A stretch of 60,780 nt of DNA from Marivita lacus (GTDB lineage: Bacteria > Pseudomonadota > Alphaproteobacteria > Rhodobacterales > Rhodobacteraceae): NCBI RefSeq assembly GCF_014637725.1, contig NZ_BMFC01000003.1, forward strand, positions 403,772 through 464,551, given 5' to 3'. This document shows, piece by piece, positions 1 through 60,780 of the stretch (position 1 is its first letter; each line of letters begins with the position of its first letter). The translations under genes were made by a program, and so were the position numbers. The notes beneath the pieces were generated by a model that did not search any database, was not told where the DNA came from, and was given only the letters and a program-made list of their open reading frames with translations.

Positions 1-1036
1 CACAGGCCGACCAGTAGTTGCGCAACCCCGGAACAGGGCCAACCAGCGGATTGCCATCGGGGGCAAAGGTGAAGGGGCCGTGAATGACCGACTTGACGCC
101 CGCGCGCTCCAACACCGGGAATCGTTTGTAAGCGAATTCAATGCTTTCCTCGATCTTGTCAAAGTCATCCGGCAAAAGCTCATGGCCAAAATTCCACGGC
201 GTGCCATTCACCGCCCAGGGGCGACAGGGCTGTTCGTAGAACCCGATGCAGAGCCCGCGTCCTTCTTGCCGCAGATACGACTCTCCGGCGGGGTCCATCA
301 CATGCGGATGCTCGGTCTCGCGCTCATAGATCTCGGGGGTCTCATCCGTGACGATATACTGGTGTTCCATCGGGTGCAGCGGCAGGTAGACACCCGCCAT
401 CGCGCCCACTTCGCGCGCCCAGAGACCGCCCGCATTGACCACATGTTCGGCATGGATCGTGCCCTTGTCCGTCACCACGTTCCACGTGCCGTCCGGGCGC
501 TGCGTTGTCTCGTTGACCATCACGTGGGTCTCGATCGTGGCCCCGCCCATCCGTGCCGCCTTGGCATAGGCGTGGGTGGTGCCCGACGGATCAAGATGGC
601 CGTCCAGCGGATCGTAAAGCGCGCCAAGGATGCCATCCAGATTGGTGATCGGCGCGATTTTCGCGATCTCCTCCGGCCCGACGATCTCGGTCTCCAGCCC
701 CATGTAGCGATGCTTGGCCCGCTCGGCGAGCAGCATGTCGAACCGGTCGCGGTTGTCGGCAAGCGTGATGCCCCCCACATGGTGCAGCCCGCAGGACATG
801 CCGGTGATCTGCTCCAGCTCCTTGTAAAGCCGGATCGTGTAGCCCTGAAGTGCGGCCATGTTGGTGTCGCCGTTCAGCGTGTGAAACCCGCCCGCCGCGT
901 GCCACGTCGACCCGCTGGTGAGTTCCGAGCGTTCCACCAGCATGACGTCGGACCAACCCAGCTTGGTCAGGTGATAGAGGACCGACACGCCCACAACCCC
1001 GCCACCGATCACCACCACACGTGCCTGCGTCTTCAT
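1..1036 (-). CDS. FAD-dependent oxidoreductase, dimethylglycine/sarcosine dehydrogenase family (C-terminus outside window)
   Basis: Only the first 345 codons are present; the reading frame runs off the window start without a stop. The protein opens with MKTQARVVVIGGGVVG, a dinucleotide-binding Rossmann motif, followed by an SGSTWHAAG segment typical of covalent-FAD amine dehydrogenases of the DAO superfamily. Related proteins oxidise N-methyl groups of dimethylglycine or sarcosine and usually carry a C-terminal GcvT folate domain of about 400 residues, which would lie outside this window. The start is the ATG at 1034-1036. The gene is divergent from a paralogue starting at 1184 with a closely similar N-terminus. 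The exact substrate cannot be read from the sequence. Confidence 0.85.
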   Translation of the reverse strand, partial: MKTQARVVVIGGGVVGVSVLYHLTKLGWSDVMLVERSELTSGSTWHAAGGFHTLNGDTNMAALQGYTIRLYKELEQITGMSCGLHHVGGITLADNRDRFDMLLAERAKHRYMGLETEIVGPEEIAKIAPITNLDGILGALYDPLDGHLDPSGTTHAYAKAARMGGATIETHVMVNETTQRPDGTWNVVTDKGTIHAEHVVNAGGLWAREVGAMAGVYLPLHPMEHQYIVTDETPEIYERETEHPHVMDPAGESYLRQEGRGLCIGFYEQPCRPWAVNGTPWNFGHELLPDDFDKIEESIEFAYKRFPVLERAGVKSVIHGPFTFAPDGNPLVGPVPGLRNYWSAC

Positions 1037-1183
1037 GCCAATTCTCCCTGACCTTATGCGCCGACCATGTGGCGGGCTTTCCTCTTGCGTCCTGCCGGAA
1101 AACGACATCCGGTGTCGGCTTGTGGCAACCGCATTCGTCCTCGGATCGAAAGGGTGGGGCCAACATGCACGGAGGCGCACAGG
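1037..1183. promoter_or_regulatory. Divergent intergenic region with a small inverted repeat
   Basis: These 147 bases separate two divergent amine-dehydrogenase-like genes and must hold both promoters. An inverted repeat CGACA-N5-TGTCG lies at 1103-1117, roughly midway. A ribosome binding site GGAGG at 1171-1175 serves the rightward gene. I could not assign -35/-10 boxes with confidence. The palindrome is a possible operator for a shared regulator; this is inference. Confidence 0.35.
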
Positions 1184-3598
1184 ATGAAAACCCACGCTCA
1201 GGCAGTCGTCATCGGGGGCGGCGTCATCGGCTGTTCGATTTTGTACCATCTGGCAAAATTGGGCTGGACCGATGTCGTCCTGCTGGAACGCGACGAGCTG
1301 ACCAGCGGCAGCACTTGGCACGCCGCCGCCAATATCCACGGGCTGCATGACAGCACCAACATCAGCCGCATCCAGCATTACACGATGAGCCTCTACAACC
1401 AACTCGAGGCGGAAACCGGCCAGAGCTGTGGCGTGTTCCAGCCGGGATCGCTCTACCTTGCCCAGACCGAAGCCCGCGAGCATCAGCTGCGCCTGCAAGC
1501 CGCCAAGGCGAAACTCTACGGCATGAATTTTCACGAGGTCAGCCGCGCGCAGGCCGAGGCGCTGCACCCGCTTGTGAATTTCGACGGCATCCGCTGCATC
1601 ATGTATGAACCCGATGGCGGGAACGTGGACCCGTCGGGTGTGACAGCAGCATATGCCGCAGGCGCGCGCCAGAAAGGTGTGGAAATCCATCGCTTTACGC
1701 CGGTGACCGCAACCGACCAGCAGCCCGACGGAACCTGGATCGTGCGCACGCCCAAGGGTGACATTCACACGCCGTGGGTGGTCAATGCCGCAGGCCTCTG
1801 GGGGCGTGAAGTGGCAGCGCTTGCGGGCATCAAGCTGCCGCTGCTGCCCACCGAACACCAGTATTTTGTCACCGAAACCATCGCCGAGATCGACGCGATG
1901 GACCGGCGCCTGCCGTCTGTCGCTGACCGGGACGGCGAATATTACCTGCGTCAGGAGGGCAAGGGCCTGCTTGTCGGCGCCTATGAAAAAGACGTGCGCT
2001 TCTGGGCCGAGGACGGCACGCCGCAGGGCTTTGGACACGAGCTTTTCGCCGACGATCTGGAACGGATCGAACCCAACATGATGCGCGCCATCGAGCGGGT
2101 GCCTGTCGTGGGCACCGCCGGGATCAAGCGGGTGATCAACGGCCCGATGATCTGGTCGCCCGATAGCAACGTCCTGCTTGGCCCGGTGCCCGAGAAACAG
2201 GGCTATTTCTGCTGCAACGGCATCATCCCCGGCTTTTCGCAATCGGGCGGCATGGGCCTCATGGTGGCGCAGTGGATCATCGAAGGCGAGATGCAGTACG
2301 ACATGTTCGCCTGGGATGTGGCGCGCTTTGGCGACTGGGCCGATGCCAAGTTCACCAAGGCGCGGGTCGGCGATCAATACGCGCACCGCTTCAAGATCCA
2401 CTTCCCCGGTGAGGAACGCGACGCGGGTCGCCCCGTACGGACGCGCCCTGCTTACGAAATGCAGAGAGACATGGGCGCGGTCTTTGGCCTGAACTACGGC
2501 TGGGAACATCCGCTCTATTTCTCGAAAGACGTGACGGACAGCGCAGGCTTCACCCGTCAACCGTGGTGGGACGTGGTGGGCCACGAGGCCCGTACGCTGC
2601 GCGAGTCAGCAGGCATCATCGACATCTCGAACTTCGCCAAGTACCGCATCACGGGGCCGGGGGCAGAGGACTGGCTGAACGCGGTCTTCGCCAACCGCAT
2701 GCCGCGCGAGGTCGGGCGGTCCTGTCTCACACCGTTGATCGGCAAACGCGGCGGCATCGCGGGCGATGCGACAGTCACGCGGCTGGCCGAGGACGACTTT
2801 TGGATCGTCAGCTCCGGGATGGCCGAGCGCTACCAGAAACGGGTCTACGACGCGGTGCCGCTGCCCGAAGGCACGAGTTTCGCGTCCCTGACAAACGACT
2901 GGTGCGGGTTCAACGTGGCAGGGCCACAGTCCCGCGCCCTGCTGCAACGGCTGACCAACTCGTCGCTGGCCACCGAAGCCTGGCCCTTCATGCGTTCCGC
3001 CATGATCGAGATCGCGGGTGTCGAGGTGATGGCCCTGCGGGTGTCCTTCACAGGTGACCTGGGCTGGGAACTGCATTGCCGCGCTGCGGATCAAGCCGCG
3101 CTCTACGCCGCGCTTCTGGAGGCGGGACAAGAGGTTGGCGCAATCCCCGTGGGCAGCCGCGCGCTGATGAGCCTTCGCATGGAAAAGGGCTACGGATCGT
3201 GGGGCCGCGAATACAGCCCGGAATACTGGCCGCAGGAATGCGGGCTGGACCGGCTGTGCCGAACCGAAAAACCCTACCTGAACCGCGACGCGGCGCTGGC
3301 CAACATGGCCAAGCCCGGCCGCGAACGGATGGTGCTGCTGGCGCTGAACGCAGAGGACACCGATGCGTCGAACGCTGACGCCACCGGAGGCGAGCCGATC
3401 TTCAAGGACGGTGTCGGCATCGGTCGGGTCAGTTCCGGCGCCTATGGCTACCATGTGGGCCTGTCGCTTGCCCTTGGCTTCGTCAAAGGTGCCGAGCCGG
3501 GCGATCAGGTCGAGGTGATGGTGCTCGGCCGCCCGCATGGGGCCACCATTCTGGATCGGCCCCCTTTCGACCCGGAGGGCACAAGACTGCGCGCCTGA
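1184..3598 (+). CDS. FAD-dependent dehydrogenase with C-terminal GcvT domain (dimethylglycine/sarcosine dehydrogenase-like)
   Basis: An 804-residue protein with the usual two-part architecture. Residues 1 to about 400 form a DAO-type FAD domain (GGGVIG at residues 11-16, then SGSTWHAAA). From about residue 430 to the end it resembles the aminomethyltransferase GcvT, with the folate-binding region and a C-terminal barrel. Family members demethylate N-methylated glycines and pass the one-carbon unit to tetrahydrofolate. The ATG at 1184 is preferred because GGAGG lies 8 nt upstream; the frame is open further upstream but without a good ribosome site. It is a paralogue of the divergent gene at 1-1036. 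Substrate among dimethylglycine, sarcosine or related amines is not decidable here. Confidence 0.88.
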   Translation: MKTHAQAVVIGGGVIGCSILYHLAKLGWTDVVLLERDELTSGSTWHAAANIHGLHDSTNISRIQHYTMSLYNQLEAETGQSCGVFQPGSLYLAQTEAREHQLRLQAAKAKLYGMNFHEVSRAQAEALHPLVNFDGIRCIMYEPDGGNVDPSGVTAAYAAGARQKGVEIHRFTPVTATDQQPDGTWIVRTPKGDIHTPWVVNAAGLWGREVAALAGIKLPLLPTEHQYFVTETIAEIDAMDRRLPSVADRDGEYYLRQEGKGLLVGAYEKDVRFWAEDGTPQGFGHELFADDLERIEPNMMRAIERVPVVGTAGIKRVINGPMIWSPDSNVLLGPVPEKQGYFCCNGIIPGFSQSGGMGLMVAQWIIEGEMQYDMFAWDVARFGDWADAKFTKARVGDQYAHRFKIHFPGEERDAGRPVRTRPAYEMQRDMGAVFGLNYGWEHPLYFSKDVTDSAGFTRQPWWDVVGHEARTLRESAGIIDISNFAKYRITGPGAEDWLNAVFANRMPREVGRSCLTPLIGKRGGIAGDATVTRLAEDDFWIVSSGMAERYQKRVYDAVPLPEGTSFASLTNDWCGFNVAGPQSRALLQRLTNSSLATEAWPFMRSAMIEIAGVEVMALRVSFTGDLGWELHCRAADQAALYAALLEAGQEVGAIPVGSRALMSLRMEKGYGSWGREYSPEYWPQECGLDRLCRTEKPYLNRDAALANMAKPGRERMVLLALNAEDTDASNADATGGEPIFKDGVGIGRVSSGAYGYHVGLSLALGFVKGAEPGDQVEVMVLGRPHGATILDRPPFDPEGTRLRA

Positions 3599-3603
3599 TC
3601 TTC

Positions 3604-3689
3604 TTCGGTTCTAAAATACCGCGGGGTCCGGGGCAGAGCCCCGGCGTTACCGTTAACGGTAACGTCAGACTGCGTTGACGCAGTCTGAC
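3604..3689. repeat. Modular intergenic palindrome element (copy A, three hairpins)
   Basis: Between two converging genes lie three consecutive stem-loops: CCGGGG-CAGAG-CCCCGG at 3628-3644, the perfect 18-bp palindrome GTTACCGTTAACGGTAAC at 3646-3663, and a 12-bp-arm palindrome centred on GCGTTGACGC at 3664-3689. The same modules in the same order recur at 57569-57650, the first module alone recurs at 13401-13445, and related modules are found at 51285-51326. There is no strong T-tract, so a role as a simple intrinsic terminator is uncertain. Confidence 0.75.
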
Positions 3690-3699
3690 CCACCCGTGG

Positions 3700-5016
3700 T
3701 TATTCCGCCGCCAGAGGCCTTATCTTGAGAGCGGTGATGCGGTTGTTGTCGCGCGCCATCACTTCGAACCGGAACCCGTGAAAGCTGAAACACTGGCCCA
3801 TGGTCGGGATCATCTGCGCCTCGTGAATGACGAGCCCTGCCACGGTGTTGGCCTCGTCGTCCGGCAGCGTCCAGTCCAGCGCGCGGTTCAGGTCGCGGAT
3901 CGTCATGGACCCGTCGATCCAGTAGCTGCCATCCTCGCCGGGGGTGATGGCGACATCGCCATCGGGATCGAACTCGTCGGTGATCTCACCCACGATCTCT
4001 TCGAGGATGTCCTCGAGCGTGATCAACCCCTGCAGCGCGCCGTATTCATCGACCACCAGCGCGAAATGGGTGCGGCGGCGCAGGAACTGGCGCATCTGGT
4101 CGTCCAGAGACGTGCTGTCGGGGATGAAATAGGGCTTCATCGCCACATCCGCGAATTTGAAGCTGTTCATCGCGTCGGCGGGTTTGTTGCCCTCCTGCAT
4201 GAACTGGTACATCGCGCGGAACAGATCCTTGGCGTGCACGACGCCGATGATGTTCTCCGGTTCGCCGCGGAACAGCGGAAGCCGCGTGTGGTTGGATTCC
4301 AGACATTGCTTCAGAATCGTCTGCGGGTCGTTGTCGGCGTCGATCATCTCGATGCCCGAGCGGTGGAGCATGATCTCTTCGACGGTGCGTTCGCTCAGAT
4401 CCAGAGCGCCGAGGATGCGGTCGCGGTCCTCTTTCTCGACAACACCTTCGGAATGGCCCAGTTGCAGTGCGCCGGCGATTTCCTCGCGCACGGCAAGGAT
4501 ATGGCTGTCGGGGTCTGTCTTGACACCGAAGACGCGCAGCACCCCGCGCACCAGCATGCGCACCGCGCTGACGACGGGCGAAAAGACGGTAATGACCAGT
4601 TGGATCACCGGCGACACGCGGCTGGCTGCGGTTTCGGGATTGGTGATGGCATAGGTCTTGGGCAGCACCTCGGCAAAGACCAGCACAAGGGCGGTCATCA
4701 CAAGGGTGGCCAGCGCCACCCCGGATTCGCCAAAGGCCCGGGTGAACAGCGCGGTGGCCAGAGACGTGGCCAGGATGTTGACCATGTTGTTGCCCAGCAG
4801 CACCGACCCGATCAGGCGTTCGTTGTCCTCGGTGATGATGAGCGCGCGGTCCGCTCCCTTGGAGCCCTTGTCGGCCATCGATCGCAGCTTGCCGCGCGAT
4901 GCCGCTGTCAGCGCGGTTTCCGAGCCGCTGAAGAAGGCCGACAGCACAAGAAGTCCGAGGATGGCGGCAGAGGTGATCCAGAAGGCGGCGTCAGCGCCGG
5001 TTGATACGGGGTCCAT
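3700..5016 (-). CDS. CorC/HlyC family membrane protein (CNNM-CBS-transporter-associated domains)
   Basis: A 438-residue inner-membrane protein. The N-terminal ~190 residues form a CNNM (DUF21) membrane domain with about four hydrophobic segments. A pair of CBS domains follows at about residues 205-335, and the CorC_HlyC domain is at the C-terminus (IDGSMTIRDLNRAL...). Family members have been linked to magnesium/cobalt efflux; the old haemolysin label is not supported as a function. Length matches the family. The ATG at 5016 is used; an in-frame TTG lies at 5025. It follows xerD by 68 nt on the same strand. Ion specificity is not visible. Confidence 0.87.
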   Translation of the reverse strand: MDPVSTGADAAFWITSAAILGLLVLSAFFSGSETALTAASRGKLRSMADKGSKGADRALIITEDNERLIGSVLLGNNMVNILATSLATALFTRAFGESGVALATLVMTALVLVFAEVLPKTYAITNPETAASRVSPVIQLVITVFSPVVSAVRMLVRGVLRVFGVKTDPDSHILAVREEIAGALQLGHSEGVVEKEDRDRILGALDLSERTVEEIMLHRSGIEMIDADNDPQTILKQCLESNHTRLPLFRGEPENIIGVVHAKDLFRAMYQFMQEGNKPADAMNSFKFADVAMKPYFIPDSTSLDDQMRQFLRRRTHFALVVDEYGALQGLITLEDILEEIVGEITDEFDPDGDVAITPGEDGSYWIDGSMTIRDLNRALDWTLPDDEANTVAGLVIHEAQMIPTMGQCFSFHGFRFEVMARDNNRITALKIRPLAAE

Positions 5017-5084
5017 GGGGTCCAACGTTTTGAAAATGTGACTTGGTTATGGCGGCAGGGCCGCGCGCGTTCAAGAGGCGCGGA

Positions 5085-6011
5085 TCAGTCGCGCGCCATC
5101 GGGTGGTGATCCAGCACCAGCTCCTTGAGCCGTTCCTCCAGAACATGGGTGTAGATCTCGGTGGTCGACACATCGGCATGACCCAGAAAGGTCTGGATCG
5201 CGCGCAGGTCAGCGCCGTTGGCCAGCAGATGTGTCGCGAACGCGTGGCGCAGCGTGTGGGGCGTGACCTTTGCGGGCGATACGCCACCGACCACGGCCAG
5301 ATCCTTGATCAGCACGTAGAACGCGTGCCGGGTCAGGTGCCCGGATTTGCCGCGCGACGGGAACAGGAAGGCCGAGGCCGGTTTGCCCTCGGCGCGGGCG
5401 GTGTCTTCGATCGACACGCGGGTTTTCAGCCAGTCGCGCAGCGCGGCGCGGGCGGGCGGTGACAGCGGCACCATGCGTTCCTTGCCGCCCTTGCCGCGGA
5501 TCAGAAGCATGCGCGGATCACCCTTGGCCGACGACAGGGGCAGTGACACCAACTCGCTCACCCGCATGCCGGTCGCGTAGAGCAGGTGCATCAGGCAGGT
5601 GTTGCGTTCGCGGTCTGACGGGCTGCGGCCATACACACCAGCGGCATCGAGCAGAAGATCGACCTCTTGGGTCGAAAGCGTCTTGGGCAGGCGCTTGTCG
5701 CGGCCCGGTCCGCTGATCTGCACCGCCGGGTTGTCGGCGCGGAACCCTTCCTCGAAGCAGAAACGGTAGAGCTGCTTGATCGCGGACAGCCGCCGCGCGC
5801 GGGTGGATTTCGCCAATCCCTGCGCATCGCAATGCACGAGGTAGTCCTCCACATCGGATTTCTGCGCCTGCGTCAGCGATGATCCGCGCCCGGTCAGCCA
5901 GTCGGTGAAATCCGCAAGATCGCGCGCATAGGCCAGTTGCGTGTTGGTCGCCGCCCCGCGTTCGGCGGCCTGCGCATCCAGAAAAGCCGCGATCCAGTGA
6001 CGGTCGCTCAT
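5085..6011 (-). CDS. xerD: Tyrosine recombinase XerD
   Basis: A 308-residue site-specific recombinase that with XerC resolves chromosome dimers at dif at the septum, activated by FtsK. The N-terminal SAM-like core-binding domain covers about residues 1-95. The catalytic domain shows the full tyrosine recombinase set: Arg150 (ATGMR), Lys174 (RGKGGK), His252 and Arg255 (HTLRH), His278 (GH) and the nucleophile Tyr287 (IYTHV). Length agrees with XerD (about 300). Its ATG overlaps the stop of the upstream exported-protein gene by 4 nt, so the two are co-translated. Placement as a chromosomal single-copy gene between housekeeping genes argues for XerD rather than an integron or phage integrase. Confidence 0.93.
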   Translation of the reverse strand: MSDRHWIAAFLDAQAAERGAATNTQLAYARDLADFTDWLTGRGSSLTQAQKSDVEDYLVHCDAQGLAKSTRARRLSAIKQLYRFCFEEGFRADNPAVQISGPGRDKRLPKTLSTQEVDLLLDAAGVYGRSPSDRERNTCLMHLLYATGMRVSELVSLPLSSAKGDPRMLLIRGKGGKERMVPLSPPARAALRDWLKTRVSIEDTARAEGKPASAFLFPSRGKSGHLTRHAFYVLIKDLAVVGGVSPAKVTPHTLRHAFATHLLANGADLRAIQTFLGHADVSTTEIYTHVLEERLKELVLDHHPMARD

Positions 6012-7564
6012 CGGCGCGCGCCTTCCATATCGAGGATGGCCAGTTGCAACGCGGCGCGCCGTGCGGTGTCTTCCAGCCCGAAGGCGCGCAGGGAGCGCAG
6101 CGCGCCGGTCAGGTCGGCATCGCTTCCGGCGGCCCCTGTGTCGAATTTCTGCACCGCCATCAGCAACGCCTCGCCCAGGCGGTTCTGCGCGGGCAGGGGG
6201 GCGATATCTGCGGGGGGCTGCGCAGTTTCAGCCCATGCGGCGGACAGCGCTGCGGCGTGCGGCAGGTTCGATGGGGTGCTTTGGGGGCGCTGTCCCTGTG
6301 CCAATGCCGCAAGAAAGGCCAGCCGTGCATCGCCAGTCCCGGTCAGGGCGCGGGCCGTCTCCTCATAGCCCTCGGACAGCAGGCCCGACAGGCTGGCGAT
6401 GTCCTGCGCACGGCCCGAAAGCTGCAGGTCCTGAAGTTGCGCGCCAAAGAGGTTGGAGAACGGCACCAGAAGCCCCGCCGCGCGCATCTGCGGCCAGACT
6501 TGTTCCAGCGCGGTGGAGATCGCAGCGGGATCGCCCGAGCCGAGCGCGGTCTCAAACCGTTGCAGCGCTTCGACCCGGTCCCAGATGCCGCCGGATGCGG
6601 CACGTCTTTGTGCCGTGTAAACACCCAGAAGCTGGTTGCCGTCGATCGCACCGACGCGGGCCAGTCGTTCGGCAGCCTGCAATTGCGCGCGCCAGCCGGA
6701 ATCGCCCGACAGTTCGACCACCGCAAAGGGCAGCGCCAGGGGCGTGGTCGGCAAGGCCTCTCCGATCGCCTCGAACAGGCGGAACTGCAGCGGGGTCGGG
6801 CGCACCGGCGCCTGCATCGGGGCGCTGTCCTCGGCATATTCGGGATCAAGGAACCGCAGCAGCAGTTCGGCATCGAGGTCGGACAACTGACCCAGCGCCT
6901 CGCCGGTCTGGTAGATGGTCATCGCATGGGCGAAATCACCGCTGCGGGTTTCGCACCAGATGCGGGTGGGTAGATCGGTGCTCAGGCTGGGTGTGTTGTT
7001 CAGCACCGCGCAGAGCGACTCGTCCGTCCCGGTCAGCAGCGCAAGGTCGAAGGCCAGCGCGAAAAGCTCGGGTGTCAGTGTCCCGACCCGTTCCATCAGC
7101 GCTTCGGCAGGCGGGACCAGCCCGTGATGATACAACAGGTCCACCCGCGCCTGCAGCAGCATGTCGCCCTGTGCACTGGCGGGCGGGTCGGCTTCGGCCA
7201 GCATCAGGATGTGCAGCAACCCGGTCAGCGCGGGGACCGTGGGGCGGCGCGTCTGCATGGGGTCAAGCAGCGCGATCAAATCCGTCTCGGTGCTGCCCTG
7301 CCAAAGCGTTTGCGGAAGTCCGGTGACCGAGCCCGGCAAGAGCCCCGCACCGCCGGCCCCCGGCGCATCCAGCGATTGCACCTCGACATCGGGAACGGTC
7401 GCGCTCTGGGCCACGGGTCTGGAGGGAACGCTGTCTGGCGCCACGATGACCGGTGGTGCATTGCGCTGCACGGCCAGCCAGTCGATGGCCGACAACGGCT
7501 GTTCCTGCGCGGCGGCAGGCCATGCGACACCTGCCAGGATCAGGAGCGATAGCTTAGTCTGCAT
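6008..7564 (-). CDS. Exported protein of unknown function
   Basis: A 518-residue protein with a clear signal peptide (MQTKLSLLILAGVAWPAAAQ) and no family I recognise. The mature part is rich in Ala and Leu, with helical stretches that resemble loosely repeated alpha-helical (TPR/Sel1-like) folds, and a low-complexity linker near residues 40-90. The start at 7564 puts the signal peptide at the N-terminus; the frame is open further upstream but would bury it. The 3' end overlaps xerD by 4 nt (ATGA), and the 5' end overlaps a small membrane-protein gene by 11 nt. Translational coupling suggests a conserved trio, but no role is evident. Confidence 0.8.
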   Translation of the reverse strand: MQTKLSLLILAGVAWPAAAQEQPLSAIDWLAVQRNAPPVIVAPDSVPSRPVAQSATVPDVEVQSLDAPGAGGAGLLPGSVTGLPQTLWQGSTETDLIALLDPMQTRRPTVPALTGLLHILMLAEADPPASAQGDMLLQARVDLLYHHGLVPPAEALMERVGTLTPELFALAFDLALLTGTDESLCAVLNNTPSLSTDLPTRIWCETRSGDFAHAMTIYQTGEALGQLSDLDAELLLRFLDPEYAEDSAPMQAPVRPTPLQFRLFEAIGEALPTTPLALPFAVVELSGDSGWRAQLQAAERLARVGAIDGNQLLGVYTAQRRAASGGIWDRVEALQRFETALGSGDPAAISTALEQVWPQMRAAGLLVPFSNLFGAQLQDLQLSGRAQDIASLSGLLSEGYEETARALTGTGDARLAFLAALAQGQRPQSTPSNLPHAAALSAAWAETAQPPADIAPLPAQNRLGEALLMAVQKFDTGAAGSDADLTGALRSLRAFGLEDTARRAALQLAILDMEGARR

Positions 7565-7703
7565 CCAGAGCCACCGGTTTTCTGACTTCCGTTTGCGGCG
7601 GCGAGAAATCCGCCCCGAAGAACGGCCCGACATAGGCATATGCCACCAGCGCGACCGCGCCGATGATCGCCAGATAGACCAGCCATTTCATGATGCGCCC
7701 CAT
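7554..7703 (-). CDS. Small single-pass membrane protein, unknown function
   Basis: A 49-residue reading frame starting MGRIMKWLVYLAIIG. One hydrophobic helix spans about residues 5-26, followed by a polar tail ending PVALDAD. The ATG at 7703 has AAGGA five nt upstream; a second in-frame ATG lies at 7691. It ends inside the next gene (11-nt overlap), so it is the first gene of the run small protein - exported protein - xerD. I recognise no family. Good start signals, a clean membrane helix and translational coupling support a real gene. Confidence 0.62.
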   Translation of the reverse strand: MGRIMKWLVYLAIIGAVALVAYAYVGPFFGADFSPPQTEVRKPVALDAD

Positions 7704-7835
7704 GTCGATCCTTGCCCCGCCAGATTGATTTTTTCCAAGTTATAACTGGCCTTTTGCCCAAGATCACGTCATTCAGCGGCGGAATTCGAAAAATTGGCGG
7801 CACTTGGCCGAGATACAAGGGGTCTGTCGGAAACA

Positions 7836-8384
7836 ATGCAGGCAAGACTGAAGAAAACGGTGGTCCTTGTCGGCATGATGGGTGCGGGGAAAACCGCCGT
7901 TGGCAAGGCGTTGGCCGCCATGCTGCACGCCCCGTTCATTGATTCGGATGCCGAGATCGAAAAAGCCGCCAACATGACCATCCCCGAGATTTTCCAGCGC
8001 GACGGAGAGCCGTTTTTCCGCGTCAAGGAACGGCAGGTCATCTCGCGTCTGCTCGAGCGGGAACAGGGTGTGCTGTCCACCGGAGGCGGTGCCTACATGG
8101 CCCCCGAGAACCGCGAGATCATATCGCGGCATGGCGTGGCGGTATGGCTGAACGCCGATCTCGACCTGCTCTGGGCGCGCGTGAAACACAAGGATTCCCG
8201 GCCCTTGCTGCGAGTTCCTGATCCTTTCGGCGCGCTGAAGAAGCTTTATGACGACCGGGTGCCGATCTATGCCACGGCAGACCTGACGGTTGTGTCAGAA
8301 CCCGGCCTGTCGATCGATGACATGGCGGCGCGCGTGATCACGGCGCTGCGGTCGCGCCCGGATGTGCTGGAGGTTCTGCAATGA
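7836..8384 (+). CDS. aroK: Shikimate kinase
   Basis: A 182-residue P-loop kinase that phosphorylates shikimate to shikimate 3-phosphate in chorismate synthesis. The Walker A motif GMMGAGKT lies near residues 13-20, a DSDAEIE segment binds shikimate/Mg, and the STGGGAY motif follows at about residue 78. The ATG at 7836 is the first ATG; a TTG at 7794 would add 14 unlikely residues. Its stop overlaps the aroB start by 4 nt (ATGA), the usual alphaproteobacterial aroK-aroB pair. Confidence 0.92.
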   Translation: MQARLKKTVVLVGMMGAGKTAVGKALAAMLHAPFIDSDAEIEKAANMTIPEIFQRDGEPFFRVKERQVISRLLEREQGVLSTGGGAYMAPENREIISRHGVAVWLNADLDLLWARVKHKDSRPLLRVPDPFGALKKLYDDRVPIYATADLTVVSEPGLSIDDMAARVITALRSRPDVLEVLQ

Positions 8385-9493
8385 TCGAAACGGTTCATGT
8401 CCCGCTTGAGGGCCGCGCCTATGATGTGCGCATCGGCCCGGATCTGCTGTCCCGTGCAGGGACCGAGATCGCGCCGCTGCTCAAGCGTCCACGCGTGGCG
8501 GTCGTCACCGATGCCCATGTCGCGGGTCTGCATCTGGCGGCGCTGGAGTCGGCGCTGGCCGCTGACGGGATCGCGTCCGTCAGCCTGACCCTGCCTGCCG
8601 GTGAAAGCACCAAGGGCTGGCCGCAATTCGAACGCACCGTGGAATGGCTGCTGGAGCAGAAGATCGAACGCCGCGACGTGGTGATCGCGCTTGGCGGCGG
8701 GGTGATCGGTGACCTCGTGGGTTTTGCCGCTGCCGTTCTTCGTCGGGGTGTGCGGTTTGTGCAAATCCCGACCTCGCTGCTGGCGCAGGTGGACAGTTCG
8801 GTTGGCGGCAAGACCGGCATCAACGCGCCGCAGGGCAAGAACCTGATCGGGGCGTTCCACCAGCCTGCGCTGGTCCTCGCCGACATCTCGGTGCTGCACA
8901 GCTTGCCAGACCGCGATTTCCTTGCGGGTTATGGCGAGGTGGTGAAATACGGACTTCTGGGAGATGCCGCGTTCTTCGACTGGCAGGACCGGAACGCCGC
9001 CCGCATCTCCGCGCGTGACCCCGAGGCGCTGGCCTATGCGGTGAAACGCTCGGTCGAGATGAAGGCCGAGATCGTTGTGCGCGACGAGACCGAACAGGGC
9101 GACCGCGCGCTTTTGAACCTGGGGCACACGTTCTGCCACGCGCTCGAGGCTGCGACCGGCTATTCCGACCGGCTGCTGCATGGCGAAGGTGTGGCCGTCG
9201 GCTGCGCGCTGGCCTTCGAGCTGTCCTCGCGCCTTGGTCTGTGCGCGCAGGAAGACCCGAGCCGCGTGCGCGAGATGCTGAGCCGCATGGGGATGAAGGT
9301 GAATCTGGCCGATATCGACGGCGTGCTGCCGGATGCCAGGACGCTGCTCGACCTGATGGGGCAGGACAAGAAGGTGGTCGACGGTCAGCTGCGCTTCATC
9401 CTTGCGCGCGGCATCGGCGAGGCGTTTGTGTCGTCAGATGTCCCACCTGACAGGGTGCTGGCGTTGTTGCAGGACGCCCTGTCCGAGAGATGA
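8381..9493 (+). CDS. aroB: 3-dehydroquinate synthase
   Basis: A 370-residue NAD- and metal-dependent enzyme that converts DAHP to 3-dehydroquinate, the second step of the shikimate pathway. Visible signatures are the NAD-binding GGGVIGDLVGF segment near residue 105, the QIPTSLLAQVDSSVGGKTGI region near 126-145, and the LNLGHTFCHALE metal-site histidines near residue 245. Length matches the family (about 360-370). It is coupled to aroK and followed directly by a shared terminator. Confidence 0.95.
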   Translation: MIETVHVPLEGRAYDVRIGPDLLSRAGTEIAPLLKRPRVAVVTDAHVAGLHLAALESALAADGIASVSLTLPAGESTKGWPQFERTVEWLLEQKIERRDVVIALGGGVIGDLVGFAAAVLRRGVRFVQIPTSLLAQVDSSVGGKTGINAPQGKNLIGAFHQPALVLADISVLHSLPDRDFLAGYGEVVKYGLLGDAAFFDWQDRNAARISARDPEALAYAVKRSVEMKAEIVVRDETEQGDRALLNLGHTFCHALEAATGYSDRLLHGEGVAVGCALAFELSSRLGLCAQEDPSRVREMLSRMGMKVNLADIDGVLPDARTLLDLMGQDKKVVDGQLRFILARGIGEAFVSSDVPPDRVLALLQDALSER

Positions 9494-9521
9494 AAAAAGG
9501 CGCCTCACCGGGCGCCTTTTT
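9494..9521. terminator. Bidirectional Rho-independent terminator between aroB and ssb
   Basis: The hairpin AAAGGCGCC-TCACCG-GGCGCCTTT is flanked by A and T runs on both sides, so it can stop both the rightward aroKB transcript and the leftward ssb transcript. It begins at the base after the aroB stop codon and ends two bases before the ssb stop. Confidence 0.85.
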
Positions 9522-9523
9522 CG

Positions 9524-10051
9524 TCAGAACGGGATTTCGTCGTCGATGTCGCGGGCCGGTGCGCGGGCCGGGCCACCGCCACCACCGCTGGAACCGCCAT
9601 CGCCATGGTCGTTGCCGCCATAGCCACCACCGTAATCGCGGTCGTAACCGGCATCATTGCCGCCGCTGCTGCCGCCGCCATATCCGCCACCGCCGCCATC
9701 GCGGCTGTCGAGCAGGGTCAGTTCACCGCGATAGGGGCGCAGCACAACTTCGGTCGTGTAACGGTCCTGACCGGACTGGTCCTGCCATTTGCGCGTTTCA
9801 AGCTGCCCCTCGATATACACCTTGGAGCCCTTTTTCAGATATTGCTCGGCGATGCGCGCCAGCGGTTCGGAAAAGATCGCCACGCTGTGCCACTCTGTGC
9901 GCTCTTTCTTTTCGCCGGTGTTGCGGTCTTTCCAGTTCTCTGACGTGGCGATCCGCAGGTTGCAGACCTTTCCCCCGTTCTGGAATGTGCGCACTTCCGG
10001 ATCGCGGCCAAGGTTGCCGACGATGATGACCTTGTTGACTGAACCGGCCAT
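9524..10051 (-). CDS. ssb: Single-stranded DNA-binding protein
   Basis: A 175-residue SSB that coats single-stranded DNA in replication and repair. The OB fold opens with [20 protein letters not shown] and runs to about residue 110. A glycine-rich linker of about 50 residues follows, and the acidic tip DDEIPF at the C-terminus recruits partner proteins. The start at 10051 gives the canonical N-terminus and has a G-rich ribosome site just upstream. It is convergent with aroB. Confidence 0.96.
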
Positions 10052-10229
10052 GTTTCCCCCATCTTTCATTCGAATCTGCGGCGCATCGCGCCATTTGCAC
10101 GACCCTACATCAGCGCGCCGGGCAAATACCATCAGGTTGTGGTTAAGAAATGATGACCACCCAAGGCTGGTGTGAAAGGTAAATCCGGGGTATACATCCG
10201 CGAAATCTCACTCTGGGACATGAGCGTTC

Positions 10230-10847
10230 ATGCGAACATCAAGACAGGGATTTGTTGCGGCTGTGTGTGTGGTCGCGATGATGTGTGCAGGCGCGGTCAG
10301 CGCAGAGGTCGTCTCGACCAAGAGCCGTGTTGCGCTCTTTTCCAGCAAGACCAAGGTGTTGGATTCGCGCGCGGCGCAACAATACAAAAGTTCGGTCCGC
10401 TTGCAGCCGCCCAAGGTGGTCACCCCGTCCAAATGGGGCGACGCGGGCGAAGACGGACCTCTTCCGCAATATCGCGGCCGGTATTCCGGGGTCTATGCGG
10501 GCATGGCGCGCGACGCGGCGCGGCGCCACGGCATCCCGGAAGATCTGTTCCTGCGGCTGGTCCAGCAGGAAAGCAACTTCAACCCCACCGCCCGATCCCA
10601 TAAAGGCGCAATCGGTCTGGCACAGCTGATGCCGGGCACGGCGGCGGACCTGCGGATCGATCCCAACGACCCGGCCCAGAACCTTGATGGCGGCGCGCGC
10701 TATCTCAAGGAACAATACGCCAGGTTCGGCCAGTGGCCGCTTGCGCTTGCGGCCTACAATGCCGGCCCGGGTGCGGTGATCAAGCACAAGGGCATCCCGC
10801 CATTCCGCGAAACCCGCAATTACGTGAAGGTCATCTGGGGACGGTAA
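10230..10847 (+). CDS. Lytic transglycosylase (SLT domain)
   Basis: A 205-residue exported murein hydrolase. A signal peptide of about 25 residues ([17 protein letters not shown]) precedes a variable linker. The SLT domain begins near residue 85: the catalytic Glu114 sits in [10 protein letters not shown], followed by [13 protein letters not shown] and the [11 protein letters not shown] motif. Such enzymes cleave glycan strands non-hydrolytically, forming 1,6-anhydromuramyl ends. It resembles small Slt70-catalytic-domain proteins (family 1). It is divergent from ssb and looks like a single-gene unit. Confidence 0.88.
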
Positions 10848-11052
10848 AGCGTTTTGCTCCGGTATCTTGCAGCATGTGGCCTCTTGCCAAGATATCTCCC
10901 CGCTGGTTTCCAAAACTGCTGCATTGAGGTCAAACTGCTGCCCCAATCGACATGCAGAACGGCTTCAGAAACCGTGGAATTGTACCCGAGCCTGCTACCG
11001 CCCCGATCCTGATGCGGGAAAGGTGACCCAGGCTCGGCTATTGGAGAGTGGC

Positions 11053-11241
11053 ATGATCAAGGTAGTCAACAGCTTCTTTGCCGACGAGTCTGGCGCCGTG
11101 ACCGTGGATTGGGTGGTGCTGACCGCTGCCGTCGTTGGCATGGCGATGCTGACCTATGTCGGGCTTGCGGACAACACCCAGGCCGTCACCGACGCGACGG
11201 CTGCGGCTGTCCTGACGGCGCAGGAATTCCTGACCAACTGA
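11053..11241 (+). CDS. Flp/type IVb pilin-like small protein
   Basis: A 62-residue protein with a type IV prepilin-like N-terminus. A short charged leader ends in ESG14, followed by AVTVD19W and a hydrophobic helix WVVLTAAVVGMAML. In Flp pilins cleavage follows the Gly, and an acidic residue at +5 is required; here Asp19 takes that place instead of the usual Glu. The predicted mature protein is 48 residues. The ATG at 11053 has GGAG 6 nt upstream. No tad/cpa assembly genes are nearby, so the secretion partner must be encoded elsewhere. It could alternatively be a non-polymerising minor pilin. Confidence 0.68.
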   Translation: MIKVVNSFFADESGAVTVDWVVLTAAVVGMAMLTYVGLADNTQAVTDATAAAVLTAQEFLTN

Positions 11242-11273
11242 GGCTGGCCGGAGCGATCATCAGTCGCGGTGGT

Positions 11274-13358
11274 TCATTCCGCCGCGATCTGGATGACCGG
11301 TTCCATGCTGTCGAAGTCCGCATCGCTCAGGTGACATTTCACCTGATGCCCGTCTCCGAACTGCCGCATCGGGGGCACTTCGATCTCGCACAGATTGCCG
11401 GGCACCTTCGATTTCCATCCGCAACGGGTTTGGAACGGGCAGCCGGGCGGCGGGTTCATCGCGGACGGAATATCTCCCTCCAGCACGATATGCTTCTTTG
11501 TCACACGGGTGTCTGCAATCGGCACGGCAGACAGCAATGCCTCGGTGTAGGGGTGATAGGGCGGCGAGAACACCTGATCGGTCGTGCCCAGTTCCACCAC
11601 GTGACCCAGATACATGACCATGACGCGGTCTGACAAATAGCGCACGATGCTCAGGTCATGGCTGATGAACAAAAGCGTTGTCTTCTGTTCGCGCTGGATC
11701 TCCATCAGCAGGTCCGTCACCGCCGCCTGCACCGACACGTCCAGCGCCGAGACCGGCTCGTCGGCCACCACGATCCGCGCGTTTCCGGCAAAGGCCCGCG
11801 CGATGCCGACGCGCTGTTTCTGCCCGCCCGACAACTGGCGCGGCATACGGTCTCCGAATTCGCGCGGCAGCTTGACCAGATCGAGCAGTTGCAACATGCG
11901 TTCGCGCCGCGCGGCATCGCTGTTGCCGATCCCGAACACTTCGAGCGCGCGGATGATCTGCCGCCCGACGGTCATCGACGGGTTGAGCGTGTCGAACGGG
12001 TTCTGGAACACCATCTGCACATCCGCGATGGTCTGCGTGTCGCGTTTCTCGATCGGCGTCGACTCGATGTTGCGGTTGTCGAGAAGGATCTGCCCGTCCG
12101 TCGCGGTCTCCAGCCCCATCAGAACCTTGGCAAAGGTGGACTTGCCGCAGCCGGATTCGCCCACGATGGCCAAGGTCTCGGATTCGCGCGCCTCGAAGCT
12201 CAGGGTCTCGTTGGCCTTGACGACCTTGGTGTCGCCGCGTTTGCCCAAGAGCGCGTTGGCCGCGACCTCGTAATATTTCTTGAGGTTGTCCATCTTGAGA
12301 ATAACCCGCCCCGGTTCGGATTTCTGGGTCGTGTCGCCCGCCTCCATCGGGGCCTGCCAGTCGATCTCCTGGAACCGCAGGCAGCGCGTGGCGTGGCGTT
12401 CGTTGCCCGGCACGTCGAACATCTTGATGTCCTGCGCATCGCAGCGCCCGGCCTCGAAATAATCGCAGCGCGGCCCGAAATTGCAGCCATTGGGACGTTC
12501 ATGGGGCAGGGGAAAATTGCCCGGAATGGCGCGCAAAGGCCGCGCGTTCTTGTCAGCTCCCGGCAACGGGATCGACCGGAACAGCGCCTGCGTATAGGGG
12601 TGCTGCATCTCGTCAAACACGTCCGTAATCGACCCGCGCTCGACCGCTTCGCCCGAATACATCACGCAGATGCGGTCGCAGGTTTCCAGCACCAGACCAA
12701 GGTTGTGGCTGATGAACAGCATCGAGGTGCCGTATTTCTTGCCCAACTCCTTGACCAGCTCCACCACCGCCGCCTCGACCGTCACATCCAAAGCGGTTGT
12801 CGGCTCATCGAGGATCAGCAGCGACGGCTCGGCCATCAGCGCCATGGCGATCACGATGCGCTGTTGCTGGCCGCCGGACAGCTGGTGCGGATAGGCGTCA
12901 AGGATGCGCTTGGGGTCAGGCAGCTTTACATCGGTGACCACCTGCAACGCGCGCGCATACGCTTCTTTTTCCGACGATCCGCGATGGATCATCGGCACTT
13001 CCATCAACTGGCGTCCGATCTTCATCGCCGGGTTCAGCGACGCCATGGGTTCCTGGTAGATCATCGCGATCTCGGAGCCGCGGATCTTGCGCAGCTCGTC
13101 CTGGTTCATCGCGCCCAGATCGCGCCCCTTGAAGGTGATCGACCCGCCGACGATGCGCCCGTTCTTGCCCAGATCCTGCATCACCCCCAGCGCCACGGTA
13201 GACTTGCCGCAGCCGGATTCGCCGACCAGCCCGACCGCTTCGCCCGGCATCACCTTGACCGAGAAATCCATCACAGCCGGGATTTCCCGCAGCCGCGTGA
13301 AGAACGAGATCGAGAGCGCGTCTATCTCGAGGATCGGGCCGTCATAGCTGTCTTTCAT
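11274..13358 (-). CDS. Peptide/nickel-type ABC transporter, fused double ATP-binding protein
   Basis: A 694-residue protein with two complete ATPase domains in tandem, equivalent to DppD and DppF fused (as in GsiA and YejF). Each half has a Walker A GESGCGKS and a signature (LSGGQQQR in the first, LSGGQKQR in the second), and each ends in the oligopeptide-binding C-terminal extension with Cys-rich segments (CNFGPRCDYFEAGRC and CPFQTRC) that may bind an iron-sulphur cluster. It is the last gene of a four-gene leftward operon with two permeases and a binding protein. The substrate is not determinable, although the position next to amine-catabolism genes is suggestive only. Confidence 0.9.
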   Translation of the reverse strand: MKDSYDGPILEIDALSISFFTRLREIPAVMDFSVKVMPGEAVGLVGESGCGKSTVALGVMQDLGKNGRIVGGSITFKGRDLGAMNQDELRKIRGSEIAMIYQEPMASLNPAMKIGRQLMEVPMIHRGSSEKEAYARALQVVTDVKLPDPKRILDAYPHQLSGGQQQRIVIAMALMAEPSLLILDEPTTALDVTVEAAVVELVKELGKKYGTSMLFISHNLGLVLETCDRICVMYSGEAVERGSITDVFDEMQHPYTQALFRSIPLPGADKNARPLRAIPGNFPLPHERPNGCNFGPRCDYFEAGRCDAQDIKMFDVPGNERHATRCLRFQEIDWQAPMEAGDTTQKSEPGRVILKMDNLKKYYEVAANALLGKRGDTKVVKANETLSFEARESETLAIVGESGCGKSTFAKVLMGLETATDGQILLDNRNIESTPIEKRDTQTIADVQMVFQNPFDTLNPSMTVGRQIIRALEVFGIGNSDAARRERMLQLLDLVKLPREFGDRMPRQLSGGQKQRVGIARAFAGNARIVVADEPVSALDVSVQAAVTDLLMEIQREQKTTLLFISHDLSIVRYLSDRVMVMYLGHVVELGTTDQVFSPPYHPYTEALLSAVPIADTRVTKKHIVLEGDIPSAMNPPPGCPFQTRCGWKSKVPGNLCEIEVPPMRQFGDGHQVKCHLSDADFDSMEPVIQIAAE

Positions 13359-13400
13359 CGTGTCTCTCCCGCTTGGGGTGGCAGGGCAGGTCCCCCGCTT

Positions 13401-13445
13401 CTCTGGTTTTCAAATATCTCGGGGGTTTGGGGGCAGAGCCCCCAA
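13401..13445. repeat. Intergenic palindrome element (copy B, single hairpin)
   Basis: The sequence CTTCTCTGGTTTTCAAATAT leads into TTGGGGG-CAGAG-CCCCCAA (13427-13445). Leader and hairpin match the first module of copies at 3604 and 57569, with compensatory changes in both arms. It lies between the permease and ATPase genes of the ABC operon, where a hairpin could tune relative expression. Confidence 0.65.
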
Positions 13446-13456
13446 TCTTGATGTCG

Positions 13457-14650
13457 TCAATCGCGCAACGATTCCTCCCGCAGACCATCGGCCAGCAGGT
13501 TCAGCCCCAGCACCATGCTCAGAAGCGCAAAGGCCGGCACCATCGCCGGGTGCAGGTAGATCTGCAGCAGCCGCCGCCCGTCATTGATCGTGGTGCCCCA
13601 ATCCGGGCTTTCCGGTGGCAGGCCCAGACCAAAGAAGCCAAGCGTGCCCAGCAAGATCGTCGTGTACCCGATCCGCAGACAGAAATCGACGATCAGCGGT
13701 CCGCGCGCATTGGGCAGGATTTCCCACAGCATGATGTACCACGGGCGCTCGCCGCGGGTCTGGGCCGCAGCCACGTAGTCGCGGGTCTTGATGTCCATCG
13801 CCAGCCCGCGCACGATCCGGAACACTGTGGGCGAATTGACAAAGACCACCGACACGAACACCACGAGGATGCCGCCTTGCAGGTTGAAGAGGTCGATGGC
13901 ATCGGGCAGCACCGTCAGCGCCGTGCCGGGCTGCGAGATCAGCGACAGGTAAAGCCAGCCCATGATCCCCAGCACGACGATGAGCATCGGCGTGCGCACC
14001 TTGGGCTGCGTGCGATAGCGCGAATTGAGCAGCACGCCGACAAAGATGATCGGGAAGATGAACAGCACCATCGCCATGTAGTTCGGAATGCCCGTGTCGA
14101 CGATCTCGGGCGTGACCAGCAGGTAGAACAGCAGGATCACCGGAAAGGCGAGGATCAGGTTCGCCAGGAAGCTGAGGAACGTATCGAGCCGCCCGCCGTA
14201 ATACCCCGCGGGCAGGCCCAGGGTGATCCCCACCATGAAGGCGAACAGCGTCGCTAGAGGCGCGATCTGCACCACCACCCACGCGCCCTTGACCATCCGG
14301 CTGAACACGTCGCGGGCAAGATTGTCGCCACCAAAGAGGTAATAGGGGTACTGGCCCTCATCCGCGCCCAGGATCGGCGTGCCGGGAGGCTTGTTCTTCA
14401 TGCTCGACACCTGCGACAGCGCGTCATGGGTGACGATCAGGTCCATCGCGCCGAAGATGCCGGTGAAGACCCAGAACATGACAAGCGCAAAACCCACCAT
14501 GCCGATGGTGCTGTCGAAAAGCTTGCCGTAGAGGCCCAGCCTGCGCTTGTAGACGACCGAGACCGAAAAGAGGACGACCATCGCGATCCAGACGGGCACG
14601 AACTGGATCAGGACTCGGGTGATGATTTCAAACCAGCTGAGCGGTTCCAT
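13457..14650 (-). CDS. Peptide/nickel-type ABC transporter permease (DppC-like)
   Basis: A 397-residue inner-membrane permease. An N-terminal TM helix is followed by a periplasmic insertion and five further TM segments. The cytoplasmic EAA-type loop occurs near residue 290 (ARAAGTRGERPWYIMLWEILPN-like region, here RDYVAAAQTRGERPWYIM). It is longer than typical DppC (about 300), with extra hydrophobic sequence around residues 195-260. A 17-nt gap separates it from the upstream permease. Together they form the heterodimeric channel. Confidence 0.88.
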   Translation of the reverse strand: MEPLSWFEIITRVLIQFVPVWIAMVVLFSVSVVYKRRLGLYGKLFDSTIGMVGFALVMFWVFTGIFGAMDLIVTHDALSQVSSMKNKPPGTPILGADEGQYPYYLFGGDNLARDVFSRMVKGAWVVVQIAPLATLFAFMVGITLGLPAGYYGGRLDTFLSFLANLILAFPVILLFYLLVTPEIVDTGIPNYMAMVLFIFPIIFVGVLLNSRYRTQPKVRTPMLIVVLGIMGWLYLSLISQPGTALTVLPDAIDLFNLQGGILVVFVSVVFVNSPTVFRIVRGLAMDIKTRDYVAAAQTRGERPWYIMLWEILPNARGPLIVDFCLRIGYTTILLGTLGFFGLGLPPESPDWGTTINDGRRLLQIYLHPAMVPAFALLSMVLGLNLLADGLREESLRD

Positions 14651-14667
14651 TTTGCTATTCCTTCCGC

Positions 14668-15723
14668 TCAGGACACGCTGATGCGCGGGTTGAGATACAC
14701 GTAACCGATGTCCGAGATGAGCTGAGTGATCAGCACGACAAAGACCGACACGACCGACACGCCCAGCAGCAGTTCGATGTCATTGTTCCCCGCCGCCTGC
14801 ACCAGCGTCCAGCCGAAGCCCTTGTAGTTGAACAGGGTCTCGACGATCACGACGCCGTTCAGAAGCCACGGGAATTGCAGCATGATCACCGTGAACGGTG
14901 CGATCAGCGCGTTGCGCAGCGCGTGTTTCAGCACGATGTTGCTGAACGACACACCCTTGAGCCGAGCGGTGCGGATATATTGCGCGGTCATCACCTCGGC
15001 CATCGAGGCGCGGGTCATGCGCGCGATATAGCCCATCCCGTAAAGCGCGATGGTCATCACCGGCAGGGTGAAGTTCTCGAACGTGGCATCCTCCATCGCG
15101 CTGGTGGCGGACCCGTTGAACCACCTGAGCCCGAACGCCGTGGAGGCGAAGACGGCGATGAACACGACGCCCGACACGTATTCCGGCGTCGCGGTGGTGA
15201 TGATCGACACGGTCGACAATGTCCGGTCGGTGCGGCTGCCCTCGCGCATCCCGGCCATCACACCAATGATCAGTGCGCCGGGCACCATCACCACCATGAC
15301 CCAGAACATGAGCTTGCCCGTCAGGCCAAGCCGTGTTGCGATGATCGATCCGACCCCGTCCTGAAACACGGTCGAATAGCCCCAGTCGCCCTGAAGCACA
15401 CCGCAGAAGCTGCGGGCGTAATCGGGGGCAACACCGTTTTCAAGCACACCATTGCAGCGCGACCGCACCGTGCCGTCACGGCCTTCGATCACCCATCCGG
15501 GGGCGACACCAAGCCATTGCGCATATTTGATCGGCAGCGGTTGGGAATAACCACGATCCTGCAGAAAGCTGTCCACCTGTTCGTCCGTCATGCGAACATT
15601 GCCCTGGTTCTTGGCAAGTTTTTCGAGGTTGGGCGCGAGGTTGGTGAGCCAGAAAACGATGAACGTCAAACAAAGGGCTGTCAAAATCATGGTTCCGATA
15701 CGTCGGAACAGAAACAAAGCCAT
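14668..15723 (-). CDS. Peptide/nickel-type ABC transporter permease (DppB-like)
   Basis: A 351-residue permease with an N-terminal TM helix, a periplasmic loop of about 80-100 residues, and a five-helix BPD_transp_1 core. The EAA loop reads TARLKGVSFSNIVLKHALRN, close to DppB/OppB consensus. It follows the binding-protein gene after a 111-nt gap that carries a GC-rich hairpin. It pairs with the permease at 13457-14650. Confidence 0.9.
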   Translation of the reverse strand: MALFLFRRIGTMILTALCLTFIVFWLTNLAPNLEKLAKNQGNVRMTDEQVDSFLQDRGYSQPLPIKYAQWLGVAPGWVIEGRDGTVRSRCNGVLENGVAPDYARSFCGVLQGDWGYSTVFQDGVGSIIATRLGLTGKLMFWVMVVMVPGALIIGVMAGMREGSRTDRTLSTVSIITTATPEYVSGVVFIAVFASTAFGLRWFNGSATSAMEDATFENFTLPVMTIALYGMGYIARMTRASMAEVMTAQYIRTARLKGVSFSNIVLKHALRNALIAPFTVIMLQFPWLLNGVVIVETLFNYKGFGWTLVQAAGNNDIELLLGVSVVSVFVVLITQLISDIGYVYLNPRISVS

Positions 15724-15774
15724 GTCTGGTTGGTCTCCCTCATCATGTCCGGGCGGCCTGGCCGTTCGGAGCGT

Positions 15775-15799
15775 GGGGGCTCGGAGGCGGTCCGCCCCC
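15775..15799 (-). other. GC-rich hairpin between binding protein and permease genes
   Basis: GGGGGC at 15775-15780 pairs with GCCCCC at 15794-15799, with an inner GGA/TCC extension. No T-tract follows on the minus strand. In ABC operons such hairpins often stabilise the binding-protein part of the mRNA; that role is inferred here from position. Confidence 0.35.
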
Positions 15800-15834
15800 C
15801 TGCATCACAGGAGGGCGGCGCCGTGAGCGTGGGA

Positions 15835-17502
15835 TCAGGCCGCGAAGCCGAACTTGTAGAGGTGGAACTCGTGCGACGGGTGCTTCTCTGCGTTCACCAC
15901 GTTGCCGTTGTGGTGGTTGTAGAGCGAGCGCCAGAACGGCTGGATCATCACGCCATCGTCGCGCAGCGTCTGCTGCACCTTGGCCATCACCTCGCGCCGC
16001 TTGTCCGCGTCGGCGATCGACAGGGCGTCGGCCATCAACGCATCGAATTCCGGGTTGGCATAGCCGCTTTCGTTCCACGCCTCGCCCGAGCGGTAGGCCA
16101 GCGACAAGACCTGCACGTCCAGCGGACGGTGGTTCCACGTGGTCGCGCTGAACGGAAATTTCGTCCAGTCGTTCCAGAAGGTCGAGCCGGGCAGGACCGT
16201 ATGCTTGATGTTCACACCCGCGTCCGCGATCTGCGCCCGCACCGACGCACCTGTGTTGCGTTCCCAGTCGTCGTCCAGCGTGATGAGCTCGTGTTCGTAA
16301 TCCGCGAAATCGGTTCCGTCGAGCATCGCCTTGCCCGCTGCCGGGTCGAACGGTGCCGGGCCGATGTCGGCATAGGCCGGGTGGATCGGGCAGACATGGT
16401 GGTTCTCGGCCACTTCGCCGCGCCCGTTATAGCCCAGTTCCAGGCAGACCGCGTTGTCGACCATCATCGCAAGTGCGACACGGACGTTGCGGTCGGCATA
16501 GGGCACGACGCCTTCAACTTCGGTCTGCTGGTTGAAGCGGTGAACCAGCGTGGCCGCTGTCACGGTTTCGGTCTTGGACCAGCCGATCGCATCCAGAATG
16601 TCGATGAAATCGCCGACCGATTCATACAGAAGGTCGACCTCGCCGGATTCTGCGGCCGACAGCCACGAGGCCGGGTCGGTGCCGTAGTCGATGAATTCGA
16701 TCCGGTCGAGGTAAGGTCCGCCCAGAACCTCGGTGCCCCACCACGTGTGGTCGGGCGCGCGCTCGATGACCGCCTTCACGCCGACTTCGATGGAGACCGG
16801 GCGGAAGGGGCCTGTGCCGATCCCGTGCGCATAGACATCGCCGCCATCATAGCTGGCATGCACGATTGCGGCAGGGTAGTCGGACATGTTGGCGATGATC
16901 GCGATATCCGGGGCCGACAGGTTCAGCCGGACGGTCATATCGTCCACTATCTCGATAGCACCATCGCGGGCCTGGCCGGTGCCTGAGTCGATCAGGCCGC
17001 CCATACGCGCGGACATGGAGTTTCCTTCCATCGCCGAATCGCACCAGCCGGTGATGTTGCGCGCCACGTCCTCAGCGGTGAAAGCGTCGCCATTGTTCCA
17101 GGTCACGCCCGGACGAACGTTGAGCGTGTAGGTCTTCGCGTCGTCGCTGACCTCCCAGCTTTCCAGCAGCATGCCCCGGAACGAGCCGTCATTCTGGTAT
17201 TCCACGAGATATTCGAGGAAACCGCGCGACTGGTTGCCGATCTCGGACCAGTCATAGGCGCGCGGGTCTTTCATTGCCTTGACCAATGTCTGAATCCGCA
17301 GCGTTCCGCCTTGCTGGATGTTGGCTGTCTGCGCCTGAACCGGCTGCGTGAGGCCAATCAGGCCGTATGCGGCGGCCGCGCTGACACCAAGTGCCGTGGA
17401 CCGTGTCAGGAATTCGCGTCGGTCCATGAGACCTGCGCTGAATTCCTCAGCATAAAGCTTGGCCGCTGGATGCAGTGTTTCGGTCTGGGTGGTTTGCGTC
17501 AT
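15835..17502 (-). CDS. Peptide-type ABC transporter substrate-binding protein (family 5), Tat signal
   Basis: A 555-residue periplasmic binding protein of the SBP_bac_5 family (dipeptide, oligopeptide, nickel and some opine or amine ligands). The N-terminal [20 protein letters not shown] is a twin-arginine signal, followed by QAQ near residue 60, implying export in folded form. The family segment around [20 protein letters not shown] (residues 127-146) is characteristic. It is the first gene of the leftward operon and the only one with its own upstream control region, which carries repeated TGTCGC half-sites. Ligand unknown. Confidence 0.9.
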
Positions 17503-17644
17503 CTGTATCTCCCTGTGACACGTTCGTATTTTGCGCCAGTGTTTTTTGCCGACCTTTTCAAGGCCGTTGCGGCGTTCTGTCTTTTCCAGTCATAGCGCCC
17601 CATCGCCGAGGCCCCGTCAATTGCCAGACTAGACCTTTTGAGGA

Positions 17645-17700
17645 CTGATTGCGACACTTGGCATGTCTTATTGCGACATTTGTCTCGGTCGCGACATCGG
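17645..17700 (-). promoter_or_regulatory. Direct-repeat operator candidate upstream of the ABC importer operon
   Basis: On the minus strand the 9-mer TGTCGCAAT occurs twice, at 17670-17678 and 17648-17656, exactly 22 bp apart and with similar flanks (AAATGTCGCAATAAG and AAGTGTCGCAATCAG). A third TGTCGC lies at 17691-17696. Two helical turns between identical half-sites suit a dimer binding one DNA face, as for AraC-family activators. A looser version of the arrangement is found upstream of the carnitine operon at 52619. Confidence 0.5.
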
Positions 17701-17717
17701 CCACCCGCTTTTCCCGT

Positions 17718-18614
17718 TTAAAGTGTCCTTGCGTCAATGGAGTGCCAGTCGCGCATCCGGGCCCGAAACCATGTGCGCTGCCGTTTTGCGAATTGCCGTG
17801 TCAGGATGGTGGACCGCTCCCGCGCGTCGGCCAATGTCATGGTGCCGTCGATCACCGCCATCAGCTCGGTAGCCCCGATGGCCTTGGAAGAGGGCAGGAC
17901 GGGGGACCATGTCGCGCGGTTGGCCCGTGCCTCGTCCAGCGCGCCAGTCTCAAGCATGTGGTCGAACCGCGCTTCGATCCTCGGGGTCAGCCAGTCCTTG
18001 TGGGCATTCACGACCAGCGGCGTGACATCTCCCAGCGGCAGGCGCGGCGGATCGGTGGCATCCTGCCAGTCGGCAAGCCCGGTGCCGGTGCTGGTCAGAA
18101 CCTCCCATGCCCGCTGAACCCGCATCGGATTGGCGGTATCGATCCGGCTGCGGGTCTTCGGGTCAAGCTCCTGAACCAGTGCGTCATGCCCCTCGGTGTC
18201 GATCCGTGCCATCGCGGTCTGACGGATGCTGTCAGGTGTTGCGGGGATCTGCGCCAACCCTTCGGTCAGCGCGGTAAAGTAAAGCCCCGTGCCTCCAACG
18301 ATGATCGGGCGCTGGCCTGCGTGCAGGAAAGGCTCGAGGTCGCGCAGCCAGTCACCTACGGAATAGGGGACATCCCCGGCGACATGGCCATAAAGCGCAT
18401 GTGGCGCGCGGGCCTCATCCGCAACCGACGGGCGCGCGGTCAGCACTCGCCAATCGGCATAGACCTGGATCGCATCGGCATTGATCACGACACCGCCCCG
18501 CGTTTCGGCAATGCGCAGCGCCAGTTCGGATTTGCCGCTGGCGGTGGGGCCGGCGATCAGCACCGGTTTGACCGGATCAATCTCGCCAATCCGGTCTGAA
18601 ACGCTCTGCGTCAC
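17718..18614 (-). CDS. miaA: tRNA dimethylallyltransferase
   Basis: A 298-residue enzyme that transfers dimethylallyl from DMAPP to N6 of A37 in tRNAs reading UNN codons. The P-loop GPTASGKS is near residue 21, followed by the [12 protein letters not shown] segment and the [17 protein letters not shown] motif. I choose the GTG at 18614 because GAGG lies 8 nt upstream; no suitable ATG exists, and a TTG at 18662 would add 16 atypical residues. It is divergent from pyrH. Confidence 0.9.
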
Positions 18615-18733
18615 GCGGGATGCCTCATTTATGTACAGTATCGCCGTCTTGCAGACCGACAACGCCTTGCCCCTAGGCCGGTTTTCCGACAGGTTGCGGG
18701 CGACTTTAGACTCTCGGTCGAACGGAGCGCAAC

Positions 18734-19501
18734 ATGGCTGACACCCACACCCCTCATCCGAAATATAAACGCGTGATGCTCAAGATCTCGGGCGAGGCGC
18801 TGATGGGGGATCAGGGCTACGGTTTGCACCCGCCCACCGTGCAGCGCATCGCCCAGGAGGTCAAATCCGTGCACGATCTGGGGGTCGAGATCTGCATGGT
18901 GATCGGTGGCGGCAACGTGTTTCGCGGCCTGCAGGGCAGCGCGCAGGGGATGGAGCGGACAACGGCGGATTACATGGGCATGCTCGCCACGGTGATGAAC
19001 GCGCTTGCCATGCAATCGGCGCTTGAGGAGTTGAACGTCTTCACCCGCGTTATTTCCGCCATCCGCATGGACGAGGTGGCCGAGCCCTATATCCGCCGCC
19101 GCGCCGTGCGCCATCTCGAGAAAAAGCGCGTCTGCGTCTTTGCGGGCGGCACCGGCAATCCCTATTTCACCACCGACACCGCCGCCGCCCTGCGCGCCAA
19201 CGAAATGAACTGCGAGGCGATCTTCATGGGCAAGAACGGCGTCGACGGGATTTACGACAAGGACCCAAAAGCCCATGCCGATGCCAAGCGCTATGACAGC
19301 GTCACCTATGACGAGGTGTTGCAGAAAAACCTCAGGGTGATGGATGCCTCGGCCATCGCGCTTGCCCGCGACAACAGTCTGCCGATCATCGTCTTCCCGC
19401 TGGATGAACCGGGCGGCTTTCGCGGCATTCTTGCAGGCGAAGGCACCTATACCAAGGTGCATGGCGGCAACGGAAAATCCGGTGCGGGCGAGGCGGCCTG
19501 A
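18734..19501 (+). CDS. pyrH: UMP kinase
   Basis: A 255-residue hexameric kinase that phosphorylates UMP to UDP, of the amino-acid kinase fold. Signatures include the [16 protein letters not shown] opening, the IGGGNVFRG segment near 56-64, and [17 protein letters not shown] for the UMP/ATP site. Bacterial PyrH is typically about 240 residues. It begins a long rightward cluster and precedes frr by 115 nt, the near-universal bacterial order. Confidence 0.95.
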
Positions 19502-19616
19502 CCAATCCGTCACAGGGTGACACGCGAAGTAACCAGAGTGTTGCAAGGCGCTATACTTTTGGGCACGTGTCCCTTAGAACCTGAAACAAAGCACAAAAAC
19601 CGTTCTTGAGGGCCAT

Positions 19617-20180
19617 ATGGCAGATGACTTCATTCTCGACACCGACGCTTTGACGCGCCGCATGGACGGCGCAATTGCAAGCCTGCGCACGGAATTCGCA
19701 TCGCTTCGCACCGGCCGCGCCAGTGCCTCCATGCTGGAGCCGGTCATGGTGGACGCCTATGGCAGCATGACCCCCATCAATCAGGTCGGCACCGTCAACG
19801 TCCCCGAACCGCGCATGGTCACCATCAACGTCTGGGACAAGGGTCTGGTCGGCAAGGTCGAAAAGGCGATCCGCGAAAGCGGTCTGGGCATCAACCCGCA
19901 GCTCAATGGCACGATCATCATGCTGCCGATTCCCGAACTCAACGAGGAACGTCGCCGCGATCTGACCAAGGTCGCTGGCAACTACGCCGAACATGCCCGT
20001 GTGTCGATCCGCAACATCCGCCGTGACGGCATGGACCAGATCAAGAAGGCCAAGGCCGATGGTCTGTCCGAGGATGACCAGAAGTTCTGGGAAGCCGAAG
20101 TGCAAGAACTCACAGACGCCTACATCAAGAAGGTCGACGCTGCTTTGGAGACAAAGCAGGAAGAGATCATGCAGGTCTGA
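19617..20180 (+). CDS. frr: Ribosome recycling factor
   Basis: A 187-residue RRF that, with EF-G, splits post-termination ribosomes. It shows the conserved [21 protein letters not shown] region near residues 27-50, the [22 protein letters not shown] segment, and the helical [18 protein letters not shown] part. Length is the family's standard 185. It lies between pyrH and uppS. Confidence 0.96.
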
Positions 20181-20206
20181 GGACCGCAACAAAAGGACTG
20201 TGTCAT

Positions 20207-20938
20207 ATGGCACTGCGCTCGACCGACGGCAAGGATGACGGACCACGTCATGTGGCGATCATCATGGACGGCAATGGTCGCTGGGCCACCCAGCGCGGCC
20301 GCCCGCGCCTTTTCGGCCACCAGGCGGGCGCCCGCCGGGTGCGCGAGATCGTCGAGGCCTGCCCGGACCTCGGGGTCGATTACCTCACGGTCTTTGCCTT
20401 CTCGACCGAGAACTGGAAGCGCACCCAGTCCGAAGTGGCTGGTCTGATGAGCCTGTTCCGCCGCTACATCACCCGCGAGGGCAAGTCGCTCAAGGCCAAT
20501 GATGTCTGCGTGCGCTTCATCGGTGACCGCGTCCGGCTGGACAAGAAGCTGGTCTCGATGATGGACGAGCTCGAGGCGCTGACCGCCAATTGCCAGACCG
20601 TCAACCTGACCATCGCCATCAACTACGGCGGTCGCGACGAAGTGGCCCGCGCCACCAAGCGGCTGGCTCGGGATGTCGCTGACGGCAAGCTTGATCCTGA
20701 TGCAGTGGATGAAGAAACGCTGCCAAAGTACCTTGATACCTGCGTTTTGCCCGATCCGGACCTTGTGATCCGCACCAGTGGCGAAGCCCGGATTTCCAAC
20801 TTCCTGCTCTGGCAATCGGCTTATTCGGAATATGAATTCATCGACACGCTCTGGCCGGATTTCACGGCCGAAGAGTTCCGGTCGGTGGTTGGTGGCTTCG
20901 GAACCCGCGAGCGCAGGTTCGGAGCCGTCGTGGCATGA
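20207..20938 (+). CDS. uppS: Undecaprenyl diphosphate synthase (cis-prenyltransferase)
   Basis: A 243-residue enzyme that elongates farnesyl diphosphate with IPP to make the C55 carrier lipid for peptidoglycan and O-antigen. The catalytic HVAIIMDGNGRWA motif (Asp in MDGNGRW) is near residues 15-27, and the C-terminal RTSGEARISNFLLWQ and ELYF-like YSEYEF segments complete the site. The stop overlaps the cdsA start by 4 nt. Confidence 0.96.
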   Translation: MALRSTDGKDDGPRHVAIIMDGNGRWATQRGRPRLFGHQAGARRVREIVEACPDLGVDYLTVFAFSTENWKRTQSEVAGLMSLFRRYITREGKSLKANDVCVRFIGDRVRLDKKLVSMMDELEALTANCQTVNLTIAINYGGRDEVARATKRLARDVADGKLDPDAVDEETLPKYLDTCVLPDPDLVIRTSGEARISNFLLWQSAYSEYEFIDTLWPDFTAEEFRSVVGGFGTRERRFGAVVA

Positions 20939-21723
20939 CTGCAGGCAAGTGGGACGACCTTGCCCCGCGGCTGTTCTCGGCCGTGGCGATGGTGGGCATC
21001 GGTGCGCTGGGTGTCTGGCTGGGTGGCCTCTGGTTCCATGGTCTGATCGCGATCGTTGTCGGGCTGATGGTCTGGGAACTGGTGACCATGCTCGACAGCG
21101 CGCGCAGCAAGTCGCCCTTGATCCTCGCTGGCGTGGCGGCCCTTGTCTCTCTGGTGGCGGTCGAAATTCCTCCCGCCTTTGCGCTGCCGCTCTTGCTCAT
21201 GCCGTCGATGCTGGGCCTTGGCCGGATGGAGAAGGGCGGTGTGACCTACGCGGTGTTCACGGCGTTCATCCTGCTGGCGGGCTACGGCCTGATGACCCTG
21301 CGCGACGATTTCGGACTGACCTGGATGGTGTGGCTCTTGCTGGTGGTCGTTGTCACCGACATCGCCGGGTATTTTGCGGGGCGCCTGATCGGCGGACCCA
21401 AGCTCTGGCCGCGCGTCAGCCCCAAGAAAACATGGTCCGGCACCGTGGCCGGTTGGGCCGGATCGGCGCTGGTGGCAGCGTTCTTCATCAGCGCGACCCG
21501 CGCCGGGGTCGGCCTCATCGGGATCAGCATCGCGGTCAGCATGGCCAGCCAGATCGGTGACATTGCCGAAAGCGCGATCAAGCGCCGGGCAGGGGTCAAG
21601 GACAGCTCGCGGCTCATCCCCGGCCATGGCGGGCTGCTGGACCGGTTCGACGGAATGCTGGGCGCGGCGCTTTTCATCGTCATCGCCGGGCAGCTTGTCG
21701 GTTTCCCTCCGGGGGCCCAATGA
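20935..21723 (+). CDS. cdsA: Phosphatidate cytidylyltransferase
   Basis: A 262-residue multi-pass membrane enzyme making CDP-diacylglycerol from phosphatidate and CTP, the branch point for membrane phospholipids. About seven hydrophobic segments are visible. The family signature near the C-terminus reads SxxKRxxGxKDSSxxxPGHGGxxDRxD, here from AIKRRAGVKDSSRLIPGHGG onward. Overlaps of 4 nt with uppS and dxr indicate tight coupling. Confidence 0.93.
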   Translation: MTAGKWDDLAPRLFSAVAMVGIGALGVWLGGLWFHGLIAIVVGLMVWELVTMLDSARSKSPLILAGVAALVSLVAVEIPPAFALPLLLMPSMLGLGRMEKGGVTYAVFTAFILLAGYGLMTLRDDFGLTWMVWLLLVVVVTDIAGYFAGRLIGGPKLWPRVSPKKTWSGTVAGWAGSALVAAFFISATRAGVGLIGISIAVSMASQIGDIAESAIKRRAGVKDSSRLIPGHGGLLDRFDGMLGAALFIVIAGQLVGFPPGAQ

Positions 21724-22892
21724 GGCGGATCACGATTTTCGGGGCCACCGGCTCCATCGGACAAAACACGCTGGACCTGATCGGACGGGACCGCGACGCC
21801 TACAAGGTGGTCGCGTTGACCGGCGACAGGAACATCGCGCAACTGGCCGGTGACGCGATTGCCTTCGACGCCGAAATCGCCGTCACCGCAGATCCGTCGC
21901 GTCTGGACGATCTGCGCGCCGCATTGGAAGGCACCGGGATCGAAGCCGCCGCTGGACCTGGCGCCTTGGTCGAGGCGGCCAGCCGTCCGGCGGATTGGGT
22001 CATGTCGGCCATTGTCGGCTCTGCCGGTCTGGCACCGGGGCTGCGTGCTTTGGAACAGGGGGCGAGCCTTGCGCTGGCCAACAAGGAAAGCATGGTCTGT
22101 GCCGGGCCCTTGATGCTGTCGACGGCCAAGGCGCATGGCGCCACGATCCTGCCGGTGGACAGCGAACATTCTGCGGTGTTCCAGGCGTTGATCGGTGAAG
22201 ACCTGAGCGCGGTGGAACGGGTGATCATCACCGCGTCGGGCGGCGCGTTCCGCGACTGGCCGCTGGAGGCGCTGGCCAATGCGACGCCGGAACAAGCCGC
22301 CACGCATCCCAATTGGGACATGGGGCAGCGCATCACGATCGACAGCGCGTCCATGTTCAACAAGGCGCTGGAGCTGATTGAAACAAAAGAGTTTTTCCAG
22401 ATTGATCCGTCCCGGATCGAGGCGGTGGTGCATCCCGAATCCATGATCCATGCGCTGGTGGGGTTCAATGACGGTGCACTGATGGCCCATGTCGGCCCGC
22501 CGGACATGCGGCACGCCATCGGCTTCGCGCTGCACTATCCTGAACGCAAACCGCTGCCGGTGGAACGGCTCGATCTGGTCAAGCTGGGCCAGCTGACCTT
22601 TCGGCCCGCCGACGAGACCCGCTGGCCCGCGCTGCGCCTCGCCCGAGAGGTCATGGCGGCGGGTGGATTGGCGGGGGCCGTGTTCAACGCGGCCAAGGAA
22701 CGCGCACTGGACGGGTTCATCGCGAAACGCATTGGATTTCAACAGATTGCCGTGGTCGTCGAAGAGGTTCTGTCCCGAGTTTCGGCCCATCCGGGTCATA
22801 TTGATGCCGCCATCACCCTTGATAACGTCATCAATCTAGACCATCTCGCTCGGCAACGGGCAGATGAAATCATGAATGAATTAGAGGGTTGA
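21720..22892 (+). CDS. dxr: 1-deoxy-D-xylulose-5-phosphate reductoisomerase
   Basis: A 390-residue NADPH-dependent enzyme catalysing the committed step of the MEP isoprenoid pathway. The N-terminal ITIFGATGSIGQNTLDLI binds NADPH; LALANKESMVCAG and PVDSEHSAVFQ (metal and substrate residues) follow, and TASGGAFRDW forms the flexible loop. Length is typical (about 390-400). It sits after cdsA here, whereas in E. coli it precedes uppS. It supplies the precursors used by UppS and MiaA. Confidence 0.96.
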   Translation: MRRITIFGATGSIGQNTLDLIGRDRDAYKVVALTGDRNIAQLAGDAIAFDAEIAVTADPSRLDDLRAALEGTGIEAAAGPGALVEAASRPADWVMSAIVGSAGLAPGLRALEQGASLALANKESMVCAGPLMLSTAKAHGATILPVDSEHSAVFQALIGEDLSAVERVIITASGGAFRDWPLEALANATPEQAATHPNWDMGQRITIDSASMFNKALELIETKEFFQIDPSRIEAVVHPESMIHALVGFNDGALMAHVGPPDMRHAIGFALHYPERKPLPVERLDLVKLGQLTFRPADETRWPALRLAREVMAAGGLAGAVFNAAKERALDGFIAKRIGFQQIAVVVEEVLSRVSAHPGHIDAAITLDNVINLDHLARQRADEIMNELEG

Positions 22893-22895
22893 GCC

Positions 22896-24239
22896 TTGGA
22901 TATTGCAGCGTTGCTGCCGCAGTTTGGTAGTTTGATTTGGACCCTCCTGGCCTTTGTGATCGCGCTTTCGATCATCGTGGCGATTCATGAATACGGGCAT
23001 TACATCGTGGGCCGCTGGTCGGGGATCGATGCCGATGTGTTCTCGCTCGGGTTCGGCCCGGTGCTGTTCTCGCGCGTCGACAAGCGCGGTACGAAATGGC
23101 AATTCGCGCTTCTGCCGCTTGGCGGATACGTCAAATTCAAGGGCGACAGCAACGCCTCCGGCGGCAAGGACGACGAGGCGATGGCCGTCCTGACCCAGGC
23201 CGAACGACGACGTACGATGAATGGCGCACCGCTTTGGGCCCGCGCGGCCACGGTCGCGGCAGGTCCGGCGTTCAACTTTGCGCTGTCGATCCTGATCTTC
23301 ACCGGTGTGCTGATGCTGCGCGGCGATGTCACCGATCCTGTCAAGGTCGGCGAACTCCGTGCAGTTCCGGCCCAGAACGAACTGCAGGTCGGCGATGTGC
23401 TGCTGCAAATCGAAGGTGTCGATCTGCCGTCCTTCAGCGAATCCTCGAGCTTCCAGTCCTTCCTCGAGGATCTGCCGCAGCAGGAACATCTGGACTACAC
23501 CGTGCAGCGTGGCGATGACACGCTCGAAGTGCAGGGACCGTACGTCTATCCGCCGGTGGCGACACAGATCATTCCGCGCTCTGCGGCGGATGATGCGGGC
23601 TTCCGCGCTGGTGACATCATCACGTCGATTGGTGGCGCGCCGATCTACGCCTTCGATCAGCTGCGCGACGCGGTCGAAGGGTCGGAAGGCGAGACATTGA
23701 CGCTGGAAGTCTGGCGCGATGGCGAAACCCGTGTGCTGGAAATGACACCGCGCCGCACCGACGAGCCGCAAGACGACGGTTCGTTCAAGACCGCGTATCG
23801 GATCGGCATCGTGGGTGGAATGTTCTTTGAACCCGCCACCGAAATGAGCGGCCTGGGCAGCGCCTTCATGTCGGGCGTGCAGCAAACCGGTCGCATCATC
23901 GAAGGCTCGCTTTCGGGACTGTGGTACATGATCACCGGCGCGATCAGCACCTGCAACCTGTCCGGACCGATTGGAATCGCAGAAACTTCGGGGTCCATGG
24001 CGTCGCAGGGCACCGCCAGCTTCATCTGGTTCATCGCGGTCCTGAGCACGGCAGTCGGTCTGTTGAACCTGTTCCCGATTCCCGTGCTCGACGGGGGGCA
24101 TCTGGTCTTCCACGCCTACGAGGCCGTGACCGGTCGCCCACCCAGCGACAAGGCACTGCGTGTCCTCATGGGCATTGGTCTGACCATGCTTTTGACGCTG
24201 ATGGTGTTCGCGCTGTCGAACGACCTGTTCTGCCCGTAA
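22896..24239 (+). CDS. rseP: Site-2 membrane protease RseP
   Basis: A 447-residue intramembrane zinc metalloprotease. The HEYGH zinc motif at residues 31-35 lies in the first TM helix, two PDZ-like regions follow in the periplasmic part (about residues 130-300), and the NLFPIPVLDGGH motif near residue 390 carries the third ligand. In E. coli the enzyme cleaves RseA to release sigma-E and removes signal-peptide remnants. The start is a TTG at 22896, three bases after the dxr stop; no ATG fits the N-terminal hydrophobic segment. Confidence 0.93.
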   Translation: MDIAALLPQFGSLIWTLLAFVIALSIIVAIHEYGHYIVGRWSGIDADVFSLGFGPVLFSRVDKRGTKWQFALLPLGGYVKFKGDSNASGGKDDEAMAVLTQAERRRTMNGAPLWARAATVAAGPAFNFALSILIFTGVLMLRGDVTDPVKVGELRAVPAQNELQVGDVLLQIEGVDLPSFSESSSFQSFLEDLPQQEHLDYTVQRGDDTLEVQGPYVYPPVATQIIPRSAADDAGFRAGDIITSIGGAPIYAFDQLRDAVEGSEGETLTLEVWRDGETRVLEMTPRRTDEPQDDGSFKTAYRIGIVGGMFFEPATEMSGLGSAFMSGVQQTGRIIEGSLSGLWYMITGAISTCNLSGPIGIAETSGSMASQGTASFIWFIAVLSTAVGLLNLFPIPVLDGGHLVFHAYEAVTGRPPSDKALRVLMGIGLTMLLTLMVFALSNDLFCP

Positions 24240-24254
24240 CCCAGCCTCAGGACG

Positions 24255-24276
24255 GGACGATTTCACGGAATCGTCC
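24255..24276 (+). terminator. Hairpin after rseP, possible weak terminator
   Basis: GGACGATT-TCACGG-AATCGTCC is a perfect 8-bp stem 16 nt after the rseP stop. It is followed by TGTTTCG, not a real T-run, so it may attenuate or process the mRNA rather than end it. Confidence 0.4.
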
Positions 24277-24347
24277 TGTTTCGCGCCAGATTGCTGACAC
24301 ATTTCACCGGCATTCACCTTTCTGGAACCAACCATCCGAGGTGCGCC

Positions 24348-24506
24348 ATGCAAACGATTCAAGACGGCTACCGGTCGTTCAGCCTTCTGATCTCGATAAA
24401 CTGGGATCGGTTGCTCTACGTGTTCGCGATCGCGGCATCGCTGTTCCTCGGCGCCTATCTTGGCACGCTGATGATCGAAGCGATGACACACCCCGTCGCC
24501 TATTGA
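24348..24506 (+). CDS. Small membrane protein between rseP and bamA
   Basis: A 52-residue protein starting MQTIQDGYRSFSLLISINWD, with one strong hydrophobic helix (LLYVFAIAASLFLGAYLGTLMI) and a short tail ending HPVAY. The ATG at 24348 has GAGG 6 nt upstream. It lies alone in the 350-nt gap between rseP and bamA on the same strand. I recognise no family. A good ribosome site, a defined membrane helix and location among envelope-biogenesis genes support a real gene; a role in outer-membrane assembly or proteolysis is only suggested by context. Confidence 0.6.
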   Translation: MQTIQDGYRSFSLLISINWDRLLYVFAIAASLFLGAYLGTLMIEAMTHPVAY

Positions 24507-24590
24507 CGAAAGCGGCCTCTGCGCTTTTGACAAGCCCAGGCAATCTCGGTACTCACGTCCGAAAAGGGATGTCGGAGTAGGTTGCCAACA

Positions 24591-26933
24591 ATGACACATA
24601 AAACAGGCGAGCGGGTCGCGCGGCAGTCAGCGCGCAAAACAACGGTCCGTCCATTTCTGCTTGCGGCATCGGTTGCCTTGGGCATTGGCGTTCTGGCCAC
24701 GCCGGACATGGCTCTCGCGCAGGATTTCCGCTTCAACGCGATTTCCGTCGAGGGAAACCAGCGCATCGAAGCGGGCACCATCGCCAGCTTTCTGGGCGTC
24801 GCACGCGGTGAGGCTATCTCGGCGGCCGAGTTGAACGACGGCTATCAGCGGGTTCTCGCCTCTGGTCTTTTCGAAAGCGTCGAGATCGAACCGCGCGGCA
24901 ACACACTGGTTGTCCGGGTTGTCGAATTCCCGACCGTGAACCGCATCACCTTTGAGGGCAACCAACGCATCGACGACGAAGCGCTGGCCGCGATTGTCCA
25001 GACGCAGTCGCGACGCGTCTTCAACCCCTCTGCGGCCGAGGCCGACGCCGCCCGCATCACCGAAGCCTATTCGCAGCAGGGCCGGATCGCCGCCCGCGTC
25101 CAGCCCAAGGTCATCCGCCGGTCCGACAACCGGATCGACCTCGTGTTCGAGGTGTTCGAAGGCGGCGTGTCCGAGATCGAGCGCATCGGCTTTTCGGGCA
25201 ACCAGGTGTTCAGCGACAGCCGCCTGCGCCGGGTTCTGGAAACCAAACAGGCAGGGATTTTCCGCGCGCTCATCCGGTCCGACACCTTCATCGAAGACCG
25301 GATCGAATTCGACCGTCAGGTCCTGAGCGATTTCTACCAGTCGCGCGGCTATGTCGATTTCCGCACCACCAGCGTGAATGCCGAACTGAGCGACGAGCGC
25401 GACGCGTTTTTCGTTACCTTCAACGTGGAGGAAGGCCAGCAGTTCAATTTCGGCGAGGTCACCGCCTCATCGGATTTGGCCGAGGTCGATCCTGACGTGT
25501 TTCAGCAGGCCATTCGCCTGCGCTCCGGAAGCACCTATTCGCCGACTGCGGTGGAAACCGAAATCGCACGGCTGGAACGTCTGGCGATCCGCGAGGGTCT
25601 GAACTTTGTCCGAGTGGAACCGCGCGTCACGCGCAATGACCGTGATCTGACACTGGACGTGGAATTCCTTCTCACACGCGGCGAACGCGTCTTTGTCGAG
25701 CGCATCGACATCGAAGGCAACACCACCACGCTCGACCGGGTCGTGCGGCGTCAGTTCCGCATCGTCGAGGGCGATCCGTTCAACCCGCGCGAAATCCGCG
25801 AAAGCGCCGAACGCGTCCGTGCGCTTGGCTTCTTCGGCGATGCGCAGGTCGAGGCGCGCGAAGGATCCACCCCGCAGCAGGTCGTGATCGACGTCGATGT
25901 CGAGGAACGTCCCACAGGCTCGCTGAGCTTTGGGGGCTCCTATTCGACCGATGGCGGCTTCGGCGCTGCAATCACCTTCAGCGAACGCAACTTCCTGGGT
26001 CGGGGCCAACAACTGTCGCTGGGCGTAACCACCGGTCTGGATTCGTCCAACTACAGCTTCAGCTTCACCGAACCGGCGTTCCTGGGTCGCGATGTCGCCT
26101 ACAACTTCAGCGCCAATTACCTCGAGACCGACAACCTGGCGGCTGAGTTCGACACGGCGATCGGTAACTTCTCGACCGGCTTCTCGTTCCCGGTGTCCGA
26201 GAATGGCCGTCTGAACCTGCGCTATGGTGCGCGGTATTCCGAGATCACCAACCTGAACGACTCGGTCGGCTCGATCATTCGTGCCGAAGCTGCGCAGGGT
26301 CAGGTCTGGGACAGCTTTGTGGGCTACCGCTACAGCTTTGACACACGCCGCACGGGGCTCAACCCGAACGCGGGTGTGTTGCTGGAATTCGGTCAGGATT
26401 TCGGCGGTCTGGGCGGCGACAGCACCTATATCGAATCCACGCTGCGGGCGGTTGCTCAGACGCGGGTGTTCAACGATGACATCACGCTGCGGGCAACGCT
26501 TCAGGCTGGCGCCCTCAGCTATTCCGAAGGCGCGTCGCGCGTCACCGACCGTTTCTCGCTGGGCTCCAGCCTGATGCGGGGCTTCGAAGGCGGCGGTATC
26601 GGCCCGCGCGAAGTGGGACCGGGCGATGTGAACGACCCGCTGGGCGGCAACTACTTTGCCGTTGCGCGGTTCGAGGCGGAATTCCCGCTGCCCTTGCCCG
26701 AGGAATACGGCATCTCCGCCGGGGTCTTCTACGATGTCGGCAGCCTTTGGGGTCTCGAGGAAACCAATTCCAACGTGTTCTACGACGATTTCACCGCGCG
26801 CCACGTGGTCGGCATATCGCTCTTCTGGACAACGCCGCTGGGTCCGCTGCGCTTCAACTTCTCCGAAGCCCTGAGCAAGGAAACGTTCGACGAGGAACAG
26901 ACCTTCGATCTGACGATCTCCACGCAGTTCTGA
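24591..26933 (+). CDS. bamA: Outer membrane protein assembly factor BamA
   Basis: A 780-residue Omp85 protein, the core of the BAM complex that inserts beta-barrels in the outer membrane. A signal peptide ends near ALAQ (about residue 44), five POTRA repeats cover about residues 47-440, and a 16-strand barrel follows, ending in aromatic FDLTISTQF. The lid-lock region VGPGDVNDPLGGNYF matches the family. The ATG at 24591 is used; a TTG at 24582 with GGAG five nt upstream is a credible alternative adding three residues. Its stop overlaps the next start by one base (TGATG). Confidence 0.95.
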   Translation: MTHKTGERVARQSARKTTVRPFLLAASVALGIGVLATPDMALAQDFRFNAISVEGNQRIEAGTIASFLGVARGEAISAAELNDGYQRVLASGLFESVEIEPRGNTLVVRVVEFPTVNRITFEGNQRIDDEALAAIVQTQSRRVFNPSAAEADAARITEAYSQQGRIAARVQPKVIRRSDNRIDLVFEVFEGGVSEIERIGFSGNQVFSDSRLRRVLETKQAGIFRALIRSDTFIEDRIEFDRQVLSDFYQSRGYVDFRTTSVNAELSDERDAFFVTFNVEEGQQFNFGEVTASSDLAEVDPDVFQQAIRLRSGSTYSPTAVETEIARLERLAIREGLNFVRVEPRVTRNDRDLTLDVEFLLTRGERVFVERIDIEGNTTTLDRVVRRQFRIVEGDPFNPREIRESAERVRALGFFGDAQVEAREGSTPQQVVIDVDVEERPTGSLSFGGSYSTDGGFGAAITFSERNFLGRGQQLSLGVTTGLDSSNYSFSFTEPAFLGRDVAYNFSANYLETDNLAAEFDTAIGNFSTGFSFPVSENGRLNLRYGARYSEITNLNDSVGSIIRAEAAQGQVWDSFVGYRYSFDTRRTGLNPNAGVLLEFGQDFGGLGGDSTYIESTLRAVAQTRVFNDDITLRATLQAGALSYSEGASRVTDRFSLGSSLMRGFEGGGIGPREVGPGDVNDPLGGNYFAVARFEAEFPLPLPEEYGISAGVFYDVGSLWGLEETNSNVFYDDFTARHVVGISLFWTTPLGPLRFNFSEALSKETFDEEQTFDLTISTQF

Positions 26934-27517
26934 TGGCACGTCAGGGACGAACAGGCTTGGGGGCGCTCTTCGGAGCGCTCCTTTGCGTCGCACCTCCGGT
27001 GCAGGCGCAACAGGATGGCGGGCTGTCGAATCTGGGGGTCGTGCAAAGCCTGATCCTGACCGTCGCGCCCGATGCGCTGTACGCGCAAAGCGATTTCGGG
27101 CAGCGGATCGTCCGCGAGATCGAGGCCGATAGCGTGGAGATTGCCGCCGAGAACCGGCGCATCGAGGCGGAACTGACCGCCGAGGAACGCGAACTCACCG
27201 AACTGCGCGACAGCCTGGCCCCGGCCGACTTTCGCGCCCGCGCCGAGGCCTTCGACGAAAAGGTGCAGCGCCTGCGCCGCGAACAGGACGAAAAGGCCCG
27301 CGCGGTCGGTCAGCGCAGCGACGATGCCCGCCGCGCGCTTCTGACCGCCGCCCAGCCGATCCTGCTGCAACTCATGATCGAAAGCGGCGCGGTTGCGGTG
27401 CTGGATCGGCGCAGTGTCCTGCTCAGCGTGGAGTCCGTCGACATCACCGATGAGGCCATTCAGCGGGTCAATGCCGAATTCGGCGCCGGGGCCGCGATCC
27501 TGCCACTGCGCCCCTGA
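26933..27517 (+). CDS. skp: Skp/OmpH-like periplasmic chaperone
   Basis: A 194-residue exported protein with a signal peptide ending near PVQAQ and an OmpH/Skp-type core. The central region from about residue 65 to 125 is strongly charged and predicted coiled-coil (long Glu/Arg-rich helices), as in the tentacles of Skp, which holds unfolded outer-membrane proteins. The start ATG overlaps the bamA stop. Sequence identity to E. coli Skp is low by eye, so the call rests on architecture and on the bamA-skp-fabZ context. Confidence 0.8.
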   Translation: MARQGRTGLGALFGALLCVAPPVQAQQDGGLSNLGVVQSLILTVAPDALYAQSDFGQRIVREIEADSVEIAAENRRIEAELTAEERELTELRDSLAPADFRARAEAFDEKVQRLRREQDEKARAVGQRSDDARRALLTAAQPILLQLMIESGAVAVLDRRSVLLSVESVDITDEAIQRVNAEFGAGAAILPLRP

Positions 27518-27580
27518 AACCTTGCCCCCCGGCATCTGGATTGCTACTCACAGGCCCACAGGACCACAAAAGGACGCCCC

Positions 27581-28042
27581 ATGAGCGACACGCTTCTTCG
27601 CGCCGACATCCAGCTGATCCAGCGCATTCTGCCGCACCGGTACCCGTTCCTGCTCGTGGACCGCGTGGAAGAAATCGACGGCACGCAATCCGCTCTTGGC
27701 ATCAAGAACGTGACGATGAACGAGCCGCATTTCCAGGGCCATTTCCCCGGCACGCCGATCATGCCCGGTGTGACCATCATCGAGGCGATGGCCCAGACAG
27801 CCGCCGTCATGGTGGGCACGGCGCTTGATCTCGCGGACAAGGAAATGTTGATCTATTTCATGGCCATCGACAAGTGCAAGTTCCGCCGCAAGGTGATCCC
27901 CGGCGACCAGCTTCGGATGCGCCTGACGACGCTGCGCGGCAAGCCGGGTGGCAAGGTCTGGAAATTCGGCGGCGTGGCGACGGTTGACGGTGACATGGCG
28001 GCGGAATGCGAATTTTCGGCCATGATGGACCTGCCCAAGTGA
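27581..28042 (+). CDS. fabZ: 3-hydroxyacyl-[acyl-carrier-protein] dehydratase FabZ
   Basis: A 153-residue hotdog-fold dehydratase of fatty acid elongation. The [13 protein letters not shown] opening and the catalytic [12 protein letters not shown] (His54) with Glu68 in IIEAMAQ are all present. Length matches FabZ. Its stop overlaps the GTG start of lpxA. The pairing links fatty acid flux with lipid A synthesis because LpxA uses the 3-hydroxyacyl-ACP that FabZ consumes. Confidence 0.96.
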
Positions 28043-28824
28043 CAGCGCGCATCCATCCCAGCGCGGTGATCGAAGAGGGCGCGCAGATCGGCGACGGCTG
28101 TGTGATCGGGCCGTTCTGCCATGTCGGCCCCGAAGTGGCACTGGCGGAAAACGTGGTGCTGAAAAGCCATGTGGTCGTGACCGGTCAGACCTCCATCGGC
28201 GCAGGCTCCGAGGTGTTTTCCTTCGCGGTGATCGGCGAGATCCCGCAGGATCTCAAGTTCGACGGCGAAAAGACCAGCCTCATCATCGGCGCACGCAACC
28301 GCATCCGCGAACACGTGACCATGAACACCGGCACCAAGGGCGGCGGTGGGGTGACACGCGTGGGGGATGACAACCTCTTCATGGCAGGCTGCCATGTGGC
28401 CCATGACGTGCAGATCGGCAACCGGGTGATCGTGGTCAACAGCGCTGCTCTGGCCGGGCATTGCATCCTCGAAGACGACGTGATCGTCGGCGGCCTGTCG
28501 GGCGTGCACCAGTTCGTGCGGATCGGGCGCGGTGCCATCATCGGCGCGGTCACCATGGTGACCAATGACGTGATCCCCTACGGCCTCGTGCAGGCCGACC
28601 GCGGACGTCTGGACGGGCTCAACCTCGTCGGGCTCAAGCGCAAGGGCGTGAGCCGTGCCGACATCACGGCGCTGCGCGCGGCGTTCCAGATGCTGGCGCA
28701 GGGCGAAGGTGCCTTTCAGGAACGGGCGCGCCGCCTGGGCGAAGAGACCGACAGCGCCTATGTGCACCACATCGTCGATTTCATCCTGGGCGACACCGAC
28801 CGGTCGTTCCTGACACCGGGCTGA
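28039..28824 (+). CDS. lpxA: UDP-N-acetylglucosamine acyltransferase
   Basis: A 261-residue left-handed beta-helix acyltransferase that starts lipid A synthesis by adding a 3-hydroxyacyl chain to UDP-GlcNAc. Hexapeptide repeats (I/V-G-x-x-x-x patterns) run from residue 5 to about 190, and [13 protein letters not shown] includes the region of the catalytic His. The C-terminal helical domain completes the trimer. The start is the GTG at 28039 ([15 protein letters not shown]), overlapping the fabZ stop; upstream codons overlap fabZ too far to be plausible. Confidence 0.94.
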
Positions 28825-28827
28825 GCG

Positions 28828-29730
28828 ATGACGCTGGCGCTGATCTGCGGGAAGGGGCGTTTGCCGCGCATTGTCGCCGAGGCGCAGGACCAGCGCCCGC
28901 TGATCTGCGTGCTGAAGGGGTTTGAACCCGATGGGCTGACCGCCGATCTGACCTTCCACCTCGAAACGCTGGGTACGCTGCTGGGCACGCTCACATCGCG
29001 CGGCGTGACGCAGGTGTGTCTGTGCGGGGCCATCCGCCGCCCACCGATCGATCCCGCACGCCTTGATGCGAAAACAGTCCCGCTGGTGCCGCGCCTGCAA
29101 ACCGCGCTGACCTCGGGTGACGACGGCGCGCTGCGCATCGTGATGGACCTCTTTCAGGAGGCCGGTCTGAGCGTTGCAGCGGTAGATGACCTCGTGCCCG
29201 ATCTGATTTCGTCCGAGGGTGTGCCGACGCTCAAGACATACGCGCCCCAGAACACCGCCGAGGCGCGGTTGGCTGAACGCACGGTTGCTGCGATGGGCGT
29301 GCGCGATGCAGGGCAGGCCTGCGTGGTGCGCGGCGACTCCGTGCTGGCCCGCGAGGATGCCGCCGGAACCGATGCGATGCTCACCCGTCTGGCGCGCGAC
29401 CGTGCGGCGGGCAGCGGCGATTTCCTGACCAATCCGATCAACACCGCCAGCGACATGTTCGGCGGGTTGCTTGGCGATGCGACCGACTGGTTGACGGGGG
29501 GCACTTCGGTCTCGGAAGGCGGTATCCTGTTCAAGGCCCCCAAACCCGGACAGGACCGCCGCGCGGATCTGCCGGTGATCGGGGCCAGCACTCCCGACGC
29601 GGTGGCGGCTGCCGGGTTGGCGGGCATCGTGATCGAAGCGGGCGGCGTGATGATCCTCGACCGCGCGAAAACCGTGGCGCGCTGCGATGCCTTGGGCCTC
29701 TTCCTCTGGGTGCGGGACAAAAGCGTCTGA
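28828..29730 (+). CDS. lpxI: UDP-2,3-diacylglucosamine pyrophosphatase LpxI
   Basis: A 300-residue protein of the DUF1009/LpxI family. It hydrolyses UDP-2,3-diacylglucosamine to lipid X and UMP and replaces LpxH in many alphaproteobacteria. The LALICGKGRLPRIVAEA start, CLCGAIRRPP segment, and a C-terminal domain with VVRGDSVLAREDAAGTDAML fit the family. It sits between lpxA and lpxB, the usual alphaproteobacterial place, and its stop overlaps lpxB by one base. Confidence 0.92.
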   Translation: MTLALICGKGRLPRIVAEAQDQRPLICVLKGFEPDGLTADLTFHLETLGTLLGTLTSRGVTQVCLCGAIRRPPIDPARLDAKTVPLVPRLQTALTSGDDGALRIVMDLFQEAGLSVAAVDDLVPDLISSEGVPTLKTYAPQNTAEARLAERTVAAMGVRDAGQACVVRGDSVLAREDAAGTDAMLTRLARDRAAGSGDFLTNPINTASDMFGGLLGDATDWLTGGTSVSEGGILFKAPKPGQDRRADLPVIGASTPDAVAAAGLAGIVIEAGGVMILDRAKTVARCDALGLFLWVRDKSV

Positions 29731-30893
29731 TGCGGGTCTTCGTCGTCGCAGGAGAAGCCTCGGGCGACAAGCTGGGTGCTGCGCTGATGGCAGGGCTGCG
29801 CAAACACCGCCCCGATGTCAACTTCGAGGGCATCGGCGGCGACCGCATGATCGCCGAAGGCCTGCAGAGCCTGTTTCCCATGGACGAGATCTCGATCATG
29901 GGCATCACCGAAATCCTTTCGCAATACCGCGCGCTCAAGGCACGCATTCGCCAGACGGCCGATGCGGTGATCGCGGCCAAACCGGATGTGCTCATCACGA
30001 TCGACCTGCCGGAATTCGGCTTGCGTGTGGCCAAGCTGGTCAAGGCGCGCAGCGATATCCGCACCGTGCATTACGTGGCACCGACTGTCTGGGCATGGCG
30101 ACCGGGGCGGGCAAAAAAGATGGCCGCCCATATCGACCAGGTTCTGGCGCTTCTGCCATTCGAGCCGCCTTACATGGAAGCCGCGGGCATGCGTTGTGAT
30201 TTCGTGGGCCACCCGGTGGTCACCGATCCCGTCGCCACACCCGAAGAGGTGGCGGCGTTTCGTGCAGTCCACGGAATTGGCGACGCACCTCTGGCCCTGA
30301 TCCTGCCGGGATCACGCCGCAGCGAGGTGTCGCGTCTTTTGCCGATCTTTGCCGATGTGGTGGCCGACCTGCACGCGAAACGACCCGATCTGCGCTTTGT
30401 CCTGCCCGCCGCGCCCAACGTGGCAACGCGTGTGGCAGAGGCGGTGAGCGGATGGCTGGTGAAGCCGATCATCCTCAATCCCGAGACCGACGGCATGGCC
30501 ACCAAGCACGCAGCCTTTGCGGCGGCAGACGTGGCGGTGGCGGCGTCGGGCACCGTGTCGCTCGAGCTTGCGGCATCGGACACGCCGATGGTCATCGCCT
30601 ATGACATGAACTGGCTGTCGCGGCAGATCATCGGGCGGATGTTGCTGGTGGACACGGTCACCCTTGTGAACCTGGTGTCAGAGACGCGTGTGGTGCCCGA
30701 ATTCATCGGAGAAGCCTGTCAGCCGCTCCTGATCTCGGAGGCCGTTTCAGCCCTGCTGGACGCGCCGGAACAGCAGCGCGCAGCGATGGACCTGACGATG
30801 GAGCGGCTTGGAAAGGGCGGCTTGCCCCCCGGTGAACGCGCCGCCCTCGCGGTGCTGGACGGTCTGAATTTAAACGGGGGCGCGATCCGCTGA
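29730..30893 (+). CDS. lpxB: Lipid-A-disaccharide synthase
   Basis: A 387-residue GT19 glycosyltransferase that condenses lipid X with UDP-diacylglucosamine to form the beta-1,6 disaccharide of lipid A. It starts MRVFVVAGEASGDKLGA, with the family motifs EGIGGDRM, FGLRVAK, VAPTVWAWRPGRAKK and LPGSRRSEV. Length is standard (about 380). The stop lies inside a terminator hairpin that ends the long cluster. Confidence 0.95.
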   Translation: MRVFVVAGEASGDKLGAALMAGLRKHRPDVNFEGIGGDRMIAEGLQSLFPMDEISIMGITEILSQYRALKARIRQTADAVIAAKPDVLITIDLPEFGLRVAKLVKARSDIRTVHYVAPTVWAWRPGRAKKMAAHIDQVLALLPFEPPYMEAAGMRCDFVGHPVVTDPVATPEEVAAFRAVHGIGDAPLALILPGSRRSEVSRLLPIFADVVADLHAKRPDLRFVLPAAPNVATRVAEAVSGWLVKPIILNPETDGMATKHAAFAAADVAVAASGTVSLELAASDTPMVIAYDMNWLSRQIIGRMLLVDTVTLVNLVSETRVVPEFIGEACQPLLISEAVSALLDAPEQQRAAMDLTMERLGKGGLPPGERAALAVLDGLNLNGGAIR

Positions 30894-30905
30894 TCCGCCC
30901 CCGTT
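30873..30905. terminator. Terminator hairpin at the end of the lpx cluster
   Basis: AACGGGGGCG at 30873-30882 pairs with CGCCCCCGTT at 30896-30905, giving a 10-bp stem that includes the lpxB stop codon. A short T-containing tail follows. It lies between converging lpxB and the IalB gene and could serve both. Confidence 0.6.
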
Positions 30906-30930
30906 CGTCCGAAAGAATGACCCTCTGGCG

Positions 30931-31569
30931 TTACTGCTGCGCGGCGATGATTTCGTCATAGGCTGCCGTAAAGCCCGAGAGCGACATCGCCACGGTCACA
31001 AGCTGGTCCGGTGCAAGCGCCGGGACGATGGTGATGTTCGCCAAGCTGCCCTTGCGGAATGCGGCAATGTCCTCGGCGGTGAAGCCGACGCGGGCATAGC
31101 ACCCGATGGTGGTGCAGAACGAATAGTCATAGCGCTTGGCCTGACCGGAATCGACGCGGATGTTCAGCTTTTCGGTCAGCAACGTTTCCAGCGGCACGAT
31201 GAACGTGCCTCCCGCCGCGACCTGTCCACCATTTGGCAGACCGAAGATGCTGACCTCGGCCACGTTGCCGCCGTTCGGATCCTTCAGAAGCTGGTACATC
31301 TGGCAGGGCTCCGGCCCTTCCTGAACGCGCAGGCACTGGATGGCCCAGTCGCCGTGGGTGTTCTTGACATAGGTGTTGTTGTCGGCGTTCGGCTCGGTCA
31401 CAGGCTCGCCGGTGTCCAGCCCCAACGGGTCCGCAACGGCTGCCGGAGCTTCAGTCGCGTCTGCTGCAGGCGCTTCGGTGGCTTCGGGTGCGGGGGTCTC
31501 CTGCGCCCAAGCGGCAGCGCCGAGGGCAAAGCTGGCAATCGTGGTCAGAAGCAAAAACGATTTGGTCAT
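30931..31569 (-). CDS. Invasion-associated locus B (IalB) family protein
   Basis: A 212-residue exported protein. The signal peptide ends near AAAWAQ (residue 22) and is followed by a Glu/Ala/Pro-rich linker to about residue 65. The IalB domain begins at HGDWAIQCL and contains four cysteines (CLRVQEGPEPCQ and CTTIGCYARV), probably two disulphides. IalB was named for Bartonella erythrocyte invasion, but homologues are common in free-living alphaproteobacteria with no known role. It forms a single-gene unit. Confidence 0.85.
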   Translation of the reverse strand: MTKSFLLLTTIASFALGAAAWAQETPAPEATEAPAADATEAPAAVADPLGLDTGEPVTEPNADNNTYVKNTHGDWAIQCLRVQEGPEPCQMYQLLKDPNGGNVAEVSIFGLPNGGQVAAGGTFIVPLETLLTEKLNIRVDSGQAKRYDYSFCTTIGCYARVGFTAEDIAAFRKGSLANITIVPALAPDQLVTVAMSLSGFTAAYDEIIAAQQ

Positions 31570-31605
31570 GAAGTCCTCTTTGAAGCGTCAGTCATGTTTG
31601 CCCGT

Positions 31606-31634
31606 GCGTTATCACGGGTGCTGCGCGCTGTCAG
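31606..31634 (-). promoter_or_regulatory. Candidate sigma-70-type promoter for the IalB gene
   Basis: On the minus strand CTGACA (31629-31634) and TAACGC (31606-31611) are 17 bp apart. The perfect inverted repeat CCCGTG-CGTTAT-CACGGG at 31601-31618 overlaps the -10 box and could be an operator. The predicted start of transcription is about 30 nt upstream of the ATG. Confidence 0.4.
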
Positions 31635-31747
31635 GCCAAAAGGCGAAAACGTGATCGTCAGGACGGCGGATTCTTGCGCTTGCCGCTGCGTGACCCGCAC
31701 GCGGCACGGCTTCATGTGACGGTTGAAAACTGGCGCGCAGCTATTTG

Positions 31748-31817
31748 AAATTAAAAGGGAAGACACAGTGGAGTGTCTTCCCTTTCATGCTCCCTGTCGG
31801 ACCGGCCGACTATTATT
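31748..31817 (-). ncRNA. Candidate small RNA 2 (about 70 nt, promoter and terminator visible)
   Basis: A TTGACG-N17-TAGCGT promoter (31847-31852 and 31824-31829) predicts a 5' end near 31817. The transcript would hold a hairpin GTCGG-CCGGT-CCGAC (31796-31810), a single-stranded AGGGAGCATG linker and a perfect 13-bp hairpin (31754-31785) followed by TTTTAATTT. No gene on this strand lies upstream for the hairpin to terminate, and the IalB gene begins 180 nt further on. The frame contains no convincing protein. It does not match any RNA family I can recall; the call is structural only. Confidence 0.5.
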
Positions 31818-31823
31818 GATCGA

Positions 31824-31852
31824 ACGCTACGAAATGAAATCAAAAGCGTCAA
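31824..31852 (-). promoter_or_regulatory. Promoter of candidate small RNA 2
   Basis: TTGACG at 31847-31852 and TAGCGT at 31824-31829, separated by exactly 17 bp, on the minus strand. The region is AT-rich relative to its surroundings and starts 27 nt beyond the terminator of candidate small RNA 1. Confidence 0.5.
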
Positions 31853-31878
31853 CAGGCAATATCCAATCCTGAAATCAC

Positions 31879-31958
31879 AAAAAAAGGCCACGCTTTGCAG
31901 CGTGGCCAGTCCAACAGGGAGGATCGCCCGGATCGAGAGGGATCATGTCGACCCGGGA
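31879..31958 (-). ncRNA. Candidate small RNA 1 (hairpin, C-rich linker, strong terminator)
   Basis: On the minus strand a 10-bp stem CCCGGGTCGA/TCGATCCGGG (31927-31957, one G-U pair, loop CATGATCCCTC) is followed by a 19-nt linker containing TCCTCCC, then a perfect 8-bp hairpin GGCCACGC-TGCAAA-GCGTGGCC (31886-31907) and seven T residues. This is a textbook intrinsic terminator with no gene upstream of it on that strand. C-rich anti-Shine-Dalgarno motifs in loops and linkers are typical of alphaproteobacterial regulatory RNAs. The 5' end is uncertain: TTAACA (31981) with TATTTG (31959) would start inside the first stem, so TAACAT (about 31980) may be the better -10. Confidence 0.55.
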
Positions 31959-32029
31959 CAAATACAGACTGGCGGCAAAATGTTAAGTTTGTATGGTCGG
32001 TTCTTGAAATTTTGTGTCGGGGCTAAAAT

Positions 32030-33589
32030 ATGGAAAACGGTGTATTTGTAGGTGGTGGCGGCGAGGGTTACGGCGTCCGTCAATGGCTGCGGCTCGATTA
32101 CGCGAACCGGCACGGCCTTGTCGCGGGGGCCACGGGCACCGGCAAGACGGTGACGCTGCAAATTCTCGCCGAAGGGTTTTCCGCCCATGGCGTTCCGGTG
32201 TTCATGGCCGATGTCAAAGGCGATCTGTCCGGTCTTGCCAAACCCGGCAGCCCCGATTTCAAGCTGCATCAGCCCTTTACCGACCGCGCACGGACCATCG
32301 GCTTTGACGATTACGCCTACCGCGCCTTCCCCGTCACGTTCTGGGACCTCTTCGGCGATCAAGGGCATCCGATCCGCACCACCGTTGCCGAAATGGGGCC
32401 GCTGCTGATCTCGCGCCTGCTGGAACTGTCCGAGGCACAGGAGGGCATTCTCAACATCGCCTTCCGCGTCGCCGACGAAGAAGGCCTGCCGCTGCTCGAT
32501 CTCAAAGACCTGCAATCCATGCTGGTCTGGCTGGGCGAGAACCGCGACGGCGTTTCCCTGCGCTATGGCAATATCGCGGTGCAATCCGTGGGCGCGATCC
32601 AGCGCAGGCTCTTGGTGCTTGAAAATCAGGGCGGGGCCGATTTCTTCGGTGAACCCGCTCTGGAACTGCGCGACCTGATGCGCACCGATGCGGAGGGGCG
32701 GGGGCAGGTGAACATCCTTGCCGCGGACAAACTGATGGGATCGCCGCGCCTTTACGCCACTTTCCTGCTGTGGCTCTTGTCCGAGCTTTTCGAGGACCTG
32801 CCCGAAGTGGGCGACCCCGACAAACCCAAGCTGGTGTTCTTTTTCGACGAGGCGCATCTGCTCTTTGACGACGCGCCAAAGGCGCTGGTGGACAAGGTCG
32901 AACAGGTGGCGCGCCTGATCCGGTCCAAGGGGGTGGGCGTCTATTTCATCACGCAGAACCCCGATGACGTGCCTGAAGACATCCTGGGTCAGCTGGGCAA
33001 CCGCGTACAGCACGCGCTGCGTGCCTTTACCGCGCGTGACCGCAAGGCGCTGCGCATGGCGGCTGAAACCTATCGCGAAAACCCTGCCTTTGATACCGAA
33101 CAGGCGATCCGCGAGGTCGGCGTAGGCGAGGCCGTGACCTCGATGCTCGAACGCAAGGGCATCCCCGGCGTGGTCGAACGCACGCTGATCCGTCCACCGT
33201 CTTCCCAGCTTGGCCCGATCACCCCCGCCGAACGCGGCGGAATCATGGGAGCCAGCGATCTGGGCGCCAAGTACACCCAGCGGCTCGACCGGCAATCGGC
33301 TTTCGAGATCCTGGCGCAGCGCACCACCGAGGCCGCCGCTGCCGCCGAACAGGCGGAACAGAAAGAGGCGGAGCTGCACGCGGCGATGCGCGAATACACC
33401 GCCGGACGACGCTATACCGGCACCCGCGTCGGGCGCTCCACCTCGCAACCGACCCGCACGACCCGGACCAGCCGCAAGGATGAAAGCATTGGTGAGGCGA
33501 TTGCCAATGTGGTGATCAAAGAGCTCAAGGGCACAACGGGGCGTCGGATCGTGCGCGGCATCCTCGGGGGGCTCTTCAAGGCCCGCTGA
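32030..33589 (+). CDS. HerA-like ATPase/helicase, DUF853 family
   Basis: A 519-residue P-loop ATPase related to HerA/FtsK translocases. The Walker A motif GATGTGKT is at residues 33-40 and the Walker [12 protein letters not shown] near residue 268; the [13 protein letters not shown] segment after strand 2 is characteristic of the DUF853 (YjgR) family. A basic, Ala/Glu-rich tail follows. The biochemical role of this family is not established. The start ATG at 32030 follows the small-RNA region; the next gene begins 62 nt downstream on the same strand. Confidence 0.85.
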
Positions 33590-33651
33590 GCACTGGTCCT
33601 TTGGGCGCTGGCGGGTTAAGTCAGGGCGTCTAACAGGACGAAAGACACCAC

Positions 33652-35466
33652 ATGCCCGCCGACATCACGACCGACGCCCAACTGGCTGCCGACGAACGCC
33701 GCTCCGGCTTGCGCACCATCCGCAAGGTTGGGCCGTATCTCTGGCCCGATGACAAGCCATGGGTGAAGCGCCGCGTGGTGATCGCGATTGTCAGCCTCGT
33801 GCTGGCCAAGATCGTCAACATGCTCGCGCCGCTGCTGTTCGGGCGCGCGGTCGATGCGCTGTCGGGGCAGGCGTCCGACCTCGTTCTGGGCGGCGTCGGT
33901 CTGACGCTGGCCTACGGTGTGGCCCGGCTGATGAACGTGGGCTTCCAGCAATTGCGCGACGGGGTGTTTGCCCGCGTCGGACAACGTGCCCTGCGGATGC
34001 TGGCGCTGGAAACCTTCACCCATATCCACCGCCTGTCGATGCGCTATCACATCACGCGCAAGACCGGCGGGCTGAGCCGCATCATCGAACGCGGGGTCAA
34101 GGGCGTCGATTTCCTGCTGCGCTTCATGCTGTTCAGCGTCGGACCGCTGATCCTCGAGTTGCTGCTGATCTGTCTTGTCCTGGTGTGGCTGCTCGATGTC
34201 CGCTACATGGCGGTCGTCCTCATCACCATCGCCATCTATGTCTGGTTCACTTTCAAGGTCACCGAATGGCGCGTCCGCCTGCGCCGCGAGATGAACGAAC
34301 AGGACACCGACGCCAACCAAAAGGCGATCGACAGCCTGCTCAACTTCGAGACCGTCAAGTATTTCGGCGCCGAATCCCGCGAAGCCGGGCGCTATGACCA
34401 GTCGATGGAGGCGTACGAGGGTGCCGCGATCAAAACCGCCACATCGCTGGCGCTGCTGAACTTCGGGCAAAGCGTCATCATCACGGCGGGGCTGGTGCTG
34501 GTCATGGTCATGGCAGCATTTGGCGTGCAGGCGGGCACGATCACCGTGGGCGAGTTTGTCATGGTCAACGCCTACATGATCCAGATCACCATGCCGCTCA
34601 ATTTCCTTGGCACGGTCTACCGCGAAATTCGTCAGTCGCTGGTCGATATGGGAGAGATGTTCGACCTGCTTGAACAGCCGCAGGAAGTGTCGGACAAACC
34701 CGGTGCGCCCGATCTCAAGGTGACAAAAGGCGCGGTCGAATTCGACAACGTAAAATTCGGCTATGATCCCAAGCGCCCCATCCTCAAAGGCGTGTCGCTC
34801 AAGGTTCGCTCTGGCGAGAATGTCGCCCTTGTCGGGTCGTCCGGGTCGGGCAAATCCACCATCGGGCGGTTGTTGTTCCGCTTCTATGACGTGGTCGATG
34901 GCGCGGTGCGGATCGACGGGCAGGACGTGCGCGACGTGACACAGGACAGCCTGCACGACGCCATCGGCGTGGTGCCGCAGGACACGGTGCTTTTCAATGA
35001 CAGCATCCGCTACAACATCGCCTACGGCCGCGCCAATGCCAGCGAGGAGGACATCATCTCCGCTGCCCGCGCCGCGCAGATCCACGATTTCATCCTGTCG
35101 CTGCCCGAGGGCTATGACACGATGGTGGGCGAACGCGGGCTCAAGCTCTCGGGTGGCGAGAAGCAGCGTGTCGGCATCGCGCGCACGCTGCTCAAGAACC
35201 CGCCGATCCTCATCCTTGACGAGGCGACATCGGCTCTCGATTCCGAAACCGAGGCGTCCATTCAGGGCGCGCTCAGGCTGGCCGGCGAGGGGCGCACGGT
35301 CATCACCATCGCGCACCGCCTGTCCACCATCTCGGATGCCGACCGTATCGTGGTGCTCGAAAATGGTGAGGTCGTCGAGGAAGGATCACATGACGGTTTG
35401 CTGGCCAATCAGGGCCGCTATGCCGCGCTGTGGAACCGGCAAATGCAGGAGGAAGAGGCAGCCTGA
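33652..35466 (+). CDS. Atm1-type ABC exporter (heavy-metal/glutathione-sulphur class)
   Basis: A 604-residue half-transporter with a fused membrane domain (six TM segments, residues 35-330) and a C-terminal ATPase (about 360-604). Walker A GSSGSGKS, signature LSGGEKQR and Walker B ILILDEATSALD are intact. The N-terminal WPDDKPWVKRRV stretch and the NFETVKYFGAE segment in the second cytoplasmic loop are hallmarks of Atm1/HMT1 proteins, which export glutathione-bound species and affect Fe-S and heavy-metal homeostasis. It works as a homodimer in the inner membrane. Confidence 0.9.
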   Translation: MPADITTDAQLAADERRSGLRTIRKVGPYLWPDDKPWVKRRVVIAIVSLVLAKIVNMLAPLLFGRAVDALSGQASDLVLGGVGLTLAYGVARLMNVGFQQLRDGVFARVGQRALRMLALETFTHIHRLSMRYHITRKTGGLSRIIERGVKGVDFLLRFMLFSVGPLILELLLICLVLVWLLDVRYMAVVLITIAIYVWFTFKVTEWRVRLRREMNEQDTDANQKAIDSLLNFETVKYFGAESREAGRYDQSMEAYEGAAIKTATSLALLNFGQSVIITAGLVLVMVMAAFGVQAGTITVGEFVMVNAYMIQITMPLNFLGTVYREIRQSLVDMGEMFDLLEQPQEVSDKPGAPDLKVTKGAVEFDNVKFGYDPKRPILKGVSLKVRSGENVALVGSSGSGKSTIGRLLFRFYDVVDGAVRIDGQDVRDVTQDSLHDAIGVVPQDTVLFNDSIRYNIAYGRANASEEDIISAARAAQIHDFILSLPEGYDTMVGERGLKLSGGEKQRVGIARTLLKNPPILILDEATSALDSETEASIQGALRLAGEGRTVITIAHRLSTISDADRIVVLENGEVVEEGSHDGLLANQGRYAALWNRQMQEEEAA

Positions 35467-35565
35467 CAAGAAACAGGCCGCGAATGATCATGTGAGGGTC
35501 ACAAAATGGCCCGCTCAAGCAGTCATGGTTTGCGCCGTTATCATGGTGACGAGCAAGGTGTAACG

Positions 35566-37143
35566 ATGTCCCGACTGATCCTCTCACAAGCCCTCTTGCT
35601 GGTCGAAGCCGTTGCCATCGTCGCCTTGTATCAGGTGTTCAGCAGCTTTGAATGCCGCCAGACGGATTTGTTTGTTTTCTGCCGTGGGATACGTCTGGCG
35701 ATGGTGCTGGGCCTGTGCCTTGCTGCGGGCTTTGCGGTCTTGCTGCTGTTCCAGCCGTCCTTGCGCGAGAGTCTGGTCGTCAAATCCGCGACAGGCGGCG
35801 ACCGGTCGCGCCTCTGGGCGGCTGTCCATGTCGCCGGGCTGTTGCTGATTGTCGCGCCAAACCTGTTCCTAAGTGACGGCCAAATGCTCGCTTACGTGCT
35901 GCCGTTTCTGCTGACGCTGGCCGTTGGGGGCATCGCGGCGCTTGTCGGCGGCGCACTCTGGCTGATGCCCGCGTCCGCGTGGCGCGACCTGTACCGCGAT
36001 CACGCGCAACTTCTGCTGCCGACCATCGCGATCTCTTTGCTGATCCCGTCGCTGGCATGGACCATCGGACTGGTGTGGAACTGGTCGGACACGCTCCAGC
36101 TTGCCACCTTCTACAGCGTTGCAGTGATGCTCGCGATCCTCGGCAATGACGTGTTCGTCAACCTTGATCTCGCAACCATCGGGATCGTCGAGTTTTACGT
36201 GGAGGTGGCCGAATCCTGTTCCGGCATCGAAGGTCTGGCGCTGACCACGGCCTTCATGGCGATCTACGCGCTTATGATGAAGGATGACCTGCGCATGGGC
36301 CGGTTCTGGCTGATCGTCTGGCCTGCAGCCCTTGTCCTGAGCTTCATCCTCAATGTCGTCCGCATCACCGTGCTGATCCTGATCGGGGCCTACATGTCGC
36401 CCGAATTGGCCGTGAATGGCTTTCACAGCTTTGCGGGTTGGCTGTCCTTCACGCTGCTGGCGCTGCTGATCCTGACCATCGTCAACATCCTGCCGGGCCT
36501 CAGCAAGACCGCCAAAACCGCGCCCAAGATCAAGCATCCACCGCTGACCGAGGACAGGTCAGCGGCGTTCATCGTGCCGTTCCTTGCCTTCATGCTGTCC
36601 GCGCTGGTGGTCCACACGTTCTCGCAGACACCCGAGGTCTGGTACGGCGTTCAGGTCGCGGCGATGGCGCTGGCCTTGTGGATTTTCCGCAAGCCGGTGC
36701 TGGCACTGACGCGCAACATTGATCTTGTGGCCTGTGCTGCGGGGCTGCTGATCGGCATCGGCTGGATCGTTACCGCCGAACCGGCCACGCCATATGCGTC
36801 ACTGGCCGAGTTTGGAGCGTTGGCGCTCACGGTTTGGGTGGCGCTGCGGGTGATCGGAACCGCTCTTCTTGTGCCGATCGTCGAAGAACTGTTCTTCCGA
36901 GGCTATCTCTTCAGCCTGATCGACGATGGCAGCGTGCTGCGCAGGGTAGCGGCCATCGCGATAACCACCGCAGGGTTCGCGGCACTGCATTCCCGACCGC
37001 TGACCGCAGCCATTGCAGGTGTGATCTTTGCGCTGGTGCTGCTCAGACGGGGCAGGGTGTTCGACGCCATTGTGGCCCATGCGGTCGCCAACGGGTTGAT
37101 CGCGACAGCGGCGCTTGTCACGGGTCAGTGGTCACTGATCTGA
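35566..37143 (+). CDS. xrtE: Exosortase E fused to a CPBP (CAAX-like) membrane protease, VPEID-CTERM system
   Basis: A 525-residue membrane protein in two parts. Residues 1 to about 315 form an exosortase with the catalytic triad visible: Cys218 in ESCSGIEG, Arg266 in NVVRIT and His287 in GFHSF. Residues about 340-525 form an ABI/CPBP intramembrane protease with Glu440-Glu441 in EELFFRGYL, His475 and the HAVAN motif at His505. This fusion defines exosortase E, which sorts proteins bearing a VPEID C-terminal tail. A 59-residue VPEID protein is encoded 75 nt downstream on the other strand. The ATG at 35566 has AAGG upstream; an ATG at 35506 with GAGGG is an alternative. Confidence 0.9.
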   Translation: MSRLILSQALLLVEAVAIVALYQVFSSFECRQTDLFVFCRGIRLAMVLGLCLAAGFAVLLLFQPSLRESLVVKSATGGDRSRLWAAVHVAGLLLIVAPNLFLSDGQMLAYVLPFLLTLAVGGIAALVGGALWLMPASAWRDLYRDHAQLLLPTIAISLLIPSLAWTIGLVWNWSDTLQLATFYSVAVMLAILGNDVFVNLDLATIGIVEFYVEVAESCSGIEGLALTTAFMAIYALMMKDDLRMGRFWLIVWPAALVLSFILNVVRITVLILIGAYMSPELAVNGFHSFAGWLSFTLLALLILTIVNILPGLSKTAKTAPKIKHPPLTEDRSAAFIVPFLAFMLSALVVHTFSQTPEVWYGVQVAAMALALWIFRKPVLALTRNIDLVACAAGLLIGIGWIVTAEPATPYASLAEFGALALTVWVALRVIGTALLVPIVEELFFRGYLFSLIDDGSVLRRVAAIAITTAGFAALHSRPLTAAIAGVIFALVLLRRGRVFDAIVAHAVANGLIATAALVTGQWSLI

Positions 37144-37167
37144 TCTGGCGCCTTGGGTGCAAGACAT

Positions 37168-37199
37168 AAAAAAGGCATCCGACGAAACCGCCGAATGCC
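37168..37199 (-). terminator. Rho-independent terminator of the VPEID-CTERM gene
   Basis: On the minus strand GGCATTCGGC pairs with GTCGGATGCC across a GGTTTC loop (37174-37199, two G-U pairs), followed by six T residues. The orientation fits the small leftward gene, not the rightward xrtE that ends at 37143. Confidence 0.8.
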
Positions 37200-37218
37200 G
37201 ATTGTATTCGAGAGTCCA

Positions 37219-37398
37219 TCACGCGCGATTGCGGCGACGCACTTCCCAAGCCAACAGCATCGCTGCGGCAACCACAGCAAGCGCAAGTGCGCCACTGCTT
37301 GCGTCAATTTCCGGAACGGACGAGGACACCGTAGGTGTGGTTCCACCGCCAACTGTGCTTCCACCGCCGAAAAAGATACGCCAACTATCCCACCACAT
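37219..37398 (-). CDS. VPEID-CTERM sorting-domain protein (exosortase E substrate)
   Basis: A 59-residue protein. It opens with an aromatic, amphipathic MWWDSWRIFFGGG, followed by a Gly/Thr/Ser linker, then SSVPEIDASSGALALAV: the recognition motif VPEID at residues 28-32, a hydrophobic helix and the basic end RRRNRA. This is the tripartite sorting signal expected for XrtE. No classical signal peptide is visible. The ATG has a perfect AGGAGGT four nt upstream, and a strong terminator follows. It is convergent with xrtE. After cleavage at the motif the remaining peptide would be about 30 residues, so the protein is nearly all sorting signal; its function is unknown. Confidence 0.88.
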   Translation of the reverse strand: MWWDSWRIFFGGGSTVGGGTTPTVSSSVPEIDASSGALALAVVAAAMLLAWEVRRRNRA

Positions 37399-37539
37399 AA
37401 TTACCTCCTACATAGCAGCGATTCTTTGCTACACAAAAAAGTCGAATTCTCCAAGCTAGAGTGTTGTTTCGTTCACAAATGCGCAACAATCATCAACTTT
37501 TGCTAAAATAGCCGAAAGCCCTTCAACAATGCTGCCCAA

Positions 37540-40500
37540 TTATTCGGCAGCCCGGACAGGGGGCGTGCCATCATTGGCCTGCGACCGCTGAAGGACTCGC
37601 TTGAGATCCTCCAACGCGGGGGCCCCGGTCAAGCCCTCTTCGTACTCGGAAGCGGGCTGCGTATCGTCGTCTTCCCACAGGATCGTCGGGGATTTGACCT
37701 GACGTGCAGCGCGCTGCAACGCCCAGTCACGGCTGGCGCGACCGCCACCAAGACGGGCCACCAATCGCAGGGCCCAGAGCGCATAGGTGCCGAACCAGAC
37801 CCGCGCCGCCAGCATCGCCGGCGTGAAAACCAGTGTCAGGACCGTCGCGATGCCCAGACCGAACACCACCGCCGTGGCCAATTGTTTCCACCAAAGCGCG
37901 GTCGGGCTGTCGATTGAATAGCCGCCCCCGAAGAAATCGAGGCTGAGGCCGAACATCATCGGCGCAAGACCCGCCATCGTGGTGATCGTGGTCAGCAGCA
38001 CTGGTCGGATGCGGTCCTCGGCGGTGCGCACGATGGCCTCGATCCGCGGCATGTAACGACTGTATTCCTGATAGGTGTCGATCAGGACAATGTTGTTGTT
38101 CACCACGATCCCTGCCAGGGCGACGATCCCGGTTCCGGTCATGATGATGCTGAACGTCTGGTCCATGACCAGCATCCCGATCAGCACGCCCGCGGTGGAC
38201 AGGACCACGGCAAGCAGCACCAGTGTCGCGTTATAGAAGCTGTTGAACTGCGCCAGCAGGATGATGAACATCAGCCCGAGCGCGGCACCAAAGGCCTTGC
38301 CGAGAAAGGCCTGGCTTTCGGCCTGTTCTTCCTGATCGCCGGTCCATTCCCAGTCGATTCCGGGCAGGGGGCCGGTCTCGAGCCATGTCGTCAGTTCGGC
38401 GATGCGCTCGTTGGCATTGACCGGCACGATGCGCGCGCCATCCTCCAGTGCCGCCGTGACCTCTGAGGCCGCGACTGTCTCTGTGCCCAGCAGCGCATAA
38501 GTGTTCCCATTCGGCCCCGTGATCGCGCCACCCTCGCGCTCCTGCAAAGTTGCAAGCGTCGTGCTGCCATCCGCGCCGTCGATGACCACCTTGGACAATC
38601 CGGGCAGCACATCCGCCTTCACGTCGAAATAGCGCTTCTGATCGACGCGGGTGATCTCGGATAGCTTGGCCACCGGCTGCCGGGTGATGAAGTTCGACAG
38701 CGGCACAAGCCCGTCATCCGTGCGCACCCGCAGCGTGTCGAGCGTCGACAGGAACCGGTCTTCCTCGGGCAGGCGCACGCGGATCTCGATTTCTTCATCC
38801 GAACTGTCGACCCGCATCGTGTCAAGCAGGATGCCCCGCGTGACCAGCTGCACCATTGCGCCGACGACGGCGACGTTCGCACCATAACGCCCGGCCTTTT
38901 CGACATCCACGTCGATCTGCCAGTCGATGCCGGGAAGGGGCAGGGTGTCTTCGATCAGGGTCAGACCCGGCGTGGCCTCGAACTTGTCGCGGGCAGTCGC
39001 GGTGGAGGCCAGCAACGTGTCCCAGTCATCCGCCTTGAGCCGCAGGTGCACGGGCTTGCCGCTGGCCGGACCCCGGTTCTGCGACAGGATCTCGATCTCG
39101 ACTCCGGGGATGACTTTCAACTGCTCCGCCAGTTCCTCGATCACCAGATCGCCGTCCAGATCGGGCCGGTCGGCACGGTCTTCCCACGGGATCGTTTCAA
39201 GCTGCACCTGACCGATGGTGTCTTTCGGCACCGACGCGCCGCTGGCATCGGTGTTCAGACCGCCTTCACCCGCAAAGGAAAACGCGTTCTTGACGCCGGG
39301 ATGGGCCAGCACGATCTGTTCGGCGCGCATCACCAGCGCGTCCTTTTCCGGCAGGCTCAGGTTGCCGCGCGCCCGGACATAGACAATCGCCTGCTCGGGT
39401 TCGGATTCGACAAAGAATTCGACGCCGTTGTTGTTCTCGCCGAAATAGGTGAACACGCTCAACACGAAGGCCAGAACACCGGCAGCCGCAACGATGGGCA
39501 TGATCGGGTTGCCCGCGATGAACTTGATGAAATACCCGAACAGCGTCCGGTGGCGGCTTCCGTCGACACGCTTGCGGGTCCAGCGGATCGACGCGGCGTC
39601 CAGCACGATGGAGGCGAGGATCGCCCCCACGAGGAACAGCACGATCCCCGGCAGATGGCCCGCGATGCCGTCCGCAACTGGCGGGAACAGAAAGCCGGGG
39701 TCCAGGAGCAGCAGCGCACCGATGAGCAACAGCCCCAGCACCACAGGCACCAGCGCGGCGCGCAGCAGCCATGATGTGCGTGCGCGCAACCCTTCAGAGG
39801 CCCGGTCCAGCATCCTCGAGAACCGGCCCGTGACGCCGCCCATGACCGGCAGGTACACCAGCGCCACCACCAGTGAGGCCGACAGCACGAAGATCAGAGT
39901 GACCGGCAGCATGCCCATGAATTCGCCGGGAACGCCCGGCCAGAACAGCATCGGCAGGAAGGCGCAAAGCGTCGTTGCGGTGGAGCTGACCACCGGCCAG
40001 AACATCCGCTTGGCCGCCTCGACATACGCGTGCATCGGGCCGGTGCCTTCCTTGATGCGCTTGTCCGCATATTCGACCACCACGATGGCGCCGTCGACCA
40101 GCATGCCCACGGCCAGGATCAGGCCGAACATCACGATGTTGGAAATGCTGACCCCCATGATCGACAGGAACACGAAACACAGCAGGAACGAGGTCGGAAT
40201 GGCAAAGCCCACCAGCAGCGCGGCGCGCAGGCCCAACGACGCCAGCACGACGATCATCACCAGAGCGATGGCGGTCAGAACCGATCCTTCCAGCTGCTTG
40301 ACCATGCTGTCGACGATGCGGGACTGGTCGTTCGACGTGCCCACGGTGACGGCCGCCTGCAACTCGGGCGGCCAGTTGGCTTCGGCAGCGGCCACTTCGG
40401 CTTTCACCGCGTCCGCCGTGTCGATCAGGTTGAAGCCCTTGCGCTTGACGACCTGAAGCGCAAGCGTCTTTTCCCCGTTGAACCGCGCCGTGCCCTCGCG

Positions 40501-41298
40501 GTCCTCGAAGGTCAGGTTGATCGTCGCCAGATCGCCGAGCGTCACCACACGGTCCCCATTCACCTTGACCGGCAAGTTGTAGACATCGCGCTGATCGTCA
40601 AAGCTGGACGGGATCTTGACCGCGAAACTGCCCTGTTCGCTGCGCAACTCGCCCGCCGCGATCAGCTGGTTGTTGTTCTGGACGACATTGATCAATTCGC
40701 TGGCCGTGACGTTGTAACTCTCGAGCTTCAGCGGGTCGATCACGACTTCCAGCATCTCGTCGCGATTGCCCGCGATCCCGGCTTCCAGCACGGAATCCAG
40801 CGTTTCCAGCCGGTCCTGCAAATCCTTGGCAACCCGCGCCATGGTGCGTTCCGGCACCGGGCCGGTCAGGTTGACGATGACGATGGGGAATTCGGAAAAG
40901 TTGATCTCGGTGATCGAATATTGCTCGGCTCCGGCGGGGAACTTGGACTGCGCCTTGTTCATCGCGTCGCGCACATCGGCCATGACCTGCGACTTGTCCC
41001 ATCCGAATTCGAATTCGAGCGCCACACCGGCATAGCCTTCGGCGGCGGTGCCGGACATGGTCTTCAGACCGTCCAGGTCGGCCAGCTCGGTCTCCATCGG
41101 CTTGACCAGCAGCGTTTCGCTGTCGGAGGCCGAGATGCCGGGAAACACGGTCGACACGAACAACGCCGGGATTTCGATATCCGGCTCGCCCTCTTTTGGC
41201 AGACCGACATAGGCGTAGGTGCCGATGGCCAGTGACAGCGCGATGAACGCCAGCACCATGCGGGCGCGTTCGGCGGCCCAATCCACGATCCCGGTCAT
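37540..41298 (-). CDS. RND-family efflux transporter, inner-membrane pump
   Basis: A 1252-residue AcrB-like pump, about 200 residues longer than the family norm. Extra sequence includes a hydrophobic insertion of about 70 residues (around 500-570, two likely TM helices between TM6 and TM7) and a polar C-terminal tail of about 80 residues. In TM4 the proton-relay region reads MLVDGAIVVVE, with Asp402 but Gly in place of the second Asp of AcrB. The periplasmic porter domains are recognisable. It is encoded 4 nt overlapped with its adaptor gene. No outer-membrane factor gene is adjacent. Substrates are unknown; multidrug export is family knowledge. Confidence 0.88.
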   Translation of the reverse strand: MTGIVDWAAERARMVLAFIALSLAIGTYAYVGLPKEGEPDIEIPALFVSTVFPGISASDSETLLVKPMETELADLDGLKTMSGTAAEGYAGVALEFEFGWDKSQVMADVRDAMNKAQSKFPAGAEQYSITEINFSEFPIVIVNLTGPVPERTMARVAKDLQDRLETLDSVLEAGIAGNRDEMLEVVIDPLKLESYNVTASELINVVQNNNQLIAAGELRSEQGSFAVKIPSSFDDQRDVYNLPVKVNGDRVVTLGDLATINLTFEDREGTARFNGEKTLALQVVKRKGFNLIDTADAVKAEVAAAEANWPPELQAAVTVGTSNDQSRIVDSMVKQLEGSVLTAIALVMIVVLASLGLRAALLVGFAIPTSFLLCFVFLSIMGVSISNIVMFGLILAVGMLVDGAIVVVEYADKRIKEGTGPMHAYVEAAKRMFWPVVSSTATTLCAFLPMLFWPGVPGEFMGMLPVTLIFVLSASLVVALVYLPVMGGVTGRFSRMLDRASEGLRARTSWLLRAALVPVVLGLLLIGALLLLDPGFLFPPVADGIAGHLPGIVLFLVGAILASIVLDAASIRWTRKRVDGSRHRTLFGYFIKFIAGNPIMPIVAAAGVLAFVLSVFTYFGENNNGVEFFVESEPEQAIVYVRARGNLSLPEKDALVMRAEQIVLAHPGVKNAFSFAGEGGLNTDASGASVPKDTIGQVQLETIPWEDRADRPDLDGDLVIEELAEQLKVIPGVEIEILSQNRGPASGKPVHLRLKADDWDTLLASTATARDKFEATPGLTLIEDTLPLPGIDWQIDVDVEKAGRYGANVAVVGAMVQLVTRGILLDTMRVDSSDEEIEIRVRLPEEDRFLSTLDTLRVRTDDGLVPLSNFITRQPVAKLSEITRVDQKRYFDVKADVLPGLSKVVIDGADGSTTLATLQEREGGAITGPNGNTYALLGTETVAASEVTAALEDGARIVPVNANERIAELTTWLETGPLPGIDWEWTGDQEEQAESQAFLGKAFGAALGLMFIILLAQFNSFYNATLVLLAVVLSTAGVLIGMLVMDQTFSIIMTGTGIVALAGIVVNNNIVLIDTYQEYSRYMPRIEAIVRTAEDRIRPVLLTTITTMAGLAPMMFGLSLDFFGGGYSIDSPTALWWKQLATAVVFGLGIATVLTLVFTPAMLAARVWFGTYALWALRLVARLGGGRASRDWALQRAARQVKSPTILWEDDDTQPASEYEEGLTGAPALEDLKRVLQRSQANDGTPPVRAAE

Positions 41299-42599
41299 TG
41301 GATGACCTCTTCAAAGCTGGGGGCGACGATCACGTCATCGGTGACGAATTCCTGACCCACGGTGATGACATCCACCTGCTCGGGCAGGCCGGTCACGTAA
41401 ACGCCGCTCGGCGTGTCGCGCAGCACCGTCACCGGCAGGAATTGCGCGGCACTGTCACCATCGATGACCCGCACGCCCAAGGTGCCCTCGTCGTTCAGCG
41501 TGAGCGACGACGCGGCCAGCAGGTGCGCCAGTACACCCTGCGACTGGATCAGGATCTCGGCGGTCTGACCGTCGCGAATGGCAAAATCAGAATTCGGCAC
41601 GGTCAGTTCGACCCGGAATGTCCGCGTTGTCGGATCAGCCGAGCGCGACAGGAAAGACACGCGCGCCTGCACGTCCGGGCCCTCGTTCAGCCGCGCTCCG
41701 GCCATCGCGCCCACTTCGACGCGGTTGATCTCGGTCTCCGGCACAAAACCCACCACCTTGATCGGATCAAGCTGGATCACAGTCGCACAAAGCCCGCCCG
41801 GCTGCATCAGGCTGCCCAGTTCCGCCGTGTCGGTTTCAAGCACACCCGCGAAGGGGGCTGTAATCTCCAGACGGTCGATTTCTGTCTCGGCCCGGTCCAC
41901 GGCGGCCTGTGCGGTTTCGATGCCCGCCTGCAACCCGTCCAACCCGGCTTCAGCCGCCTTCAGTCCCGCCTCTGCGGTAGTGATCGCGGCCATCGCGCTC
42001 TGGACGGCGGCTTCGGTATTGGCGACCCGGGTCTGGCTTGCGAATCCGCCCTCGCTCAGACGATCGGCGGCTGTGGCGTTGATCCGGGCTTCTTCGAGCC
42101 GCGCCTTCGCTTCGGCCACGCGGGCCTGTGCCTCGGGGATGCGCGCCTCGACCTCGGGTCGTCGTGACATGGCCTCGACCAGCCGCGCGCGGGCTTCGGC
42201 AACGGCCTGCTCGCGCGTGCCGGGATCGACCGAGCACAGCAATTCTCCCTCTTCCACAAACGCACCCTTGCGCAGCGGCGGCGAGATGATCTTGCCGCTC
42301 ACTTCAGACACGACCGACACCTGCCGCGCCGCTTCTGTCTCGCCGCGCAACCGCACCTGCGTGCCGATCTCTTCCGCGACCGACCGCTTGGCCATCACCC
42401 GGACAACGCCGTCCGCGACAGGGTCTTCCGGTGCAGTCGGCTCGGGCGCGGGTGCTTCGGCAACCACCTCGGCCGGTTCAGCGGCCTCGACACGCGGGCT
42501 CATGCCGGACAACAGCGCAAAGAGCCGTTCGCGTTCGATCACGATGCCAAAAAGGAGGGCCGCAACAAGACATGCGGTGATTAGGGGGACTATGCGCAT
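41295..42599 (-). CDS. RND efflux periplasmic adaptor (membrane fusion protein)
   Basis: A 434-residue adaptor anchored by an N-terminal hydrophobic helix (LITACLVAALLFGIVIE). A Pro/Glu/Ala-rich linker follows, then a lipoyl half-domain, a long alpha-hairpin coiled coil (about residues 130-240, Ala/Glu/Arg-rich), the second lipoyl half and beta-barrel domains. It links the RND pump to an outer-membrane channel. It is the first gene of the two-gene operon, whose promoter is flanked by paired palindromes. Confidence 0.9.
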   Translation of the reverse strand: MRIVPLITACLVAALLFGIVIERERLFALLSGMSPRVEAAEPAEVVAEAPAPEPTAPEDPVADGVVRVMAKRSVAEEIGTQVRLRGETEAARQVSVVSEVSGKIISPPLRKGAFVEEGELLCSVDPGTREQAVAEARARLVEAMSRRPEVEARIPEAQARVAEAKARLEEARINATAADRLSEGGFASQTRVANTEAAVQSAMAAITTAEAGLKAAEAGLDGLQAGIETAQAAVDRAETEIDRLEITAPFAGVLETDTAELGSLMQPGGLCATVIQLDPIKVVGFVPETEINRVEVGAMAGARLNEGPDVQARVSFLSRSADPTTRTFRVELTVPNSDFAIRDGQTAEILIQSQGVLAHLLAASSLTLNDEGTLGVRVIDGDSAAQFLPVTVLRDTPSGVYVTGLPEQVDVITVGQEFVTDDVIVAPSFEEVIQ

Positions 42600-42709
42600 C
42601 AGACGAACCTTGTGCCTGCACTTCTATCGTTAAGCGGGTGAAGACCACCCGAACCCTGGCGCCGTACCCGATCTCGTCCTCGGTTATTCCGAAGACAATA
42701 CTTATACGG

Positions 42710-42771
42710 TGAACTGATCGGTTCAGATTAAACCTGTGCCTAGCTTTTTTCAAGCTGAACGGAACCGTTCA
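42710..42771 (-). promoter_or_regulatory. RND operon promoter bracketed by two TGAAC-N6-GTTCA operators
   Basis: On the minus strand a promoter TTGAAA (42748-42753) - 17 bp - TAATCT (42725-42730) drives the adaptor-pump operon. Palindromes of the form TGAAC-N6-GTTCA lie at 42710-42725, overlapping the -10 and start site, and at 42756-42771, just upstream of the -35. Their centres are 46 bp apart. The arrangement is typical of TetR-type repressors of efflux pumps, yet no regulator gene is adjacent. The second palindrome also has 11-bp arms ending in CTTTTT on the plus strand, so it could double as a hairpin. Confidence 0.65.
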
Positions 42772-42974
42772 GCTTTTTGCGTGGCGTCTTTCGTGAACCT
42801 TGCCGAGGATTCGTGCGAAACGCCCCAAATCACAGACCTGTGTTGCGGTTTTGTCGCGCAAAACCCCGTCTTGGCACCTGAGCCACATCACGGTATGAGG
42901 GGCAAAATCCACGCGCGTCCGGGTCCATTCGGGTCAAGCCGGGCCAAGAGGCGCACGTCACAGGGGGCTTGAGG

Positions 42975-43631
42975 GTGAGCGATACAGACAGCTTTATCGA
43001 CGAGGTGACAGAAGAGGTCCGCCGCGACCGGCTTTTCGTCCTGATGCGGCGCTATGGCTGGATCGCCGTGCTGGCTGTCCTGCTGCTGGTCGGCGGCACC
43101 GCCTACCGCGAATACACCCGCGCCTCGCAGGCCGCAGAGGCGCAGACCTTTGGCGATGCGATCCTTGCCGCGCTGGAAAACGATGCCGCCTCCGACCGCG
43201 TTGCAGCGCTTGACGAGATCGCGGCACCCACCGCCGAAAGCGACGCCGTGCTCGACATGCTGATCGCCGCCGAAGAGGCGCTGGACGGCAATGGCACCGC
43301 CGCCGCCGAACGGTTGAACGCCACCGCGACCAATGGCGATCTGCCCGAGATCTACCGCCAGATCGCCAGCTTCAAGGCGCTGACCCGTCCCGAAAGCCCG
43401 CTGAGTCTCGATGAACGCCGCGTCGCGTTCGAGGCGATGGCCACCCCCGGCGCGCCGCTGCGGCTTCTGGCCGAGGAACAACTGGCCCTGATCGAGATCG
43501 AGGCGGGTGACACCGATGCCGCGCTCTCGCGTCTGAATGCGCTTCTGGCGGATTCGGAACTGACTGCAGGCTTGCGCCGACGCGCATCTCAGTTGATTGT
43601 GGCGCTGGGGGGCGAGATCGAGGCGTCCTGA
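42975..43631 (+). CDS. YfgM-like membrane-anchored TPR protein
   Basis: A 218-residue protein with a short cytoplasmic N-terminus (SDTDSFIDEVTEEVRRDR), one TM helix (YGWIAVLAVLLLVGGTAY) and an Ala/Glu-rich periplasmic region of helical repeats. This is the layout of YfgM/TPR_21 proteins, which associate with the SecYEG translocon and periplasmic chaperones. The gene order yfgM-bamB-der is conserved in many proteobacteria and supports the call. The GTG at 42975 is preferred, with AGGGGG 7 nt upstream. Confidence 0.82.
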   Translation: MSDTDSFIDEVTEEVRRDRLFVLMRRYGWIAVLAVLLLVGGTAYREYTRASQAAEAQTFGDAILAALENDAASDRVAALDEIAAPTAESDAVLDMLIAAEEALDGNGTAAAERLNATATNGDLPEIYRQIASFKALTRPESPLSLDERRVAFEAMATPGAPLRLLAEEQLALIEIEAGDTDAALSRLNALLADSELTAGLRRRASQLIVALGGEIEAS

Positions 43632-43679
43632 TCGAAGGACCGAACAGGTCCGACACGACAAAAAGACGAGGGCAGGGCA

Positions 43680-45005
43680 GTGCAAGTGAAACTCATTTTG
43701 GCCAGCGTGATCGCAACCGGCGTCTTGGCGGGCTGTGCAGATCGCGAAATCATCCTGCCGGGCGACCGTCTGGGCGTGCGCGAAATCCTGCAGGACGGAT
43801 CAGGCGCGGATGCTGCATCGCCAAACACCACGGTTGCAGCGACGGTGCCCGCGGCTGTCAACAACGCCGCGTGGCCGCAAAGTCATGTCAGCCCCTCGGT
43901 GCGGACAACCAACGCGGCGCTGTCGGGCAACCTCACTCCGGTCTGGGCCACCTCCATCGGCGAAGGCGACAAGCGCCGTGCGCGCATCATCACCGACCCG
44001 GTGGTCGCGGATGGCCGCATCTTCACCATCGACAGCGCGGGTCGGGTCTCGGCCACCTCCACCAGCGGGTCCGCACTCTGGTCCTACAGCATCGTGCCGG
44101 TGCGCGATGACGCCTCGCAGGCATTGGCAGGCGGGCTGGCGGTCGACAACGGGCGTCTCTATGTGACCTCCGGTTTCGGCACGCTGACCGCGCTTGATGC
44201 CGCAACCGGGCGGGAAATCTGGACCCAGCGGCTCGAGGCCACGGCCACCGGCGCGCCCACCGTGTTCGGCGGTCTGGTCTATGTCGTCGCGGGCGACAGC
44301 ACGGCCTGGGCGATCGAGGCCGAGGATGGCCGCGTCCGCTGGCAGTCGGACGGTCTGGGCGACATCGGCAACGTCGCCGGTGCGGCTCCGCCCGCAGTCA
44401 ACGATTCCCATGTGGTCTTCTCCTTCGGCAGCGGCGCCGTGCAGGGCGCGTTCCGTCAGGGCGGCCTGCGCCTCTGGAGCGCCGATATCGTCGGTGCGCG
44501 GCGTGGCTTCGCCATTGCCTTGGTCGATGACATCACCGGCTATCCGGTGATCGACGGCAGCACCGTCTACGCGGGCAACCATTCCGGCCGTGTCGTCGCG
44601 CTGAACGTCAATTCCGGCGAACGCCTCTGGACCGCGCAGCACGGCGCACTCGACCCGGTCTGGCCTGCGGGCAACTCGGTTTATGTCGTGTCGGACCTCA
44701 ACGAACTGGTGCGTCTGGATGCAACCGACGGTTCGCGCATCTGGGCCGTGGACCTGCCGGGATACGAACCAGTCCGCCGCCCGCAACGCCGCCGGGATTC
44801 GGCTTTTGTCAATCACGGGCCGATCATGGCCGGGGGGCGTCTGATCGTGGCCTCCTCGGACGGGTTCATCCGCGCCTTCGATCCGGCCTCGGGTGATCTG
44901 GTCAGCCAGACGGAAATTCGCGGCGGTGCGACGACCCGTCCCGTGGTGGCCAACGGCACGCTTTACGTCGTGTCGACGGCGGGTGTGCTGCACGCCTTTC
45001 GCTGA
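43680..45005 (+). CDS. bamB: Outer membrane assembly lipoprotein BamB
   Basis: A 441-residue lipoprotein. The N-terminal ILASVIATGVLAGC carries a lipobox with the acylated Cys near residue 19, and the rest forms an eight-bladed PQQ-type beta-propeller with repeated AxDxxTGRxxW-like motifs. BamB aids substrate delivery within the BAM complex with BamA (encoded at 24.6 kb). Length is slightly above E. coli BamB (392). The start is a GTG at 43680 with GAGGG upstream; a second GTG at 43686 is possible. Confidence 0.9.
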   Translation: MQVKLILASVIATGVLAGCADREIILPGDRLGVREILQDGSGADAASPNTTVAATVPAAVNNAAWPQSHVSPSVRTTNAALSGNLTPVWATSIGEGDKRRARIITDPVVADGRIFTIDSAGRVSATSTSGSALWSYSIVPVRDDASQALAGGLAVDNGRLYVTSGFGTLTALDAATGREIWTQRLEATATGAPTVFGGLVYVVAGDSTAWAIEAEDGRVRWQSDGLGDIGNVAGAAPPAVNDSHVVFSFGSGAVQGAFRQGGLRLWSADIVGARRGFAIALVDDITGYPVIDGSTVYAGNHSGRVVALNVNSGERLWTAQHGALDPVWPAGNSVYVVSDLNELVRLDATDGSRIWAVDLPGYEPVRRPQRRRDSAFVNHGPIMAGGRLIVASSDGFIRAFDPASGDLVSQTEIRGGATTRPVVANGTLYVVSTAGVLHAFR

Positions 45006-45072
45006 CCCCTTTCGCAGGCGCGGGAAATAGGCTAGGCGGGCGGCTTGATCTGAACCGGAGCCCTGTTCGCCC

Positions 45073-46524
45073 ATGTCTTTCTCCCTCGCCATCGTCGGTC
45101 GCCCCAATGTCGGTAAATCGACCCTGTTCAACCGGCTGGTCGGCAAACGGCTTGCACTGGTGGACGACCAGCCCGGCGTGACGCGCGACCTGCGCGAAGG
45201 CGCGGCACGTCTGGGTGACCTGCGCTTTACCGTGATCGACACTGCCGGTCTGGAAGAAGCTACCGACGAAAGCTTGCAGGGGCGGATGCGCAAGCTGACT
45301 GAACGCGCCGTGGACATGGCCGATATCTGCCTTTTCCTGATTGACGCCCGTGTCGGTGTGACCCCTGCCGACGAAGTGCTGGCCGAGATCCTGCGCAAGC
45401 GCGCAACCCATGTGATTCTTGGCGCCAACAAGGCCGAAGGAAACGCCGCCGAGGCGGGCGTACTGGAAGCCTACGCTCTCGGTCTTGGCGAGCCGCTGCG
45501 CATCTCCGCCGAACATGGCGAAGGCATGCCCGACCTCTACGCGATGCTGCAACCCCTTGCCGATGCCTTTGACGAACGCGCCGCCGCCGATGCCCCCGAA
45601 ACCGAAGTGGACGTCGACGATGACGACCCGGATGCACCGCGCGCCATCACCAAGTCCAAGCCGCTTCAGATCGCGGTTGTTGGGCGGCCCAACGCGGGCA
45701 AGTCCACGCTCATCAACAAGATCCTCGGCGAAGACCGGCTTCTGACCGGCCCCGAGGCGGGAATCACCCGTGACGCCATCTCCGTCCAGACCGAATGGGA
45801 CGGGGTGCACATGCGCATCTTCGACACCGCCGGCATGCGCAAGAAGGCCAAGGTGCAGGAAAAGCTGGAAAAGCTGTCCGTGTCCGACGGTCTGCGCGCG
45901 GTCAAATTCGCCGAAGTCGTGGTGGTCCTGCTGGACGCCGCGATCCCGTTCGAGAGCCAGGATCTGCGCATCGCCGATCTGGCCGAACGCGAAGGCCGCG
46001 CCGTTGTCATCGCCGTTAACAAATGGGACACGGAAGACGACAAGCAGGACAAGCTGAAGATGCTGAAAGAGGAGTTCGAACGTCTTCTCCCACAACTGCG
46101 CGGAGCGCCGCTCGTCACCGTGTCGGCCAAGACCGGGCGCGGTATCGACCGCCTGCAAGCCGCCATCGTCAAGGCCCACACCGTCTGGAACCGCCGCGTG
46201 ACCACAGCCCAGCTCAACCGCTGGCTGGCGGTGATGCTCGACCAGCACCCGCCTCCCGCGCCGCAGGGAAAGCGGATCAAGCTGCGTTACATGACCCAGG
46301 CCAAGACCCGGCCGCCCGGCTTCATCGTGATGTGCTCGCACCCCGACAAGATGCCCGAAAGCTACAAGCGCTACCTCGTGAACGGGCTGCGCGATGATTT
46401 CGACATGCCGGGCACGCCGATCCGCCTGACACTGCGCGGGCAGGGCGACAAGAACCCCTACAAGGGCCGCCGCGAACGCAACGCCGGAGCGCTGAAAAAG
46501 CACCTGGGCAAGAACAAGGACTGA
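45073..46524 (+). CDS. der: Ribosome-associated GTPase Der (EngA)
   Basis: A 483-residue essential GTPase with two G domains in tandem and a C-terminal KH-like domain. Walker A motifs GRPNVGKS (residues about 8-15) and GRPNAGKS (about 203-210) are each followed by DTAG motifs; NKAEG and NKWD give guanine specificity. The acidic linker [12 protein letters not shown] separates the domains. Der is needed for 50S subunit maturation. The GTPase after bamB matches the common yfgM-bamB-der order. Confidence 0.95.
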
Positions 46525-46868
46525 TCCGCGCGGTTGTTGCGGATCCGCGTGCCCGGCAGGGTGTCCGGAGAATTTCATGTTGGCTGGCAAGCGTCTTTGA
46601 ACGGCCGGTGGCGGCTGCTCAGCCTGCTGGTGAACGGCGTCAGCCCGGAAATCCGCTTCAAAGCGCCGTGACCCATCCCGTTTTGCAAGACCATGTCCCC
46701 CGAAACGGCCCGAGGCGCTGTCTTTTCGGCGTCATGCAGGGGTTTTTCAAAATATGGGCTGACACGCGCACCTTCCCACCGTTAGGGTGCCGCCATGTCT
46801 TAAGCCATTGGTCTTATATGCCTCGGCGGTACGACCCCCTAGGCTGACCGACAAAGAAGGACGACACC
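46525..46868. other. Intergenic region upstream of the cox operon
   Basis: These 344 bases hold no convincing gene on either strand. A 7-bp hairpin GATCCGC/GCGGATC just follows the der stop. A weak promoter candidate for the cox operon is CTGACA (46759-46764), 18 bp, TAGGGT (46783-46788), with GCACC/GGTGC arms around the spacer. I see no tRNA or repeat in it. Confidence 0.4.
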
Positions 46869-47402
46869 ATGCAAATGACCGATTCCCGCACGATCGCCGC
46901 AAGCCCCGAAATGGTCTGGGCGGCGATTCTCGATCCCGAAGTTCTCAAGCAATGCGTGCCCGGCTGCACCGAGATGAGCGGCTCTGCCGAAGAGGGCTTC
47001 GAGGCCACTGTGGTTCAGAAGGTCGGGCCGGTGAAGGCGACGTTCAAGGGCACGGTGGTGCTCTCGGAAATGGTGCCGGGCCAGTCGCTGACGCTGACCG
47101 GCGAAGGCAAGGGCGGGGCCGCCGGGTTCGCCAAGGGCGGCGCGGATGTGAAGCTTGTTCCGGTCGAAGGCGGAACAGAGCTGCATTACGACGTGGACGC
47201 CAAGGTGGGCGGCAAGCTGGCGCAGCTGGGCAGCCGCATCATCGACGGTTTCGCCAAGAAGATGGCGGACCAGTTCTTCTCCAATTTCCAGGACGCGGTC
47301 GAAGGCCCGAAACCGGCCGAGGCCGATGGGCCGGACGCGGACGCACCGCAAGCCGAAGGCGGCGAAGCGAAAAAAGGCTGGTTCAAGAAACTCGTGTCCT
47401 GA
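46869..47402 (+). CDS. coxG: CoxG-like SRPBCC protein (CO dehydrogenase accessory family)
   Basis: A 177-residue protein of the CoxG/SRPBCC fold, beginning DSRTIAASPEMVWAAILDPEVLK, with the family's CVPGCTEM segment near residue 36. CoxG in Oligotropha is reported to help anchor CO dehydrogenase at the membrane, and the family may carry small lipophilic ligands such as quinones. A highly charged C-terminal tail (EAKKGWFKKLVS) could contact the membrane. It leads the coxG-S-L-M operon. Confidence 0.85.
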   Translation: MQMTDSRTIAASPEMVWAAILDPEVLKQCVPGCTEMSGSAEEGFEATVVQKVGPVKATFKGTVVLSEMVPGQSLTLTGEGKGGAAGFAKGGADVKLVPVEGGTELHYDVDAKVGGKLAQLGSRIIDGFAKKMADQFFSNFQDAVEGPKPAEADGPDADAPQAEGGEAKKGWFKKLVS

Positions 47403-47456
47403 TTGGCGCGCGGCTCTTGTACAACACATGATAACGAATTCCGACGGGAGGATTTG

Positions 47457-47942
47457 ATGACTAAGGTAACGATGACGGTGAACGGGAAATCCGTTTCCGG
47501 CGACGTGAAGGGCAACACGCTCTTGACTGAATTCCTGCGCGACGACCTGCGCCTGACCGGCACACATGTGGGCTGCGACACGTCGCAATGCGGTGCCTGC
47601 GTGGTGCATGTGAACGGCGAAGCGGTCAAATCCTGCACCATGTTCGCAGCCGAAGCTGACGGGGCCGAGATCAAGACGATCGAAGGCATGGCGAATGCGG
47701 ATGGCTCGCTCAACGTGATCCAGCAGGCGTTCCAGGATTACCACGGCCTTCAGTGCGGCTTCTGCACGCCGGGCATGGTGATGTCGGCCGCGGCGCTGCT
47801 CAAGGACAACCCCAAGCCGTCAGAGGCGGAAGTGCGGGACTACCTCGAAGGCAATATCTGCCGTTGCACCGGGTACCACAACATCGTGCGCGCCATCATG
47901 GCAGCGTCCGGTCAGGACGTGCCTGCGGTCGCCGCGGAATAA
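47457..47942 (+). CDS. coxS: CO dehydrogenase-like small subunit, two [2Fe-2S] clusters
   Basis: A 161-residue iron-sulphur subunit of the molybdenum hydroxylase family. Plant-type cluster ligands are Cys40, Cys45, Cys48 and Cys60; the second cluster uses Cys100, Cys103, Cys135 and Cys137 (CGFC and CRC). It passes electrons from the molybdenum site in CoxL to FAD in CoxM. The ATG at 47457 has GGGAGGA upstream; an earlier in-frame start lacks one. Confidence 0.93.
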
Positions 47943-47968
47943 GTCATCATCACTCGCAGCGCTCATCC

Positions 47969-48011
47969 ATCCCGGACGGGATGTCTTCGCGAAGAAAGCC
48001 CGCCGGGCTTG
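47969..48011 (+). other. Three consecutive perfect hairpins between coxS and coxL
   Basis: CATCCCG-GA-CGGGATG (47969-47984), the palindrome CTTCGCGAAG (47986-47995) and AAGCCCG-C-CGGGCTT (47997-48011) follow each other in the 103-nt gap. No T-tract follows. They could set the ratio of the subunits by mRNA processing or stability. Confidence 0.55.
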
Positions 48012-48045
48012 ATAAGCGCCTCGCAACATGGAGGAGAATATCACT

Positions 48046-50421
48046 ATGCCGAAGGATCATGGCATTGGCGCAAGCCCGAAGCGGCGTGAGGACGTCCGCT
48101 TTCTGACCGGCGCCGGCAATTATACCGACGACATCAACGTACATGGCCAAGCCTATGTGCATTTCCTGCGCTCCGATTTGGCGCATGGCAAGATCAACGG
48201 AATCGACACCAGCGCCGCCGAAGCGATGCCGGGCGTTGTCCGCATCTTCACCGGCAAGGATTTCGAAGGCGTGGGCGGTCTGCCCTGCGGCTGGCAGGTG
48301 ACCGACAAGCATGGCGAAGTGATGAAGGAACCGGCCCACCCGGTCCTCGCTCAAGGCAAGGTCCGTCACGTCGGTGATCCCATTGCCGCCGTTGTCGCCG
48401 ACAGCCTCGAACAAGCGCGCACCGCCGCCGAGGCCATCGTTCTGGACATCGAGGAACTGCCCGCCGTCGTCGACATGAACAAGGCGCTCGAACCCGGTGC
48501 CACCAAGGTGCATGACGATCTGTCCGACAACCTCTGCTACGACTGGCAGTTCGGCACCGACACGGAAACCACCGATGCGGCGTTCAAGAACGCGGCGCAT
48601 GTGACGACTCTGGAACTGGTGAACAACCGCCTCGTCGCCAACCCGATGGAGCCGCGCGTCGCAGTGGGGCAATATTCCCGCGCCGGAGGCGATTACACGC
48701 TCTACACCACAAGCCAGAACCCGCACGTCATCCGCCTGTTGATGGGTGCCTTCGTGCTTGGCATCCCCGAGCACAAGCTGCGCGTTGTCGCCCCCGATGT
48801 GGGTGGCGGTTTCGGCACCAAGATCTTCCACTACGCGGAAGAAGCGTTCTGCACCTTCGCCGCCAAGGCCTGCAACCGCCCGGTCAAATGGACCTCGACC
48901 CGCTCCGAGGCCTTCATGTCCGATGCACATGGCCGCGACCACGTGACCAAGATCGAATTGGCGCTGGACAAGGACAACAACTTCACCGCTGTCCGCACCG
49001 ACACCAAGGCCAACATGGGCGCGTACCTGTCGACCTTCTCGTCCTCGGTGCCGACATGGCTGCACGGCACGCTGATGGCGGGCAACTACCGGACCCCCGC
49101 CGTTCAGGTGAACGTCAAGGCGGTGTTCACCAACACCGTGCCGGTCGACGCCTATCGCGGTGCCGGTCGCCCCGAAGCGACGTTCCAGCTGGAACGCGTC
49201 ATCGACATGGCCGCCCGCGAGCTGGGCGTCGATCCGATCGCGCTGCGCCGTCAGAACTTCATCACGCAATTCCCCTACGCCACGCCCGTCGCCGTCGAAT
49301 ACGACACCGGTGACTACGAAGCGACGATGGCCAAGATGGAAGAGCTGATGGACATCCCCGGCTTCGCAGCCCGTCGCGCCGCATCCGAGAAAAACGGCAA
49401 GCTGCGCGGTCTCGGCATCAACTGCTTCATCGAGGCCTGCGGCATCGCGCCGTCGAACCTCGTGGGTCAGCTGGGCGCCCGTGCCGGTCTCTATGACGCG
49501 GCCACCGTCCGTGTGAACGCCACCGGCTCCATCTCCGTGATGGTCGGCGCACACAGCCACGGGCAGGGACATGAAACCGTGTTCCCGCAGGTTGTGGCCG
49601 AAATGCTCGGCATCGACGAGTCGATGATCGACATCGTGCATGGCGACACGTCCAAGATCCCCTTCGGCATGGGCACCTACGGCTCGCGTTCGCTGGCGGT
49701 CTGCGGATCCGCGATGGTGCGTGCCACCGAGAAGATCATCAACAAGGCCAAGAAGATCGCAGGCCACCTTCTCGAAGCCTCCGACAGCGACATCGAGCTC
49801 AAGGACGGCATGTTCAGCGTCGCGGGCACCGACAAGTCGGTCGCCTGGGGCGACGTGACACTGGCCGCCTACGTGCCGCACAACTACCCGCTCGAGGACA
49901 TCGAACCGGGTCTTGAAGAAACCGCCTTCTACGATCCGGCGAACTTCACCTACCCCGCGGGCGCCTATGCCTGCGAGGTCGAGGTTGACCCGGAAACCGG
50001 CAAGGTCACCATCGAAAAGTTCGTCTCGGCGGATGATTTCGGCAACGTGGTCAACCCGATGATCGTCGAAGGCCAGGTTCATGGCGGCATCGCCCAGGGC
50101 ATTGGCCAGGCGCTTCTGGAAAACTGCGCCTACGACGAAAACGGCCAGCTGCTCAGCGCGTCCTACATGGATTACGCCATGCCCCGTGCGGACGACATCC
50201 CGCACATGGCGCATTACGTGGTCGACCATTCCTGCCAGACGCCCTGCACGCACAACCCGCTCGGCGTCAAAGGCTGCGGCGAGGCCGGGGCCATCGGCTC
50301 ACCTCCCACGGTGGTGAACGCGGTGATCGACGCGCTGCATTCCGGCGGACACACCCACGTCAAGCACATCGACATGCCCGTGACGCCCTCGCGCGTCTGG
50401 GCCGCAATGAACAGCCAGTAA
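48046..50421 (+). CDS. coxL: Form II CO dehydrogenase-like large subunit (molybdopterin)
   Basis: A 791-residue molybdenum hydroxylase large subunit. The active-site loop reads AYRGAGR at residues 369-375, the form II signature; form I CO oxidisers have AYRCSFR with the Cu-binding Cys. The catalytic Glu746 lies in GCGEAGA. Conserved motifs such as DVGGGFGTK and GSHGQGHE-like AHSHGQGHETV are present. The physiological substrate of form II enzymes is disputed, and CO oxidation should not be assumed. The start at 48046 has GGAGGAG nine nt upstream. Gene order S-L-M also matches form II. Confidence 0.9.
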   Translation: MPKDHGIGASPKRREDVRFLTGAGNYTDDINVHGQAYVHFLRSDLAHGKINGIDTSAAEAMPGVVRIFTGKDFEGVGGLPCGWQVTDKHGEVMKEPAHPVLAQGKVRHVGDPIAAVVADSLEQARTAAEAIVLDIEELPAVVDMNKALEPGATKVHDDLSDNLCYDWQFGTDTETTDAAFKNAAHVTTLELVNNRLVANPMEPRVAVGQYSRAGGDYTLYTTSQNPHVIRLLMGAFVLGIPEHKLRVVAPDVGGGFGTKIFHYAEEAFCTFAAKACNRPVKWTSTRSEAFMSDAHGRDHVTKIELALDKDNNFTAVRTDTKANMGAYLSTFSSSVPTWLHGTLMAGNYRTPAVQVNVKAVFTNTVPVDAYRGAGRPEATFQLERVIDMAARELGVDPIALRRQNFITQFPYATPVAVEYDTGDYEATMAKMEELMDIPGFAARRAASEKNGKLRGLGINCFIEACGIAPSNLVGQLGARAGLYDAATVRVNATGSISVMVGAHSHGQGHETVFPQVVAEMLGIDESMIDIVHGDTSKIPFGMGTYGSRSLAVCGSAMVRATEKIINKAKKIAGHLLEASDSDIELKDGMFSVAGTDKSVAWGDVTLAAYVPHNYPLEDIEPGLEETAFYDPANFTYPAGAYACEVEVDPETGKVTIEKFVSADDFGNVVNPMIVEGQVHGGIAQGIGQALLENCAYDENGQLLSASYMDYAMPRADDIPHMAHYVVDHSCQTPCTHNPLGVKGCGEAGAIGSPPTVVNAVIDALHSGGHTHVKHIDMPVTPSRVWAAMNSQ

Positions 50422-50435
50422 GGAGGGCTTCGGAC

Positions 50436-51224
50436 ATGTATAGCTTTGACATTCAACGCCCCACATCCCTCGCCGACGCGGTGGCGGCACTTGCCACCGA
50501 CGAAGCCCTGCCTCTGGGCGGCGGTCAGACCCTGATCCCGACTCTCAAGCAGCGCCTCTCGGCCCCGTCCGTGCTGGTCAGCCTGTCGGGCATCGCGGAG
50601 ATGAAGGGCGTCTGCACCAATGATGACGGCGCGCTCTGCATCGGCGGTGGGACCACCCACGCCACCGTCGCCCGCGAGGCCACGTCCTACCCGGGTCTGG
50701 CGGCACTTGCGGCCAAGATCGGCGACCCGGCGGTCCGCAATCGCGGCACCATCGGCGGCAGCCTGGCCAACAACGACCCGTCGGCCTGCTACCCGGCGGC
50801 GGCGCTTGGCTCGGGTGCCACCATCATCACCAACACGCGCTCCATCGCGGCGGATGACTACTTCCAGGGCATGTTCGCCACCGCGCTCGACGAGGGTGAG
50901 ATCGTCACCGAGGTGCGTTTCCCGGTGCCCGAGAAATCCTGCTACATGAAGTTCGAACAACCCGCCTCGCGCTTTGCGCTGGTCGGTGTGTTCGTCGCCA
51001 AATACGCAGACGGCGTGCGTGTCGCGGTCACCGGCGCCTCCGAAGAGGGTGTGTTCCGCTGGACCGAGGCGGAAGAGGCGCTGTCCTCCAACTTCGCCCC
51101 CGAGGCGGTGGAGGGCCTGTCGGTCTCCGGCGACGGCATGATCTCTGACCTGCACGGCTCCGGCACCTACCGCGCCCATCTCGTGGGTGTCATGACCAAA
51201 CGGGCCGTCGCCGCCGCGATCTGA
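50436..51224 (+). CDS. coxM: CO dehydrogenase-like medium subunit, FAD-binding
   Basis: A 262-residue FAD subunit of the xanthine-dehydrogenase type. FAD-binding motifs GGGQTLIP (about 29-36) and TIGGSLANNDPS (about 107-118) are present. It passes electrons from CoxS to a quinone or other acceptor. It begins 14 nt after coxL with a strong GGAGGG, and an intrinsic terminator follows 26 nt after its stop. Confidence 0.93.
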   Translation: MYSFDIQRPTSLADAVAALATDEALPLGGGQTLIPTLKQRLSAPSVLVSLSGIAEMKGVCTNDDGALCIGGGTTHATVAREATSYPGLAALAAKIGDPAVRNRGTIGGSLANNDPSACYPAAALGSGATIITNTRSIAADDYFQGMFATALDEGEIVTEVRFPVPEKSCYMKFEQPASRFALVGVFVAKYADGVRVAVTGASEEGVFRWTEAEEALSSNFAPEAVEGLSVSGDGMISDLHGSGTYRAHLVGVMTKRAVAAAI

Positions 51225-51249
51225 TCCGGCTCCGACACGGACCAATTCC

Positions 51250-51279
51250 AAGCCCCGGTTTCCCGACCGGGGCTTTTTT
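51250..51279 (+). terminator. Rho-independent terminator of the cox operon
   Basis: AAGCCCCGG pairs with CCGGGGCTT across a TTTCCCGA loop, followed by a T-run. It lies shortly after the coxM stop and before a run of palindromes. Confidence 0.9.
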
Positions 51280-51284
51280 CTGGT

Positions 51285-51435
51285 GCGAACATGCGTCAAC
51301 GCATGTTCGCATTTCCGTCAACGGAACCGCCCGCCATCCCAAGTAGGCCGGGCTTCAGCCCGGCACTCCGGTCGGGGAGGGCGTCCGACATCACGTATCG
51401 CACCAAAACACGTAGGGTGCGTGCTTGCACGCACC
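51285..51435. repeat. Cluster of four perfect inverted repeats (copy C region)
   Basis: Four separate hairpins lie between the cox terminator and rlmE: a 12-bp-arm palindrome centred on GCGTCAACGC (51285-51310), TTCCGT-CA-ACGGAA (51313-51326), GCCGGGCT-TC-AGCCCGGC (51347-51364) and GGTGCGTGC-TT-GCACGCACC (51416-51435). The first two match the third and second modules of copies at 3604 and 57569 in reversed order, so this copy is in the opposite orientation and lacks the CAGAG module. Confidence 0.7.
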
Positions 51436-51511
51436 GTCATCCTCATCCCCCCATGACCTTCCCCCAAACCCATGCTACACCGCCCGCCAAACCATCACGA
51501 AGGGCACCCCC

Positions 51512-52267
51512 ATGGCCAAGACCCCGACCGGCAAGACCCCAGACGGCAAGAACACCTCCGGGCGCGGACAGCGTGACCTCAAGGTCAAGGTGAAATCCGC
51601 CCGGGGCCGCAAGCTGTCCTCGACGCGCTGGTTGCAGCGGCAGTTGAACGATCCTTACGTCAAGCGCGCGCAGGCCGAGGGCTACCGGGGCCGCGCCGCC
51701 TACAAGATCCTCGAACTGGATGAAAGATACCGCTTTCTCGTGCCCGGTGCGCGGGTGGTGGATCTGGGCTGCGCCCCCGGTGGCTGGTGCCAGGTCGCGG
51801 TCAAACGGGTGAACGCGCTTGGCGAACGACACGGCAAGAAGATCGGCACCGTTCTGGGCATCGACCTGCAGGTGGTCGAGCCGATCGCCGGGGCCGAGAT
51901 CCACCAGCTCGATTTCCTCGACGAAGGCGCGGATGATCAGGTCAAGGCCTGGCTGGGCGGGGCGGCTGACGTGGTGATGTCCGACATGGCCGCGTCCAGT
52001 TCCGGTCACAAGCAGACCGACCACATGCGCATCATCCATCTTTGCGAGACCGCCGCGCAGTTCGCCTTCGACGTGCTCGACGAGGGTGGCACCTTCGTGG
52101 CCAAGGTGCTGGCAGGCGGCGCGGAGGGCGAGTTGCAGAAGCTGCTCAAGCGGCGCTTCGACAAGGTGGTGAACGTCAAGCCGCCGGCGTCGCGCTCCGA
52201 CAGTTCCGAGAAATTCGTCGTGGCAACGGGCTTTCGCGGCGCGCTGGTCGAGGACAGTGACGACTAG
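51512..52267 (+). CDS. rlmE: 23S rRNA 2'-O-methyltransferase RlmE (FtsJ)
   Basis: A 251-residue SAM-dependent methyltransferase that modifies U2552 of 23S rRNA in the A loop during 50S assembly. The SAM motif [15 protein letters not shown] is near residue 85, and the K-D-K-E tetrad is represented by the Lys of [10 protein letters not shown], Asp in VMSDMAAS, the Lys of VAKVL and the C-terminal [12 protein letters not shown]. About 40 basic N-terminal residues precede the usual start region. The ATG at 51512 has AAGGG upstream. Confidence 0.92.
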
Positions 52268-52284
52268 GCCCGTGGTGTCCGGCT

Positions 52285-52330
52285 GAACCGTACAAAAGGG
52301 CGTCTATCGTACGGATGACTTGTACGGTTC
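52285..52330. repeat. Long inverted repeat with GTACG motifs
   Basis: GAACCGTACAA (52285-52295) and TTGTACGGTTC (52320-52330) form perfect 11-bp arms around a 24-nt spacer that itself contains CGTACG. GTACG-type motifs continue to 52338. The right arm lies in the 3' end of a small leftward gene, so the structure may terminate it or bind a regulator. Confidence 0.55.
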
Positions 52331-52516
52331 GGGCGTACGAAACGACCGGTTCGCGCGCTCCCGCAGCGTCAGGGCGATGTCCGGCCGCTGCATCTCAGGC
52401 CCCGCATAGGCACGTCCGGAGCCGGTCTGAACCTGCTCCTGCCGGTGCAGTTCGAACAGCTTGGCCCGACGCGGATCGGTGTGACCTGCGGTCTGCAGGT
52501 CCGGATAATGTCGCAT
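52304..52516 (-). CDS. Small basic protein, unknown function
   Basis: A 70-residue protein, MRHYPDLQTAGHTDPRRA at the N-terminus, rich in Arg and Gln and with no hydrophobic segment. The start has GGGGAGG about four nt upstream, one of the stronger ribosome sites here. It has a loose resemblance to short DUF1127-type proteins but lacks the defining motif, so I leave it unassigned. It is divergent from the carnitine operon and could share its control region. Confidence 0.5.
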   Translation of the reverse strand: MRHYPDLQTAGHTDPRRAKLFELHRQEQVQTGSGRAYAGPEMQRPDIALTLRERANRSFRTPEPYKSSVR

Positions 52517-52618
52517 GATGCCTCCCCAGGCGATATGGCAGTGCGCGGCTTATCCGTTGAAATTCCGGTGTTTTTTGGTCCGATTTGTGGCAGCATTGGA
52601 GCGAAAACCGGCACGCCA

Positions 52619-52649
52619 TGTCGCAATCCCCATTGCAGCGCGACGCATT
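52619..52649 (+). promoter_or_regulatory. Direct-repeat operator candidate upstream of the carnitine operon
   Basis: TGTCGCAAT at 52619-52627 is followed exactly 22 bp later by CGACGCATT at 52641-52649 (6 of 9 matches). The first is identical to the two half-sites upstream of the ABC importer at 17648-17678, which have the same 22-bp period. It lies 60 nt before the first gene. Binding by an AraC-type activator is inference. Confidence 0.45.
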
Positions 52650-52687
52650 CCCCCGCAGTCTCTGCTCAAAGCCGAGGGAGGACAGAC

Positions 52688-53602
52688 ATGCCGCTTGCCA
52701 TGACCCAGGAGGTCTTCATCACCTGCGCCGTCACCGGATCCGGCGGCACCCAGGACCGCAGCCCCCACGTCCCCAGATCCCCCAAACAGATCGCCGACAG
52801 CGCCATCGCCGCCGCCAGGGCGGGTGCGGCCATCGTTCATTGCCATGTCCGAGACCCGGAAAGTGGCGCGCCCTCTCGGAAAGTCGAATATTACCGAGAG
52901 GTTACGGACCGCATCCGCGATGCCGAGGTGGACGTGGTGCTGAACCTCACTGCCGGAATGGGCGGCGATATCACCTTCGGATCTGCCGAAAATCCGCTGC
53001 CGGTGAATGCCCAGGGCACCGATATGGCTGGCGCGACAGAGCGTGTTGCCCATATCGCGGACTGCCTGCCCGAGATTTGCACGCTCGATTGCGGCACGAT
53101 GAATTTCGCCGAAGCCGATTACGTCATGACGAACACCCCCGGCATGCTCCGCGCCATGGGCCGGATGATGACCGAGCTCGGCGTGAAGCCAGAGATCGAG
53201 GCCTTCGACACCGGGCATCTGTGGTTTGCCAAGGAGTTGGTGAAAGAGGGCATCCTTGAAGATCCCGCCTTGGTACAGCTGTGCATGGGGGTGCCCTGGG
53301 GCGCGCCGAACGACCTCAACACCTTGATGGCAATGGTGAATAACGTGCCCGATCATTGGACTTTCAGCGCGTTCTCCCTGGGTCGAAACCAGATGGCCTA
53401 TGTCGCTGCGGCCGTGCTGGCGGGTGGCCATGTGCGGGTGGGCCTCGAAGACAACCTCTGGCTGAAAAAGGGTGTGCTCGCCACCAATGCGCAACTGGTC
53501 GAACGCGCCGTCGGGATCATCGAGGGCATGGGCGCACGGATCATGACTCCCGCCGAGGTTCGGACCAAGCTGGGTCTGACCAAGCAAGCGCCCAGAGGCT
53601 GA
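52688..53602 (+). CDS. Beta-keto acid cleavage enzyme (BKACE, DUF849), probable dehydrocarnitine cleavage
   Basis: A 304-residue TIM-barrel enzyme of the BKACE family, which reacts a beta-keto acid with acetyl-CoA to give acetoacetate and a new CoA ester. Zinc ligands His51 and His53 (HCHVRDP) and the RVGLEDN motif (Arg250, Glu254, Asp255) match the Kce active site. Next to a carnitine dehydrogenase the likely substrate is dehydrocarnitine (3-dehydrocarnitine), giving betainyl-CoA, as for CdhC of Pseudomonas. The ATG at 52688 has GGGAGGA upstream; the frame is open far upstream but without a start signal. Confidence 0.85.
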   Translation: MPLAMTQEVFITCAVTGSGGTQDRSPHVPRSPKQIADSAIAAARAGAAIVHCHVRDPESGAPSRKVEYYREVTDRIRDAEVDVVLNLTAGMGGDITFGSAENPLPVNAQGTDMAGATERVAHIADCLPEICTLDCGTMNFAEADYVMTNTPGMLRAMGRMMTELGVKPEIEAFDTGHLWFAKELVKEGILEDPALVQLCMGVPWGAPNDLNTLMAMVNNVPDHWTFSAFSLGRNQMAYVAAAVLAGGHVRVGLEDNLWLKKGVLATNAQLVERAVGIIEGMGARIMTPAEVRTKLGLTKQAPRG

Positions 53603-53605
53603 GCG

Positions 53606-54229
53606 ATGGCAGTGATCCTGTGTTACGGTGACAGCAACACCCACGGTACCTTGCCGTTGGAACAATTGGGGAAATTCGCACGCCATGCGCCGGGGGACCG
53701 CTGGCCCGACGTGATGGCCAAGGCGCTGGGGCCGGATCGCACCGTGCTGTCCGAAGGCTTGCCGGGGCGCACCACCGTGCATGACGATCCGGTCGAAGGC
53801 GGCATGCGCAACGGGCTGACGGTCTTGCCCGCGATCCTGCACAGCCACACGCCGATCGACCTGATGATCCTGATGCTGGGGACCAATGACCTCAAGCACC
53901 GCTTCTCGGTCACCGCGTTCGAAATCGCGCGGTCTCTGGAACGCCTCGTGCTGGTAGCGCGCGCTGAAAACGTGGTGAAGGACATTCTGCTTGTCGCACC
54001 CGCACCGGTGTTGGAATCGGGCATTCTCAAGGATGTGTTCGCCGGGGCCCAGGCCCGCCAGCAAGGCCTCGCAGATCATGTAAAGGCTGCGGCAGAGCGT
54101 CAGAGCTGCGGCTTTTTCGATGCCGGGTCAGTGGCTTCGCCGTCGCCGCAGGACGGGGTGCATTGGGACGCCCGCGCGCATCATGCTTTGGGGGCCGCAA
54201 TGGCCGATGCCGTGGGCGCGCGGTTGTGA
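53606..54229 (+). CDS. Cytoplasmic SGNH/GDSL-type hydrolase
   Basis: A 207-residue esterase-like protein. Block I is GDSNTHG (nucleophile Ser10), block III is LGTND, and the C-terminal DGVHWDARAHH supplies the Asp-His pair. No signal peptide is visible, so it is cytoplasmic. Relatives are arylesterases, lipases and acyl hydrolases. It starts 3 nt after the BKACE stop and overlaps the next gene, so it is part of the catabolic operon. Hydrolysis of acyl-carnitine esters would fit but is not shown by the sequence. Confidence 0.82.
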   Translation: MAVILCYGDSNTHGTLPLEQLGKFARHAPGDRWPDVMAKALGPDRTVLSEGLPGRTTVHDDPVEGGMRNGLTVLPAILHSHTPIDLMILMLGTNDLKHRFSVTAFEIARSLERLVLVARAENVVKDILLVAPAPVLESGILKDVFAGAQARQQGLADHVKAAAERQSCGFFDAGSVASPSPQDGVHWDARAHHALGAAMADAVGARL

Positions 54230-54987
54230 GGCATGTGGTCATCACCGGCGGCGCCTCCGGGCTTGGCCGCGCGATGGCGGAGCGGTTCATCACCGAAGGC
54301 GACCGCGTCGCGATCTGTGACGCCGACCCGGACGCCGTTGCCGCGTTTGCAGACATCCATCCCGGCCATATCGCAGAGGCAGCCGATGTGACGGTCGAGG
54401 CGCAGATGCAGGCCTTCTTCGACAGGATCGAAGTCACATGGCCTGCTGTCGATGTGGTCTGCGCCAACGCTGGGACAGGTGGTCCTGCGGGACGGATCGA
54501 AGACCTGTCTCTGGCCGATTGGAACCGCTGCATCGAGGTGAACCTGTCCGGCACCTTTCTGACGTGTCGTTGGGCGGCGCGGGTCATGCGGGCAGCGGGG
54601 CAGGGGTTGATCGTAGTGACGTCTTCGACCGCCGGGCAGTTCGGCTATCCGCTGCGCTCGCCTTATGCGACGGCGAAATGGGGCATCGTCGGATTGACCA
54701 AGACCCTCGCGATGGAGCTTGGACCGTCGGGCGTCCGGGTCAACGCGATCTGCCCCGGCGCGGTCGAGGGCGACCGGATGGACCGTGTCGTCGCGATGGA
54801 AGCCGCCGCCTCGGGCAAGACCGAGGACGAGGTGCGCGCGCTTTACGTCAAGGGCGTGTCCCTGCGCACATGGGTCACGGCAGAGGATGTGGCGGACACG
54901 GTGTCGTGGCTCGCCTCTCCGCAGGCAAAGAGAATTTCCGGCCAGATCCTGGCCATCGACGGACATACGGAGACACTTGTACCATGA
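54226..54987 (+). CDS. Short-chain dehydrogenase/reductase
   Basis: A 253-residue classical SDR. TGGASGLG at residues 7-14 binds NAD(P), an NAG motif follows near residue 83, and the catalytic Ser, Tyr and Lys are in VTSSTAGQ and YATAKWG. The C-terminal SGQILAIDGHTET is usual for the family. The start is the GTG at 54226, overlapping the SGNH stop by 4 nt. It oxidises or reduces an alcohol/ketone, probably a 3-hydroxy acid in this pathway, but the carnitine oxidation itself is better assigned to the next gene. Confidence 0.85.
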   Translation: MRHVVITGGASGLGRAMAERFITEGDRVAICDADPDAVAAFADIHPGHIAEAADVTVEAQMQAFFDRIEVTWPAVDVVCANAGTGGPAGRIEDLSLADWNRCIEVNLSGTFLTCRWAARVMRAAGQGLIVVTSSTAGQFGYPLRSPYATAKWGIVGLTKTLAMELGPSGVRVNAICPGAVEGDRMDRVVAMEAAASGKTEDEVRALYVKGVSLRTWVTAEDVADTVSWLASPQAKRISGQILAIDGHTETLVP

Positions 54988-56399
54988 CAGGCAGTGCAGC
55001 GATCATCGGCGGTGGCGTGATTGGCGGCGGTTGGGCCGCGCGGTTTGCGCTCATGAGATGGGAGGTTCGGATTTTCGATCCCGACCCAGAAGCCGAGCGC
55101 AAGATCGGCGAGGTGATGGCCAACGCAGCGCGGGTGCTCCCGATGCTCTACGAGGCACCGATGCCGACACGGGGCGCGATCACCTATGTCGGCACCGTGG
55201 CCGAGGCTGTCGCAGGTGCCGACTGGATACAGGAAAGCGTGCCGGAACGGCTCGACATCAAGCACAGGGTCATTGCCGAGATACAGGCGGCCTGTTCGCC
55301 CGACGCGGTTCTGGCCTCTTCGACCTCGGGGTTCAAGCCGTCGGAATTGCAGCAGGGCGCGGCGCGTTCCGGCCAGATCATGGTCGCGCACCCGTTCAAC
55401 CCGGTCTACCTTCTGCCGCTGATCGAACTGGTGCCGAGTGCTGCGTCAGACGCCGCCATAGTGACGCGCGCCAAGGAGATCCTGACCGCGATCGGCATGT
55501 ACCCCCTGCATGTGCGCGCCGAGATCGACGCCCACATCGCTGACCGTTTTCTGGAAGCCGTTTGGCGCGAGGCGCTCTGGCTGGTCAAGGACGGCATTGC
55601 AACGACCGAAGAGATCGACAACGCGATCCGCTACGGCTTCGGCCTGCGATGGGCACAGATGGGTCTTTTCGAGACCTACCGCGTCGCGGGTGGGGAGGCG
55701 GGCATGCGGCACTTCATGGCGCAGTTCGGGCCCTGCCTGCAATGGCCGTGGACCAAGCTCACCGATGTTCCAGAGTTCACGGATGAACTGGTGGACCTGA
55801 TCGCGGGGCAGTCGGATGCGCAATCCGGCCATATGGGCATTCGCGATCTGGAACGGTTGCGCGACAACAACCTCGTTGCCATCCTGCGGGCGCTGAAACA
55901 GCAGGGCGCTGCGGCGGGCAAGCTGATCCTAGATCACGACAATTCTCTGCGTGCGTCTCTGGGCGACGAGATCCCGCTGGTGACTGTGCGCCGCGTGGTG
56001 CCCGTCGATTGGACCGACATCAACGGGCACATGAACGAAGGCCGCTACGGGCAGCTGTTCAGCGATGCCTCGGAAGAGTTGATGATCCATATCGGCGCGG
56101 ACCGGGAGTACATCGCGGCCGGACACAGCTATTTCACCGCAGAGACCAGCATCAGGTATCTCGCCGAGACCCACGCCGGAGAGGACATCCGCGTCACCAC
56201 CCGCGTGGCACTGGGGGCGGGCAAGAAGCTCAAGCTCTGGCACCAGATGCACCGCGCGGCCGATGACGCGTTGCTCGCGACCTGTGACCAGTTTCTCCTG
56301 CACGTGTCGCTCGAAACCCGCCGGTCATGTCCGCCCCTGCCGCATGTGGCCGCGGCGCTGGACCGTCTCGCGGCGGCCCATGCAGAGGTGACCGCATGA
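54984..56399 (+). CDS. L-carnitine dehydrogenase fused to a thioesterase domain
   Basis: A 471-residue two-domain protein. Residues 1 to about 315 are a 3-hydroxyacyl-CoA dehydrogenase-type NAD domain (IIGGGVIGGGWAARF, AHPFNPVYLLPLIELV), the class that includes L-carnitine 3-dehydrogenase. From about residue 330 a hotdog thioesterase follows, with DWTDINGHMN near residue 342. The fusion fits oxidation of carnitine to dehydrocarnitine and later hydrolysis of betainyl-CoA to glycine betaine (CdhA and CdhB activities in one chain). The ATG overlaps the SDR stop by 4 nt. Confidence 0.85.
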   Translation: MTGSAAIIGGGVIGGGWAARFALMRWEVRIFDPDPEAERKIGEVMANAARVLPMLYEAPMPTRGAITYVGTVAEAVAGADWIQESVPERLDIKHRVIAEIQAACSPDAVLASSTSGFKPSELQQGAARSGQIMVAHPFNPVYLLPLIELVPSAASDAAIVTRAKEILTAIGMYPLHVRAEIDAHIADRFLEAVWREALWLVKDGIATTEEIDNAIRYGFGLRWAQMGLFETYRVAGGEAGMRHFMAQFGPCLQWPWTKLTDVPEFTDELVDLIAGQSDAQSGHMGIRDLERLRDNNLVAILRALKQQGAAAGKLILDHDNSLRASLGDEIPLVTVRRVVPVDWTDINGHMNEGRYGQLFSDASEELMIHIGADREYIAAGHSYFTAETSIRYLAETHAGEDIRVTTRVALGAGKKLKLWHQMHRAADDALLATCDQFLLHVSLETRRSCPPLPHVAAALDRLAAAHAEVTA

Positions 56400-57556
56400 A
56401 TTTCGGCCTGAGCGATGAACAGGAGATGATCGTCTCCACCGTGCGCGATTTCGTTGAACGCGAGATCTACCCACACGAGTCACAGGTCGAACGCACGGGT
56501 GAGGTCCCAGCCGAGGTGGCACAGGAGATCAAGCGCAAGGTGATCGATCTGGGATTCTACGCCTGCAACTTCCCCGAAGACGTGGGCGGCGCTGGCCTGT
56601 CGCATCTCGACTTCGCGCTTGTCGAGCGCGAGTTGGGGCGCGGGTCGATGGCGCTCACGCATTTCTTCGGCCGGCCGCAGAACATTCTGATGGCGTGCGA
56701 GGGCGACCAGCGCGACCGCTACCTGCTGCCAGCAGTGCGCGGTGACCGCATGGACGCGCTCGCCATGACCGAACCCGAGGCGGGATCGGACGTGCGCGGC
56801 ATGGCCTGCACCGCCCGGCGGCAGGGCGGCGACTGGGTGGTCAACGGCACCAAGCATTTCATCTCGGGAGCCGATCATGCGGATTTCTTCATCGTCTTTG
56901 TGGCGACCGGCGTTGATGAGACCCCGAAGGGGCCAAAGAAACGCATCACCTGTTTTCTGGTGGATCGTGGCCATCCCGGCTTTACCGTGCGCGACGGCTA
57001 CAGGTCGGTCAGCCACCGCGGCTACAAGAACTGCATCCTCGACTTCGATGAGTGCCGCCTGAGCGATGCGCAGGTTCTGGGTGAGGTCGATGGCGGGTTT
57101 GCGGTGATGAACACCTGGCTCTACGCCACCCGCATCACCGTCGCCACAATGAGCGTTGGCCGCGCGCGGCGCGTGTTCGACCATGCCCTGAGCTACGCCG
57201 CCACCCGCAAGCAGTTCGGCCAGCAGATCGGCAAGTTTCAAGGCGTCAGCTTCCAGATCGCCGACATGATCACCGAGATCGACGCCGCTGACTGGCTGAC
57301 GCTCAGCGCCGCGTGGCGGCTTGATCAGGGCCTGCCCGCAAACCGCGAGATCGCGAGCGCGAAACTCTATGCCAGCGAAATGCTCGCCCGCGTCACCGAT
57401 GCGACACTGCAGATCCATGGCGGCATGGGCCTGATGGACGACTATCCCATCGAGCGCTTCTGGCGTGATGCGCGGGTCGAACGGATCTGGGACGGCACAT
57501 CGGAAATCCAGCGCCACATCATCAGTCGCGATCTGCTGCGGCCCCTGGGCGCGTGA
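56396..57556 (+). CDS. Acyl-CoA dehydrogenase
   Basis: A 386-residue flavoenzyme of the ACAD family. MTEPEAGSDVRG and the GGDWVVNGTKHFISGA region bind FAD/substrate; the C-terminal IHGGMGLMDDYPIERFWRDAR and IWDGTSEIQRHIISR are classical. It introduces an alpha,beta double bond into an acyl-CoA. In this operon gamma-butyrobetainyl-CoA to crotonobetainyl-CoA is the natural guess. The 4-nt overlap with the preceding gene (ATGA) shows coupling. Confidence 0.9.
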   Translation: MNFGLSDEQEMIVSTVRDFVEREIYPHESQVERTGEVPAEVAQEIKRKVIDLGFYACNFPEDVGGAGLSHLDFALVERELGRGSMALTHFFGRPQNILMACEGDQRDRYLLPAVRGDRMDALAMTEPEAGSDVRGMACTARRQGGDWVVNGTKHFISGADHADFFIVFVATGVDETPKGPKKRITCFLVDRGHPGFTVRDGYRSVSHRGYKNCILDFDECRLSDAQVLGEVDGGFAVMNTWLYATRITVATMSVGRARRVFDHALSYAATRKQFGQQIGKFQGVSFQIADMITEIDAADWLTLSAAWRLDQGLPANREIASAKLYASEMLARVTDATLQIHGGMGLMDDYPIERFWRDARVERIWDGTSEIQRHIISRDLLRPLGA

Positions 57557-57568
57557 CATGCGGCTTCT

Positions 57569-57650
57569 CTGGTTGAAAAATACCTCGGGGTCTGGGGCAG
57601 AGCCCCAGCCGTTTCCGCCCACGGAAACGCCCCGATGCGTTGACGCATCG
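57569..57650. repeat. Modular intergenic palindrome element (copy D), abutting a start codon
   Basis: After the leader CTTCTCTGGTTG come CTGGGG-CAGAG-CCCCAG (57592-57608), GTTTCCG-CCCA-CGGAAAC (57611-57628) and CGATGCGT-TG-ACGCATCG (57633-57650). The module order is the same as in copy A at 3604. The last base of the final hairpin is the G of the GTG start of the next gene, so the repeat occupies the whole translation start region. Confidence 0.75.
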
Positions 57651-59656
57651 TGACGGGCAGCCTCAACCGTCTGTTCCGACCGTCCTCGGTCGCGGTGATC
57701 GGCGGCGGCGCGTGGTGCCGGTCGGTGATTGCGTCGCTGGCGCGGATCGGCTTTGCCGGTCCGGTCTGGCACATTCATCCGACCGCAGACTCTGCGTTTC
57801 GCAGCATCGCGGATCTACCCGCTGCACCCGATGCCTGTTTCATTGGCGTCAACCGCAGCGCAACCATCGACTGCCTGCGCGACCTGTCGGCCAAAGGGGC
57901 AGGTGGGGCTGTCTGCTTTGCCAGCGGCTTTGCCGAAACCCGCGACGGGGACGTGTTGAACGCCGCCCTGCTGGATGCCGCCGGGGAGATGGCCCTAATC
58001 GGGCCGAATTGCTACGGCTTTGTCAACGCGCTGGACGCGGTCGCGCTCTGGCCGGACGTGCACGGCCTGATACCGGTGCCCAAGGGCGTGGCGATCCTGA
58101 CCCAAAGTTCGAATATCGCGCTGAACCTGTCGATGCAGAGGCGCGGGCTGCCCATCGCCTTTCTTGGCACGGCGGGCAATCAGGCGCAGACCGGGCTGAG
58201 CGAGATTGCACGGCACCTGGTTCGCGACCCGAGGATCACGGCGCTTGGCCTGCATATCGAAGGGGTCGGCGACATCGCCGCGCTGCAGGCCCTGATGCAA
58301 GAAGCCCACGGCCTCGGCAAACCGGTGATCGCGCTGAAATCCGGTCGATCCGAGGCGGCGCAGACCGCCGCTCTGTCGCACACAGCATCCTTGGCCGGGT
58401 CCGATGCCGGGGCCAGCGCGCTGTTCGACCGGTTGGGTATCCTGCGGGTCAGGTCGCTGGACGCGTTGATCGAAACGCTCAAGCACGCACATCTTTACGG
58501 CTCTGTTGCCCCCGGTCCCATCGCGTCGCTGTCCTGTTCTGGCGGAGAGGCAAGCCTGATGGCGGATGGTGGCGATGCGCGGGGACTGACCTTTGCGCCC
58601 TTGACCGAAGCACAGGACACCGCGCTCGAGACAGTGCTTGGCCCGCTGGTCACCCGCGCCAATCCGCTCGACTACCACACCTTCATCTGGAACGACGCGC
58701 CGAGGATGGCGGAGGTCTATGCGATCATGGCGTCCGGGCCGGCAGCACTGACCGTGATCGTGGTCGATTTCCCGCGCCCGGACCGGTGCCAGACCGACGC
58801 GTGGGATTGCGTGGAGTTGGCCGCGATGATGGCACGCCAGCAAACCGACAAGCCCATCGCGCTCCTCTCCTCGCTGTCCGAGTCACTGCCCGAGGATATG
58901 GCAGCGCGTCTGATGCAGGCCGGTATCCTGCCGATGCACGGGTTGGACGCTGCGCTCGATGCACTGGCGGTGCTTTACTGCCCGCGCCTTCCGAGTGACG
59001 CAGACCGTCCGATCCCGCTGCCGCTGCCGCATATCGAAACCGTGATGCGTGACGAGGCCGAGGCGAAGGCCATTCTGGCGCGCTGCGGTCTCGACGTGCC
59101 GCTCCATGCCGTGGCGACCAGCCCGGAGGAGGCCGGGCAAGCGGCGCAACCGTTGCTGCCCGTGGTGCTCAAGGCGCGGGGGCTCGCGCATAAATCCGAC
59201 AGTGGAGGTGTCGTGCTGGGGTTGCAGAGCGTAGCGGAGGTGATCGACGCGGCCACCGCCATGGGCTGCGACCGCTTCCATATAGAAGAGATGATCACCG
59301 ACGGCTGCGCCGAGGTGCTGCTGGGCATCGTCGCCGATCCGGCCCATGGCTACGTTCTGACTCTCGGGGCAGGGGGCGTTCTGACCGAGCTGTGGCAGGA
59401 CACCTGCCATCTGCTCGTTCCCGTCACTGAATCCGAGATCGCCGCCGCGCTGGACAGCCTGCGCATCGCGCCGCTGCTGGACGGGTACCGGGGGAAACCT
59501 GCGGGCAATCGGGCGGCCCTGATCGCAGCCGTTCTGATGGTGCAGGACTACGTGGTTGCACAAGCCGGTCGCGTGGCCGAAATTGAGATCAACCCGCTCA
59601 TCCTCACCCCGACCCGCGCGGTGGTGGCGGATGCGCTGATCCGGGAGAAGCAATGA
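57650..59656 (+). CDS. Acyl-CoA synthetase/acetate-CoA ligase (NDP-forming) family
   Basis: A 668-residue protein of the ADP-forming acyl-CoA synthetase family. A CoA-binding domain (SVAVIGGGAWCRS) is at residues 11-130, succinyl-CoA-ligase-like domains follow with the phosphohistidine region LSHTASLAGS near residue 245, and an ATP-grasp domain lies in the last 210 residues (VVLKARGLAHKSDSGGV). It would activate a carboxylate such as gamma-butyrobetaine or crotonobetaine to its CoA ester. E. coli instead uses an AMP-forming ligase, CaiC. The start is the GTG at 57650 with no clear Shine-Dalgarno sequence. Confidence 0.85.
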   Translation: MTGSLNRLFRPSSVAVIGGGAWCRSVIASLARIGFAGPVWHIHPTADSAFRSIADLPAAPDACFIGVNRSATIDCLRDLSAKGAGGAVCFASGFAETRDGDVLNAALLDAAGEMALIGPNCYGFVNALDAVALWPDVHGLIPVPKGVAILTQSSNIALNLSMQRRGLPIAFLGTAGNQAQTGLSEIARHLVRDPRITALGLHIEGVGDIAALQALMQEAHGLGKPVIALKSGRSEAAQTAALSHTASLAGSDAGASALFDRLGILRVRSLDALIETLKHAHLYGSVAPGPIASLSCSGGEASLMADGGDARGLTFAPLTEAQDTALETVLGPLVTRANPLDYHTFIWNDAPRMAEVYAIMASGPAALTVIVVDFPRPDRCQTDAWDCVELAAMMARQQTDKPIALLSSLSESLPEDMAARLMQAGILPMHGLDAALDALAVLYCPRLPSDADRPIPLPLPHIETVMRDEAEAKAILARCGLDVPLHAVATSPEEAGQAAQPLLPVVLKARGLAHKSDSGGVVLGLQSVAEVIDAATAMGCDRFHIEEMITDGCAEVLLGIVADPAHGYVLTLGAGGVLTELWQDTCHLLVPVTESEIAAALDSLRIAPLLDGYRGKPAGNRAALIAAVLMVQDYVVAQAGRVAEIEINPLILTPTRAVVADALIREKQ

Positions 59657-60438
59657 TGGACAGCCCTTTACACCTGACACGGGATGGTCACGTGCTCGAA
59701 GTGGTTCTGAACCGGCCCAAGGCGAACGCCATTGATCTGCAAACCAGTCGCGCGATGGGTGAGGTGTTCCGGGAGTTCCGCGATGACCCGGACCTGCGCG
59801 TCGCCATCCTCACCGGGGCAGGGGACAAGTTCTTCTGTCCGGGGTGGGATCTCAAGGCGGCAGCGGATGGCGATGCAGTCGATGGCGATTACGGCGTGGG
59901 CGGTTTTGGCGGGCTGCAGGAACTTCGCGACCTCAACAAGCCGGTGATCGCGGCCGTGAATGGCATTTGCTGCGGTGGAGGTCTGGAACTGGCACTGAGC
60001 GCGGATATCATCCTGTCAGCCGATCACGCGAGTTTCGCGCTGCCCGAAATCCGGTCGGGCACCGTTGCGGATGCGGCCTCGGTGAAGCTGCCCAAGCGCA
60101 TCCCCTACCACATCGCGATGGAGATGCTGCTGACCGGACGCTGGCTCGATGTCGAAGAGGCGGCGCGCTGGGGCTTCGTCAACCACGTTTATCCCGCCGC
60201 CGTCCTGATGGAAGAGGCGCGCAAGATGGCGGCTCTTTTGGCGTCGGGCCCGCCGTTGGTTTATGCAGCGATCAAGGACATCGTGCGCCGGGCTGAAGAC
60301 GCCTCGTTCCAGGACATGATGAACCGCATCACCAAGCGCCAATTGGCGACGGTGGATGTGCTTTATGCGTCGGAAGACCAGATCGAGGGCGCCCGCGCCT
60401 TTGCCGAAAAGCGCGATCCGGTCTGGAAGGGGCGGTGA
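59653..60438 (+). CDS. Enoyl-CoA hydratase/isomerase family protein (CaiD-like)
   Basis: A 261-residue crotonase-fold enzyme. ILTGAGDKFFCPGWDLKAA forms the first oxyanion region, GICCGGGLELALSADI the second, and PEIRSGTVADAA carries the region of the second catalytic acid. It adds water to an enoyl-CoA; next to carnitine genes it resembles carnitinyl-CoA dehydratase CaiD (crotonobetainyl-CoA to carnitinyl-CoA). The ATG at 59653 overlaps the preceding stop by 4 nt; an ATG also lies at 59656. It ends the operon. Confidence 0.88.
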   Translation: MMDSPLHLTRDGHVLEVVLNRPKANAIDLQTSRAMGEVFREFRDDPDLRVAILTGAGDKFFCPGWDLKAAADGDAVDGDYGVGGFGGLQELRDLNKPVIAAVNGICCGGGLELALSADIILSADHASFALPEIRSGTVADAASVKLPKRIPYHIAMEMLLTGRWLDVEEAARWGFVNHVYPAAVLMEEARKMAALLASGPPLVYAAIKDIVRRAEDASFQDMMNRITKRQLATVDVLYASEDQIEGARAFAEKRDPVWKGR

Positions 60439-60630
60439 CTCGCACCGGGTCTTGCAGGTGACGCAGGGGCAGGTGTGGGTAAGCCTGTGGATAATGCCGT
60501 GACTGCGTTTCAGGACATGCTTTGAGAGGGGGTTCCAGACCCGTCTTGGGAAATATCTTCCTAAAAAGACATTCAAAAACAATGACATGACGGAAATATG
60601 ACGAAATTCGGAGTTTCATGTTTTTTTCGC
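60439..60630 (+). promoter_or_regulatory. AT-rich region with a consensus DnaA-box-like site
   Basis: No gene is visible from 60439 to the window end. TGTGGATAA at 60486-60494 is a perfect DnaA-box sequence; a one-mismatch copy lies at 60735-60743. From about 60540 to 60630 the sequence is markedly AT-rich (A and T tracts), as in UP elements of strong promoters. No terminator hairpin with a T-tract is obvious after the operon. Confidence 0.4.
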
Positions 60631-60659
60631 TTGCGGAGTTTGGTGACTAACCGTAGAAC
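60631..60659 (+). promoter_or_regulatory. Strong promoter candidate at the window end (possible rRNA operon leader)
   Basis: TTGCGG (60631-60636), 17 bp, TAGAAC (60654-60659), directly after TTTTTTTCGC and an AT-rich stretch. The following 120 bases are GC-rich, contain no credible start codon with a ribosome site, and look like an untranslated leader. The combination resembles rRNA operon promoters in this family. The downstream gene is outside the window. Confidence 0.45.
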
Positions 60660-60780
60660 CCCCTTCACCGGCGCTGCTGAGGCGGACGCGGGGGCATTGG
60701 AAGGGTTGACGGGCTGAGGTTCGGTTGGTCTGGAAGGTGGATAATTCAGGGGTAAATGAGGGCGGCGCGCCGGTTAGTTA

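Follow-up and report, generated by a model that had tools for sequence, protein, structure and literature searches.

Results

In the window, by which we mean the whole stretch of 60,780 nucleotides of Marivita lacus DNA analysed here, a gene for an exosortase E/CPBP protease fusion, xrtE, and a 59-codon gene for a VPEID-CTERM protein converge on an intergenic region of 75 nt (37144–37218), and this convergent pair is real (Table 1). In plasmid records, annotation as xrtE and as VPEID-CTERM sorting domain-containing protein already exists. The original prediction had described a fusion with both sets of catalytic residues, a convergent 59-residue partner 75 nt away and a final 32 residues made up of VPEID motif, membrane helix and basic tail, and profile searches and alignment confirmed it in all three respects.

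Table 1. Features of the xrtE/VPEID-CTERM locus in window coordinates
Feature	Position	Strand	Basis
xrtE, exosortase E/CPBP protease fusion, 525 aa	35566..37143	+	TIGR04162, 513.8 bits
Exosortase/archaeosortase core, residues 212–309	36199..36492	+	TIGR04178 and PF09721 matches
CPBP/Rce1-like domain, residues 423–510 (E440, E441, R445; H475; H505, N509)	36832..37095	+	PF02517, 56.3 bits
59-codon VPEID-CTERM gene (putative substrate), without signal peptide	37219..37398	-	TIGR04161, 60.7 bits
Aromatic head MWWDSWRIFF, residues 1–10	37369..37398	-	Kept in Marivita; Trp-rich mature starts in many relatives
Gly/Ser/Thr linker, residues 11–27, length varies	37318..37368	-	Alignment
VPEID motif, residues 28–32	37303..37317	-	TIGR04161 match
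Predicted membrane helix (residues about 36–51) and basic tail (54–59)	37222..37293	-	TIGR04161 alignment, dN/dS
Shine-Dalgarno site AGGAGGT, 4 nt 5' of the ATG	37403..37409	-	Sequence; identical or similar site at same-genus starts
Terminator-like hairpin 3' of the small gene, 11 pairs and T6	37174..37199	-	1 found, shuffle mean 0.8

In the profile search XrtE passed the TIGR04162 cut-off of 150 with model positions 5–516 of 516 aligned, and its own genome (G000) holds no other match to this model. The reading frame runs from the ATG at 35566 to a stop ending at 37143; an alternative in-frame ATG lies at 35506, and most congeners begin at or near MSRLI. The exosortase core carries C218 (codon 36217–36219), R266 and H287, which are kept in all 113 aligned XrtE rows. 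The fused CPBP domain carries the EExxxR, H and HxxxN residues, with E440, E441, R445 and H475 found in 112 and H505 and N509 in 111 of the 113 rows, the remainder being gaps. Two further cysteines, C30 and C39, are near-invariant (108 and 109 of 113 rows, respectively). Two Marivita-named records stand among the XrtE matches at 75–79% identity. The loop charges alternate over the 113 rows and assign C218 to an outer loop of acidic character and the C30/C39 pair to a second outer loop. The predicted position of E440/E441 and H505 is the cytoplasm-facing half of their helices. This layout suggests two active sites acting on one substrate helix from opposite sides. However, residues 147–191 misfit a simple helix count and the placement of H475 is ambiguous, and we therefore infer, rather than observe, the two-sided arrangement.

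The 59-mer exceeds the TIGR04161 cut-off of 33 with a match covering residues 28–57, and it is the sole match to this model in G000 (E up to 0.1). Its residues 28–59 comprise VPEID, the helix, whose limits were set by eye, and the terminal RRRNRA, i.e. the succession of motif, helix and basic tail of the PEP-CTERM class. A signal peptide is typical of PEP-CTERM substrates and lies outside the TIGR04161 model; in the 59-mer, the 27 residues preceding the motif contain no hydrophobic segment as judged by hydropathy. A stop codon four codons 5' of the ATG closes frame 0, and no signal peptide was found in any frame upstream of the gene, the best 10-residue hydropathy mean being 1.35. The lack of a visible signal peptide, already part of the original prediction, was thus borne out.

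The small frame is under purifying selection. Over ten genus genomes, own included, dN/dS is about 0.10 (pS 0.56, pN 0.10; Nei-Gojobori counts summed over pairs), with 0.145 for the head, 0.18 for the linker and 0.05 for motif, helix and tail, and the substrate length in the genus is 52–59 residues. Conservation of the frame beside xrtE in relatives, on which the original prediction had staked itself, is therefore given. Less remains of the claim that the gene is well expressed: its own AGGAGGT site stands, but the terminator described as strong is a hairpin whose single occurrence, compared to 0.8 on average in shuffled sequence, carries no significance on its own. A search of 37100–37600 for sigma-70-like promoters returned none, and high expression is therefore not supported. 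A DNA alignment of the upstream region from ten genomes, in which L109 ends at a contig edge, showed partly conserved blocks, to which no promoter was assigned.

The pairing of XrtE with VPEID proteins is already known from curated models and annotation, and it holds in the genomes sampled here. Among 195 relatives, XrtE over its cut-off and a TIGR04161 match at E up to 0.001 occur together in 24 genomes, XrtE alone in three (G023, G033, G170), the tag alone in one (G064) and neither in 167 (Fisher p 2e-26). This corresponds to XrtE in 27 and the tag in 25 genomes, 20 of the latter over the TIGR04161 cut-off. G023, G033 and G170 have divergent small tagged frames close to xrtE (VPEV, APEIN, VPEIS). 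XrtE was found in 42 of 394 genomes sampled from the family and in 4 of 385 from the class. Within the genus (17 genomes), ten have both genes, six lack both, and the last one, G004, shows just a fragment of xrtE where a contig ends; in those six, the flanking Atm1-type ABC and RND genes lie 25–106 bp apart, counted between alignment ends. Both genes occur or are missing together, as a two-gene cassette.

A tagged partner is present within the fetched flanking sequence (about 6 kb at most) of 101 of the 113 distinct XrtE loci, where distinct means non-identical XrtE with near-copies still included. The nearest partner is downstream and convergent at 77 of these 101 loci, upstream and co-directional at 21 and otherwise placed at three. 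For the remaining 12 loci, a whole-genome search located a TIGR04161 match at another place of the assembly for 11, of which three score under the curated cut-off; the assembly of G791 gave no match.

Peptide-like size, noted at first for the window's protein, extends beyond its own genome, since most partners have 5–59 residues between putative signal peptide and motif. An A-x-A-like site follows the most hydrophobic segment in 77 of the 78 ORFs not classed as signal-peptide-less, signal peptides being called by hydropathy. With mature starts set by a lax A-x-A-like rule, some clearly a few residues early, the distance from site to motif is 5–31 residues (median 13) in ORFs upstream of xrtE (n = 24) and 7–59 residues (median 29) in downstream ORFs with a signal peptide (n = 53); 34 of these 53 carry at least two Trp, e.g. 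QSYSWWSSWWGNWNYGGGGTTSSS-VPEID. VPEIS and VPEID labels were assigned in these statistics by the side of xrtE, which leaves a few sequences under the wrong name. Tiny substrates are not universal, because L062, left out of the tail statistics, has nearby only larger VPEV frames of 203, 269 and 539 open codons.

A partner devoid of a signal peptide occurs at 26 loci, counting the window. The 25 loci besides the window contribute 27 such ORFs, all beginning at Met (one with a GTG start), and 25 of the 27 have at least three W/F/Y within the first 12 residues, mostly followed by a Gly/Ser/Thr linker; an alignment of the N-terminal aromatic segment had been proposed with the original prediction, and the segment proved to be widely kept. 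MWNWFFGGYTG, MFDWFWNGWY, MFNFWNWFGS and MNWWNWWTYS exemplify such heads beside MWWDSWRIFF of the window. The N-tails of the 27 ORFs span 20–32 residues (median 23) and hold on average 0.7 K+R, compared to 4.7 in the C-tails. Trp accounts for 9.7% of the signal-peptide-less tails; in the 53 signal-peptide-bearing downstream ORFs it makes up 10.1% of the mature part. From the aromatic Met starts and the similar Trp content it follows that most signal-peptide-less proteins resemble the mature part of their relatives plus a start codon. When the rule was tightened, so that the best 10-residue mean had to stay below 1.0 with codons 5' of the called start counted too, 21 of the 25 fetched loci were still signal-peptide-less, L105, L145, L172 and L100 being the weaker cases. 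Upstream hydrophobic stretches reach 2.04 in L105 and 1.98 in L145, both in frame, and 2.33 in L102, out of frame and needing a frameshift. L167 has two poorly started frames, and its signal-peptide class is uncertain, and G043 (L088) has three tandem ORFs, two of them poor in aromatic residues.

On the XrtE tree of 113 rows (the 363 aa fragment L078 left out, the 360 aa row L134 kept), the signal-peptide-less label, taken from the partners before the tree was made, applies to 26 rows and takes six changes, at least five of which are forced by well-supported (starred) branches. Holding 25 signal-peptide-less rows in a single clade costs 286 log-likelihood units (p-AU 2.5e-53), L100, a long branch, having been removed for this test after the tree had been seen. 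One origin of the signal-peptide-less state is rejected on this tree, which makes several losses of the signal peptide probable. Repeated loss is the simpler reading compared to regain, which is possible, e.g. at L123/L145. The window is placed with its congeners and G043, adjoining signal-peptide-bearing Ruegeria-type relatives (support 86, not starred).

The surroundings of xrtE were compared at 105 loci, eight Marivita loci being left out, in a rough clustering in which antisense long frames displaced XrtE at some loci (87 of 105 in the XrtE cluster) and formed a cluster of their own (21 loci). The largest interpretable families, RND (22 loci) and Atm1-type ABC (16 loci), follow host synteny. 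As to a conserved third gene for the convergent type, none is common among the first 22 neighbour clusters, which are mostly unannotated. By eye, no glycan gene was recognised beside the Marivita pair. Four plasmid-borne xrtE loci were viewed: flippase, sulfotransferase and glycosyltransferase genes surround the Rhodovulum gene, a glycosyltransferase gene lies two genes on in Limimaricola and a sugar transferase gene four genes on in Leisingera, adjoining its VPEID gene, and no glycan gene was recognised around the Paracoccus pantotrophus locus. With neighbours mixed in this manner, a glycan acceptor stays possible.

A gene for a large adhesin-like protein occurs at 15 loci, upstream at 14 of the 21 co-directional (mostly VPEIS) loci and in another orientation at L071. 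In the four encoded proteins that were scanned, SdrD_B and Ig-like domains score over cut-off; the thioester domain PF08341 exceeds its cut-off in one (L060), falls short of it in two and has no match in the fourth. A thioester reading of the adhesin-like protein, a domain type marked by a Cys/Gln signature, is weak. Within the last 200 residues, both cysteines of a C-x-C near the end are present in all 15 proteins. Homologues are found in 8 of the 195 relatives, six of which are co-directional XrtE genomes; the other two lack XrtE in the genome, and of their proteins one keeps C-V-C and the other ends D-C-I as translated. A search at E 1e-5 gave no adhesin-like protein for the window's genome or for its genus, and the idea of a tether therefore concerns the sister, co-directional type. 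Ten of the 21 co-directional partners have at least two Cys, seven of these lying beside the adhesin.

Discussion

In this study, we characterised a two-gene locus in which both proteins score over the curated cut-offs of the exosortase E/VPEID-CTERM system (TIGR04162, TIGR04161) and thus belong to it. As far as searched, what is new here is the recurrent signal-peptide-less substrate with its repeated origin, the aromatic head, the clean presence or absence of both genes together and the adhesin-like neighbour seen in the sister type; no paper on XrtE was found in the CC-licensed literature searched. Classical PEP-CTERM/EpsH systems, which have many, usually larger targets per genome, share with this locus the motif, the helix, the basic tail and an enzyme with Cys, Arg and His, whereas here there is one tiny target without a signal peptide. 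The accessible part of a 2006 paper suggests, on re-analysis, a SignalP site in 97% of PEP-CTERM substrates and already notes four EpsH-CAAX protease fusions (PMC1569441). Scored against the MYXO-CTERM model TIGR03382, the 59-mer reaches 13.1 bits, under the cut-off of 15.85, and it lacks the cysteine of that class. To our knowledge, the enzymes of the MrtJ/JDVT-CTERM and MrtX systems have no exosortase domain. These systems, as described in the excerpt cited, are likewise dedicated enzyme-substrate dyads in which a CPBP protease acts on a C-terminal tag, but their tag has an invariant Cys while the 59-mer contains no Cys at all; the same excerpt assigns signal peptides to all 35 MYXO-CTERM proteins of M. 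xanthus (PMC11980579).

In the model that we propose, the two genes make up a self-contained sorting cassette, with one dedicated, peptide-sized substrate, N-out entry, cleavage by C218, transfer to an acceptor and clearing by the CPBP domain. The individual steps are inferred, and we judge the model as a whole to be somewhat on the probable side. A partner of which little would remain after cutting off the tag, and which in several lineages has no signal peptide but retains the aromatic head, suggests that the system handles peptides, not proteins. A lone helix that is followed by several basic residues and preceded by a short tail of weak charge (27 residues with one Arg and one Asp) predicts N-out/C-in insertion, which would bring VPEID to the outer face. 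No signal peptide would be needed for the 59-mer to insert in this orientation, its one hydrophobic helix serving as reverse signal anchor, and the N-tail may cross via a YidC/Oxa1-type insertase as that of the Pf3 coat protein does. According to the available portion of one source, Oxa1-family insertases handle helices whose translocated tails are short, with a limit of about 50 residues for EMC, and the same segregation by tail length is thought likely for YidC in E. coli (PMC7616256). For N-out insertion of the Pf3 type, an extract of a second source states that fewer charges in the N-tail lower the need for YidC and the proton motive force; Pf3 coat shares with the 59-mer the short, low-charge translocated N-tail before the helix and is Sec-independent (PMC8548208). 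However, Pf3 coat is a phage coat protein and not a protease substrate, so the likeness is one of mechanism, not of kinship. C218, on the periplasmic side, would then cut at or beside VPEID, and the freed peptide of ~28–30 residues, consisting of aromatic head and Gly/Ser/Thr spacer, would be joined through the C terminus thus created to an acceptor, for which a lipid or an exported glycan is the likeliest candidate, yielding a surface peptide. The residual helix with its basic tail would be cleared or trimmed by the CPBP domain. A working model for exosortases, in the part of the text available, speaks of "possibly covalently linking" the target to polysaccharide or another molecule (PMC12188702).

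If XrtE were a hydrolase, the aromatic ~28-mer would instead be freed as a signalling or antimicrobial peptide and stay unattached, which we consider unlikely. Peptide size, Trp-rich heads, sequence variation between genera and the tandem copies in G043 would agree with such a role, as would bacteriocin processing, which forms part of the CPBP family name in the excerpt cited (PMC11980579). However, no dedicated exporter is apparent, the Atm1-type ABC and RND flanks remaining in the six congeners without the pair, and sorting enzymes of this kind are described in that excerpt as appearing to leave their substrates membrane-anchored (PMC11980579). It is rather improbable, too, that the 59-mer is a small single-helix regulatory or structural subunit of XrtE with the true cargo encoded elsewhere. 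Strict pairing, tiny size and a head less conserved than motif, helix and tail would fit a subunit, but the sorting motif sits on the 59-mer itself (60.7 bits), no other TIGR04161 match exists in its genome at E up to 0.1, and many relatives look substrate-like, with signal peptides and variable mature parts.

We give only a slim chance to a third reading, in which the processed small peptide serves as an adaptor that tethers a larger surface protein, i.e. the adhesin-like protein of the VPEIS type with its C-x-C end. The adhesin-like gene at 15 loci, 14 of them among the 21 co-directional ones, the end cysteines in 15 of 15 proteins, the frequent Cys pair of the peptide and the six co-directional XrtE genomes among the eight of 195 relatives with homologues speak in its favour. 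It is weakened by two adhesin genomes without XrtE, by G023 and G033, two of the eight co-directional XrtE genomes of the set, which have no adhesin, and by the fact that only 10 of 21 co-directional partners have at least two Cys; as neither the window's genome nor its genus has the adhesin at E 1e-5, this reading applies to the sister type and not to the window. That a missed start, a frameshift or gene decay makes an ordinary precursor seem signal-peptide-less is largely refuted and has next to no probability left, as, despite MAG-derived genomes in the sample and the upstream hydrophobic stretches in L105, L145 and, out of frame, L102, the 59-codon frame is closed four codons upstream and under purifying selection, and the short form recurs in the nine further genomes of the genus that carry xrtE and in the named Roseovarius isolates R. 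tolerans DSM 11457 and R. mucosus DSM 17069.

Returning to the sorting cassette, a wider generalisation would be that XrtE is a ribosomal-peptide ligase making surface lipopeptides or peptide-glycan conjugates from encoded peptides of ~5–60 residues, that in several lineages the precursor enters by N-tail translocation and not by a Sec signal peptide, which would be a second way into the exosortase pathway, and that the VPEIS peptide may tether the adhesin covalently or by disulfide. We put this forward tentatively and regard it as doubtful at its full breadth.

The acceptor chemistry of exosortases is unsettled, and the cassette described here is near-minimal, with two genes, an enzyme with two active sites and one substrate of 52–59 residues, short enough for synthetic production. 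Congeners with and without the pair constitute natural controls. If true, the repeated loss of the signal peptide would constitute a natural experiment, with the outcome that exosortase substrates can dispense with Sec signal peptides; it contrasts with the 97% reported in the accessible part of the 2006 work (PMC1569441) and predicts entry by the YidC route.

Results and discussion

At 15 loci fetched from relatives (L091, L064, L170 and 12 more), a large adhesin-like protein gene adjoins the small tagged gene and xrtE, and all of these loci are of the co-directional type, with the partner upstream of xrtE on the same strand, save L071, where the orientation differs. Four of the adhesin-like proteins were scanned and contain SdrD_B and Ig-like domains, with a thioester domain possible; all 15 share an invariant C-x-C close to the C-terminal end. 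Rhodobacterales plasmids also carry xrtE (12 PLSDB records), with polysaccharide-related genes nearby in three of four inspected loci; none were found near xrtE of the Paracoccus pantotrophus plasmid, the fourth.

Partner number and architecture vary. Genome G043 encodes a tandem array of three VPEID-type frames, all signal-peptide-less, 3' of a single xrtE (L088); a fourth copy, L112, lies far away and does have a signal peptide. At L097 (G170) and L178, one xrtE has three tiny precursors close by, in one of which only about five residues (ISGGS) separate the predicted signal peptide from the motif. The L069 (G307) partner frame holds two VPEID motifs, the first helix lacking a basic tail and continuing into a second, Trp-rich mature part; the frame looks like two tandem precursors joined together. 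L062 (G232), whose XrtE has an early placement, has no tiny partner; instead, three VPEV-tagged open frames of 203, 269 and 539 codons lie near xrtE. G064 has no TIGR04162 match and encodes a small tagged protein with a signal peptide (L111), either an orphan substrate or the substrate of a different enzyme.

Small RNA match elsewhere in the window
Feature	Position	Strand	Score
Ruegeria Cis52 sRNA (Rfam RF02647)	14913-15091	+	142 bits
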